Shown one piece after another: positions 1 through 40,475 of a stretch of DNA of 40,475 nucleotides. The notes below the pieces were generated by a model. That model was not told the DNA's origin and did no database searches. It saw only the letters and a program-made list of their open reading frames with translations. The stretch is taken from IMG/VR virus record IMGVR_UViG_3300044591_000754, positions 1 through 40,475 of that record; one strand, given 5' to 3'. The position numbers and the translations under genes are program-made. Each line of letters opens with the position of its first letter. Position 1 is the stretch's first letter. Source of the stretch: a virus.

Positions 1-144
1 CCACCTCCAACAACAATGTCGGCGATCCCATACGTCGTAGCCGTCTGTCCACTCACGTACGTGAGCGTCAAACTGTGCGTTCCTGGCGTGTAACCGCTTC
101 CGGCATCTAACCACTCAACGAACGCCGGAGCCGTCGTATCAATT
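1..144. repeat. Terminal overlap, left copy (circular closure)
   Basis: These 144 bases match 40332-40475 with two differences: position 9 is A against G at 40340, and position 18 is G against A at 40349. Both fall in the third codon position of the minus-strand tail-spike gene (Val GTT/GTC and Asp GAC/GAT). The gene reads in frame through the overlap, so this is an assembly overlap of a circular or circularly permuted genome. A packaged terminal repeat in the middle of a structural gene is less likely. Confidence 0.93.
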
Positions 145-734
145 CCCTGAACACTCTTGACACGTACGACATCACCGATCGAAAGACCATGCGCTGCGGC
201 GGTCGTGACAACGCCAGGATTCGCTGCCGTAATTCCGCTCACGTTTACCGTGGTAACAGCAGCACCGATATTTTTGATCCGCATTCGCGTGATGAACGAC
301 GGAGTGGCCGCAGCCGTTCCGGTTTGGGTGTTCGCCACGAAGATGCCGTGGCCGTTCAAACCGTTACCGTCGATTGTCAAGTCCGAAATTGAGGCGGCGT
401 CGGTAGCTGTGTTTGACAGCAAGATGACGTTAGCACTTCCGCTTGCCCTTTTGATAATGGAGGCATTGCGGCTTGCTCCGAACGCATACTGGTTTGTTAG
501 CGTATGCCCGCCAGTAGTCATGTAAGTCCCTGCCGGGAAATACAGGGACTTGCCGACCGCTGCGGTAATCGCAAGATTGATGGCCGCCGTGTCATCCGCC
601 ACGCCATCACCGACCGCGCCGAAGTCCTTGACGCTCACGACATCGCGGAGTTTGTCGAGCGCAGTGCGCTGGGTCGCGCCGGTGCCGGCGGCAAGGAAGG
701 TGACCTGTTCAGAGGTTGGCTTGGTCATGGGCAT
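1..734 (-). CDS. Tail spike, pectate-lyase-like fold, N-terminal part (split by window ends)
   Basis: This is the 5' part of a 679-residue protein that continues in frame at 39026-40475. The start is ATG at 734-732, or ATG two codons later at 728; an in-frame stop at 747-749 excludes any earlier start. Residues 31-44 read DVVSVKDFGAVGDG, followed by a DDTAAI stretch. This is the opening signature of the pectate-lyase-3 (parallel beta-helix) domain found in many phage tail spikes and depolymerases. A motif AAHGLSIGDVVRV follows before the junction. The protein lacks the long virion-binding N-terminus of the neighbouring spike (799-2874), so it may attach to that protein. The ribosome binding site is weak, and the gene lies 64 bp downstream of the first spike, so coupled expression is likely. 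A depolymerase activity is a family inference; no catalytic residue can be assigned by eye. Confidence 0.85.
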   Translation of the reverse strand, partial: MPMTKPTSEQVTFLAAGTGATQRTALDKLRDVVSVKDFGAVGDGVADDTAAINLAITAAVGKSLYFPAGTYMTTGGHTLTNQYAFGASRNASIIKRASGSANVILLSNTATDAASISDLTIDGNGLNGHGIFVANTQTGTAAATPSFITRMRIKNIGAAVTTVNVSGITAANPGVVTTAAAHGLSIGDVVRVKSVQGIDTTAPAFVEWLDAGSGYTPGTHSLTLTYVSGQTATTYGIADIVVGG

Positions 735-798
735 CGTGGGAGTCCGTCAAGCGAGTAACAGTTCGTCGTTGTGAGGGAAGGTCATAGGAGTTGGTGTA

Positions 799-2874
799 TC
801 ACTTGATAGAGCGGCTCACTTCAACCCACTGGTTCGAGATTCCGGGAGGAATCTTCATCATTGTCACGACCGATGACGTGGTCGGTGTCACGTTCGTCGA
901 TCCAGCAAGTCTGAACGCGGCAGAATCCTGAAGCGTCGTATTTCCGTTGCTGAAATACAGATGCACGAACTGACCTTCGGAACCACCGGCAAATCCTGTG
1001 ATTGTCGTGGCGGAACCGTTCTGCACGGAAAGCACGCTCACTCCGTCCACGTTTGGGGTCGCCCCGGTCGATGCGTTGCTCGTAAATGTGAGAACGACCT
1101 CGCGTGGCTTGAAGCCATCTGCATCGCTGAACTGTGCAATCGCAGTTGCGGAATCACTCCGCATGATGTTTAGCACGCCGTTTGCATCAGCCAGCAGATA
1201 CGGCGCGGAGATGATTGTCCCACTTGCGTCTGTTGGCCGCAATTGCAACGCCGAGTATTTTGATGCTCCGCGTGATTCGCCGCGAAATACGAAGTCGCCT
1301 TGCGTGTCTACCACTGACACACGAAAGGTCATTGACGCATTGCCGGCACCAGAGTTCCAAGCAATTCGTCCATCCTCTCGCAAGCCCATGAGCGTCCGGT
1401 CAGCGGAATCGACCCACGTCCAGTTCACGCCGCCGTCGCTGACCGTTCCGCTGGTGTGCGTTGGCCCGGTTGCTCCGGTGGTTCCGGCGGTCGCCGAAAC
1501 GTATACCTGCGATGTCGGCCCGACGCGATACGTTCCGATGGTGATGACCTGGCCAGACGCCCAGTATTCCCAGTTGTTTGCGATGGCGACCCACGGAGCA
1601 AGCGAACGCCATGTTCGCTCCCACATGTCTATGCTAGAAATCTTGCGATAGCCTTCAAAGGCAGCACCTCTAAATCCGCCGCTTGCAACCTGTCCAGTAT
1701 TCCATTGAATTGCTGCCTGCCTCGCTGCGGCAGACGCCGTCCCTGCGGTTCCGAAGTTGTTCAACGTCAGGACTGGGAAGTGTCCGCTGTTGATCGCAAA
1801 CGTCGTGTCATCGGCAGCGGTGTCACGCGATGAAATTCCGATGTGCTTGGTATACGAAAAGTCATTGATTACGGAGTAATCAACCAACACGACATCGACA
1901 GGGAATGTTGCGTTGGCAAGTAACGCGGCACGATCAAACTTGACGTTATAAGGGATTTCAATCAACTTCTGGCCGCTGTTGATTGCCATGCTCAAAATGG
2001 CAGCGGTGTTATCTGTCACTCCATCGGCTACCGCCCCAAAGTCCTTGACGCTGACCACGTCACCGAACTTGCTCGCCGCGCTGCGGGCGACCGCGCCCAT
2101 GCCGCTCGGCGTGTAAGTGACGAGGTCCGCGCTCGTCGCGCCGATGCTGCTCGTCAGGTAGTTCACGAACTCGATGTTGTCGGTCCCGGCCACCGGAGCC
2201 TGCGAGAACGTCAGCGTCGTGCCGGCAATCGTGTAGGTGCTGCGCTGCTGGTATACGCCGCCGATAAACACTTGGGCACTGTTGCCGAGCGCACCCGGGT
2301 CACTCGCCAGCGTGAACACCGTCTGCGACCCCGTACCGCTGAACACCTGACGAGTGATCGTCGTGGGCGCTCCGCTTGAGCCGGACACCACCGCCGTAGG
2401 AACGCCATTGGCGTCGAACGCCAAGAACGAGTTCGCCCGCTGCGCGGCGGTCGGCAGCTCCATGTTCAGGTTGCCGTCCGAGATCGGCCCCTTCAGGCTG
2501 CGACCAACGTCCTCGGACATCTGCTGGATCTGGATCGTGGCCCGGTCAAGCGCGTCCGTGATGACCTCGGGGTAGAACCCGCCCTGGTTCGTCAGGTCGG
2601 TCGGCTGAAGGTTGGCGATGTCCGACGTGATCGTGACCGTGCTCGTCGCCGAGGCGGCCACCGTCAGGTTCACCGTGCCGCCCGGGTTCGTGTTCTGGTT
2701 GCCGTTCAACGCGACCGTATAGTCGCTGCCAAGAACAAGCGACGTTTCAACGCCCGTTGAAGTGTTCAGGCGCACGACCTCGAGGTCGGCGGAGGCGAAC
2801 ACCTTGAACGTAAAGGGCAACGCGGTGCCGCTCAAGAACGGGCCAGCGATGCGGGTAGTGCTGCTAATCGTCAT
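799..2874 (-). CDS. Tail fibre/spike with virion-binding N-terminus
   Basis: This 691-residue protein probably attaches the receptor-binding apparatus to the tail. Residues 1-130 resemble the N-terminal domain of T7-type tail fibres: an FKVF strand, an LGSDYTV/LNGNQ stretch with PGGTV, and the helix ATIQIQQMSEDVGRSLKGP at 112-130. Residues 172-240 form a common fibre repeat (RQVFSGTGSQTVF ... FIGGVYQQRSTY). At 272-285 it carries DVVSVKDFGAVADG, the start of a pectate-lyase-like beta-helix and almost the same as residues 31-44 of the second spike. The start is ATG at 2874 behind GAGGAA. It follows the giant ejection-protein gene by 55 bp. The region after residue 300 has lower GC than the first half, which fits a stable adaptor joined to a variable receptor-binding part. 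Confidence 0.85.
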   Translation of the reverse strand: MTISSTTRIAGPFLSGTALPFTFKVFASADLEVVRLNTSTGVETSLVLGSDYTVALNGNQNTNPGGTVNLTVAASATSTVTITSDIANLQPTDLTNQGGFYPEVITDALDRATIQIQQMSEDVGRSLKGPISDGNLNMELPTAAQRANSFLAFDANGVPTAVVSGSSGAPTTITRQVFSGTGSQTVFTLASDPGALGNSAQVFIGGVYQQRSTYTIAGTTLTFSQAPVAGTDNIEFVNYLTSSIGATSADLVTYTPSGMGAVARSAASKFGDVVSVKDFGAVADGVTDNTAAILSMAINSGQKLIEIPYNVKFDRAALLANATFPVDVVLVDYSVINDFSYTKHIGISSRDTAADDTTFAINSGHFPVLTLNNFGTAGTASAAARQAAIQWNTGQVASGGFRGAAFEGYRKISSIDMWERTWRSLAPWVAIANNWEYWASGQVITIGTYRVGPTSQVYVSATAGTTGATGPTHTSGTVSDGGVNWTWVDSADRTLMGLREDGRIAWNSGAGNASMTFRVSVVDTQGDFVFRGESRGASKYSALQLRPTDASGTIISAPYLLADANGVLNIMRSDSATAIAQFSDADGFKPREVVLTFTSNASTGATPNVDGVSVLSVQNGSATTITGFAGGSEGQFVHLYFSNGNTTLQDSAAFRLAGSTNVTPTTSSVVTMMKIPPGISNQWVEVSRSIK

Positions 2875-2910
2875 CTCGGGTGTTCCTCGGCGTATCGGAG
2901 GCTACGGATC

Positions 2911-2930
2911 ACGGGTACGGTTACGGGTAC
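2911..2930. repeat. Tandem ACGGGTAC repeat after the giant gene
   Basis: ACGGGTAC at 2911-2918 is followed by TTACGGGTAC at 2921-2930, which touches the stop codon of the giant gene (minus strand). The decamer is shared with 20104-20113 and 23203-23212 and is close to a gene stop each time. Confidence 0.5.
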
Positions 2931-5900
2931 TAACGCTGCACGCCAGTCAGCGGCGCGAGCACTGCGGTCGGTCCTTCCACCTCGCCCTCCACCAACGCCT
3001 CAATGCCGTCGATGGTGCGGTTGATCTGGGCGCTTGGGAGCCCGGTGAACGCACCGAGCGTGTTGATGGCAGCCCTGCGGAAGGCGCGGTCGAACTCAAG
3101 CTGCCCAGCCTGCGTGGCAAGCCCATAGACCTCGCCTACGGCTCGCAGGCCGGCAGGGCCGCCGTAGCCCATGCGGACGCCCTCCGCGCCCGTCAGGAGC
3201 TGTGCCGCCCCGCCAAACTCGCGGGCGATCACCATCGTGCCCATGAGGTACGACAGTTCCTCGGCGGCGAGCTTGCGGGCGAGCGCCTCTGGATCGAGCT
3301 CGTCATCGCCGGCGTCGGGCTGGATGGAGCTCTTGATGGCGTACCCAAGCACGACCGGGACCACCAGCAGCATGGCGTAGTCGGCGGCCAACTTGCCCTT
3401 GCCGCGGGCCGTCATCGTCTGCACGGCGGTCATGTTGTAGACGGTGTTCATGTAGGAGTAGAACACCGTGAACAGCTTCATGGCAGGCCCGCCACGCTCC
3501 ATCGCCGAGAGGTCCGAGACGAGGCCGCTGCCCTGCGAGTCGCGCACCGCCTGGTCGGCGAGCGCCACGGCCTTGGCATCGTCCTTCCCGGCGTCGAGCG
3601 CCTTCTGGTACGCGCCGAGCCACGTCGGGATGTCCACCGACCGCTGCATGTTCATCATCAGGAAGTAGGTGCCAGCCGTCACCCGGCGTGCCACCTCTGT
3701 CTGTCCGCGTACACGGTTCTTGATTTCGTTGATCTCACGGAACTGCGTGCGGCCGCGCTCGGCCATGAACGAGCTTTTCTCGGCGACCGTCTTTGCCGAC
3801 TCAAACGGGCTCGTCGAGAACTGCACGATGCCTTGGCCGACGTACTTGGCACCGATGCGGACGATGCTCTGGTTGAACCCGGTGACCTGCATGGCCGCGC
3901 TGACCACGTTGAACCCGAGGCCCGACGCGCTGATCCCCTGCCGCAGCCATGACAGGACCGCCTCGCCGGCGACCTGCTGGCCCCGCGCCCCGGTGGCGTT
4001 GTCCTTTGTCCAGTCCCGCAACTGCTTCAGGAACTCCGGCCCCCGCGTCTCGCGGACGGCGTTGGCAAACTTGGGATCGCGCAGCAGGCGGTTCGTTGAG
4101 ATGAGCCACTCGTGCCACGCCAGGTCGTGGATCACATCGTTTACCCCGCTGAAGGCGGCGTCGAGCGTGTACAGGATCGGCCTATCGCGGACCTCCTTCG
4201 CACGGGCCTTGACGAACGACCGCCGCGTCGTGGCCGCCGTGTACGCGCCCTGAAGGTCACGCTTGGCTTCTTCTGCGGCGTCCACGGTCGCCACGCGGTC
4301 GGATGCCACCGGGTCGTACTTGACCGGGTAATAGCCGCCCTGCAAGGCGACCTCCTTGCCGTCCGACGTGCGGACGGTGAACGGGGTGGGCTTTACCCAC
4401 TCGGGCTCCTTGCCGTACAGGCGTCGCTCCTTGGCGGCGATCTCTGGGCGGTAGCCGTCGATGAAGTCCCACACCTTCTGCACGGCCAGCCACTCGGCCT
4501 CGGTCAGGCTCTCGAGTACGGGCTGGAGCTGCTCAAGCGTCCAGCCCTCGCCGTCGAGCAGGCGCTGGCGGTTGCCGTCATTGCCGAGGTTTAGGGCGAT
4601 GGCGATCCTGGCCTCCCGGTTCAGGCTGCGCCCGATGGACTGGAAGTACATCCCCTTGCCGCCCATGCTGCCGAGCGCGAACACGGGCTTCAGGATCTCG
4701 CCGAGCTTCAGGGACGCCTCGGCCCGCATGCGCGTCTCCATGTCGGAGGCGTCGTTCGCCGTGCGGATGATGGCGTTCCAGAGCGGACCATCCTCCTTTC
4801 CGCCGTCAAGGATGCTGGCAATGGACGCGGCCTTCAGGTGCTGCGCCGCAAATCCGCGCAGGAACGCAGCCGTGCGGCCGATCCCGGTCAGCGGTGTACG
4901 AGGGTCGATCTGGAGCTCGCGCACCTTGCCGACCGCACGGATGCGAGTAACCACATCGTCGCGCACTTCCTCAAACGCAGCACGCTCCTCGGCCAGACGC
5001 ATCTTCTGCTCGTTCTTGCCGATGTGCTCGATCTGCTTGACGGCGTCCACCAGGTCGCGGAACTCGCTGACCTTGAGCTCCTTGTAGTTGACGCGGCGGG
5101 CCTCGTTCGCGATTTCCTCGGCGATGTCCGGCACCACGCCAGCGGCCTCGAGGTCGGCGAGATACTTCGCCATCGACCGACGCTCGTCGAGACGCTTAAG
5201 GCTGACCGGGGCAACCTCAAACCGCTCGAGCAGGCTGGCGACCTGGTCGGCCGCAGCAGCGCCCATGCGCTTGACGTTGCTGTCACGCATCACGCCGCGC
5301 AGGTACTTGACCTGCTTGTCCACATACTCCTTGACGCGGAGCGCCTCGGCGGCGAGCTGGTTCTGATAGAGCTGCGCCCGCTTGGCGCGGATCAGCGCCT
5401 GCTGGCGGTCGGTGCCGTACCGCTGCGCCAGTTCCGGCGCAGGCTCCGTAATCCCATACGTTCGCTGGATGCGCTCGGCGTCGCGGGCAGCGCGTGCCTC
5501 GGCGGCAACGAACTCGCCTGGGCGAAGATCGCGGATCGTCGTATCCGAGATCATGTCGGCGGCGACCTGCTTGGCCGTCTCGAGCATGACGCGCACGGGC
5601 TGCGTCGCCTTGGCAATGTGCCGCAACTCCACGGCCACGAACCGAGCGCGGGCCTCGTTGTGGAGCGCCTTCTGCACCTCGGCCTCAAGCGCCGCCGGGG
5701 TGTTCATGTCGCCGTACCGCCGCAGCATCTCGGCGTCCGTGCGCTCGGCTACGGCATCCTTCATGGGCTTGGCGGCCAACAGAGCGCGGACCATCTCGTC
5801 ACCGCTTGAGTACCCGAACATCTCGGCGACCATGTCCGGGTCGAGCCCGTCGCGGCCGAGCATCCCGTACTTGCCCGTCCCGAGCGGCGTGATGTCCGGG

Positions 5901-8900
5901 CGCACGTTCGCCGGCACGGCCATACCCGTGGCACGGATCAGTTCCACGCCCTCGGCAGACGGCAGGCCGGCATACATGGCACGGACCTTTTCGATGTCTA
6001 GGCGGTGAGTTCCTTCTACCTCCACCTCGGCACCGTCCGTGTCCACGAACCGCCCGTATCGCAGGTAGGTCATGGCCCTGTACACGGGCTCCACCTTGAT
6101 CGCGGCGGCCACCTCGGCGGTGACCTCCTTGCGCTTCGCGTCGTGCTTCTTCTGGAGGTCGCGCAGGATTCGTGCGCGTGCGTTTCCGAGCCACTGCACC
6201 TGCCGCATGCTTGCGGTATTCAAGTCGGTGACGGCCGCCTCCGTGGCCTCCTGCTGCATGGCCTGGTACGCGGCCCACTCGGCGTCTCCCATGCCGCTTT
6301 CTGCCTGCGTCTGGAACAGACCCTTCATCCCCTCGATGGCCTCCTGCCGCTTGATCTGCTCCTCGGAAGCGAGCATGCGGTCGAACACGGAGCGCACTTC
6401 GGGCGTGAGGATCGGCAGGTCGGTGCCGAACTCGCGGCGGTAGATCGCGTTCAGGTCATCGCGGATCGACTTGTACACGCGGCGCATCCACGCGGCGAGG
6501 CGGTCGAACACGCCGCGCAACTCGACGCTCGGTGCCTTGCCCTCGTACAGGTACACCTCAAAGTTGTAGGTAACCTTCTCCTCCAGCGGCCTGCGCTGGT
6601 CGATGGTCATCGTCTCGTAGTTGTCGAGACGCTCCTGGAACGTCGCGCCCTCCACGCCCATGAAGTCGAACAGCGTCTCGAGGTCGGCGTTCACACGCGC
6701 CGGCGGCGTGGTGCCTCGCGCCATGCGGAGGTACTCGGCAATGCGGAGGTGGATCAACTCGTGCGAGAGCGTCGATACGTCTCCGCCCTTGCCGACGAGA
6801 ACGTTCAGAGTTCGCGGGTCGAATCCGCCGCGGGCTGGGCCTGGAGACGGCATGGCCTGCTGGAACTGGCTGCCCTGCGCGATCTTCTCGACTTCGCGGG
6901 TCTGTGCGCGAACTGCGGCGTCATAGGACTTCGCGACCTTGCCGTCCTTCTTTGAGTGCTGCCCGTAGTACGTCGGGTCGTACACCATGAACACAACGTC
7001 CGGTTCGCCGCCGTTGAAATCCTTGAATGTCTGCTTGTCCCATCCTTCCGGCTTCTGTGATTCATCCCAGCGCAGTCGAGACGCAACCCGGAAACCATGC
7101 GGCGCATACAGATATGGCAGCACAGTCTCAAATGCATCCAGCTTTCGACCGCCCTGCGAAACTGCCATCTGCATGATTCCGTGGATCGCACCGGAATCCG
7201 CCATCGAGAACACTGACACGATGTCCCCATCTTGTTTCAGCGCGAATCCAGACTTGAGATCCTCGCTGACAAACAAGCGCATGGATTCATAATCACCCAC
7301 CGGATACACATACACAGAAGCCCCGAATGCGTTTTTCTCTTTGCTTTCGGTGATGAGCTTGTGAAATGCCTGCGCAGAATTCTCTGTCTTTTCAAGTTCA
7401 AGATACGAAGGTGCAGAGAACGGGCGTGCAGTACCACCGGCAGACGCAAGCGCGTTCCGCAGTCTCTTGTCCGAATTGAACTTGGCAACTACGCTTGCGC
7501 CGAGCTTCTTTACCCGCCGAGGCTTTGCATCTGCTTTAGAGCTTGATCGCTGGTAAGCCCAGGGTTGTCCCGCATTGCCGCCGCGACTGGCCCGATGGTT
7601 GCGAATGACGGCGGCTCCATTGAAGCTCCGTTTTTCCTTCGCAGTGAATCCTCGAGCTGCTCCTTGGTCGCGAGCCTCGATAGGCTGACCCTGCTCATCC
7701 TGAAGTCGTGCTCGTCTTGATCGCTCACTGTTCGATTCCTTTGTGAGTGTTTCCTGGATTCGTTTGTCGGAAACTCCGCTGGCTCGGGCGACATTCGACG
7801 CGGCGTTCGCGTAGTCCGGAGCTTCGTCATCAGCATACCCCTCGATGGATTCCTCATCCACCTGGATATCTTCCTTTGCCGTCTCATAAAGACGCTTCTC
7901 CGCATACCACAGCGCCGCCTGAAGATCAGCCATCGTCAGATCCGCATATTCCGGGAGCTTCTGCAATTCCTGGAGGATCGACGCAAATACGTTTCGAATC
8001 TGCACGCGCTCGCCAGGACCGGCCGGCGCCTCCTTCTGGCCGTCGAGGTACTTGGCAAGCGAATTGCCTGCCTTGCGGATCTCCTGTCCGGCCATGCTCT
8101 CATTGAGCGCGGCACGCGCCTCTTTATCCATCGATGCCTTCTGGATGACGGTGGACAGGACATCCAGGTCGGCGGCCTCGCCGGCGGCAAGTGCGTCGAT
8201 CACGCCTAGCTGCTGCTGCTGTGACTTGGAAATTTGATCGCGAAGAATTGACGCGATAGATGTTCTTGTTTCGTCATCAAGCGAATTGACCGCCGCCTCA
8301 AGTCGAGCGCGTGCCTTCTGCGTCTGCACAGGCATCAAATTGATCAGAGTTCCTGTCCATCGCCCCCAAGTTCTGATGAGCCAACGGTCCATCGTCAAGC
8401 TTCGGAAATCGCCGTACAGGTTGCTGAAGAACCCGTTGCCGATCTTCGGACCAAGGATGCCCGCGCCCTTGACGGTCGTTTCCGCAAACTCGCCGCCGGC
8501 GTCGAAATCATCGACGATGTAGCGCAGCTCCTGGATGGTGTATTCGGTCTGCGCGAAACGACGCAGATTGTCAATTCCCCATGCATCACGAAGCTCGTTG
8601 AACATTCCGAGCGAACGGTTTATAGCCGCCTGCGCCTGGCCGGCGGTCAGGTCGGTCGGCATCTTGCCAGTTGCCTTGTACGTGCGATAGACCGAATCCG
8701 CAAGCTCGAAGTTCTTGTCTACCTTGATGCCGTTTGAAGTGACGGCCAGCGCCCAAGTGAACGCGAATCGTGCGTTCTCGTCGGTCAGCAGCTCGGGATG
8801 TACGAGCGCCATGACGGCAATTGCTTGGCGCGTCTTTTCGTCGTACCAGCCGACAGAATTCGGATTCTGCCGCAGTGCATACAGCGCATCGCGATATCCG

Positions 8901-11311
8901 ATTCTCGTTAGATATTCGGTCGTTTGCGGCGTGTCGAGTCCGAGGTTCACGCCGGCATTGGAGGCGAGCGATAGCACTCGATTCTGAATTGCCTGTTTCA
9001 GATCGCGGCCCTTCGCCCATGTCTGCCCGGTCGCCATACGACCGACCTCGTCGAGCGCCGCAGCATTGTCAATCGCTTGCGGAATCTCTGGCTGCGAATT
9101 TGCCTTTGCAACGTCATCACTCGCCGCCTCTACTGCGGCATTCATGCTTTGCGTTTCATCTGACATTGCCGCCTGCTCGAATAGCTTCGGGCTAGTGATG
9201 TCGAAGCGGCGCGACAGCAGGACGATGTTGCCCTGCTCGTCGCTGGTAACGGCTTCTTGTCCGGGTTGACCAGACGCCTCGTCCACCATGCGCTGCGCCG
9301 CTTCCATGTCGCCGCGCTCGACCGCCGCGAGGTAGTCGGCGTCCATGCGGGAGATGGCCGCCTGCTCAAGCGGCGCTGCCGGCGCGACCTCGCCCTGCAC
9401 GCCGCGCACCTGCAACGGCACGCCGCGCTCGCGCTGGTACTGCGCAGGCGTCATACCGGCCTCGGCGGCGTCAACGACCACCATCGCCTGGCGCAGCTTG
9501 GCAATCGTCCGCGCCTCGATATCGGTGAACTGGCCGACCGAACGGACCTGCTCGAACGCCTCGTCCTCAACCTGTTGCGCTTCGGCGACGAACGCAGCGT
9601 CGGCCTCCTGCTTCGTGGCAAGGATCGTCCGAGCCTCCTCCACCACGGCCTGACGCTGCGCCTCAAACGCCTGCGCCTCGGTCGCGCTCATGGCCTCCGG
9701 CGACAAGCGCATGTGCGGAAGCAGCGCGTTCCCGAGTTCCGTGTTGGCGAGCCTCGCCCCGAACTGCGAAGTCGGGATCGTCACGTCGCCTCCCGTCTCC
9801 ACGGCCTTCTCGAGCCGCTCGCGGATGCCAGGCAGGATGTCCTCGAGCTGCGCCGTCGTGGTGCCGCTCTGCGCGAGCACGTCACGGGCGGTGGCCGCGT
9901 CTACGTAGATCGTCTCTGCCGGCGTGTCCTTGGCCTGTGCGGCAAGGAAACGCTCGTACCCTTGCGGGTTGCGCTGGGCAAGCTTGCTTTCCTTGCGGTT
10001 CTCGACGAGGCCGTCGAAGAACGCTTGCTGCCGCTGCGTGGCGTTGGCGCGGCGTAGGTCCACGACGAGGTTCGCGCCTGGGCCGATACCGCCGAGCAGG
10101 GCAGATGCCATGCCGCCGTAGGCGAACGCCTCAATGACGCGGCCCGTGGCATCGCGCAGGCTCGTCTCACTGTCGATCCCATCCGCTGCCTTCGCAATCT
10201 CCTCCGACGCGATAGCGACGATCTCTTGCAATCCTTCCTCGAACCCCTCGCCACCGACCTGAAGCCCATACGCCTTGCCGGCGGCAATGAGCGCAGAGCG
10301 CATGGTCGGCTGCGCGATGGCCTTGGACACCTCCTCGCGGATGACCTTGGATGCAAGCGCCTTGAACGGGGCGGATGCGATCTTCATCCCGACCACTTCG
10401 ATCACGCCGTTCAAGAACCCGCCGGCGATGGCTGCCGGGATGGCTGCGTCATCGGACACGCCCTTGTCGCGCATGTCGAGGTACAGGTTTCCGGCCTCCA
10501 TCGTGCCCGTCCCGATCACGATGCCGGCAGCCGCTCCGAGCCCGCCGCCAATGACAAGTCCAGGAGGCCCGAAGAAACTTCCAATTGCGGCACCGCCAGC
10601 AGCAGTCGTGCCGATGGTGCGGAGTTGTCCAGCATTCTGCGCAATCATCTCGGCGGTTGAGCCGAGTAGACCCTGTTGCCCGAGCTGCTGCATGCGATCC
10701 TGCAACTGCTTGGCACGGTCGAAATCGCCCTGCTCTGCAAACCCGAAGAATGTCTTTGCTCCAATGTCTCCGAGCTCTGACACGATCTGCCCGCGCTCAT
10801 ATCCGCGACCGACCACGCGGAAGAATCCGCCCGGGGTTTGGAGAGTCGCTGCCTCGAGCACCATTGGCCGAAGCATGGAGAGAACGCCGACATCGTCGCT
10901 CGCCTGCGCTGCGAACTCACGGTCGGCGATGTAGCGGGCGAGGACCGGGTCTTTCCGCAGGAGGTCCATGCGCTCCGTGTCTTGGATCATCGCCTGCCGG
11001 CGCATCTCGGACATGTTCCGCAGCGCGATGTCCTGCCCTACTCCGAATCGCCTGCCGAGCGCGTCAGCCTGCGCCGCCTCGTCTGGATTCACCTCGTACG
11101 CGGCCATGAGCGAGGACGCCATGTCCTGACGGCGCTGCGCCGCAATGTCCTGCACGGCACGGTCGATGTCCATGTCCACGGGTTCCGGCTTCGGCATCGG
11201 GACGCCTGACATCCCGGCCACTGCCTTCTCGATGGCATCGAACCCCGGGTCAGCAGGGTTCTGCGAAGGTGCGAAACGCGCCATCTGCTCGTTGATATCT
11301 GGTTCGATCAT
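2930..11311 (-). CDS. Giant polyvalent ejection protein with zincin motif (2793 aa)
   Basis: This gene takes about a fifth of the genome and lies where T7-like phages encode the large internal/ejected protein. The start ATG at 11311 overlaps the previous stop (ATGA); a TTG eight codons upstream is less likely. Visible parts: a glycine-rich hydrophobic stretch at about 234-270 (GGAAIGSFFGPPGLVIGGG); a conserved block near 964-990 ending WLIRTWGRWTG; a GNAT-like block near 1300-1450 (LPYLYAPHGFRVASRLRWDE, then PDVVFMVYDP); a zinc-metallopeptidase motif HELIH at 1517-1521; long charged helices at about 1600-2000; and C-terminal hydrophobic segments near 2644-2659 (LLVVPVVLGYAIKS). Such multi-domain proteins are known as polyvalent proteins, which enter the cell with phage or plasmid DNA and often act against defences. 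A virion location is inferred from gene order. No transglycosylase or lysozyme motif was recognised. Confidence 0.85.
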   Translation of the reverse strand: MIEPDINEQMARFAPSQNPADPGFDAIEKAVAGMSGVPMPKPEPVDMDIDRAVQDIAAQRRQDMASSLMAAYEVNPDEAAQADALGRRFGVGQDIALRNMSEMRRQAMIQDTERMDLLRKDPVLARYIADREFAAQASDDVGVLSMLRPMVLEAATLQTPGGFFRVVGRGYERGQIVSELGDIGAKTFFGFAEQGDFDRAKQLQDRMQQLGQQGLLGSTAEMIAQNAGQLRTIGTTAAGGAAIGSFFGPPGLVIGGGLGAAAGIVIGTGTMEAGNLYLDMRDKGVSDDAAIPAAIAGGFLNGVIEVVGMKIASAPFKALASKVIREEVSKAIAQPTMRSALIAAGKAYGLQVGGEGFEEGLQEIVAIASEEIAKAADGIDSETSLRDATGRVIEAFAYGGMASALLGGIGPGANLVVDLRRANATQRQQAFFDGLVENRKESKLAQRNPQGYERFLAAQAKDTPAETIYVDAATARDVLAQSGTTTAQLEDILPGIRERLEKAVETGGDVTIPTSQFGARLANTELGNALLPHMRLSPEAMSATEAQAFEAQRQAVVEEARTILATKQEADAAFVAEAQQVEDEAFEQVRSVGQFTDIEARTIAKLRQAMVVVDAAEAGMTPAQYQRERGVPLQVRGVQGEVAPAAPLEQAAISRMDADYLAAVERGDMEAAQRMVDEASGQPGQEAVTSDEQGNIVLLSRRFDITSPKLFEQAAMSDETQSMNAAVEAASDDVAKANSQPEIPQAIDNAAALDEVGRMATGQTWAKGRDLKQAIQNRVLSLASNAGVNLGLDTPQTTEYLTRIGYRDALYALRQNPNSVGWYDEKTRQAIAVMALVHPELLTDENARFAFTWALAVTSNGIKVDKNFELADSVYRTYKATGKMPTDLTAGQAQAAINRSLGMFNELRDAWGIDNLRRFAQTEYTIQELRYIVDDFDAGGEFAETTVKGAGILGPKIGNGFFSNLYGDFRSLTMDRWLIRTWGRWTGTLINLMPVQTQKARARLEAAVNSLDDETRTSIASILRDQISKSQQQQLGVIDALAAGEAADLDVLSTVIQKASMDKEARAALNESMAGQEIRKAGNSLAKYLDGQKEAPAGPGERVQIRNVFASILQELQKLPEYADLTMADLQAALWYAEKRLYETAKEDIQVDEESIEGYADDEAPDYANAASNVARASGVSDKRIQETLTKESNSERSRRARLQDEQGQPIEARDQGAARGFTAKEKRSFNGAAVIRNHRASRGGNAGQPWAYQRSSSKADAKPRRVKKLGASVVAKFNSDKRLRNALASAGGTARPFSAPSYLELEKTENSAQAFHKLITESKEKNAFGASVYVYPVGDYESMRLFVSEDLKSGFALKQDGDIVSVFSMADSGAIHGIMQMAVSQGGRKLDAFETVLPYLYAPHGFRVASRLRWDESQKPEGWDKQTFKDFNGGEPDVVFMVYDPTYYGQHSKKDGKVAKSYDAAVRAQTREVEKIAQGSQFQQAMPSPGPARGGFDPRTLNVLVGKGGDVSTLSHELIHLRIAEYLRMARGTTPPARVNADLETLFDFMGVEGATFQERLDNYETMTIDQRRPLEEKVTYNFEVYLYEGKAPSVELRGVFDRLAAWMRRVYKSIRDDLNAIYRREFGTDLPILTPEVRSVFDRMLASEEQIKRQEAIEGMKGLFQTQAESGMGDAEWAAYQAMQQEATEAAVTDLNTASMRQVQWLGNARARILRDLQKKHDAKRKEVTAEVAAAIKVEPVYRAMTYLRYGRFVDTDGAEVEVEGTHRLDIEKVRAMYAGLPSAEGVELIRATGMAVPANVRPDITPLGTGKYGMLGRDGLDPDMVAEMFGYSSGDEMVRALLAAKPMKDAVAERTDAEMLRRYGDMNTPAALEAEVQKALHNEARARFVAVELRHIAKATQPVRVMLETAKQVAADMISDTTIRDLRPGEFVAAEARAARDAERIQRTYGITEPAPELAQRYGTDRQQALIRAKRAQLYQNQLAAEALRVKEYVDKQVKYLRGVMRDSNVKRMGAAAADQVASLLERFEVAPVSLKRLDERRSMAKYLADLEAAGVVPDIAEEIANEARRVNYKELKVSEFRDLVDAVKQIEHIGKNEQKMRLAEERAAFEEVRDDVVTRIRAVGKVRELQIDPRTPLTGIGRTAAFLRGFAAQHLKAASIASILDGGKEDGPLWNAIIRTANDASDMETRMRAEASLKLGEILKPVFALGSMGGKGMYFQSIGRSLNREARIAIALNLGNDGNRQRLLDGEGWTLEQLQPVLESLTEAEWLAVQKVWDFIDGYRPEIAAKERRLYGKEPEWVKPTPFTVRTSDGKEVALQGGYYPVKYDPVASDRVATVDAAEEAKRDLQGAYTAATTRRSFVKARAKEVRDRPILYTLDAAFSGVNDVIHDLAWHEWLISTNRLLRDPKFANAVRETRGPEFLKQLRDWTKDNATGARGQQVAGEAVLSWLRQGISASGLGFNVVSAAMQVTGFNQSIVRIGAKYVGQGIVQFSTSPFESAKTVAEKSSFMAERGRTQFREINEIKNRVRGQTEVARRVTAGTYFLMMNMQRSVDIPTWLGAYQKALDAGKDDAKAVALADQAVRDSQGSGLVSDLSAMERGGPAMKLFTVFYSYMNTVYNMTAVQTMTARGKGKLAADYAMLLVVPVVLGYAIKSSIQPDAGDDELDPEALARKLAAEELSYLMGTMVIAREFGGAAQLLTGAEGVRMGYGGPAGLRAVGEVYGLATQAGQLEFDRAFRRAAINTLGAFTGLPSAQINRTIDGIEALVEGEVEGPTAVLAPLTGVQR

Positions 11312-13086
11312 TGAGGCTTGCCTGCGCGGAGCCAAGCCTCCGCGATGTTGCGGATGTCGGTCGGGAGCCCAGATCGCTCGAGCGCCTTGGTGATTTGCTT
11401 CATTCGTGCGGCGGGGATATCGCGAAGCATCACTTCTTGATCCTCCACCACGACGTATGCCTGCTTGCTTTCCTCCGGCGTCATCGCTGCGAACGGAACC
11501 TCCGGGTCGCGTCCCCAGCGGCTGACAAACACCTTGTCGAGCATGACACGGTCGATGATGCCCTGCTTCTCGTCACGCGAGAGCTGGCGTCCGATGCGCT
11601 CCTGCTCCGCGTTGATAAGCGTCTTGACGTTGTCGCGCATGTACAGCGACTGTGCCGCGGCATTCTCGTCACCCTTCGGCGGATTGGCGATCTTGGTGAA
11701 CCCGTTCCGCGTCAGCGTAGCCTCGAGCTGGTCGGCGTCGATGGTCGCGGCCACGATGCTGTCGGGCTTGTTCCGCTCGGCCATGAGGCGCACGAAGGTC
11801 GCGTGCGTCATCTTGTTGCGGTTGCGCTCGAGCCAGTCGCCCTCGGCCACGAGCGATGGGTTGCGTGCAACCTGCTCCATGACGGTCATCTCGTCTTGCT
11901 GCCGCTGGCCAGCCATGTACTTGGCTCGGTCAACGGGCCGGAGCCGGCCAAACTGCTCGGGCGAAAGATCGGCGAGCGTGTTCCCTGGCACCGCGAGGAA
12001 CTGCTCCGTGTTGTCGATCAGGGTGCGGTATTCCTGCTCAATCAGTGCATCTTCCTGCGTGAACTGCGTCCGTAATTCGGCCTGCACGAACTTGCGAGTC
12101 TGATCGTCCTTGATCTGTTCCGATAGCACAAGCGCATCGCGCAACGTGGTCGGAGGTTCGACCGGGCCATCCTTCTGCTGCCAGTAGGTTTCCGGGTCGC
12201 TCTTGGACATCAGGAGCCCCGTCTCCTTGATGCTCGTCGCAAGCTCGCCGACCACCGACCGCTGGCGATTCGACTCCACCGATTCAGTCAGCGCCTGCCG
12301 CGTCTTGGCGTCAAGGCTCTCGACGGTCGCCGAGTCGGACAGGAACTCGCTGGCCTGCGAGTATTCCTTCTCTGACATCAGACCGTTCACGATCCCGACC
12401 GCCATCCGGTCGTACACCTTCTGCTCGAGCTGCTTCATCTGCGCCGAGTCAGGCGCGTATCCCATGAGCTCGCCGGCCTTGCGGATCTCGGCGATGGCCG
12501 TGTCTGCGTTGGCCGCATAGTTGATGAGCCCAACCGGGCGTCCCTCGGCGTCCTTGAGGCTGCGCTGCGAGTACGCCTGGATCGCGTAGTCGGCGCTCAA
12601 CTCGGCACGAGCCGTGGACTCGTTCGTCTGGTAGACGCGAAGCTGCTGGACGCGGTGCTGACCCATGCGGCTCTGGAAGATCCCCATGTTCCGGGCGAGG
12701 ATCGGGGAGAGCATCCGCCGCTGCACGTCGTTGTCGAGCATCCCCATCGCCGACTGCCCTGCCTGCGACAGCTCAGCCTGCATGGCGTCGTAGTTCACCT
12801 CGGCGTCCTTGCCGATCATCGCCATGTACTTATCAGTCACGGCCTGCATGCCCCTGCCGGCCGCTACGTCGGCTTCCTTGGTCTTGGCCTCGTCGATGCC
12901 GTCTTGGATCGCCGAGCCTAGCCGGAAGGCCGCCATGCCCGTCTGCGTGAGCTGCTGACCAAACCGTGCGACCTGTGGCCCCGCGAGGTTCTCCGCAGGC
13001 GCGATGCCGGGGGCTGCGAAGTCGCCGATGTCGCCGCCCCCCTGCGGGGCGACCTGCGGGACGAAGGTGGTCGGTACGGTCGGCAT
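11308..13086 (-). CDS. Internal virion (ejection) protein, gp15-like
   Basis: This 592-residue, mainly helical protein, rich in Gln, Ala and charged residues, lies between a gp14-like protein and the giant ejection protein. The early part (FGQQLTQTGMAAFRLGSAIQ) resembles internal core proteins of T7-like and related podoviruses. These are ejected through the tail to build a conduit across the cell envelope. The start is ATG at 13086, behind AGAGGA and 3 nt after the previous stop. Its stop overlaps the start of the next gene. There is no signal peptide or clear membrane segment. The assignment rests on gene order and general character more than on a diagnostic motif. Confidence 0.75.
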   Translation of the reverse strand: MPTVPTTFVPQVAPQGGGDIGDFAAPGIAPAENLAGPQVARFGQQLTQTGMAAFRLGSAIQDGIDEAKTKEADVAAGRGMQAVTDKYMAMIGKDAEVNYDAMQAELSQAGQSAMGMLDNDVQRRMLSPILARNMGIFQSRMGQHRVQQLRVYQTNESTARAELSADYAIQAYSQRSLKDAEGRPVGLINYAANADTAIAEIRKAGELMGYAPDSAQMKQLEQKVYDRMAVGIVNGLMSEKEYSQASEFLSDSATVESLDAKTRQALTESVESNRQRSVVGELATSIKETGLLMSKSDPETYWQQKDGPVEPPTTLRDALVLSEQIKDDQTRKFVQAELRTQFTQEDALIEQEYRTLIDNTEQFLAVPGNTLADLSPEQFGRLRPVDRAKYMAGQRQQDEMTVMEQVARNPSLVAEGDWLERNRNKMTHATFVRLMAERNKPDSIVAATIDADQLEATLTRNGFTKIANPPKGDENAAAQSLYMRDNVKTLINAEQERIGRQLSRDEKQGIIDRVMLDKVFVSRWGRDPEVPFAAMTPEESKQAYVVVEDQEVMLRDIPAARMKQITKALERSGLPTDIRNIAEAWLRAGKPQ

Positions 13087-13089
13087 GGG

Positions 13090-13794
13090 TCAGATCCTCT
13101 GCGTGGACACGCCCTCGAGCAGCTCCTCGATGCGGCGGTTGCGGGCCCAGGTGGTGGCAATGTCGGTGGCGCTGCCGAGGAGGCTCGTCCCGAGCGCGAG
13201 GCCGGGGTAGATCGTGCCGGCGGTCGCCTGTAGGTTCTGCGCGGAGATGTCGGCCATCGTGGCACCGACCCCGATGTTGAACGCCCGCAGGCGGGCCGCC
13301 TCCTGCTCGCGCACGGTAGCGGCGTTGATGTTTAGGCGGTCGATCTCCTTGACGAGATCCATGCTGCCGATGATCTCCTTTGCGCTGCCTGCGCCGAGGA
13401 CGGCACCACGGGAAGCGAGTGCGGCCTGTGCGCTTGCACGCGCCTGCCCCGCCCGCATGGCGTACTGCCCGAACCGCGCTGCGCCCTCGCGGCCGATCTG
13501 TCCAGCCGTGAACTCGGCGGCACGTTGGTTGATCCGCCCCATCTCGGCCGCGAACCGCTGGTTCTGGGCCTGCATCTTGAGCTGGTTCTGCTGGCTCTGC
13601 GCTGCGTAGAACGAGCCGATGGCGCCCGTGATCGACCCGAAGATGCCCGCGATGGGGCCGGCGACCGTCATGGCACTGGCGAACTGCGATGCGAACCCGG
13701 GGCCAGGTCCTGGCCCACTGATGGCGTACGACTGCCCGGTCATCAGCGTCGGGCCAGTCGGGCTTGAGGAGAACGGTACCTGTACGACTGCCAT
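13090..13794 (-). CDS. Internal virion (ejection) protein, gp14-like
   Basis: This is a 234-residue protein with a hydrophobic segment at about 40-65 (VAGPIAGIFGSITGAIGSFY), followed by a long Gln/Ala/Arg-rich helical region. That layout is typical of the smallest ejection protein of T7-like podoviruses, which inserts in the outer membrane. The start is ATG at 13794 with CGGAGG six bases upstream, directly after tail tubular protein B. The Gly-Pro-rich N-terminus (GPGPGPG) is unusual. The next gene follows after 3 nt, so the two ejection proteins are probably made together. Confidence 0.75.
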   Translation of the reverse strand: MAVVQVPFSSSPTGPTLMTGQSYAISGPGPGPGFASQFASAMTVAGPIAGIFGSITGAIGSFYAAQSQQNQLKMQAQNQRFAAEMGRINQRAAEFTAGQIGREGAARFGQYAMRAGQARASAQAALASRGAVLGAGSAKEIIGSMDLVKEIDRLNINAATVREQEAARLRAFNIGVGATMADISAQNLQATAGTIYPGLALGTSLLGSATDIATTWARNRRIEELLEGVSTQRI

Positions 13795-13795
13795 G

Positions 13796-16510
13796 TCAGC
13801 CTCCGATGCTCACTTCAAGGGTCAGCCCAACAATGGTCAGCGGGAGCGGGTCCGACTGCCGCACGTAGACGCGCCCCGCCTGCCGCCACGTGGGCGTGAG
13901 CTTCACGCCGATCTCGTCCGTCTTGAGTCCAGGCGGCGAGCCGTATGGCTCCGTGGTGCGCTGCTTGGCCTCGACGAGATTGTCGGCGTCGGGGCCGACG
14001 AAGATTCCGCTTGAGCGATATACGCGCAGGAATGCCTCATTGACGTTCTTTGCGCGGCCCTGCCCGAACGCCTCCATCTGGAGCGCCATTGGCAGCGTCT
14101 CAAGGTCGCTGACGTATGGCAAGCCGACATGCACGACCACGGACGGCCGCTGCAACACGGCCACCCCGCCCGTCACCGTGACCTGCGGCATGACCGCGCC
14201 GTCAGCAAGGATGCTGACCGTCTTGCCCTCGAGGTGCGTCAGGCCGGCCACCGTGTCGCGTGCAAACGCCCACACAGCCGTCGCCACCCCGCGCAGGGCC
14301 ACAGGCAGGATGAGGTCCGTTCGGGCCGTAGCGACCGTCGTGGAGGTCGTGGACAGGATCGTCAGGCGATAGGTGTTTCCGTTGGCATCGGTCAGGACGA
14401 TGGCGTCGCCCACGTCGGTGGTCGCCGGGAACTGGAAGATGGCGCTGCTCGCCGTAATCGTCAGCACGTCGGCCGGACCCCAGGTCGTGCCGCCCGTTAC
14501 CGTGACCGTGGTGGCAGTCGTGTTCGTTCCGTTGTAGGTCAGGCCGCTGTCCACGAAGAAGCAGTCCTTCAACTCGCCGACCTGCCGGCTTGCGAACCGC
14601 TCCACGTATCGCTTTGTCACCCCGCCAATGGTCCGCTTGACGATGACGTACAGGCGATCCTCGGGGCCCTCGGCCACGGCCGCGCACGACTCAAAGTCGC
14701 CGTCCGTTTCATGCTGATGCCATGCACCGATCTGCTGTTCGGGGATGTACGTCAGGCCGAGCATGCTTCCCGTGCTTGAGATAAACCACAGGAGCGGCTG
14801 CGGAGCCTTGCTGTAGCACATGTCCGTGATGTCGAAATTGTCGAACAGGTGCGTGGCTCTGATCGACAGGTCCCCAGTTACGAACCCGCTCGCCTGCCAC
14901 GAGTACCCGAGTTCGCGCACGTGGCCGTCGCGGGCCGAGCAGTACACCACCGTGTTATTCACGATGGACGGCTGCACGTTGTTCGCACCGACGTAGGACT
15001 GTGGGCGCACCGAGATCGTGGTCGGCGAGATCACGTCGCTGTTCACCGGGCTCACGCGCCACTCGGCGGCGCTTGTGAGCGCGAGGAGCTGCGTCAGCGG
15101 GACGAGGTGGCGGATCGTGTTGGCCTCCCGTGCAGCGACGCGGAAGTTGATCCGGTCGGTGTCCTGCAACGGGATGTGGTAGGACATGTCGCTCTCGGTC
15201 CCGGTGCGCGTCATCCACATCGTCTGCGGCGCGTTGGTCGTGCCGGCGAACACGCGTCGCTGCTCGAAGTAACTGACCGCGCCTGGGTAGTTCCCGCTCG
15301 ACGCGAACACCGTCTCGGTCACGGGCGGCGTGATTCCCATGTCTGGCGCGATGTTGTTGTCAACGAACGACGTAGCCTCGGTCTGGCCGATGAACCCGTA
15401 CAAGCCGCTCTGTCGCTTGTAGACGTTGTATCGGCTCGCGCCGGATACGGCCGACCACGAGATCGTGTTGTACGCGCCGACCACTGCGAGGTTGTTCGAC
15501 ACGCTTCCGGCCGCGGACGGCGGCGTCTCGTCGATCCCGTTGGACGTGATCGCCGTCACCACGTAGTAGTTCGTGATGCTCTCGGTCTGCTCCATCCCCT
15601 GCACCAGACCGCCGCTCGTGTAGGTGCCGCCGGAGAAATCAATCGGGACGTGCGTCTGGTAGTCGAGAATCGAGAACGTCGAGTTCGTGTGGAAATCGGC
15701 AATGATGAAGAACTTGTCGTTCACCAGATTCTGGAACGTGGTGTTGCCAACCACGCCGGAGATATAGATCGAATCTCCCTCTGCGATTGTCAGGTTCTGC
15801 ACGTTCGACGCAAGCGTGATGCGATCCTGCGCAATGTCCACCGAAGTGATGTTGTATCCCTGCCCTCGCGTCGCGGTCACGGTCGGCGTTCCAGGCGTGG
15901 CGATGTTCGCTCCGAAGGTGATCGTCGTGAGCGTCCACGTGGTCGCACCAAGGCGGCGCAGCTCACGCGGCGCGTAGTTCGGGTGGACGAGCGTCAGCAC
16001 GTCGGCCGACTGCACGTAGTGGATGTCGAACAGGTCGGCTTCGGCGTATGGGTTCGGGATCTCGTAGATCCCTGCCGGCAGCGCGTACCAATATGTGGCG
16101 TTCGGAGGCGCGTTTCCTGTGGTCGCCGCGATGCAGTAGTAGTTCACGCCGCCCGACGAGACAAGCGCACCGATCGCGTAAGTGGTGGCACCGTTGTATG
16201 CGGCAGGCGTCCCAGGACCGAGCGTCGCACCCTGCGTGTGGAACCGGAAGTACCCCGCGCCAAGCTCGAGCACCATCGTCTGCGTGGTGCTGAACGTGAA
16301 CGGAAGCAGGCGCGTCCGCTTCGTGCTGTCCTTGACCTCGCGCACGAACGCCGTGCCAGGTCGGTTCTCTGCCGGCCCCTGCGGCAGCGCGATGAAGTTG
16401 AGCAACTTCGCCGCGCCAGTCTGGAACTTCACGTCATCGATCCGCCCCCACATCTCGGGCGAAACCTCGCCGCCCGCGAAGGACCGTGTGTACGTGCGGG
16501 TCAGCGCCAT
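13796..16510 (-). CDS. Tail tubular protein B (nozzle)
   Basis: This 904-residue protein forms the distal tail tube or nozzle in podoviruses. The N-terminus is diagnostic: SFAGGEVSPEMWGRIDD followed by LLNFIALPQGPAENRPGTAF, the pattern shared by nozzle-type tail tubular B proteins. The middle includes fibronectin-like text (YYVVTAITSNGIDETPPSA, VSGASRYNVYKRQSG) and EQRRVFAGTTNAPQTMWMTR, also usual for the family. It is longer than T7 gp12 (about 790 residues), consistent with the inserted fibronectin-like domain. It starts 1 nt after tail tubular protein A, with only a weak ribosome binding site, so translational coupling is likely. Confidence 0.9.
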   Translation of the reverse strand: MALTRTYTRSFAGGEVSPEMWGRIDDVKFQTGAAKLLNFIALPQGPAENRPGTAFVREVKDSTKRTRLLPFTFSTTQTMVLELGAGYFRFHTQGATLGPGTPAAYNGATTYAIGALVSSGGVNYYCIAATTGNAPPNATYWYALPAGIYEIPNPYAEADLFDIHYVQSADVLTLVHPNYAPRELRRLGATTWTLTTITFGANIATPGTPTVTATRGQGYNITSVDIAQDRITLASNVQNLTIAEGDSIYISGVVGNTTFQNLVNDKFFIIADFHTNSTFSILDYQTHVPIDFSGGTYTSGGLVQGMEQTESITNYYVVTAITSNGIDETPPSAAGSVSNNLAVVGAYNTISWSAVSGASRYNVYKRQSGLYGFIGQTEATSFVDNNIAPDMGITPPVTETVFASSGNYPGAVSYFEQRRVFAGTTNAPQTMWMTRTGTESDMSYHIPLQDTDRINFRVAAREANTIRHLVPLTQLLALTSAAEWRVSPVNSDVISPTTISVRPQSYVGANNVQPSIVNNTVVYCSARDGHVRELGYSWQASGFVTGDLSIRATHLFDNFDITDMCYSKAPQPLLWFISSTGSMLGLTYIPEQQIGAWHQHETDGDFESCAAVAEGPEDRLYVIVKRTIGGVTKRYVERFASRQVGELKDCFFVDSGLTYNGTNTTATTVTVTGGTTWGPADVLTITASSAIFQFPATTDVGDAIVLTDANGNTYRLTILSTTSTTVATARTDLILPVALRGVATAVWAFARDTVAGLTHLEGKTVSILADGAVMPQVTVTGGVAVLQRPSVVVHVGLPYVSDLETLPMALQMEAFGQGRAKNVNEAFLRVYRSSGIFVGPDADNLVEAKQRTTEPYGSPPGLKTDEIGVKLTPTWRQAGRVYVRQSDPLPLTIVGLTLEVSIGG

Positions 16511-16511
16511 A

Positions 16512-17192
16512 TCAGCGTCCAGAAATCCACGAGGTGATGTGACCGGGCTTCACGTCGCGCTGGTTGGCGTCCGACATGCGGGCCTGTCCGAGGTAGATTG
16601 CGACCATCTGGAGGCATCGCTGCGCCTGCCGTGCGCCCTCCTCGCCCTTCACAACCGGACCGGCAAGGAATGACGCGAGCTGCCACGACAATGCGATGGT
16701 GAACATCGGGTCGAACTTGGTCGAATCGCTCACGAGCGCCTGATAGCGCAGGAGCGCATTCTCTTGATTCGTGTAGATGACCTTGTTCCCGAGTGTGTCC
16801 GTCTCAATCACGTATTCCTGCGGCACGTACACGCCGGCGGTCGTGATGGGTGGGTTCGTCCATCCGAAGCCGTAGCGGTCGGCGGGGTATGCGCGGACGG
16901 AGTAGTCGTTCTCCGCGTCTGGCGGAAGCACAGCCACGGCGGTCATCATGTCACCGGGGCATGCGTAGGAATACTTCCACATGGTGTACGGCATCGTCAC
17001 CTGCGCGAGGCTGACGCGCCGCGATGCGAACGACCACGTGTGCATCTGGAGGAGCATGTCACGTGCGCTCGGGTAGAACCGGGCGCAGTGCTCGGCCTGC
17101 GCTGATCCCTCCGGCGGGTCGATGCTAGCGACGGTGGCATCGTCACCGAGGTGCGCGAGCGCGAGGTTGCAGATCTCGACAACCGATGCCAT
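16512..17192 (-). CDS. Tail tubular protein A (head-tail adaptor)
   Basis: This 226-residue protein begins MASVVEICNLALAHLGDDAT and has ARFYPSARDMLLQMHTWSFA at about 38-57 and YSYACPGDMMTAVAVLPPDA at about 74-93, the layout of gp11/gp4-type adaptors that join the portal to the nozzle. The ATG at 17192 is preceded by GGGAGG five bases upstream. That ribosome binding site lies inside a perfect 8-bp hairpin (17198-17216), which could limit its translation; see the separate entry. Confidence 0.9.
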   Translation of the reverse strand: MASVVEICNLALAHLGDDATVASIDPPEGSAQAEHCARFYPSARDMLLQMHTWSFASRRVSLAQVTMPYTMWKYSYACPGDMMTAVAVLPPDAENDYSVRAYPADRYGFGWTNPPITTAGVYVPQEYVIETDTLGNKVIYTNQENALLRYQALVSDSTKFDPMFTIALSWQLASFLAGPVVKGEEGARQAQRCLQMVAIYLGQARMSDANQRDVKPGHITSWISGR

Positions 17193-17197
17193 ACGTG

Positions 17198-17246
17198 CCT
17201 CCCGTAGGACGGGAGGGGCGCCGTGGTTTCCCGCCGACGCCCCTCC
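17198..17246 (-). promoter_or_regulatory. Two competing hairpins over the tail tubular A ribosome binding site
   Basis: On the minus strand, CCTCCCGT (17216-17209) can pair perfectly with ACGGGAGG (17205-17198), which contains the Shine-Dalgarno sequence of the gene starting at 17192. Alternatively, the upstream GGAGGGGCG (17246-17238) can pair perfectly with CGCCCCTCC (17220-17212). Positions 17212-17216 belong to both stems, so the two cannot form fully together. The arrangement looks like a translational switch or RNA-processing site. There is no U-tract, so it is not a typical terminator. Confidence 0.5.
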
Positions 17247-17269
17247 CTGTTCACTAACTCGTTACAAGC

Positions 17270-17473
17270 TCACTCCGTGCCTGCGGCTTCGGCCACCTTG
17301 CCCTTGCGGAGACGGCGAGGCGGAGCGTCGGAAACGGTCGGCTCCGGTTCCGCTTCCACTTCCTCGAGGTACTCGAGGTGATGGTTGCGCGGTCCCTTGT
17401 AGTCGAATACGTCTCCTGGCTGGCGCAGCCCGTTGTCCACAAAGCAGAGAATCTTGGCCTTGACCTTCGGCAT
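17270..17473 (-). CDS. Small conserved phage protein between cement protein and tail genes
   Basis: This is a 67-residue protein starting MPKVKAKILCFVDNGLRQPG and continuing with GDVFDY, then an acidic middle and a basic C-terminus. Short proteins with this opening (a lysine-rich strand, then FVDNG, then GD.FDY) sit near head-completion genes of many phages; the function is unknown. The start is ATG at 17473 behind a good TAGGAG site. It lies 12 bp after the cement-protein stop and is co-transcribed with the late genes. Confidence 0.75.
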   Translation of the reverse strand: MPKVKAKILCFVDNGLRQPGDVFDYKGPRNHHLEYLEEVEAEPEPTVSDAPPRRLRKGKVAEAAGTE

Positions 17474-17485
17474 GGATGGCTCCTA

Positions 17486-18004
17486 TCAGGCAACCGTAAA
17501 GCCGGAGGCATACGCCGTGCGGCCGTCCTGGATGTCCATGACGATGTCCGCGCTGATGACGCCGGCGCTGTGGGTGCCGGTGGTCACGACCTGAGCGCCG
17601 AGGTATCGCAGGCCAGCAGCAGCGATCTGCTGCGGGCTGATGCGGACCACGACCTGCCGGCCAGCAGCGAGGTTCGCGGTGGTGATGACGCCGACCTCGC
17701 CGACCACGATGTTGCCGGAGGCAAGCGTGGAGGACGAGGAGGCGACCACCTGGAACGTGGCGTTCGTGCCGCCCGCGAGGGCGGTCGTGACGGTGAACAG
17801 CACGTAGAGGTCGCGTCCCTCGCCGATGTCTCGGTTCTGGGTGCCCTGGCCGACCGTGTAGAGCGAGCCGCTCACCGTGGCGGTGTAGGCGGTGTTGCTC
17901 TGGAGATCGACCACGTCTGGCGTGCCGCTGGTGCCGGTGATGTACGTGCCGGCGGAAGTGATGGCCCCGGTGTTGCCGAGGCGGAGGTTCTGGTCAAGAA
18001 TCAT
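17486..18004 (-). CDS. Capsid cement protein, Bbp16 family
   Basis: This 172-residue protein lies directly after the capsid gene. The opening MILDQNLRLGNTGAIT and the core motif NRDIGEGRDLYVLFTV match the Bbp16 family of Bordetella phage BPP-1, the cement protein that sits on the capsid surface and stabilises it. The rest is beta-rich and ends in YLGAQVVTTGTHSAGVISAD. The start is ATG at 18004 with AGGA upstream. The intergenic space after the capsid stop contains a short hairpin (GTCCT-GAT-AGGAC on the minus strand). Confidence 0.85.
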   Translation of the reverse strand: MILDQNLRLGNTGAITSAGTYITGTSGTPDVVDLQSNTAYTATVSGSLYTVGQGTQNRDIGEGRDLYVLFTVTTALAGGTNATFQVVASSSSTLASGNIVVGEVGVITTANLAAGRQVVVRISPQQIAAAGLRYLGAQVVTTGTHSAGVISADIVMDIQDGRTAYASGFTVA

Positions 18005-18028
18005 TGTGTGTCCTTTCTGCCAGTCCTA

Positions 18029-19051
18029 TCAGGACAGGCGAGCTTCTGCGTTGATGAGGGCATCGACACGGCGGCACGGAACGCCGAGGAACGACAGCCA
18101 CGAGTACGGGGTGCCGAACTGCGACAGACCCTGGTTCACGGCCAGAACGTTCTGGCTGCGATCCATTGCCTTCACAGCAAGCCCGCTGTGGACGGTGCGG
18201 TTCATGTAGAAGGCAGCACGGCCCATCGACATGTTCGGGATGCGGTACATGGCGCGTGCCATGAGCTTCACGAGGTCGGTCGCAGCGGTATTGGCCTGCG
18301 TTCCGGTCACACCAACGAGATCGCTCACGTCGATGTTGGCGATGCGGACAACGTAGCGCCAGTCCTTCACGACCAGGCCGTTCTTCCACTGGTAACGGGT
18401 GGCGTAAGCCTGGAGGCGGTTGTTGCCGTCATAAACGGTCTGCTCGCCGAGATCCTCGTGCATGAGGCCGGCCGTCGAGCCCTTCGGGAACGGGCAATAG
18501 ACGGTGTTGTCGCCCCAAACAACGAGGTACACCGAGGTGTTGTCGCTGCCGGTGCCGCCGCCTTCGATGATGTTCTGGCCGATGCCCGACGAGCCAGGGA
18601 CCGCCGAGTACCGCGCCGCGAGGCCGAGGAACGACTTCGGCTCGATGGCGGGGTTTCCATAGAACATCGTGGTCGCCTGCGTCTGGTTCATGGCCTCGAG
18701 GAAGGCCACGTCCTCGGACAGGCGGAACTGCGAGGTGTTGCCGTTCAGCATGGCGAGATCCTTATCGACCTCGCTGCGAGCCTCGAGGATGCCGCAGGCC
18801 TCATCGACCTGGGCAGTCGTGCTCTTGCTGTTCGGGATACCCTGGTTGAGGGCACGCCAGTACACGGCCGGCAGGCCGGTGCGGATCACGACGCGCTCGC
18901 CGGTGGGCAGGTTGCCCTCCTTGAACACGCAGTCCTCGAGGATCTCGTTCGACTGCGAGAGGAGCTCCGCGATGACCGGAACACGGCCCTCGGGATCGGT
19001 GCGCTTCGCCCAATCGGCGAGCGTCAGGTTGGTGCTGGAAAGAACTGCCAT
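18029..19051 (-). CDS. Major capsid protein, BPP-1 type
   Basis: This 340-residue protein lies in the order scaffold, capsid, cement protein. The N-terminus (LTLADWAKRTDPEGRVP, then AELLSQSNEILEDCVFKEGN) and the YWRALNQGIPNSKSTTAQVD segment are typical of the BPP-1-like capsid family, which has a rearranged HK97-type fold. Later segments such as YLVVWGDNTVYCPFPKGSTA and GLVVKDWRYVVRIANID also fit. The start is ATG at 19051 behind AGGGA. Codon use is strongly GC-ending, as expected of a highly expressed structural gene. Confidence 0.92.
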   Translation of the reverse strand: MAVLSSTNLTLADWAKRTDPEGRVPVIAELLSQSNEILEDCVFKEGNLPTGERVVIRTGLPAVYWRALNQGIPNSKSTTAQVDEACGILEARSEVDKDLAMLNGNTSQFRLSEDVAFLEAMNQTQATTMFYGNPAIEPKSFLGLAARYSAVPGSSGIGQNIIEGGGTGSDNTSVYLVVWGDNTVYCPFPKGSTAGLMHEDLGEQTVYDGNNRLQAYATRYQWKNGLVVKDWRYVVRIANIDVSDLVGVTGTQANTAATDLVKLMARAMYRIPNMSMGRAAFYMNRTVHSGLAVKAMDRSQNVLAVNQGLSQFGTPYSWLSFLGVPCRRVDALINAEARLS

Positions 19052-19072
19052 GGTGGTTTCCCTTTCGTGGGT

Positions 19073-19768
19073 TTAGGTGCTAGTGGAGTACAGGGCGTCG
19101 GCGAGGTCATTGAACGAGCGGGGTCCGGCCGGTCTGGCTTCGCCCTTGTTGCCCGTGACCATGCTGTCCTCGCTGATCGCCTTCCCGGCGCGGAACATGA
19201 ACCGGATCACTTCCGGGTGGTTCCCGAGGCCGGACTCGTTGAGCAGGCTGCGGAGTTCGGAGGTGCCGAACGCATCGAGCGCCTTCTTCGCCACGGACAG
19301 GTTCTCCGACAGACGCTCGCCGCCAAACTCCTTGTCGGCCTTGCTGCTGTCGGCCCATCCGGTGCGGACGGCCTCAATCTGCGCCGCCTGACGCTCGGCC
19401 AGCTTTGGGCCGACTGCGTCAAGGACGCGCTGCGCGGCTTCCTGCGACAGGTTCAGCTCCTTCGCCACCTTCGAGTACTCGGCAATGACCTCGGAGTCGA
19501 ACGTTCGACCCTCCGGTGCCTTGAACTCGTAGGTTTCCGGCGCGGTCGGCTTGGCGTCGGCTGGTGCCTCGGCGGCCTTGGCGTCGTTGGCTTCAGGAGC
19601 CTTGCCGGCAGCGGCCGCATCCGCGGCTTGCCGGCCCTGGGTCGTGGTCGCCTTCTGCTCGCTGCCGTAGAGCTTCTCGGCCGTCGCCGAGACAACTGCG
19701 GCAGCATCGGATGCGGGAGCGGCTGTGGTGTTGGTTTCAGCCGTTTCCATCATCGTTGGTTCGTTCAT
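19073..19768 (-). CDS. Scaffolding protein (capsid assembly)
   Basis: This 231-residue acidic protein has an Ala/Thr/Glu-rich N-terminal half of low complexity and a helical C-terminal half. It contains YEFKAPEGRTFDSEVIAEYS followed by KELNLSQEAAQRVLDAVGPK, a pattern shared by scaffold proteins of podoviruses. It directly precedes the capsid gene. The ATG at 19768 overlaps the end of the upstream Bbp19-like gene by 32 bases, with AAGGAA upstream; a second ATG pair lies 5-6 codons in. It probably guides procapsid assembly and is then removed. No protease motif was seen. Confidence 0.8.
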   Translation of the reverse strand: MNEPTMMETAETNTTAAPASDAAAVVSATAEKLYGSEQKATTTQGRQAADAAAAGKAPEANDAKAAEAPADAKPTAPETYEFKAPEGRTFDSEVIAEYSKVAKELNLSQEAAQRVLDAVGPKLAERQAAQIEAVRTGWADSSKADKEFGGERLSENLSVAKKALDAFGTSELRSLLNESGLGNHPEVIRFMFRAGKAISEDSMVTGNKGEARPAGPRSFNDLADALYSTST

Positions 19769-20075
19769 CGTGTGCCTGTTCCTTCATCATTGCCGGGTAT
19801 TGCTCCGGGCAGAGCGCATGGACCATGCCGAGCATTCGTAGCCCGTAGTTCCTGCCGCCCTCCGCGAATGCCATCGACATCGCGTTGGTGTTGAAGGAAC
19901 TGCGGAACACGCCCGCCTGGTCCAGCAGCCGCCACACAATGCGACGGCCTCGCTTGCTGGACATGAGCCACTTCACGTCGGCCTCCTCGTTCTGCCGTTC
20001 CAGACGCTCACGGAGCTCTTTGTCGGCTCTGTCGCGCTCCTGGCCCCGCAGGTCGAGGGGGTCGTAATTGCTCAC
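19737..20075 (-). CDS. Bbp19-family structural protein
   Basis: This is a 112-residue protein with a charged N-terminus and the block GRRIVWRLLDQAGVFRSSF, then AFAEGGRNYGLRMLG and ALCPEQYPAMMKEQ. This matches the Bbp19-type protein encoded between portal and capsid genes in BPP-1-like phages; its exact role is unknown. The start is GTG at 20075, giving MSNYDPLDL, with only a weak ribosome binding site. The gene is separated from the portal by a homing-endonuclease insertion, which may have changed how it is translated. Confidence 0.82.
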   Translation of the reverse strand: MSNYDPLDLRGQERDRADKELRERLERQNEEADVKWLMSSKRGRRIVWRLLDQAGVFRSSFNTNAMSMAFAEGGRNYGLRMLGMVHALCPEQYPAMMKEQAHDERTNDDGNG

Positions 20076-20103
20076 GGCGGGACTGTATCCCTGTGGCTAA
20101 TGC

Positions 20104-20152
20104 TTACGGGTACTGTTAGACCTCAACACCAGAGGGCGATCCGTACCCGTAA
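20104..20152. repeat. Inverted repeat of TTACGGGTAC at the end of the HNH gene
   Basis: TTACGGGTAC (20104-20113) is followed by its exact inverse GTACCCGTAA (20143-20152). The right arm lies within the last codons of the HNH gene, and the left arm just past its stop. The same decamer occurs at 2921-2930 and 23203-23212. It may be a terminator-like or processing hairpin, or the footprint of a mobile element; there is no U-tract. Confidence 0.5.
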
Positions 20153-20622
20153 CTTTGTTCTGCTACACGACGTGCGGTTATCGCGAGATCCATCGTGTCA
20201 AATCGTCCGAGGCAATGCATTTTCCCATGCGCCTTGATATACGCAAACCACTTGCCTGATTGCCCTTCAAATCGAACGCCAGTAATTCCAGACGTGTTGT
20301 TTTTCTGACAACCTCGATTGATGCAGTTGGCCCTGTGCGACACATCTCGCAAATTTGAAAATCTGTCATCTGATTTATCGCGGTTTATGTGATCTACCAC
20401 TCCGGCCGGCCATTCTTTGGTGACATAAAACCACGCAAGCCTGTTTGCCCTATACAGCGATCCATCAATTCCAATGATTCGATATCCGAGTGAGTGAATT
20501 GTTCCTGCTCTTGAACCAGCAGATGTTCGCCCCTGTGATTTCAGCCACTGGAACTGCCCGGAATTTTCGTCATACGAAAGCAGTTCCAACAATCGAGAAT
20601 GAGTAATCTTCGCTGAAGCCAT
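20116..20622 (-). CDS. HNH homing endonuclease with AP2 DNA-binding domain
   Basis: This is a 168-residue protein when started at ATG 20622, which has a strong GGAGGT site seven bases upstream; an upstream in-frame ATG at 20667 has no such site. Residues 76-102 hold the HNH core (VDHINRDKSDDRFSNLRDVS, then Asn residues at 99 and 102). Residues 108-155 form an AP2-like domain (NNTSGITGVRFEGQSGKWFA ... LGRFDTMDLA). Free-standing genes of this kind cut a target in related phages and spread by recombination. It sits between the portal and Bbp19-like genes, which are normally adjacent, and has visibly lower GC than both, so it is probably a later insertion. Confidence 0.88.
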   Translation of the reverse strand: MASAKITHSRLLELLSYDENSGQFQWLKSQGRTSAGSRAGTIHSLGYRIIGIDGSLYRANRLAWFYVTKEWPAGVVDHINRDKSDDRFSNLRDVSHRANCINRGCQKNNTSGITGVRFEGQSGKWFAYIKAHGKMHCLGRFDTMDLAITARRVAEQSYGYGSPSGVEV

Positions 20623-20685
20623 TTCGCACCTCCATGCGGTTTGGTTAGAAGCTCTTTGCGTCTCCACAACGCATTGAGCTTCGCT

Positions 20686-22386
20686 TTACATCTGCCCAGT
20701 GTATCCGCTAAACATCGTCATCACGTCGGTGAGTGCGTTCTGCTGCCCGGTCGGTGCCTGCGCCATGTTCTTGACGCTCTGCGAGGTCTGCTGAAGCGCG
20801 GCTGCCTGTTCTTTCGCGGCCATCGCCTGATTTCGGGCGTCGCGCAGGAGCGCGACCTCCTTGTCGGCGATGATGAGCGACGGGTCCACGCCGAGCATGT
20901 CGGCGTATACGTCGGCCCACTGGTCCTGGTCGAACTTGTCGAGGATGTCGGGCTTCATGCGGGCGATGGCCCCGAGGTTCCCGACGAAGCGGTCCACGGC
21001 GTTGGTGCCGATGGCACGCTGCGCCTGCGCCAGCATGCTGACGAACTCAACGTTCAGGTCCATTCCCTGCAATTCCTGCGGAGCCGGCGGCAGTGCCCCA
21101 GACGCCACCATGCGCGTGAACGTGATGTCCACGAGCGGCGAAAGCAGCTCGTTGTGCAGCCGCTCGAGGACCGGGCCGAGCATGAGGAGCTTCTCCTCGT
21201 GGCGCTCGGCGACCTCGGTGGCGGTCATGCGGGTGTTCGGCGTGTTGGCGAGCATCAGGAACAGGTCCGCGTAGAACGAACCACGCACTCGCTCGCGGCA
21301 GTCCATGATGTCATTCAGCAGGTACTGGAGGTTCAGGTTGACCTCGAACGCGGTCTTGATCCCGTTCGACTGCCCGTCGTAGTACGACACTCCGCCCGGG
21401 AGCGTCTCCACGTCGCGGTTCTTCATGGACGCCGGCACCTGAAGCGGCGGCTTGGTCTGGTAGTCGATGGCCTGCGCCTTGCGGAGCTGCTCGTGCTGGA
21501 GCTGCTTGATGTCTCCGAGCGCCTCCATGCCGGGGCTGTTGCCGTAGATATCGCCGCCGATCACGGACCAGCGCGGGCAGAGCGCCGGGAAGTACTGGAA
21601 CCCGCTCTCGCGTAGGAACACGCCTTCCTCGCCGCCGACCTCGAAGTAATACGAACCCCACGGCATGTTCTTGGCGTCGCGCTTGCCGATGTCGCGGTCG
21701 GCGCGAGGCTCGATGGCGTGGATCACGGGCACCCACTGGTCGAGGTTCCCGGTGCGGTACATGTTCTGCACCGACACGCTGCACTTCTCGAGGCCAAACT
21801 CCTTGACCACCTGCGAGACGGTCATCTCGAACTCGCGGTACAGCGTGCAGACGCGGCCCTTTGCGTCGGTTGAGATGCAGTACTCGCCGCAGGTCAGCGG
21901 GTAGTGGTGGATGACGCTCTGGTAGTCGGGGAGCAGGATGGTGGCTGCGGTGCCGAACGTGCCGAGCTCCTCGTACATTTGGTGCAGCGCGTTGTAGGTG
22001 TTCGACTTCTGGAACACGCGCTGCATGCGCTTGGTCACGTCATCAAGCCAGAGCTTGACCGGGTCGTAGGAGTTGAGCTCCGGGTCCGGCGTGGCAAGGC
22101 GGAACCACTGCCGTGCCGGCGAGGTCGCGCCCGACATCATGCCTGCGCCGAGGACGCGCAGGGCGCGGGTGCCAGTCGAGTCGTAGATGTTGTTGTGGCG
22201 GCGGTATCCGCGGTCGCGGTCCTGGCGGAAGTAGCGCCCGTTGCGCGGCAGGATGTAGGAGGTGAGTTCCTGCCAGTGCGCGTACCAGGACGCACGCTCG
22301 CTCTTGAGCTGGCCCCACCGGGTGAACAGTCGATCCCGCGTGGGAGCGCCGGGATACGACGAGTTGTCTCCGGTGTACTCGCTCAT
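20686..22386 (-). CDS. Portal protein (head-to-tail connector)
   Basis: This 566-residue protein forms the dodecameric portal through which DNA enters and leaves the head. The N-terminal text (LFTRWGQLKSERASWYAHWQ, then SYILPRNGRYF), YDSTGTRALRVLGAGMMSG and SPARQWFRLATPD are typical of the podoviral head-to-tail connecting family (T7 gp8/BPP-1 type). The C-terminal part is helical and Gln-rich (EQAAALQQTSQSVKN), as expected of the portal barrel. ATG at 22386 starts immediately after the previous stop, so translation is probably coupled. Confidence 0.93.
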   Translation of the reverse strand: MSEYTGDNSSYPGAPTRDRLFTRWGQLKSERASWYAHWQELTSYILPRNGRYFRQDRDRGYRRHNNIYDSTGTRALRVLGAGMMSGATSPARQWFRLATPDPELNSYDPVKLWLDDVTKRMQRVFQKSNTYNALHQMYEELGTFGTAATILLPDYQSVIHHYPLTCGEYCISTDAKGRVCTLYREFEMTVSQVVKEFGLEKCSVSVQNMYRTGNLDQWVPVIHAIEPRADRDIGKRDAKNMPWGSYYFEVGGEEGVFLRESGFQYFPALCPRWSVIGGDIYGNSPGMEALGDIKQLQHEQLRKAQAIDYQTKPPLQVPASMKNRDVETLPGGVSYYDGQSNGIKTAFEVNLNLQYLLNDIMDCRERVRGSFYADLFLMLANTPNTRMTATEVAERHEEKLLMLGPVLERLHNELLSPLVDITFTRMVASGALPPAPQELQGMDLNVEFVSMLAQAQRAIGTNAVDRFVGNLGAIARMKPDILDKFDQDQWADVYADMLGVDPSLIIADKEVALLRDARNQAMAAKEQAAALQQTSQSVKNMAQAPTGQQNALTDVMTMFSGYTGQM

Positions 22387-22731
22387 TTAGCCCCCGAGGA
22401 GAGAGGTGCGCCCGAGCTGAAGATCCTGCGGATTGACGCCCATCGGCCCGGTGAGCATGGTGCTCGAGGGGCCGCCGCCCATCTCGGCGGCGGCACGTCC
22501 CATGATGTCGGCGACGGCTGGTTCGGCGCGGTTGGCGGCGGCCATTGCCTGCTGGCTACGGCGCTGTTGGCTGCGAGCCTGGGCGGCTGCGGCGTCCTGC
22601 GCCTGCTTCTGCTGGCCCATCGCCTGCTGCTGCATGGACGCGCCACGCTCGCCGGCGACGATGGCGTACCCGGTTCCGGCGGCTGCTGCGCCCGCTGCGA
22701 TGCCTGCGAGGATGGACGAAATCGCTGCCAT
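22387..22731 (-). CDS. Small Ala/Gln-rich membrane protein upstream of portal
   Basis: This is a 114-residue protein when started at ATG 22731, which has a near-perfect AAGGAG site. A hydrophobic segment at about 3-28 (ISSILAGIAAGAAAAGTGYA) is followed by a Gln/Ala-rich helix with many Arg residues. The composition recalls the gp14-like ejection protein downstream, so it may be a small virion protein, but no family was recognised. It lies 1 nt after the acetyltransferase stop and ends directly against the portal start. Confidence 0.75.
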   Translation of the reverse strand: MAAISSILAGIAAGAAAAGTGYAIVAGERGASMQQQAMGQQKQAQDAAAAQARSQQRRSQQAMAAANRAEPAVADIMGRAAAEMGGGPSSTMLTGPMGVNPQDLQLGRTSLLGG

Positions 22732-22732
22732 G

Positions 22733-23179
22733 TCATATCTCCTTGACGTGCGAACGTTCGGTGTTGACGTAACCCATGCGGGCAAGCATCTTGGCGATGG
22801 GCGTCTCGCCGTCCACGACGAGCTCGCTCATGCACAAGAACCTCGCGCCTGCGTCCTTTGCCCATCCCTCGAGCGCCGCCATGAGGCGGAACGGAATGCG
22901 CGTCATGCGGTGCGCCGGGTCCACCCACCACGCCAGTTCAATGGCGCACGGGATGCTCGGCGCAAACCACATAGGCGCGATTGCGCCCGCGATGGCCCCG
23001 ACCACCTTGCCTTCGACCTCCGCGACGAACATGCCGCCGGAGCGGACGATGGCCGAAATGCCCGTGCGAATGTCATCGTCGGACGGCTCGATCATCGTGC
23101 CGTACGCGCTGTAGCCGATGAAATCGCGGGCCATTGCGGTCAATTGGTCGATGTCCTGCTCGGTTGCCTGCCTGACCAT
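22733..23179 (-). CDS. GNAT-family N-acetyltransferase
   Basis: This is a 148-residue protein when started at ATG 23179 behind a strong GGAGGT site; an upstream extension in the same frame is arginine-rich shadow sequence. It has the GNAT order: an N-terminal strand/helix (MVRQATEQDIDQLTAMARDF); central strands with FVAEVEGKVVGAIAGAIAP (about 51-69); then ELAWWVDPAHRMTRIPFRLM, where the acetyl-CoA-binding turn would lie; and a C-terminal GYVNTERSHVKE strand. The usual Q/RxxGxG/A loop is replaced by HRMTRIP, so cofactor binding needs testing. GNAT genes are common beside terminase and portal genes in podoviruses, but the substrate is unknown. Confidence 0.82.
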   Translation of the reverse strand: MVRQATEQDIDQLTAMARDFIGYSAYGTMIEPSDDDIRTGISAIVRSGGMFVAEVEGKVVGAIAGAIAPMWFAPSIPCAIELAWWVDPAHRMTRIPFRLMAALEGWAKDAGARFLCMSELVVDGETPIAKMLARMGYVNTERSHVKEI

Positions 23180-23195
23180 GACTGTAGACCTCCGT

Positions 23196-24542
23196 CTAGC
23201 GGTTACGGGTACTGATCTCTTCGTACGGGTCGTAGTCGGTCGGTCGCGTGTCGATCTTCTCGCGCACCTCGCGTGGCAGCATCTTGGCGACCGGGTAGGC
23301 GAACGTGAGGCAGAGCGCGTCGGCCATGTCCGGGCTGCCGCCGCCCTGGAGCCGCTTCTTGATTTCGTCCTTCGACTCAAGCACGCGCTTGCCGGCAGCG
23401 TCGTACCAGTAGATCGGCGTGCTGATTTCCTGCTTCAGCGTGATGTCGTTGGGGATCGAGCCGCCCGCCTGTATCCACTCGCGTATGGCCCACCACATCT
23501 CGGTGCGCTTGTTGACGAACAGGTTGGCGTAGGTCGCCTTGCCGCCGAACGCGACCTCTGTCACGTCGTAGCCGAGCTGCCGCAGGCGGTCGATGACGCC
23601 AGCGCCTGCCCCGGCGTCGATGAACACAGCGTCCGGGTCGCGGTCCTCGATGACGTTGGCGATGGCTGCGGCGAGCGCCATGTTGTCGATGCCATGGTGG
23701 ACGATGGGCGGCTCCATGCGGAGCCCCTGGCGCAGGACGATCACGCTGCGGTCATCCCCGAACCGGGCCGGGTCCACGCCGACGATGAGCGGCTGGTCGA
23801 TGATGTCTCCGTCCTGGTACTGGCGCTGCGCGGCGTTCTCGGCGTCGGCGAGCGCAATGAGCTGATCGTCGCCAGCTGCGCTGAAGTCGCACAGGTATTC
23901 GCGTGCGAACGCCGCTTCTGGCATGTCACGCTCGAGGCGCTTGACCTCGTCGGGCGCGAGCGCATCGGTGTCGTAGACCGTGTACTTCGCCGCATACCAG
24001 TCCTCGAGGGAGCCGCTTGCGGCGCGGTAGTACAGTTCGCTGAACAGGTTGATCCCGGCGGGGGTGCCGATGAACAGCGCCCAGCCGCGGCGGTCGGACA
24101 GGGCGGGCTGGATGATGGCCTCCCATACCTCGGGCTTGATCTGCGCGACCTCGTCAATGACGCAGCCGTCAAGCCGCACGCCACGGAGGGCGTCCGGGTT
24201 GTCGCCGCCGAACAGGCGGATCGTGGCCTTGTTCGACCTGAACGTGACGGCGAGGTCGGCCTCGTTCACGTCCACGGACCCGGTGCGGATGAACGGGTCG
24301 ATCTTCTGCTTCAATCGCGCCCAAGCGATGGCCTTGGCTTGCTTTAAGAACGGGGCCACGTACACGAAGAATCCGAGATCCGACTGGCACTTCACCGCCC
24401 GGTGGAGAAGTTCCATGAGGGCGAGCTCGGTCTTGCCGGCGCGTCGGTGCAGGGCGAGGACGGTGAACCGCCGGCGCTCGAGGTGGCACCGCCGCTGCCA
24501 GTCCCGAGGCTCGTATCCGAGGCGGATGGTCTTATTCGCCAT
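23196..24542 (-). CDS. terL: Terminase large subunit
   Basis: This 448-residue protein is the DNA-packaging ATPase and nuclease. Walker A is HRRAGKTE at 32-39; Walker B is CVIDE at 127-131. The RNase H-like nuclease has GVDPARFGDD (Asp257), VFIDAGAGAG (Asp309) and SPDMADAL (Asp405/Asp408). The start ATG at 24542 overlaps the end of the small terminase gene by 11 bases. The stop lies beside a copy of the TTACGGGTAC repeat, which encodes the C-terminal STRN residues. Length and motifs indicate an intact enzyme. Confidence 0.96.
   Translation of the reverse strand: MANKTIRLGYEPRDWQRRCHLERRRFTVLALHRRAGKTELALMELLHRAVKCQSDLGFFVYVAPFLKQAKAIAWARLKQKIDPFIRTGSVDVNEADLAVTFRSNKATIRLFGGDNPDALRGVRLDGCVIDEVAQIKPEVWEAIIQPALSDRRGWALFIGTPAGINLFSELYYRAASGSLEDWYAAKYTVYDTDALAPDEVKRLERDMPEAAFAREYLCDFSAAGDDQLIALADAENAAQRQYQDGDIIDQPLIVGVDPARFGDDRSVIVLRQGLRMEPPIVHHGIDNMALAAAIANVIEDRDPDAVFIDAGAGAGVIDRLRQLGYDVTEVAFGGKATYANLFVNKRTEMWWAIREWIQAGGSIPNDITLKQEISTPIYWYDAAGKRVLESKDEIKKRLQGGGSPDMADALCLTFAYPVAKMLPREVREKIDTRPTDYDPYEEISTRNR
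23203..23212. repeat. TTACGGGTAC repeat at the end of the large terminase gene
   Basis: It is an exact copy of the decamer at 2921-2930 and 20104-20113, here within the last codons of the large terminase gene. A shortened copy (TACGGGT) follows near 23224. Confidence 0.45.
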
Positions 24543-24927
24543 CCGGGACGCCGGTGATGACGTTGAGGGTGATTCCGCCGCCGTGGTCTACGGCGACCTT
24601 CTCGCCATACTTGGCCGGGTTTGCCATGCGGAGGATCTTGAGCTTGGTGTCGATCTGGTATCGACGCCACGCGGCCTGGACGGGCGTTTCCGGCTCGATG
24701 TCTGCGATCTCCCCGCACTGCTCGAACATGGCCTCGAGTCCAGATTCGCGTGCCTCCCTGTAGCGTTGCGCAAATTCAGGGTCGGCCTGTATCCACCGAA
24801 ACACAGTCACGCGGTCGGGCTTGCCTTCTCGGTTGGAGAATGAGGTCAAAGTCTTACCCTTCGCAAGCCACGTAAGCACCTCGCTGGCAAGCGGTTCAGG
24901 CGCTTTGGTCAGTGCCGGCCGTCCCAC
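24532..24927 (-). CDS. Terminase small subunit (DNA recognition)
   Basis: This is a protein of about 131 residues if started at GTG 24927, giving MGRPALTKAPEPLASEVLTW. The frame stays open further upstream, but that part is Ser/Pro-rich and lies opposite a better-supported HTH gene, so it is rejected. Residues 15-50 look like a helix-turn-helix (VLTWLAKGKTLTSFS, then DRVTVFRWIQADPEFAQRYR), followed by a helical oligomerisation region; this is the usual plan of phage small terminases. Overlap with the large subunit supports the call. No strong ribosome binding site precedes the GTG, so translation is probably coupled to the HTH gene. Confidence 0.75.
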   Translation of the reverse strand: MGRPALTKAPEPLASEVLTWLAKGKTLTSFSNREGKPDRVTVFRWIQADPEFAQRYREARESGLEAMFEQCGEIADIEPETPVQAAWRRYQIDTKLKILRMANPAKYGEKVAVDHGGGITLNVITGVPDGE

Positions 24928-25165
24928 TTTTCGCTTGACGAGGGCGTTTCCAGTCGGCGGGGAGAGAGGCGCGGCGCTGGTAGCGGCAAATCTTGCTGAC
25001 GGTGGTCCAGCGGAGTCCGAGGGCTTTGGCGATGCGACGATAGCCCCATCGGTGCTCTTCGTGGAGCTCTCGGATCTCTTGGATGACTTCGTCGGGGATC
25101 GTGGCATTGTGGTGTGTTTCGCCGACGCGGCGGCCGTTCTCACCGTAGGCCGCGAGTTTGGTCAC
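24896..25165 (-). CDS. Small HTH DNA-binding protein upstream of terminase
   Basis: This is an 89-residue protein started at GTG 25165, whose GTGA overlaps the stop of the preceding gene. It reads TKLAAYGENGRRVGETHHNA, then a helix-turn-helix WGYRRIAKALGLRWTTVSKI, then a basic tail. Similar short proteins with a GE.H opening and resolvase-like HTH occur beside phage terminase or endonuclease genes; they are thought to bind DNA. It may regulate late genes or assist packaging; both are inference. It overlaps the small terminase gene by 32 bases. Confidence 0.7.
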   Translation of the reverse strand: MTKLAAYGENGRRVGETHHNATIPDEVIQEIRELHEEHRWGYRRIAKALGLRWTTVSKICRYQRRASLPADWKRPRQAKSGTAGTDQSA

Positions 25166-25308
25166 TTGCGCTTCTTGCCCTTTGCCTTCACGTCTGCGCG
25201 GTTGAACTTCTTGGCGACGGACATGGGGACGCCGACCTTCTTGGCGAAGCTGCGGCTGTGGGCAGCGGCTGCCATGAGCCGTCGCTGGGCGGGTGACTTG
25301 CTTGGCAT
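25162..25308 (-). CDS. Small basic phage protein (48 aa)
   Basis: This protein begins MPSKSPAQRRLMAAAAHSRS and continues FAKKVGVPMSVAKKF, ending in KAKGKKRK. Small basic proteins with this pattern (PSKS.AQ.RLMAAA ... FAKKVG) are widespread in phages; their function is unknown. The ATG at 25308 overlaps the previous stop (TAATG), and its TGA overlaps the next GTG start, so three genes are translationally linked. Many Lys residues suggest nucleic-acid binding. Confidence 0.75.
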   Translation of the reverse strand: MPSKSPAQRRLMAAAAHSRSFAKKVGVPMSVAKKFNRADVKAKGKKRK

Positions 25309-25553
25309 TAGGCGGATTCCTTCGGGGTGAGGGTGATGCGGAGTCCTGCGGCATCGGCGAGTGTGATGGCGGAGTCGAAGGTGGCGGTTCGCTTCCCGAT
25401 GACGGGCGCGGTGGACAGCAGGCACATCACGGTATGTGCGCGGAGTCTGCCTTGCTGCTCGAGGTCGCGTGCGACCTGGCTACGGGTGCGTCCCTGCGAC
25501 ACCACGGCCGTGGTGACGGCCGCCTTGAAATCGTCATACGAATGGATATCCAT
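25308..25553 (-). CDS. Probable HTH regulator (81 aa)
   Basis: This is an 81-residue protein. Residues 22-48 (RTRSQVARDLEQQGRLRAHT) could form an XRE-like helix-turn-helix, and TFDSAITLADAAGLRITLTP is a usual ending of small XRE-type regulators and antitoxins. It is the first gene of the packaging operon. ATG at 25553 has no ribosome binding site; a TATACT hexamer ends exactly seven bases upstream, so the mRNA may be leaderless. It may control its own promoter. The HTH assignment is by eye. Confidence 0.6.
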   Translation of the reverse strand: MDIHSYDDFKAAVTTAVVSQGRTRSQVARDLEQQGRLRAHTVMCLLSTAPVIGKRTATFDSAITLADAAGLRITLTPKESA

Positions 25554-25560
25554 TGCCCGC

Positions 25561-25569
25561 AGTATATCA
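25561..25569 (-). promoter_or_regulatory. Extended -10 promoter element, minus strand
   Basis: The minus strand reads TGATATACT, an extended -10 (TGN plus TATACT). The hexamer ends seven bases before the ATG at 25553, so transcription would begin at or next to the start codon. No good -35 was found. It is the likely promoter of the HTH gene and, by read-through, of the packaging genes. Confidence 0.5.
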
Positions 25570-25845
25570 GGCTTTGCACACGGGTTCGCCGAAATCTTCG
25601 CTCGTTGCTGCCCAGATCAGGCGCGGGGTTCCGGGTCCGAGTTCGTTGGTTTCGATGTTGTCGGTGACGAAGGTTCGTGCCTCGCCGATGGACATGTCAT
25701 GCTGGTCGCGCAGGCGGGCTGCGATCATGTCCGCCGAGTATACGGCAACGGGTATTCCTGCTCGGTCGGTGGCCTTTGGGTACATGACGCCGAGGAGGCA
25801 GTCATCCATGTTGGCGAGGAGGATGGGGTGTTGCCGCCGTCGCAT
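25567..25845 (-). CDS. Conserved small phage protein of unknown function (92 aa)
   Basis: This is a 92-residue protein: a basic N-terminus, then MDDCLLGVMYP, VYSADMIAARLRDQ, SIGEARTFVTDNIETNELGP and TPRLIWAAT. Proteins with a DD...G pattern, a VYS segment and a TPRL/I ending are common in phages, without known function. The ATG is at 25845; an internal ATG at codon 13 gives a shorter form. There is no ribosome binding site, and a TAAACT hexamer lies six bases upstream. It ends just before the promoter of the HTH gene. Confidence 0.65.
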   Translation of the reverse strand: MRRRQHPILLANMDDCLLGVMYPKATDRAGIPVAVYSADMIAARLRDQHDMSIGEARTFVTDNIETNELGPGTPRLIWAATSEDFGEPVCKA

Positions 25846-25867
25846 GGCGGCAGTTTACCGTTGCGTG

Positions 25868-26314
25868 TTACGGAACCTGTGGATTCTTGCGGCAATACTC
25901 AATGGCGATGGCGAGGATGCGTGGCTTTCCGAGCGACACCAATCCGAGCCGTTCCTTGGCTGCCGCGATCTCTGCCGGCGTTGCGGTGGCGAGGATCTCG
26001 CGTGCCCAGTATTCCCACGCTTCGATCTCCGAGTCCGTTGGCCCTACGACACGTTCAGCCTCTTTCTTCGTCCTCAACACCTCTCGCTTTCCGGTGTGGT
26101 CCGGCGTGATCGCGCAGTACGCCGCGTGGATCGCCGAGATATCAGGCTTCGTGTCGCGCTCCATGCGATGCTGCCGGATGCAGTCGCGCAACTTGTCCTG
26201 GTGCAGCCGCGACCACTTCTCGTGGATTACAGATGCGAGGGCTGGTTCGAGCTTCCACCTCGGCCACAGTTCGGCCATCAGCGCCTGGTTGTCCATCCAA
26301 GTAATCGTCTGCAT
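25868..26314 (-). CDS. Hypothetical helical protein (148 aa)
   Basis: It is not recognised as a named family. The N-terminal half (MDNQALMAELWPRWKLEPAL, then LRDCIRQHRMERDTKPDISA) has a W..L/LR..IR pattern similar to small helical phage proteins that bind DNA, and the C-terminal half contains EIAAAKERLGLVSLGK. The start is ATG at 26314 with no ribosome binding site; TATACT ends seven bases upstream, pointing to a leaderless message. A TTG eight codons further upstream is possible but would overlap that promoter. It is the first gene of the minus-strand rightmost group. Confidence 0.65.
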   Translation of the reverse strand: MQTITWMDNQALMAELWPRWKLEPALASVIHEKWSRLHQDKLRDCIRQHRMERDTKPDISAIHAAYCAITPDHTGKREVLRTKKEAERVVGPTDSEIEAWEYWAREILATATPAEIAAAKERLGLVSLGKPRILAIAIEYCRKNPQVP

Positions 26315-26321
26315 ACGCGAG

Positions 26322-26330
26322 AGTATACAG
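26322..26330 (-). promoter_or_regulatory. -10 element next to the start of the 148-aa gene
   Basis: The minus strand reads CTGTATACT, and the hexamer TATACT ends seven bases before the ATG at 26314. This is the same spacing as at the gene starting at 25553. A TG precedes the hexamer. There is no Shine-Dalgarno sequence between it and the ATG. Confidence 0.45.
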
Positions 26331-26468
26331 GCAGGCACTCCCGGCTGTCAACGCGGGAATTACGGTCGGGAGAGGAGGAGAGGATGTATCTGTGAGGAAG
26401 TGAACTCGATCCGGCCCTGTGCATCGTTACAGCGTTTCGCCGCAGGAGGCGTCCGGGCTGATTTCAGT

Positions 26469-26657
26469 TCACACGGTGAGCGCAGAGGGAGCGTGACCCC
26501 GCAAGGGAGCCACGTTCGACCAGCCCGCACGGAGCCGCGCTTCAGTCGATGCCACGAATTTCACCATTTCGCTGGAGGACTGCCAGCCGCCGCGTTCGTG
26601 GGCGAGCGCACCTTTCGGTGGCGCAGGGTAGGGTCGCTTCCCTGCGTCTACATCCAT
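26469..26657 (-). CDS. Possible small protein (62 aa)
   Basis: A 62-residue frame starts at ATG 26657 behind AGGGG and ends WSNVAPLRGHAPSALTV. The part EMVKFVASTEARLRAGWSNV looks protein-like, but base composition is not decisive and the region forms several strong hairpins (for example GCAGGG/CCCTGC near 26623-26645). It could equally be structured non-coding RNA. It lies in an otherwise empty stretch of about 500 bases (26315-26824). Confidence 0.25.
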   Translation of the reverse strand: MDVDAGKRPYPAPPKGALAHERGGWQSSSEMVKFVASTEARLRAGWSNVAPLRGHAPSALTV

Positions 26658-26693
26658 GATCCCCTACCGCGCCGGGATCTGTCTGCGGCATTG

Positions 26694-26721
26694 TTGCCCC
26701 TAGAGGCACGTTCGCTACAAT
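26694..26721 (+). promoter_or_regulatory. Candidate plus-strand promoter of a short RNA
   Basis: TTGCCC (26694-26699), a 16-base spacer and TACAAT (26716-26721) form a reasonable sigma70 promoter. Transcription from about 26728 would meet a strong hairpin at 26787-26810, giving an RNA of about 90 bases with no open frame. Confidence 0.4.
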
Positions 26722-26727
26722 GCAAGC

Positions 26728-26820
26728 GCGCAGGAATTGGACGCCCGCATGATAGCACCCCGGTGCCACCATGCAAGCGCAGGAAACGGCGTGGATTTCG
26801 GTCCACGCCGCTTCTATTTG
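26728..26820 (+). ncRNA. Candidate small RNA, about 90 nt
   Basis: This is a promoter-to-terminator unit in a non-coding stretch. The sequence ATGCAAGCGC occurs twice (26720-26729 and 26771-26780), 51 bases apart, each followed soon by CAGGAA. The 3' end is the 9-bp hairpin at 26787-26810. It is convergent with, and just past the end of, the HNH gene at 26825, so it might act as antisense to that message. No known RNA family was recognised. Confidence 0.3.
26787..26810. terminator. Bidirectional hairpin terminator
   Basis: CGGCGTGGA (26787-26795) pairs perfectly with TCCACGCCG (26802-26810) around a TTTCGG loop. On the plus strand it is followed by CTTCTATTT; on the minus strand by TTTCC, 15 bases after the HNH gene stop at 26825. 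It may end transcripts from both sides, although neither U-tract is long. Confidence 0.6.
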
Positions 26821-26824
26821 AAAC

Positions 26825-27388
26825 CTATCGCGGTTCCAAGAGCGGCGTGACCCCCTTGATGTGGTTCCATGCCACCTTGGCGAAGCACAAGAACTTGGCC
26901 CGGTCGCGTTTACGCCACAAGTTGGTGTTGACCCAAACGGCAAACTCCATCAATTGTTCCTTGCTTGTATGGCGAAGTAACACCTTGGTGCCGTTGTGCC
27001 AATCCTGACGAATCGTTCCTTCGCGTTCCAGTTCGTCTAATCCAAGCGTGTGCAACACTTCCCACGCAGCATCGTCTGCTTGCTGCTGCATTTCGCGCAT
27101 CAATTCGCTGTAGGCCTGAAGCTGTTCCCGCGCCTCTTGCATCCGAGAAATATGGCTGCTCAAAGCGTCAGGAACTGCCGTCAGCGGTCTGGCACCCTTC
27201 CCGATATTGCAGTCAATGCAAGCCGAAACAAGATTGTCTTGGGAGTTCGTGCCACCATTGGCAACAGCAATAACGTGATCGACGTGCAACACCACATCCG
27301 GCGGTGTTCGACCGCAATAAAAGCACCTGAAATGATCGCGCTTGAACACCTCAAACCGCGTTTTCGGCGTGAGTTTAGTTCGTGCCAT
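26825..27388 (-). CDS. HNH endonuclease (187 aa)
   Basis: Residues 11-65 form a zinc-bound HNH domain of the McrA type: RFEVFKRDHFRCFYC with Cys22/Cys25, LHVDHVIAVANGGTN with His35/Asp37/His38, and DNLVSACIDCNIGKG with Cys57/Cys60. A long helical region follows (SRMQEAREQLQAYSELM), then WVNTNLWRKRDRAKFLCFAK. The start is ATG at 27388; the upstream open frame is Pro/Arg-rich and is rejected. GC is lower than in the late genes. It could be a homing enzyme, a restriction-like nuclease or a helper of DNA processing. It is isolated in the control region and ends at a hairpin terminator. Confidence 0.82.
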   Translation of the reverse strand: MARTKLTPKTRFEVFKRDHFRCFYCGRTPPDVVLHVDHVIAVANGGTNSQDNLVSACIDCNIGKGARPLTAVPDALSSHISRMQEAREQLQAYSELMREMQQQADDAAWEVLHTLGLDELEREGTIRQDWHNGTKVLLRHTSKEQLMEFAVWVNTNLWRKRDRAKFLCFAKVAWNHIKGVTPLLEPR

Positions 27389-27505
27389 AGAGAATTCCAA
27401 AAGCCGGGGCGAGCTGGGAGCGGGTGGAAGCAACCTAGCCCGCCCACGGTTGTTTGGTTGTAGAGCGATTCCACCCGCTCGTGCCCCTCGCACGGGGCCG
27501 TCGAT

Positions 27506-27514
27506 AGTATATCA
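27506..27514 (-). promoter_or_regulatory. Extended -10 promoter element upstream of HNH gene
   Basis: The minus strand reads TGATATACT, identical to the element at 25561-25569. It lies about 120 bases upstream of the HNH gene start at 27388, leaving a GC-rich leader that includes the hairpin CGTGC/GCACG around 27480-27495. No clear -35 was seen. Confidence 0.4.
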
Positions 27515-27521
27515 TGTTCTC

Positions 27522-27641
27522 GTCGGGCGTGCCTCTCTGACGAGGCGAGGCGGTTGGAGCCGCCAAGCGCGGCGCGACCCGACAATCTAGCCCCCGGAAG
27601 CGCGGCCTGGTTGACGAAAGTCCCGGGCCGCGTTTGTTCTT
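27522..27641 (+). ncRNA. Candidate structured RNA: three-way junction plus terminator
   Basis: GTCGGG (27522-27527) pairs with CCCGAC (27578-27583). Inside lie two hairpins: CCTC/GAGG (27532-27535 with 27542-27545) and GGCGG/CCGCC (27549-27553 with 27560-27564). A strong intrinsic terminator follows at 27601-27641. No convincing gene covers this stretch on either strand. The closed multi-branch structure followed by a terminator suggests an RNA read on the plus strand; no clear promoter was found, so the call is tentative. Confidence 0.35.
27601..27641 (+). terminator. Intrinsic terminator
   Basis: CGCGGCCTGG (27601-27610) pairs with CCGGGCCGCG (27623-27632), 10 bp with one G-U pair, around a 12-base loop, followed by TTTGTTCTT. 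It is a strong rho-independent terminator for plus-strand transcription, although no plus-strand protein gene lies just upstream. Confidence 0.65.
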
Positions 27642-27668
27642 ACCACAGCTGCATCCGCCCCCAAAAGT

Positions 27669-27694
27669 TGTATGCGTTCACCGAAACGCATACA
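27669..27694. promoter_or_regulatory. Palindromic operator-like site 1
   Basis: TGTATGCGTT (27669-27678) and AACGCATACA (27685-27694) form a perfect 10-bp inverted repeat with a 6-base spacer. Its half-site CGCATA/TATGCG recurs at 27757-27762, 27769-27774 and 27789-27794. It probably binds a dimeric regulator or replication protein. Confidence 0.5.
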
Positions 27695-27727
27695 GAACGG
27701 CCGCGCTTCGGCAACCGAAAGCAACCA

Positions 27728-27745
27728 TTGACCGCTATCGGTCAA
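27728..27745. promoter_or_regulatory. Palindromic operator-like site 2
   Basis: TTGACCG (27728-27734), a 4-base spacer CTAT and CGGTCAA (27739-27745) form a perfect inverted repeat. It lies between the first palindrome and the iteron array. Confidence 0.4.
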
Positions 27746-27764
27746 CGGGCGTCGTGTATGCGCC

Positions 27765-27804
27765 TTCACGCATATTCACGCTGCTTCACGCATATTCACG
27801 CGCC
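27765..27804. repeat. Iteron-like array of TTCACGC, four copies at 10-base spacing
   Basis: TTCACGC starts at 27765, 27775, 27785 and 27795, exactly 10 bases apart, in the larger pattern of a 17-base unit (27765-27781) repeated at 27785-27801. Equal spacing of one helical turn puts all copies on one face of the DNA, as in replication-origin iterons or operator arrays. It lies between the divergent early and late transcription units. Confidence 0.6.
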
Positions 27805-28025
27805 AACACTTGTGCGGATCTGTAGCACTTTCGCTCCAGCGACCGTGGTTTCGTCACATGAGACAGCACCCGGACTTCGCCTGGTCTGTCCCTTGGCGGC
27901 AGGTTGTCATTACCCCAAAGGTTGCGCTGGATCGCGTCGTACCTCGCGGCCTTCTGGCGATCCCCTTGCGGGTCATAGGGCTCCGACTCCCGCACTCCCG
28001 CATCTCCGCACACGAAGTATATCAT
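27786..28025 (-). CDS. Possible small protein over the control region (79 aa)
   Basis: A 79-residue frame starting MIYFVCGDAGVRESEPYDPQ and containing RQKAARYDAIQRNLWGND reads like a protein and has GC-rich third positions in its first half. The start is uncertain: ATG at 28025 is inside a candidate promoter, and a GTG lies four codons later. The stop lies in the iteron array. It is unlike anything recognised, so it may be a chance frame. Confidence 0.35.
   Translation of the reverse strand: MIYFVCGDAGVRESEPYDPQGDRQKAARYDAIQRNLWGNDNLPPRDRPGEVRVLSHVTKPRSLERKCYRSAQVLAREYA
28016..28025. promoter_or_regulatory. Promoter-like element between divergent genes
   Basis: The minus strand reads TGATATACT (28024-28016), the third exact copy of this extended -10. 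The plus strand reads TATCAT (28020-28025), ending seven bases before the ATG at 28033. The site could serve either direction. No Shine-Dalgarno sequence precedes the 28033 gene. Confidence 0.4.
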
Positions 28026-28032
28026 CGCGCAT

Positions 28033-28602
28033 ATGCCTCGCCACGCCAATCTCCCGTTTCACCTGTATGTGCATGTGTGCAACACGGCCCTCGGGCCGAC
28101 GATGCCCGCCGGCACGACCCGTGGCATCTGGCACGCGATCTACGCCCGCCCCGGCCAGATCGTGATGGCGCACGTCCTGCTCGAGACGGGCGCGGAATGG
28201 TGCGGCGTCCCGCTGCACAAGCTCGCGCACGACCCCAAGGCGTTTGAGCGCAGCCCGCTGCCGGGGTTCTGCGAGCCGTCACACCTCCAGCCCTGGGGCG
28301 CGATGGGCGACCATGTTGAGGCGATCCACCTTGAGTACCTCGAGGGAATCAATGTGATGGGCACGAGCGCCGAGCGCGGGTTCTGCGGCCGGCATACCGG
28401 GATCGTCATTGACTGGAGTGACGGGTTCAGTCGTTACCCGCAGGAGCACAAGCCGCTTAACCTCATTGAGCGCGTGGACGGCAGGTTCATCCTGTTCCCA
28501 AACAACTACTGCCGATTCCTCGACAAGCACTTCACGTCGTGCAAGCGCGACGCCGACCTCGCCAAGTACCGCCGTGGCGAGGATGTGTACTGGGAGGAAT
28601 AG
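28033..28602 (+). CDS. Hypothetical protein, first gene of the plus-strand arm (189 aa)
   Basis: No family was recognised. The protein is rich in aromatic, His and Cys residues, with segments ETGAEWCGVPLHKLAHDP, LQPWGAMGDHVEAIHLEYLE and FCGRHTGIVIDWSDGFSRYP. There is no signal peptide or membrane helix, and the many conserved-looking Trp/His/Cys positions suggest an enzyme or metal-binding fold. ATG at 28033 has no ribosome binding site, while TATCAT ends seven bases upstream, so translation may be leaderless. It is the best-expressed candidate for a host-takeover or control protein by position only. Confidence 0.7.
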   Translation: MPRHANLPFHLYVHVCNTALGPTMPAGTTRGIWHAIYARPGQIVMAHVLLETGAEWCGVPLHKLAHDPKAFERSPLPGFCEPSHLQPWGAMGDHVEAIHLEYLEGINVMGTSAERGFCGRHTGIVIDWSDGFSRYPQEHKPLNLIERVDGRFILFPNNYCRFLDKHFTSCKRDADLAKYRRGEDVYWEE

Positions 28603-28656
28603 TGATCGAACGTACACGTCGCAATAACGTGTACGCAACTTCCACTTTCTTGAACA

Positions 28657-28920
28657 TCACTGCTCGCGCCTGTACCCGAGCTTCCACAGCAAACGCGACA
28701 GGTCGTTGGCGAGGTCGGTCACGGCCTGCTCGTCAAGCTCTGGCCGGCAGCAGTGAATCGCCTCGTGGAGCGTGGTATCTAAACGCTCCTCTTCGCTCTG
28801 CCATGTGGCAACGCGCAGCATCCGCCCAGCCGCCTTGCCGGGATCGACCATGTTGCCGTAGTCGTGCAGGTTCGGGCTAAACCGCAGCGTCCAGTACTTG
28901 CCGCCGAGTCGGACGCGCAT
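28657..28920 (-). CDS. Small zincin-like metallopeptidase (87 aa)
   Basis: Residues 48-56 read DTTLHEAIH with a zinc-binding HEAIH at 52-56, followed by ELDEQAVTDLANDLSRLLWK, in which a downstream Glu could be the third ligand. The N-terminus (MRVRLGGKYWTLRFSP) is basic. Short zincins with this plan, related to SprT- or ImmA-like minimal peptidases, are found in phages; substrates are unknown. It is the last gene of a minus-strand pocket inside the plus-strand arm. The ATG is at 28920, followed upstream by the 43-residue gene. Confidence 0.75.
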   Translation of the reverse strand: MRVRLGGKYWTLRFSPNLHDYGNMVDPGKAAGRMLRVATWQSEEERLDTTLHEAIHCCRPELDEQAVTDLANDLSRLLWKLGYRREQ

Positions 28921-28927
28921 GGGTGCC

Positions 28928-29059
28928 TCACTTGAATCCGCGCTTCATCGCCTTCCAGGCCGAGGGGCTGACGGTTGACTTCGACTTCGGACGGCTGGTG
29001 CCGGCGGCCCGCCGTGCGTTGATGTTCGCGTACAGGCCGCGTGCCTTCTTCTTCGCCAT
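28928..29059 (-). CDS. Small basic phage protein (43 aa)
   Basis: The sequence starts MAKKKARGLYANINARRAAG and continues TSRPKSKSTVSPSAWKAMKR. Very short proteins with ANIN.RR.AG.SRPKSKST are widespread in phages, often near other small basic genes; no function is known. The start ATG at 29059 has AGGGG eight bases upstream, and the stop is 7 bases before the zincin start. The high Lys/Arg content suggests nucleic-acid or virion binding. Confidence 0.75.
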   Translation of the reverse strand: MAKKKARGLYANINARRAAGTSRPKSKSTVSPSAWKAMKRGFK

Positions 29060-29061
29060 GG

Positions 29062-29328
29062 TTAGCCCCTCGAGGTCTTGCCGCTGCACTTCCACTTCGC
29101 ACGCGAGAGCCGCAGCGGGCTGTTCGGGTTTCGTGCCGCCGCAGGGTGCGCCTTCATCTGCGCGAAGCTGCGAGCGCAGTAGGCGTCGCCCTTGGCGGTC
29201 CCCGGCTTGATGCGGTCGCCGCCGCTCTTGGCCTTCCCGGCCTGACCGTAGGAAACCTTGCGAGTGCGACCCGTCTCCGGGTTCCGTACCACTTTCACGA
29301 ATCGCTTGCCCTTGGCTGGCGTTGGCAT
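29062..29328 (-). CDS. Small basic Cys-containing phage protein (88 aa)
   Basis: It begins MPTPAKGKRFVKVVRNPETG and has VSYGQAGKAKSGGDRI, then DAYCARSFAQM and NSPLRLSRAKWKCSG. The pattern KVSYG ... C.RS ... NSP..LSR.KW.C is that of a common small phage protein (DUF6321-like by memory). The two Cys could bind metal or DNA. The start is ATG at 29328 with a perfect CAGGAG site. It ends 2 bases before the 43-residue gene, so the two form an operon. Confidence 0.75.
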   Translation of the reverse strand: MPTPAKGKRFVKVVRNPETGRTRKVSYGQAGKAKSGGDRIKPGTAKGDAYCARSFAQMKAHPAAARNPNSPLRLSRAKWKCSGKTSRG

Positions 29329-29363
29329 GGATGCTCCTGAATCTGTCCTTCTGAAACGGTCAG

Positions 29364-30266
29364 TTACTGCGCTTCACGGACCTCGCAGCGCAGCGTACGG
29401 CTAGCGACCCCGTTCTTGCGAAGGTTGTCCATCCAGAACCGCAGCCACAGCGCACCCTTCGGCTTCGGTGGCATGCCCTTCTCAACGGCCCACCCATTCT
29501 GCTCGCTGAACTCGTCCTTGTACCCAGGGCTTCGGACGTGCAGCACGCGGTCAAGGTACGGTCGCCCTTGCAGGGTCAGTCGCGCCCGCTGGATCGGCAT
29601 GATCCACTCGTCGTGGGTGTGGCCCGTCCAGATCACGTCGGCGTCTGGCAGGTAGACCGCCATGCGTGAGGTCTGAATCGTGCCACGGGTGACGGGGCCG
29701 CCGCCGCCGTAGCCGTGGTGCATGTACATCACGACGCTGTTCCCGAAGATTTGCCGGCGGTTCTTGTGCCTCACAAGGAACCGCACCCAGTTTGCATAAC
29801 TGCCTGCATATGCACGGCAGTCCTTGTTCCGGGCCTTGAGCGCCTCGACCAGGCGCTCGTTCATGTCTGTTTCGTGCCGCTTGCGAACCGCGGTTTCGTG
29901 GTTGCCAGGTGCAAACAGAAGCGCCATGTCTGCCCACGGCGCGAGGTAGTCAGCGGTTGTATTGATGACCGCATCGAGGTATCGCCCCTCGCGGTGCTCG
30001 GGCCGGCAGGCCGAAGTGTCACTGCGCGGGTCCCATTTTCCCTGTAAAAGGCACAGGAAATCTCCGTTCGAGAGCCACTTGGCCCCGCGCTCGCGGCACT
30101 GGCGCATGTGGCGCTCGAACATCCCCCTGTCGGCGTGGGCGTTATCAATGTGAGCGTCGGAGATCAGCAGGTATTCCTGCGACCAGTCAATGGATGGCAC
30201 GGCTCCGTCGAAGTCCATTTCGACCGTGAACGATCCGGGCTGATGCTGCGTGATCGTCGCGCCCAT
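29364..30266 (-). CDS. Calcineurin-like metallophosphoesterase (300 aa)
   Basis: All metallophosphoesterase motifs are present: ISDAHID (Asp37/His39), SNGDF (Asp69), APGNHET (Asn122/His123), YMHHG (His183) and TGHTHDEW (His216/His218). The enzyme should bind two metals and cleave a phosphoester; it could act on nucleotides, RNA ends or DNA, and no further domain fixes the substrate. ATG at 30266 is preferred over a TTG six codons upstream; no strong ribosome binding site is visible. It is the first gene of the minus-strand pocket (30266-28657), divergent from the plus-strand cassette. Confidence 0.88.
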   Translation of the reverse strand: MGATITQHQPGSFTVEMDFDGAVPSIDWSQEYLLISDAHIDNAHADRGMFERHMRQCRERGAKWLSNGDFLCLLQGKWDPRSDTSACRPEHREGRYLDAVINTTADYLAPWADMALLFAPGNHETAVRKRHETDMNERLVEALKARNKDCRAYAGSYANWVRFLVRHKNRRQIFGNSVVMYMHHGYGGGGPVTRGTIQTSRMAVYLPDADVIWTGHTHDEWIMPIQRARLTLQGRPYLDRVLHVRSPGYKDEFSEQNGWAVEKGMPPKPKGALWLRFWMDNLRKNGVASRTLRCEVREAQ

Positions 30267-30343
30267 CCAACGGCACCATAGCAACCGATCCGCCTATTTC
30301 CCGTTGTAAGAAAAAATTGTCAGAATTTCTCACGGGTTCCCTC

Positions 30344-30372
30344 TTGCGCGTCGATATACAGTCGCATATAGT
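30344..30372 (+). promoter_or_regulatory. Promoter of the plus-strand small-gene cassette
   Basis: TTGCGC (30344-30349), 17 bases, TATAGT (30367-30372) gives a good sigma70 promoter about 30 bases upstream of the first start codon. A second TATACA lies in the spacer and the surrounding AGTCGC is repeated, so two start sites or an operator are possible. The 142-base space 30267-30408 otherwise holds an A-rich run. Confidence 0.6.
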
Positions 30373-30408
30373 CGCACCCGCCACATAACGTGGCAGAAAG
30401 AGGATGAG

Positions 30409-30702
30409 ATGACCAAGTCACACAACCCATACATTTACTGTTCCACGACGGAAGCCGAACAAGGGCTCGGCGTTCACACCTTGATTCGGTGCAATGCTGA
30501 TGGTTTCCCAAACTGGATTGCGGAGTGTTCGCCGGCGGCTGTCGGCGTTGGATTGACGCGCAACGAAGCGGTCAGGATCGCAGTCGCCAAGTATCGCACA
30601 GCCACTACTTCCGAAGCACCCATTGACGAACCCGAGCCAGACTACGGCGGGGCGATGGACTCAACCGGGCACGTTTATTCTGATGCAGAGGGGGGGCTGT
30701 GA
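30409..30702 (+). CDS. Hypothetical protein (97 aa), cassette gene 1
   Basis: The sequence starts MTKSHNPYIYCSTTEAEQGL and contains NWIAECSPAAVGVGLTRNEA, ending in an acidic tail (DEPEPDYGG). The middle, a beta-strand pair followed by TRNEAVRIAVAKY, resembles small alpha/beta phage proteins, but none is recognised. ATG at 30409 follows AGAGGA. Its TGA overlaps the next ATG (TGATG). Lower GC than the genes behind it suggests a separate origin. Confidence 0.7.
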   Translation: MTKSHNPYIYCSTTEAEQGLGVHTLIRCNADGFPNWIAECSPAAVGVGLTRNEAVRIAVAKYRTATTSEAPIDEPEPDYGGAMDSTGHVYSDAEGGL

Positions 30703-30950
30703 TGAAGATCCGAGACACCGTCAGCAACCTGATTGAACGCCCCGACCTTCGCACGCGGCACAACGACGTACTGCTCGCCTGCGCGATGGAGCTCGGCGAC
30801 TCTTACAGCATGGAAGTCGTGCAGGCGCACCAGCGCCTCGGCGAGATCCCGTTCGACGCCGAGCACGAGTTCGACGCCGCCGTCATCGAGATGGACATCG
30901 CCGAGCGCCGATTCCTGTCCGTCCACGCCGAGACGGAGGTGACCCTGTGA
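30702..30950 (+). CDS. Hypothetical protein (82 aa), cassette gene 2
   Basis: This is a mainly helical acidic protein: MKIRDTVSNLIERPDLRTRH, then DVLLACAMELGDSYSMEVVQ and DAAVIEMDIAERRF. It is not recognised. It starts at ATG 30702 behind AGAGGGGGG, with the alternative GTG one codon earlier. It ends in a GTGA overlap with the HTH gene, so expression is coupled. Confidence 0.7.
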   Translation: MKIRDTVSNLIERPDLRTRHNDVLLACAMELGDSYSMEVVQAHQRLGEIPFDAEHEFDAAVIEMDIAERRFLSVHAETEVTL

Positions 30951-31195
30951 GGCTCGACCAAACGCAATACGTGCGCCGCATCCTGTGGCTGGTCGCGGCA
31001 CTCGACCGGAGACCCATCACTCGCAAGGAACTTGCGTCGAGGTGGGATGTGACGCCTCGCGCCGTGAATCATTTGCTCGGCAGCGCCCGAGCCATGTTCA
31101 AGGTCCGCATCGAGCACGTGCCGCACACCGGATACACGCTGCGCGACCCAGGCGTCCTGAACGTCCGCGCCTTGGCAGGAAGGGGGCGGGCATGA
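30947..31195 (+). CDS. Winged-helix DNA-binding protein (82 aa)
   Basis: Residues 8-48 give helix RRILWLVAALDRRP and a helix-turn-helix ITRKELASRWDVTPRAVNHL; residues 53-66 (VRIEHVPHTGYTLRDP) form a wing. This is a DeoR/HTH_11-like domain with no sensor part, so it probably binds DNA directly as a small regulator. GTG at 30947 has a perfect GGAGGTGA site and overlaps the previous stop (GTGA). It is a candidate for the protein that binds the palindromes at 27.7 kb, by inference only. Confidence 0.78.
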   Translation: MRLDQTQYVRRILWLVAALDRRPITRKELASRWDVTPRAVNHLLGSARAMFKVRIEHVPHTGYTLRDPGVLNVRALAGRGRA

Positions 31196-31497
31196 CGCTG
31201 TTCGACCCCATCGAGGCCGACCGCCGCAAGGTGATCGGCAAGGCGCTCGCCGCCGACCGCCGCAGCGAACTGCTCGCCGCCGCCCGCGGGTTCGCCGCAT
31301 TCATCGCACGCGACGGCGATACCGTGACGAGCGACGAGGTCGCAAACCTCATGGCACACAACGGCCTGGACTACGCGGAGCTCGGCAACGCCGCCGGCAG
31401 CGTGTTCGACGGCAAGTTTGTGTGGACCGGGGCCGTGGTCCCGTCGCGTCGGCCCGCATCGCATGGTCGCCTCATTCGCGTCTGGAGGCTCCGATGA
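31192..31497 (+). CDS. Conserved phage protein with LGNAAGSVF motif (101 aa)
   Basis: The sequence starts MTLFDPIEADRRKVIGKALA and has LLAAARGFAAFIARDGDTVT, SDEVANLMAHNG, then LGNAAGSVFDGKFVWTG and ASHGRLIRVWRL. Proteins with this LGNAAGSVF ... G ... SH.R..RVW.L pattern occur in early regions of many phages, often near recombination genes; the function is unknown. A small winged fold is likely. ATG overlaps the previous stop (ATGA). Confidence 0.75.
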   Translation: MTLFDPIEADRRKVIGKALAADRRSELLAAARGFAAFIARDGDTVTSDEVANLMAHNGLDYAELGNAAGSVFDGKFVWTGAVVPSRRPASHGRLIRVWRLR

Positions 31498-31826
31498 GAA
31501 CCGTCGAAATCAAGATGACCCTGCACGCAGGGCTGTTTCCGCACGCGCCCGAGGTCGCCGACTACTGCGACCGCCACGAGGTCGAGGCGTCCATCGACGC
31601 ACGCTGGATGGCCGAGCAGCGCGAGGACTTCCACTACCACGGCAGCCGCGTGCGGACGATCTGGACGCTGCTTTCCTGGAACGTGGTCGCGCTGCACGTG
31701 GATGGGAAGCAGCTCCTAACCGCCGACTCGGTGCCGGAAGGATTCCCGATGCTCGAGGTGATGCGCGTACTTCAGACCGAGATTGGCGAGGACATCCGCG
31801 CCATCGGGCCGGGGGCGACGCCATGA
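31494..31826 (+). CDS. Hypothetical protein (110 aa), cassette gene
   Basis: The sequence starts MRTVEIKMTLHAGLFPHAPE, then WMAEQREDFHYHGSRVRTIW and LLSWNVVALHVDGKQLLTAD. It is an alpha/beta-looking protein with several His and Trp residues; no family is recognised. ATG at 31494 follows GGAGG and overlaps the previous stop by 4 bases. Confidence 0.7.
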   Translation: MRTVEIKMTLHAGLFPHAPEVADYCDRHEVEASIDARWMAEQREDFHYHGSRVRTIWTLLSWNVVALHVDGKQLLTADSVPEGFPMLEVMRVLQTEIGEDIRAIGPGATP

Positions 31827-32080
31827 ACGCCGACTACGCCATTCACCTCCTCCGCCGGCGTGCCGACGAGCGTGCCGCTGCTGCCGAGCGCACGCCCACG
31901 AGGCACCACGAGTTTGCCGAACACTGTCGCGCCGAGGCGCGGTTCTTCGACGGGGTCGCTGACTGCATCGAGCAGCTCCAGCGCGAAGCCGCCGAGGAAC
32001 GAACGAGCCGTGTATTGGAGAAGGCGGGGGCCGGGGGCGTTCTCCGGCCCCTGCCCGCCATCTTGAAGGAGCTGCTATGA
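31823..32080 (+). CDS. Hypothetical helical protein (85 aa), cassette gene
   Basis: The sequence starts MNADYAIHLLRRRADERAAA and is strongly helical and charged throughout (FFDGVADCIEQLQREAAEER). It may be a coiled-coil or helical-bundle protein; it is not recognised. It overlaps both neighbours by 4 bases (ATGA at each end). Confidence 0.68.
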   Translation: MNADYAIHLLRRRADERAAAAERTPTRHHEFAEHCRAEARFFDGVADCIEQLQREAAEERTSRVLEKAGAGGVLRPLPAILKELL

Positions 32081-32322
32081 CCCGGGACATCGTGAACCGC
32101 CTGCGGACGAACCGCGACTGCCTTGCGCCGTGCCTGATGGACGAAGCCGCCGATGAGATTGTGCGCCTTGAGCAGGTTGTGCTAGCCCTCACCGCCGAGC
32201 GCGACGAGGCGAGGCGGGAGGTTTCGTTCCTGCGGCCAAGCGTTTGTCTAGGAGCGCAGACCGCACACGAATACGCAGCATTGCGGGGCTGGGATTGCTT
32301 CGGACAGGAGGACGGCAAGTGA
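32077..32322 (+). CDS. Hypothetical coiled-coil protein (81 aa), cassette gene
   Basis: The sequence starts MTRDIVNRLRTNRDCLAPCL, then EAADEIVRLEQVVLALTAER, a clear leucine-spaced coiled coil, and ends GWDCFGQEDGK. Small proteins beginning 'DIV.RLR' with a coiled coil are frequent in phage early regions without known role. ATG at 32077 follows AAGGAG and overlaps the previous stop. Confidence 0.7.
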   Translation: MTRDIVNRLRTNRDCLAPCLMDEAADEIVRLEQVVLALTAERDEARREVSFLRPSVCLGAQTAHEYAALRGWDCFGQEDGK

Positions 32323-32519
32323 CCGATCCAGGTGACGAGCACACCGACCGCGATATTCTTGAGCGCCTTGATCTGCTGTGGCCTGGGATGGGCGAGATGG
32401 CGAACGACGAGCGCCGCGACGCCGCACGCGAGATCCGCGCCCTGCGCGACGAGGTACGCAAACTGCGGGCTGTGCTGCCACAGCGCATCAGCCGCATCCT
32501 GTACGAAGGCGAGGGATGA
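32319..32519 (+). CDS. Hypothetical coiled-coil protein (66 aa), cassette gene
   Basis: Started at GTG 32319 (GTGA overlap) behind AGGAGG, it reads MTDPGDEHTDRDILERLDLL, then ERRDAAREIRALRDEVRKLR. The second half is a coiled coil like that of the preceding gene, so the two may be partners or duplicates. The frame is open further upstream, but that part overlaps the previous gene. Confidence 0.65.
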   Translation: MTDPGDEHTDRDILERLDLLWPGMGEMANDERRDAAREIRALRDEVRKLRAVLPQRISRILYEGEG

Positions 32520-32520
32520 A

Positions 32521-32706
32521 ATGCAACCGGGGAGAGGAGAGCACGAGGAGGACGTAGTGGACCGCGTCCGCGTGAGCGGGACCGATGATCCACTTACCAT
32601 CGAACTCATGCAGGAGGTCGTGTACCTGCGTCTTGAACTGGCGAAGGCAATGAAACAAGTGAACTCGTTCATCCTGCGGGAGACGAACCACAGGAGGCGA
32701 GAGTGA
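32521..32706 (+). CDS. Hypothetical small protein (61 aa), cassette gene
   Basis: ATG at 32521, behind GAGGG, gives MQPGRGEHEEDVVDRVRVSG; a GTG at 32557 has an equally good GGAGG site and would give a 49-residue form. The rest is helical (LMQEVVYLRLELAKAMKQVN) and ends in a basic tail. It is not recognised. It overlaps the RusA-like gene by 4 bases (GTGA). Confidence 0.6.
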   Translation: MQPGRGEHEEDVVDRVRVSGTDDPLTIELMQEVVYLRLELAKAMKQVNSFILRETNHRRRE

Positions 32707-33113
32707 TTTTCTTTATCGTTCCCGGAGAAGCTGCCCCCCAAGGATCGAAGCGTGCCGTGCGTTCAAGGAGCGGGCGCATCCTGCTGCTTGAGTCATCGTC
32801 CAAGGTCAAGCCGTACCGCGCCGTGTTCGCGCTGGCGGCGCGTCAGGCGTGGACCGAGCCGCCGGCGACGGGGACTGTGGCGGTGGAACTGCTGTTTCGG
32901 TTCGTGCGTCCCGCCAGCCACTACACGGCGAAGGGTGCGCTGAAGGCGACCGCGCCGGCTGCGCCCAGGCGTCCCGACCTCGACAAGGCATGCAGAGCTG
33001 CCTTGGACGCCATGACCGGGGTGGTCTACGCCGACGATTCGCAGGTCGCCATCCTGTCGGCGTGCAAGGAGTACGGGGACCGCGCTGAAACGATTGTGAA
33101 GGTTTGGGCGTAG
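32703..33113 (+). CDS. RusA-like Holliday junction resolvase (136 aa)
   Basis: It begins MIFFIVPGEAAPQGSKRAVR, the usual strand and QGSKR loop of RusA proteins, and carries the acidic cluster PDLDKACRAALDAMTG plus VVYADDSQV (Asp92, Asp94, Asp102, Asp111, Asp112), matching the metal-binding aspartates of E. coli RusA. It cuts branched DNA, so it should resolve replication or recombination intermediates before packaging. GTG at 32703 has a strong AGGAGG site. It lies upstream of Bet and Gp157, with which it forms the phage recombination set. Confidence 0.9.
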   Translation: MIFFIVPGEAAPQGSKRAVRSRSGRILLLESSSKVKPYRAVFALAARQAWTEPPATGTVAVELLFRFVRPASHYTAKGALKATAPAAPRRPDLDKACRAALDAMTGVVYADDSQVAILSACKEYGDRAETIVKVWA

Positions 33114-33126
33114 ATATCATGCGACC

Positions 33127-33717
33127 ATGCGGATCGAGCACAAGTACAATCTTCTTCAGCGCAAAGTCGCCGAGTTGTTGTCAACTCCGCGGACGAATGC
33201 AAGGGCGGCAAGGGCAAGCCATAGCCACGACGTTTCCGATCTAGAACAATCTGGGGCTACAACAAATCAGGTGCTTGCGTGGGGAGGGCTGCGCTGGGAG
33301 CCCACGAATGTCACGAGTCCTGCGCCGTCGCTGTCAAGCGCTTCCGCATTCCTCGCGTCGAATTTGACGATGTCCGCTGCGAACACGTGGTATACGGGTC
33401 CGCAGGTGACTCTTGCCAGTGGCACCTGGCTTGTCATGGCGAGCGCGACCGTTGGCCGCACGGCGACTACGGCCGGCCATTACAACATCCGCATTTCTAA
33501 TGGCCTGACGCACTACGCGAGTGTCCAGCAATATCACGCCAGCGTCGCGAACAACTACGCGGCCTTGAGCTGCAATGCGATCATCACGCTAACGGCTTCC
33601 ACGACCATTGGCCTGTATGCGTCAGGGACGGTAACGGCCAACGTGCTTCGAGCGGATACCCCGAACAATCCGAGCGGAAATAACGCTACCGGAATTGTTG
33701 CCGTCAAGATCGCTTGA
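33127..33717 (+). CDS. C1q-like fibre protein in the early arm (196 aa)
   Basis: Residues 1-35 are basic; [20 protein letters not shown] and [11 protein letters not shown] (33-61) match the short linker found in phage fibres and collagen-like proteins. The remaining 130 residues are beta-rich ([20 protein letters not shown] ... [18 protein letters not shown]) and fit a C1q/TNF-like jelly roll, ending GIVAVKIA. Such domains form trimeric tips on virion fibres. It is unusual to find one on the early strand. ATG at 33127 lacks a ribosome binding site; TATCAT lies six bases upstream. Lower GC than its neighbours suggests acquisition. Confidence 0.75.
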
Positions 33718-33742
33718 CAAGCCCAATACGATCCCGTATAGT
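33714..33742 (+). promoter_or_regulatory. Consensus sigma70 promoter of the bet operon
   Basis: TTGACA (33714-33719), 17-base spacer, TATAGT (33737-33742). The -35 overlaps the stop codon of the C1q-like gene. The leader to ATG 33800 can form a small hairpin TCGGGC/GCCCGA around 33756-33771. It is the strongest promoter seen in the window. Confidence 0.85.
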
Positions 33743-33799
33743 TCTCCTGTCGTGATCGGGCGCGTGCCCGAGGCGACGAGTCACGAGAGGAGAATCACG

Positions 33800-34813
33800 A
33801 TGACTGCATTGGCACGGCTGGATGACGAGAAGCGCGACCTTCTCGCACGCACGCTCTGCAACGGCGCTAGCCGGGACGAGCTCGACCTGTTCTTCAACAT
33901 CTGCGAGCGCACCGGGCTCGACCCGTTCGCTCGGCAGATTTACGCGGTCAAGCGGTGGGACAAGCGGGCAGGCCGCGAGGTCATGCAGACGCAGGTCAGC
34001 ATCGACGGCTTCCGCCTGGTTGCCCAGCGCAGCGGCGAGTACGCGGGTCAGACCGCCGTCGCCTACTGCGGCACGGACGGCAAGTGGGTGGACGTGTGGC
34101 TGCACGATGAGCCGCCAGCGGCCGCCCGCGTCGGCGTCTACCGCAAGGGGTTCGTCGAGGCGGTCGGTGCTATCGCCCTGTTCCGCGAATACGCGCAGCG
34201 GTCGAAGGACGGCTACCTCACGGGCATGTGGGGCAAGATGCCGACCGTGATGATCGCCAAGTGTGCCGAGGCGCTCGCGCTTCGCAAGGCGTTCCCTGCC
34301 GAACTGTCGGGGCTGTATACGCCCGAGGAGATGGGGCAGGCCGACAACCCGCCGGCGGCACCCGCCGTCCCGGCCGTCGCTGCCCTGCCCGCCCCGGCAC
34401 CCGTGGAAGCCGCCACGATGCCCCAGAACGCGCCCGTGGCCGAGGATGCCCCGAAGCCCGCCCGCAAGCGCAAGGCCGCGCAGGAGGCACCTGCGCCCGC
34501 CCAGGCCGTCCCGGCAGCGCCCGCGCCCGCTGACGCCTACCCAGAGGAGTACGAGGGGTTGTTCCTGATCCAGCGCGTGGTGCGCCGTCCCGGCAAGCCC
34601 ATCGCCGTGCAGGCCGCCGGCGAGCACGGCACCGCCTGGATCGCCACTACCGTCGCCGAGTACGCCGACCTGTGCGAGCAGGCCATCGACAGCGAGCTGC
34701 GGCTCGACATCGCCCGCGTCGGGGGTGCGCTCACCATCATGCGCGTGATCCGCACCGCCACCGCCCCAGCACCCGTCGCCGCCGTCATCGACGCCGACGA
34801 TCTGCCCTTCTGA
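33800..34813 (+). CDS. bet: Bet/RecT-family single-strand annealing protein
   Basis: Residues 1-180 are a Bet domain: [69 protein letters not shown], then [18 protein letters not shown]. The protein anneals single strands and promotes recombination, working with host or phage nucleases. Residues 181-248 form an Ala/Pro-rich linker with a KRK cluster; 249-320 form a second small domain; and the chain ends DADDLPF, very like the acidic tip of bacterial SSB. The ATG at 33800 has AGAGGAG; the open frame upstream overlaps the promoter and is rejected. No exonuclease partner was found nearby. Confidence 0.93.
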
Positions 34814-34832
34814 CCATACGAGGAGATACACC

Positions 34833-35339
34833 ATGAACCTCTACGCCATCCAGACCGAAATCGCCACCATCGTCGAGGCCATCCTCGACGGCGCTGGAGA
34901 CACCGCCGAGGCCCAGGCCGCACTCGACGAGGCGCTCGCCGGCCTCGACGAGGAGCTCGAGGCCAAGGCCGATGACTACGCCGCCCTGATCCAGTCGCTC
35001 CGCAGCCGCGCTGATAGCCGCGCCGAGGAGGCCAAGCGCATGCGCGACCTGGCCGCCGCCGACGAGGCGCTCGCCGACCGCCTCAAGCAGCGCCTGAAGG
35101 ACGCGATGGAGGCCAGCGGGAAGGGCAAGCTCGAGACGGCCCGGTTCCGCCTGTCGGTGCAGGCCAACGGCGGAGCGCAGCCGCTTGAGGTCACCGTGCC
35201 GCCCGAGCAGCTCCCGCAGAAGTACCAGGCCGTGCGCGTCGAGGCCGACAAGACCGCGTTGCGCGAGGCGCTGGCAGCGGGTGCTACGATCCCCGGTGTG
35301 ACGCTCCTGCCACGGGGCACGAGCCTGCGGATTCGCTAA
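34833..35339 (+). CDS. Gp157-family protein
   Basis: This 168-residue protein has an N-terminal acidic helical region (EAQAALDEALAGLDEELEAK, then DDYAALIQSLRSRADSRAEE), which is the usual Gp157 pattern. It is followed by RLKDAMEASGKGKLETARFR, then PEQLPQKYQ and a C-terminal strand. Gp157 proteins are common next to Bet/RecT or Erf genes; a role in phage resistance or recombination has been proposed for the family. The start ATG at 34833 has GAGGAG upstream, 19 bp after bet. It is the last gene before the terminator. Confidence 0.9.
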   Translation: MNLYAIQTEIATIVEAILDGAGDTAEAQAALDEALAGLDEELEAKADDYAALIQSLRSRADSRAEEAKRMRDLAAADEALADRLKQRLKDAMEASGKGKLETARFRLSVQANGGAQPLEVTVPPEQLPQKYQAVRVEADKTALREALAAGATIPGVTLLPRGTSLRIR

Positions 35340-35357
35340 TCCTGTCATCCTCTCCTC

Positions 35358-35401
35358 CCCCCGCTCGGCTCCTCACGACGGAGATCCGGGCGGGGGTTTT
35401 C
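35358..35401 (+). terminator. Intrinsic terminator of the bet operon
   Basis: CCCCCGCTCGG (35358-35368) pairs with CCGGGCGGGGG (35386-35396), 11 bp with one G-U pair, with an inner CTCC/GGAG stem, followed by TTTTC. It lies 19 bases after the Gp157 stop and meets the end of the minus-strand late arm. Confidence 0.88.
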
Positions 35402-35411
35402 ATTTGGCACA

Positions 35412-35465
35412 GCGGGCGCAGCCCGTAGGCCACGCCCGCCCGCAGTGCCGTAGGCGCGAACGCCT
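35412..35465 (-). other. Hairpins at the end of the late arm
   Basis: Two stems lie between the last late gene (stop at 35475) and the plus-strand terminator: GCGGGCG/CGCCCGC (35412-35418 with 35433-35439) and AGGCG/CGCCT (35452-35456 with 35461-35465), the latter with a UUCG loop on the minus strand. There is no U-tract after them, so they may protect or process RNA ends more than terminate. Confidence 0.4.
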
Positions 35466-35474
35466 CGGGGCTGG

Positions 35475-35588
35475 TCACTTTGCCTTGAACATGTCCATCA
35501 GCTTGCCGATGGGCAGGACGTTGCCGACGAGGTAGCCCGCCAGCGCAAGCATCACGCCAAACCAAATGCTGCCGAGAACCTGACTCAT
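35475..35588 (-). CDS. 37-residue membrane peptide
   Basis: ATG at 35588 overlaps the stop of the lipoprotein gene (ATGA) and has AAAGG eight bases upstream. The peptide starts MSQVLGSIWFGVMLALAGYL, with one membrane helix at about 5-26 and a short basic tail (MDMFKAK). It is the last gene of the late arm, where lysis genes are usual, so it may be a small holin-like or antiholin-like protein; this is inference. Confidence 0.65.
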   Translation of the reverse strand: MSQVLGSIWFGVMLALAGYLVGNVLPIGKLMDMFKAK

Positions 35589-36070
35589 GTCGCGCCTTTC
35601 TGTTTGCGCCCCTTGGCGCGTTTGAACGCCGCATCGAACTCCGGGTCCGCCCGAAGCGAGGCTACGAGCTCCCTGTCCCCCTCGGGACGGGAGGGGTCTA
35701 GTGTACTAACGGCGAGCTCGGCGGCTGCCACCTTCCGGCGAGGCAGCCACCCGATGGCGATGCGGACGGCCGTAAACGCCCCGCTCTGCCACAGGACGAA
35801 CGCCACGCCAGCGACCGCCAGCGCGATTCCCCACCACTTCAGGGTAGACAGCCACGCCGGGGTGATCGCCTGCACGGACGGGATGTCGCCGTGGATCGCG
35901 GCCGCGTGCTCGTCGATGCGGGTCGCACCCTGCACCACGACCTGGTCGCCCGTGGCGTTCCCGTGGTCAATGAGCGCCCCGGCCTCGTTGCGGATGGCGG
36001 TCGCGTTCGCCGAGATCCGTGCGACCGGGTTGCAGCCGGCTAGGAACAAGACGAGGACAATCGCCCTCAC
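35585..36070 (-). CDS. Lipoprotein with membrane helix, possible lysis protein (161 aa)
   Basis: GTG at 36070 (GTGA overlap) gives MRAIVLVLFLAGC, a short signal with lipobox LAGC and lipidated Cys at 13. A helical periplasmic stretch follows, then a membrane helix at about 77-96 (LKWWGIALAVAGVAFVLWQS) and a basic cytoplasmic tail. A lipid anchor plus one inner-membrane helix recalls spanin-type disruption of Gram-negative envelopes, but the order differs from usual i- and o-spanins. It might be a fused or unrelated membrane protein. It sits in the late arm before the 37-residue peptide. Confidence 0.75.
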   Translation of the reverse strand: MRAIVLVLFLAGCNPVARISANATAIRNEAGALIDHGNATGDQVVVQGATRIDEHAAAIHGDIPSVQAITPAWLSTLKWWGIALAVAGVAFVLWQSGAFTAVRIAIGWLPRRKVAAAELAVSTLDPSRPEGDRELVASLRADPEFDAAFKRAKGRKQKGAT

Positions 36071-36372
36071 GCGAACACCCGGTACGGGATGCCAGGCTCG
36101 GGCGTGAACGTCGGCAGCGCCTCGATCTGCTCGGGCGTGAGCTCGAACGTGACGCGGATGTTGGCGTGGAACCGGGTGTCGCTCGGCCGGATCACCTCGC
36201 CCTCGGGGTCGAGCTGCGCCGGGATCGGCCCGATGCGGTCCACATAGCAGCCGGGGACGGGCATGAGGATTAGTTCGCCGCCGCCAATGTCCTGCTCATT
36301 GAGCAGTCCTGCGGCTTCCAGCGCATCGTTCATCTGCGCCTCGGTGTTGGTGCGGAGCATGTAGTCGGTCAT
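36067..36372 (-). CDS. Hypothetical phage protein (101 aa)
   Basis: The sequence starts MTDYMLRTNTEAQMNDALEA, then LMPVPGCYVDRIGPIPAQLD and NIRVTFELTPEQIEALPTFT, ending PYRVFA. Such proteins often lie after tail-fibre genes in phages; their role is unknown and may concern fibre assembly. ATG overlaps the stop of the preceding fibre gene (ATGA) without its own ribosome binding site, and its TGA overlaps the lipoprotein GTG. Confidence 0.75.
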   Translation of the reverse strand: MTDYMLRTNTEAQMNDALEAAGLLNEQDIGGGELILMPVPGCYVDRIGPIPAQLDPEGEVIRPSDTRFHANIRVTFELTPEQIEALPTFTPEPGIPYRVFA

Positions 36373-38237
36373 AGGGTGGTCATCGCATTAAGTTGTGCGG
36401 CAGTCATCGCGGTCGGGAAGAACTTGATCCGGCGAATGGCGACCTCGGCGTAATTCTGCGACGGCACCGTGCCGCTTGCTGAACCACGCGCACCAACGCA
36501 GAACAGATCGGACGAGAACGGAAGCGCGACATTCGGAGTCGTGTTGAGTGCGCTGTTTGCCCCGTTGATGGACACAAGCGAATCCGCCACGGTCGGCGTT
36601 CCGGTTCGCGGCGAGAAAGCGACTGCTGCCTTGATGAGGAACGGGCTGCTCAACGTGGCATAGTTGGTCACATATTCGCTCGCGCCCCAGTTCAGCGAAA
36701 GCCAGTTGTTGCCAACCGCCTGATACAGAATGAAATCCTGTCCGCTGTTTGCCCGCGTACCAATGATCGCTCCAGCAAATGTCGTTCCCGCGGTGCGCTT
36801 GAATGCCTCAACGTAGAACGTGCCTTGCGTTGCAGTCTTGAACCACGACAAGTTTCCGCTGGTCGTTGTGTCGTGGATTGAGCAGTTGTCCGCGACCCTC
36901 GTCGCCGTGCTCGCGCCCGTGGCGATGTACGAGGAGGCACCGGAGCCGGTTTCGATCTGGCATCCGTAAACAAGCACTCCGTTCGGTGCCTGTCCTGTGA
37001 TGCTTGCATATCCGGTGCCATTCGAAGTACATGGAAGCAACACGGGAAACCAACTACTTGCGGTTCCGGTGAATGAGAACTGGAGGCGGAACCATCCATT
37101 TGGATACTTGGTAATAATGTTTGAGCCGCTCACTACAGTTCCAGTAGTGTTGCCCAAGGCACCATTTCCGCTCAAATCAAAGAAAGCACCGTGGATCGTT
37201 GCGCCTTGCTGGATATTCACCCAAATCCAGTTCGCTCCGTCAGCCTTTGCAAACACGGACATAGTGTAAGTCTGTGCCGTAAGCGTAAGCCCGTTGTAAT
37301 AGAGAGAAGAAGCACTACTGATGCTTGTCGCGGAAAGTTTCGATCCAGAATTGTTTACTCCGTTCGGCCCATTACCTCCAGTAAAGGTGGCTCTTGCCAC
37401 AGTTCCAGCCGTAAACCACGGCGACTGATCTACCGCTTCAGAGTATTGAAGTACGTTGCTCGCGCTTCCCTCAATTAGCAGCCCTTTCGGTGCCAGCGTG
37501 GTCGGGTCGTGGTCGAAGCGGGGGGCGTGATACGGGTTCGCCGTGTTTTCATTGGCGAAGTACGGAGCAATCGGATACGAACCGGGAACAGTTCGGAGTT
37601 CCGAAAACTCACACACTCCATTTGCAACATTCGATCCGGTGGACCCGACTCCAATACGGAGTCCATTTCCGGACGAACTGCTGGCCTGCCATACGCAAGT
37701 AATTACACCGGGTTGGGCTGTTTGAAACGCTCCTCCCGATGCTCCTGAAACGGCTACGCCATCCCTGTAGAACTGCACGACACTTGCGCCGCCAGTTGGG
37801 GACATCGTGTTCTGATAGTGCTGCCCGGAAACCGCGGTAATAACTGCGGTAGTGCTGTACAAAAGTCCCTGTGCAGTCGTGTAGTTTGAAACATTTTGCA
37901 GCCAGTTCTGTGCTGCTGTCGTTGTTTCAAGCCGCCGAACACCAGTAGATGGGATTGTTGCTCCTGCACCACCTGAAACAAGGCTCCATCCAGTTGGGGT
38001 TGCTGGACCCGACATCACGCTGTTCACCACCATGTTCGCGTCGGCGTACTGAACGAACCCGCTGCTGTTGATGAACGTGGCATTGCCCGCCCGCGTGAAC
38101 GTCAGGCGCGGGTCGAGGACGCCCGTGGTGAAGTCCAGCGTGAGCGTGGAGCCGTCGCCGAGAGAAATCAGCGACACCATCTGCTCCATCACACCACGCC
38201 GCATCGGGCGACGGAATCTGCCTACGTCATACCGCAT
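36369..38237 (-). CDS. Virion fibre/adhesin with carbohydrate-binding-like domains (622 aa)
   Basis: Residues about 32-70 (LTLDFTTGVLDPRLTFTRAG, then ATFINSSGFVQYADANM) and the later PRFDHDPTTLAPKGLLIEGS with NVLQYSEAVDQSPWF make up the repeated head of a family of phage fibre proteins with jelly-roll, carbohydrate-binding-like domains. The rest is beta-rich and Gly/Ser/Thr-rich. It ends with an AMTAAQLNAMTTL helix, a common close of lectin-like phage domains. ATG at 38237 has GGAG seven bases upstream. GC is lower than in the head genes. It is likely a third receptor-binding or decoration protein. Confidence 0.8.
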   Translation of the reverse strand: MRYDVGRFRRPMRRGVMEQMVSLISLGDGSTLTLDFTTGVLDPRLTFTRAGNATFINSSGFVQYADANMVVNSVMSGPATPTGWSLVSGGAGATIPSTGVRRLETTTAAQNWLQNVSNYTTAQGLLYSTTAVITAVSGQHYQNTMSPTGGASVVQFYRDGVAVSGASGGAFQTAQPGVITCVWQASSSSGNGLRIGVGSTGSNVANGVCEFSELRTVPGSYPIAPYFANENTANPYHAPRFDHDPTTLAPKGLLIEGSASNVLQYSEAVDQSPWFTAGTVARATFTGGNGPNGVNNSGSKLSATSISSASSLYYNGLTLTAQTYTMSVFAKADGANWIWVNIQQGATIHGAFFDLSGNGALGNTTGTVVSGSNIITKYPNGWFRLQFSFTGTASSWFPVLLPCTSNGTGYASITGQAPNGVLVYGCQIETGSGASSYIATGASTATRVADNCSIHDTTTSGNLSWFKTATQGTFYVEAFKRTAGTTFAGAIIGTRANSGQDFILYQAVGNNWLSLNWGASEYVTNYATLSSPFLIKAAVAFSPRTGTPTVADSLVSINGANSALNTTPNVALPFSSDLFCVGARGSASGTVPSQNYAEVAIRRIKFFPTAMTAAQLNAMTTL

Positions 38238-38249
38238 CGCTGACTCCGA

Positions 38250-38792
38250 TCAGAGGAAGGCGTAGAAGCAACCCATCGTGCCCGTGCTTGACTCAAACTG
38301 CACGGTCACGTACTGCACTCCGATGGTGTCAAGCACCACGCAGGCAGGAGGCGTGCCTGCGGCGGCAGCCGTACCAGGGCTGTAGATGTTGACGGTCGGG
38401 ACGCCGGTTCCCACCACGATCTGGTGGAAGAAGTGCTGCGTCACGCTGTTCACCGACAGGCTCGGAATGCTGCCAGACGTGGCGTTGTAAGAGCAGGCGC
38501 AGTCGGCGAGCATCGTCGGGACGTAGATCGGGGTGCCGCTCGTCTGCACGTACGTGGTCCACCCGATCACCCGGAAACTCGGCGTGGTCGCGTTGTTCGC
38601 GCTGTGGAACGGGACGAGGCGTAGGAGGCTCGGCTTGTCGCCGAGGTTCGTCGGCACCAGGAACGTCTGCCCGGTCGTGGACGGCAGCGTGGCAGTCGGG
38701 ACGGCCGTGTCGTACGTGCCGCTGCTAGCGGTGACCAGCCCAGTGGTCAGGTAGTTGGGCTTGTCCGTGGCGATGATGATGTCGGTAGGCAT
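38250..38792 (-). CDS. Hypothetical virion-like protein (180 aa)
   Basis: This is a beta-rich protein starting MPTDIIIATDKPNYLTTGLV, with YVQTSGTPIYVPTMLADCAC and VLDTIGVQYVTVQFESSTGT. No known family is recognised, but composition and position between a membrane protein and a fibre gene fit a small virion or fibre-associated protein. ATG at 38792 follows AAGGA; it lies 12 bp before the next gene. Confidence 0.72.
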   Translation of the reverse strand: MPTDIIIATDKPNYLTTGLVTASSGTYDTAVPTATLPSTTGQTFLVPTNLGDKPSLLRLVPFHSANNATTPSFRVIGWTTYVQTSGTPIYVPTMLADCACSYNATSGSIPSLSVNSVTQHFFHQIVVGTGVPTVNIYSPGTAAAAGTPPACVVLDTIGVQYVTVQFESSTGTMGCFYAFL

Positions 38793-38801
38793 GGTGTGTC
38801 C

Positions 38802-39026
38802 TTACGAGAGATGCTTGATGAGGTAGTTTGCGGCGAAGCTGAACATGGCCCCGATGGCCGCCGCCCAGCCGAGCATGTATCCACGCGAGTGCTCGAGCGA
38901 GCGCAGGCGAATGTCGTGGTCCTTGAGCTCCTCCTGCGTCCGCTGCTGCATGGCGAGCAGCGAATCGACCTTGCCCTCAAGGCGGCCGATGGCGAGGAAC
39001 AGCTCGTCGTGGTGGGGGGTAGTCAT
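38802..39026 (-). CDS. Coiled-coil membrane protein, possible holin accessory (74 aa)
   Basis: Residues 8-46 form a coiled coil (LAIGRLEGKVDSLLAMQQRT, then ELKDHDIRLRSLEH), and 51-70 form one membrane helix (MLGWAAAIGAMFSFAANYLI). This layout is like XhlA-type proteins, which help holins. It follows the second tail spike directly (TAATG overlap). It may belong to the lysis set, though no endolysin lies beside it. Confidence 0.72.
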   Translation of the reverse strand: MTTPHHDELFLAIGRLEGKVDSLLAMQQRTQEELKDHDIRLRSLEHSRGYMLGWAAAIGAMFSFAANYLIKHLS

Positions 39027-40475
39027 TATGAAACCACCATAAGTGCGCTGTCTGAAGTGCGACGGTACACCTCTCCGACCACGCGCCCAGCTGCGATTGC
39101 CGCTGCATTGTCTGCGTATGCGTACGCCGGATTGATGACGAGCGGCAATGACCCGGCATATACCGCCAACGTGATAGGCTTTGCCGGACTTGTTGCGCCT
39201 GGATTCGTGACGGTTCCAACTACGCCGTTGACGATTGAGCCACTTGCGCCTGCATTCGTCATGTCAACATTGCCGATGATGTTGTAGACGTAGAAACTTC
39301 GCAGGCCATCATTCTTGCGAACACTGATGTTCGCAGCGCAGTTGTCAACCTGTGTAATCGCAAGCGTGGTTGCCGGAGGATTCGTTCCACTCAACGTCAT
39401 TTTCCCGACGTTGCTTTGCGTCCATCCGCAACGACTGATCTTCTGAACGAATCCACCGATGCTTTCCTGATGGAACAGATCCCATACCGTTGATGTTGAT
39501 TCCCCGGTCACTTCCGTGATGATCGCATCCTTCATGCCGTCGTCACGAATGAATCCCCACTCCGTTGCGCCGGTGGTGCCTTGTTCTGAAACGTTGACAC
39601 GGGAGATCGCGGCTTGATAGGAGTTCGTCCACACAAGCGGAATCGCGGATACACCTGCCTGCTGACGAGTCAGTCGAACTCCATCAACGACGAGGCCGGC
39701 ATTTTCTCCCCCGATGTTGAGCGTGGAATTGAACCCAATGGATTCAAGCCACGGAGCAGACCATGTGTTCGATGCAGACAGGACAACGTCGAATTGCTGG
39801 AACGTCAGGTGCCGGACGCCAAAACCGGCAACGATTCCGATGCCGGATTCCATGTAGACCTCATCCCAAGTGCAACGATTGGTGCTAGTACCGGCGTAAA
39901 TGCCGTACCCAGTTCTGTTGCCGTACATCGCCAGGTTCTCAAACATGCAATATGCGGCATTCTCGGTGAAGATATCGCCGTAGTTCGACTCAAACACGAT
40001 GTCGGTGACCGTCTTTGACTGAATGGTTTTCCCGGCTCCAGTTGGATCTAACGCGCCAAGGCAAAGTGCGTAGCTGCATTTCTCAACGGTTCCTCCGCTG
40101 ACATATGCAGAGAATCCAGTCGAGTTGAGGTTCAGCGAGAACTGTGTAATTGAAGGAACTGTCCCGACTTGGCCCGTTCGGTTGAATAGAGAACGAGCTG
40201 GCGATCCGTATGGGATGAGGCTGCATTGGAAACCACTTCCACCACCAGGAACGGCCGCAGTCACCGTTGTCCTGTTACGGGTGGTGTATCCCGTTGGCTG
40301 CGTTGTAAGCGTCACGCTTGTGACAGTTCCGCCACCTCCGACAACAATATCGGCGATCCCATACGTCGTAGCCGTCTGTCCACTCACGTACGTGAGCGTC
40401 AAACTGTGCGTTCCTGGCGTGTAACCGCTTCCGGCATCTAACCACTCAACGAACGCCGGAGCCGTCGTATCAATT
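39026..40475 (-). CDS. Tail spike, pectate-lyase-like fold, C-terminal part (split by window ends)
   Basis: This is the 3' part of the 679-residue spike beginning at 734. The frame is open to the window end and reads on from GIDTTAPAFVEWLDAGSGYT, so an apparent TTG start at 40402 is an artefact of the cut. The middle is rich in the Gly/Ser/Thr/Asn repeats expected of a beta-helix. The last 30 residues (beginning YADNAAAIAAG, then VGEVYRRTSD) match a short C-terminal element common in phage fibres, usually written as AAG..VG..YRT.DG. The TAA stop overlaps the ATG of the next gene (TAATG). The protein is probably a trimeric receptor-binding or capsule-degrading spike. Lower GC and codon use than the morphogenesis genes fit a module exchanged between phages. 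Confidence 0.85.
   Translation of the reverse strand, partial: IDTTAPAFVEWLDAGSGYTPGTHSLTLTYVSGQTATTYGIADIVVGGGGTVTSVTLTTQPTGYTTRNRTTVTAAVPGGGSGFQCSLIPYGSPARSLFNRTGQVGTVPSITQFSLNLNSTGFSAYVSGGTVEKCSYALCLGALDPTGAGKTIQSKTVTDIVFESNYGDIFTENAAYCMFENLAMYGNRTGYGIYAGTSTNRCTWDEVYMESGIGIVAGFGVRHLTFQQFDVVLSASNTWSAPWLESIGFNSTLNIGGENAGLVVDGVRLTRQQAGVSAIPLVWTNSYQAAISRVNVSEQGTTGATEWGFIRDDGMKDAIITEVTGESTSTVWDLFHQESIGGFVQKISRCGWTQSNVGKMTLSGTNPPATTLAITQVDNCAANISVRKNDGLRSFYVYNIIGNVDMTNAGASGSIVNGVVGTVTNPGATSPAKPITLAVYAGSLPLVINPAYAYADNAAAIAAGRVVGEVYRRTSDSALMVVS
40332..40475. repeat. Terminal overlap, right copy (circular closure)
   Basis: This is the right-hand copy of the 144-base overlap with 1-144. Removing one copy gives a circle of about 40,331 bp. 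The two silent differences suggest sequence variants in the sampled phage population more than read error, because errors would not prefer silent sites. Confidence 0.93.

Follow-up and report, generated by a model that had tools for sequence, protein, structure and literature searches.

The window, by which we mean the whole 40,475-nucleotide stretch of viral DNA that was analysed, encodes on its plus strand a 337-residue annealase (33800..34813, stop codon included) that combines a RecT core with a predicted OB fold and an SSB-type tip. The coding frame runs from 33800 to 34810 with the stop codon at 34811-34813, and the translation ends in VIDADDLPF. Residues 13-184 (33836..34351) form the RecT annealing core, which matches PF03837 with an E-value of 8e-30, exceeding the curated Pfam cut-off; the protein is not a member of the ERF family PF04404. 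In PHROG the annealase matches phrog_2780 (RecT-like annealing protein) with an E-value of 2.6e-64. The full-length AlphaFold model has a low-confidence core (mean pLDDT 57.6), and its top PDB fold match in Foldseek is Redbeta (7ujl, E 9e-5). Judged by its family matches, the annealase is a member of the RecT/Redbeta superfamily. The core is followed by an Ala/Pro/Lys-rich linker (residues 185-243; 34352..34528; pLDDT below 50 over residues 181-243), by the OB-fold domain (residues 250-317; 34547..34750) and by the acidic tip DADDLPF (residues 331-337; 34790..34810), the sole SSB-type C-terminus found among the window ORFs. The translation, the PF03837 match and the models confirm the original prediction of an annealing protein with an Ala/Pro linker, a small second domain and a DADDLPF end, and the RecT core and the tip do lie in one chain, as had been proposed. 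A long antisense ORF at 33704-34834 on the minus strand was taken as a composition shadow of the GC-rich annealase gene and rejected.

The small second domain was modelled separately on residues 244-337, using 36 relatives. This model reveals a compact predicted OB fold with pLDDT of about 95, followed by a low-confidence tail (about 55-62) in which the DADDLPF tip sits. Its elements follow the order β1-β2-β3-α-β4-β5, which is the OB-fold topology, and residues 250-317 are confidently predicted to adopt this fold. OB proteins dominate the top Foldseek matches in the PDB (RPA32, RecO, LEF-3, mitochondrial SSB, LysRS and AspRS), the matches themselves being modest, with E-values starting at 3e-3 and TM-scores no higher than about 0.6. 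Neither the OB domain nor the C-terminal region matched a Pfam or PHROG family. A PDB sequence search with the OB module found no relative, and the same search with the full annealase profile found only a weak match to Redbeta. Profile comparison detected no sequence relation between the OB domain and SSB: when hhalign set the module against an alignment of phage SSBs, the tip octamer alone aligned, IDADDLPF to INTDDLPF. Nor is there evidence of Gp2.5 in sequence or fold, as phrog_112 gave no match and the top Foldseek matches are other OB proteins. Because the tip follows an OB fold, the tail of the annealase is SSB-like in architecture, beyond its last residues. The OB domain could nevertheless bind protein rather than DNA.

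Pfam and PHROG scans of the 41 window ORFs identified capsid, portal, terminase and Bbp16/Bbp19-like proteins, HNH nucleases, RusA and Gp157. The Pfam matches of these ORFs include no SSB, polymerase, primase or helicase, in agreement with the view of a genome that carries no replication proteins, and the PF00436 profile has no match in the window record. The RusA Holliday junction resolvase gene (32703..33113; PF05866, E 2.8e-17) lies upstream on the same strand as the annealase gene, and a Gp157/Mu Gam-like end-protection gene (34833..35339, plus strand; PF05565, E 1.4e-35; phrog_253, E 8e-35) lies directly downstream. Between RusA and the annealase, a plus-strand ORF of 196 residues (33127-33717), without Pfam or PHROG match, reads like a virion/tail-fibre-type domain; this stretch is mostly missing from three relatives (L045, L061 and L064). 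Another plus-strand ORF, at 28033-28602, matches phrog_3704 (ferredoxin; moron/host takeover category) with an E-value of 6e-9. The portal protein is 72-74% identical to those of Limnohabitans phage DC33 and phage zth2-2 and 64% identical to that of Bordetella phage BPP-1, which suggests that the host belongs to the Burkholderiales. The virion relatives DC33 and zth2-2 each encode a separate SSB-like ORF ending ADMDDDIPF, and the RecT-like protein of DC33 has no tip; in BPP-1 the annotation lists Gp2.5, polymerase, primase and helicase. In a comparison of 100 virus records, many of them incomplete and related, PF00436 was present in 0 of 36 tip-bearing and 6 of 64 tip-less records (p = 0.08). 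Mutual exclusion of the tip and a phage SSB was dropped as an argument, since this p-value is too weak.

We asked how often such a tip, defined as [LIVMFGH]PF after at least two acids, ends an annealase. This is the case for 13/87 annealase C-terminal clusters compared to 12/1,643 unique neighbouring ORF ends (Fisher 2e-11, a value uncorrected for phylogeny and therefore indicative, as annealase clusters are not phylogenetically independent). Ten sequences examined from the tip-bearing control ORFs are mostly SSB or other ssDNA-binding-type proteins. Together with the alignment of the octamer to phage SSB tips, this enrichment bears out the earlier assignment of the tip to the SSB type. An unselected scan of viral contigs for DDLPF followed by a stop codon gave 80 loci and 77 ORFs of at least 60 residues. 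These ORFs belong mainly to SSB families (PF00436 with 12 members, other PHROG SSB, Gp2.5, DUF669, Enc34 and gp32), primase-helicases and helicases, and two are members of the present annealase family. Long viral ORFs with a DDLPF end include L196, L178, L135, L209 and L187, and the family counts of the scan indicate that they probably include primase-helicases and ResIII/DEAD-type helicases.

Relatives of the annealase differ by synonymous changes in the codons for the final [LVIM]PF (CTG/CTT/CTC, GTC/GTG/GTA, CCC/CCG/CCA and TTC/TTT). The hydrophobic-Pro-Phe-stop ending is kept, whereas the acidic positions drift (DADD, PADD, DGSD, TTE, SQH), and some tips are weakly acidic (TTELPF, ESQHIPF), under the usual SSB standard. 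The ending ATKVPF of L043 passes a loose tip rule and is doubtful. Taken at the level of sequence, the tip is far from chance and under protein-level constraint.

A search with only the C-terminal 137 residues of the annealase returned proteins whose N-terminal half is unlike the window RecT core. Clustering by C-terminus defines a group of 65 sequences, many of them near-duplicates, that carry the module of linker, OB fold and tip on three cores: RecT (26), a divergent RecT-like core (29) and ERF (10). A tip with at least one acid is kept in 57/65 of them (20/26, 27/29 and 10/10, respectively). The divergent core matches phrog_561/4171 and is carried by L045, L048, L061, L064, L099 and others, and the ERF core (PF04404, E 6.5e-19) is found on relatives L108-L117. 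The exchange of cores can be followed in the DNA. Between the window and L048, identity is 89% as far as position 33797 and 91% from 34373 onward, with no homology in the interval; the start codon of the annealase at 33800 lies just past the first break, and the junction at 34373 falls within the linker. The core cassette 33798-34372 is replaced in L045, L048, L061 and L064 with near-exact boundaries and flanks that are about 83-91% identical. The same core-only exchange separates L101 (RecT core) from L099 (divergent core), with about 95% identity on both sides. Exchange of the core with the flanks kept in the DNA implies that the tail is a unit retained while the annealing core is replaced, and these natural exchanges represent ready-made chimeras. 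The module had no match in a protein search of 50,697 cultured-phage records, so no isolate that carries it was found.

The ending is also found outside this module. A second OB-like C-terminal type spans three cores, with tips in L038 (RecT, NDDDLPF) and L262 (ERF, DDDVPF), and some members of a third OB-like type on ERF end in DDDGIPF (L273-L275), SELPF or VEIPF. The same ending occurs on the zinc-ribbon-like C-termini of L299 and L310; C-terminal types that look helical had no tips.

The expectation that relatives would share the ending holds for the 57 module sequences that keep the tip but fails for others, both with and without the module. Within the module clade the tip is missing from two lineages, L018, L019, L103 and L332, which end in EEATHV, and L020-L022, which end in GEVVK. 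Relatives L029-L033 and L035-L036 have neither module nor tip, and the tip is absent from most RecT proteins. Since several relatives lack it, the tip is optional and not essential. A genome contig scan gave 11 distant RecT proteins with ends that lack such a tip, and no host was obtained from it. None of the ERF proteins in 16 sampled cultured phages with ERF ends in a tip. Nine SSBs that neighbour ERF in sampled cultured phages were compared, of which seven end in the tip and two hold the motif internally.

The architecture of the annealase can be compared with several known systems. The likeness to lambda Redbeta lies in the PF03837 core and in Redbeta being the best PDB fold match of the full model. 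In Redbeta, host SSB and lambda exonuclease are bound by the C-terminal domain, which is a bundle of three helices (PMC8303780), and RecT proteins recognize the C-terminal residues of SSB (PMC10711431). Redbeta thus reads the SSB tip with a helical domain, whereas the window annealase has a predicted OB fold and carries the tip itself. A helical C-terminal domain of the Redbeta type is not found in it, nor does PF03837 require one. The original name Bet is loose, fitting the superfamily but not the C-terminal domain. Bacterial-type SSBs (PF00436) resemble the annealase tail in the OB fold, the disordered tail (both predicted here) and the final acidic hydrophobic-Pro-Phe tip, which in the annealase is of the acidic [ILV]PF form. 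In contrast to bacterial SSB, the OB domain here shows no sequence relation, is not matched by the SSB OB-fold profile PF00436, and is fused behind an annealase core. T7 gp2.5 and the Enc34 ORF6 SSB also combine an OB fold with an acidic C-terminal tail, and SSBs of this type use the tail to contact replication proteins (PMC5686142). The PHROG name of the Gp2.5 family covers both binding of ssDNA and annealing. However, Gp2.5 is a single OB protein, while the window annealase adds a separate RecT core and an OB module that matches nothing in Pfam or PHROG; the window phage has no polymerase or helicase of its own that we could find.

A parallel in gene content is the pairing of an annealase with an SSB. 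Erf-ssb modules are accompanied by Gp157 and Gam genes in Firmicutes phages (PMC8093625), and stimulation of Sak4 by the HK620 SSB requires the NDYPPF tail of that SSB (PMC5928155). In erf-ssb, recT-ssb and sak4-ssb pairs the same activities stand beside Gp157/Gam, but in two genes, whereas here they are found in one chain. Domain shuffling has been proposed for Firmicutes single-strand annealing proteins (SSAPs), in which an extra C-terminal domain is common to the Sak4, RecT and Erf/Sak3/Rad52 groups (PMC8093625). That shuffled domain is a helix-turn-helix similar to the Redbeta C-terminal domain, in contrast to the predicted OB fold and SSB-type tip described here. A search of open-licence PMC papers found no report of an annealase with an SSB-type tip. 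What is new here is a RecT-family annealase with an SSB-like OB-plus-tip tail, in a module common to two other cores.

The annealase seems to combine in a single chain the work that most related phages divide between two neighbouring genes. Our preferred explanation, to which we assign a probability of roughly 0.6, is that it is an SSB-mimicking annealase, a collapsed pair of annealase and SSB, and draws host SSB-binding proteins to the annealed DNA of the phage. RecT homology, conservation of the tip, sharing of the module across three cores and no detectable phage SSB are established by the sequence comparisons, and the original interpretation is partly supported. We infer that the OB fold binds ssDNA, that the tip binds host partners (from established SSB biology) and that the annealase has a role in starting replication. 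The RecT core would anneal, as follows from its family, and the OB fold would stay in contact with ssDNA or organize the filament. The tip on phage recombination intermediates would offer the same handle as host SSB, so that host SSB-interacting proteins such as PriA, the chi subunit of Pol III, RecO, RecQ, RecG and primase would be brought directly to the annealed phage DNA. The host replisome could then start recombination-dependent replication of the phage, with RusA and Gp157 acting beside the annealase.

It is rather unlikely that the tip instead acts as an internal switch. In that case it would fold back onto the surface by which the OB domain or the core binds ssDNA and would be displaced by ssDNA, tuning specificity and assembly while recruiting no partners. 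Competition between acidic SSB tails and ssDNA for a shared surface has been reported (Marintcheva 2008, cited in PMC5686142), and the tail of Enc34 ORF6 influences ssDNA specificity (PMC5686142). Such a switch would need charge more than an exact terminal Pro-Phe, but here it is the hydrophobic-Pro-Phe-stop that is conserved while the acids drift, and the same ending is found on different OB types and on the zinc-ribbon-like C-termini. Docking of a phage protein from a neighbouring gene, such as Gp157 or RusA, in place of host proteins appears improbable. The Gp157 gene does lie directly downstream, and there is precedent for a phage SSB tail that binds a phage protein, that of the HK620 SSB with Sak4 (PMC5928155). 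Nevertheless, a Gp157-like start also follows the annealase in the tip-less L020, L022, L029, L032 and L035, so this neighbour does not track the tip. An accidental, functionless acidic ending of a Pro/Ala-rich tail would agree with the loss of the tip in some close relatives, but we consider it very unlikely given the enrichment (p about 2e-11), the motif being kept despite synonymous codon variation, and its recurrence on three cores and several C-terminal types. Least likely of all is a decoy function, by which the tail would titrate SSB-interacting host nucleases and helicases (RecQ, ExoI, RecJ) off phage DNA. This reading has the same binding logic and an adjoining Gam-like end-protection gene in its favour, but a decoy would not need a lasting linkage to the annealing core through repeated core exchange.

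An extension of the preferred recruitment model, which we put forward tentatively and rate somewhat short of an even chance, is that the linker, OB fold and tip constitute a transplantable SSB-mimic cassette. This cassette would move between three cores in phages with no SSB of their own and would turn annealases that normally read the tip of host SSB into annealases that display it. Host replication-restart factors would be recruited to annealed DNA, and recombination might let the phage replicate although it has no gene for an SSB, helicase, primase or polymerase. The dependence of annealases on host SSB, through binding of its tip, restricts recombineering to certain hosts (PMC10711431). 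If recruitment by the tip is correct, an annealase that carries the tip would follow the opposite logic and supply its own recruitment signal. The annealase would also enable a direct test of whether recruitment by an SSB tip suffices to start recombination-dependent phage replication.

Some other C-termini met in the survey differ from the module. In Desulforudis MAG contigs (L124-L126), tip-less RecT proteins have long C-terminal extensions that resemble one or two OB-type domains, and L124 and L126 also encode an SSB-like ORF ending DDDFPF or DEPIPF. ERF-type proteins of T1-like and other phages (L407, L403, L412 and L406) have short tails with Phe at or near the end (SITNFE, SDFNEF, PIEQF and QIDTF), possibly another kind of C-terminal peptide. 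Upstream of an ERF gene with OB fold and tip, L250 encodes a 101-residue protein (679-981, plus strand) that ends in PDTDIPF, an ending also seen in L256 and L258; this could be a small protein of the ssDNA-binding type and a second carrier of the tip in phages with an ERF core.
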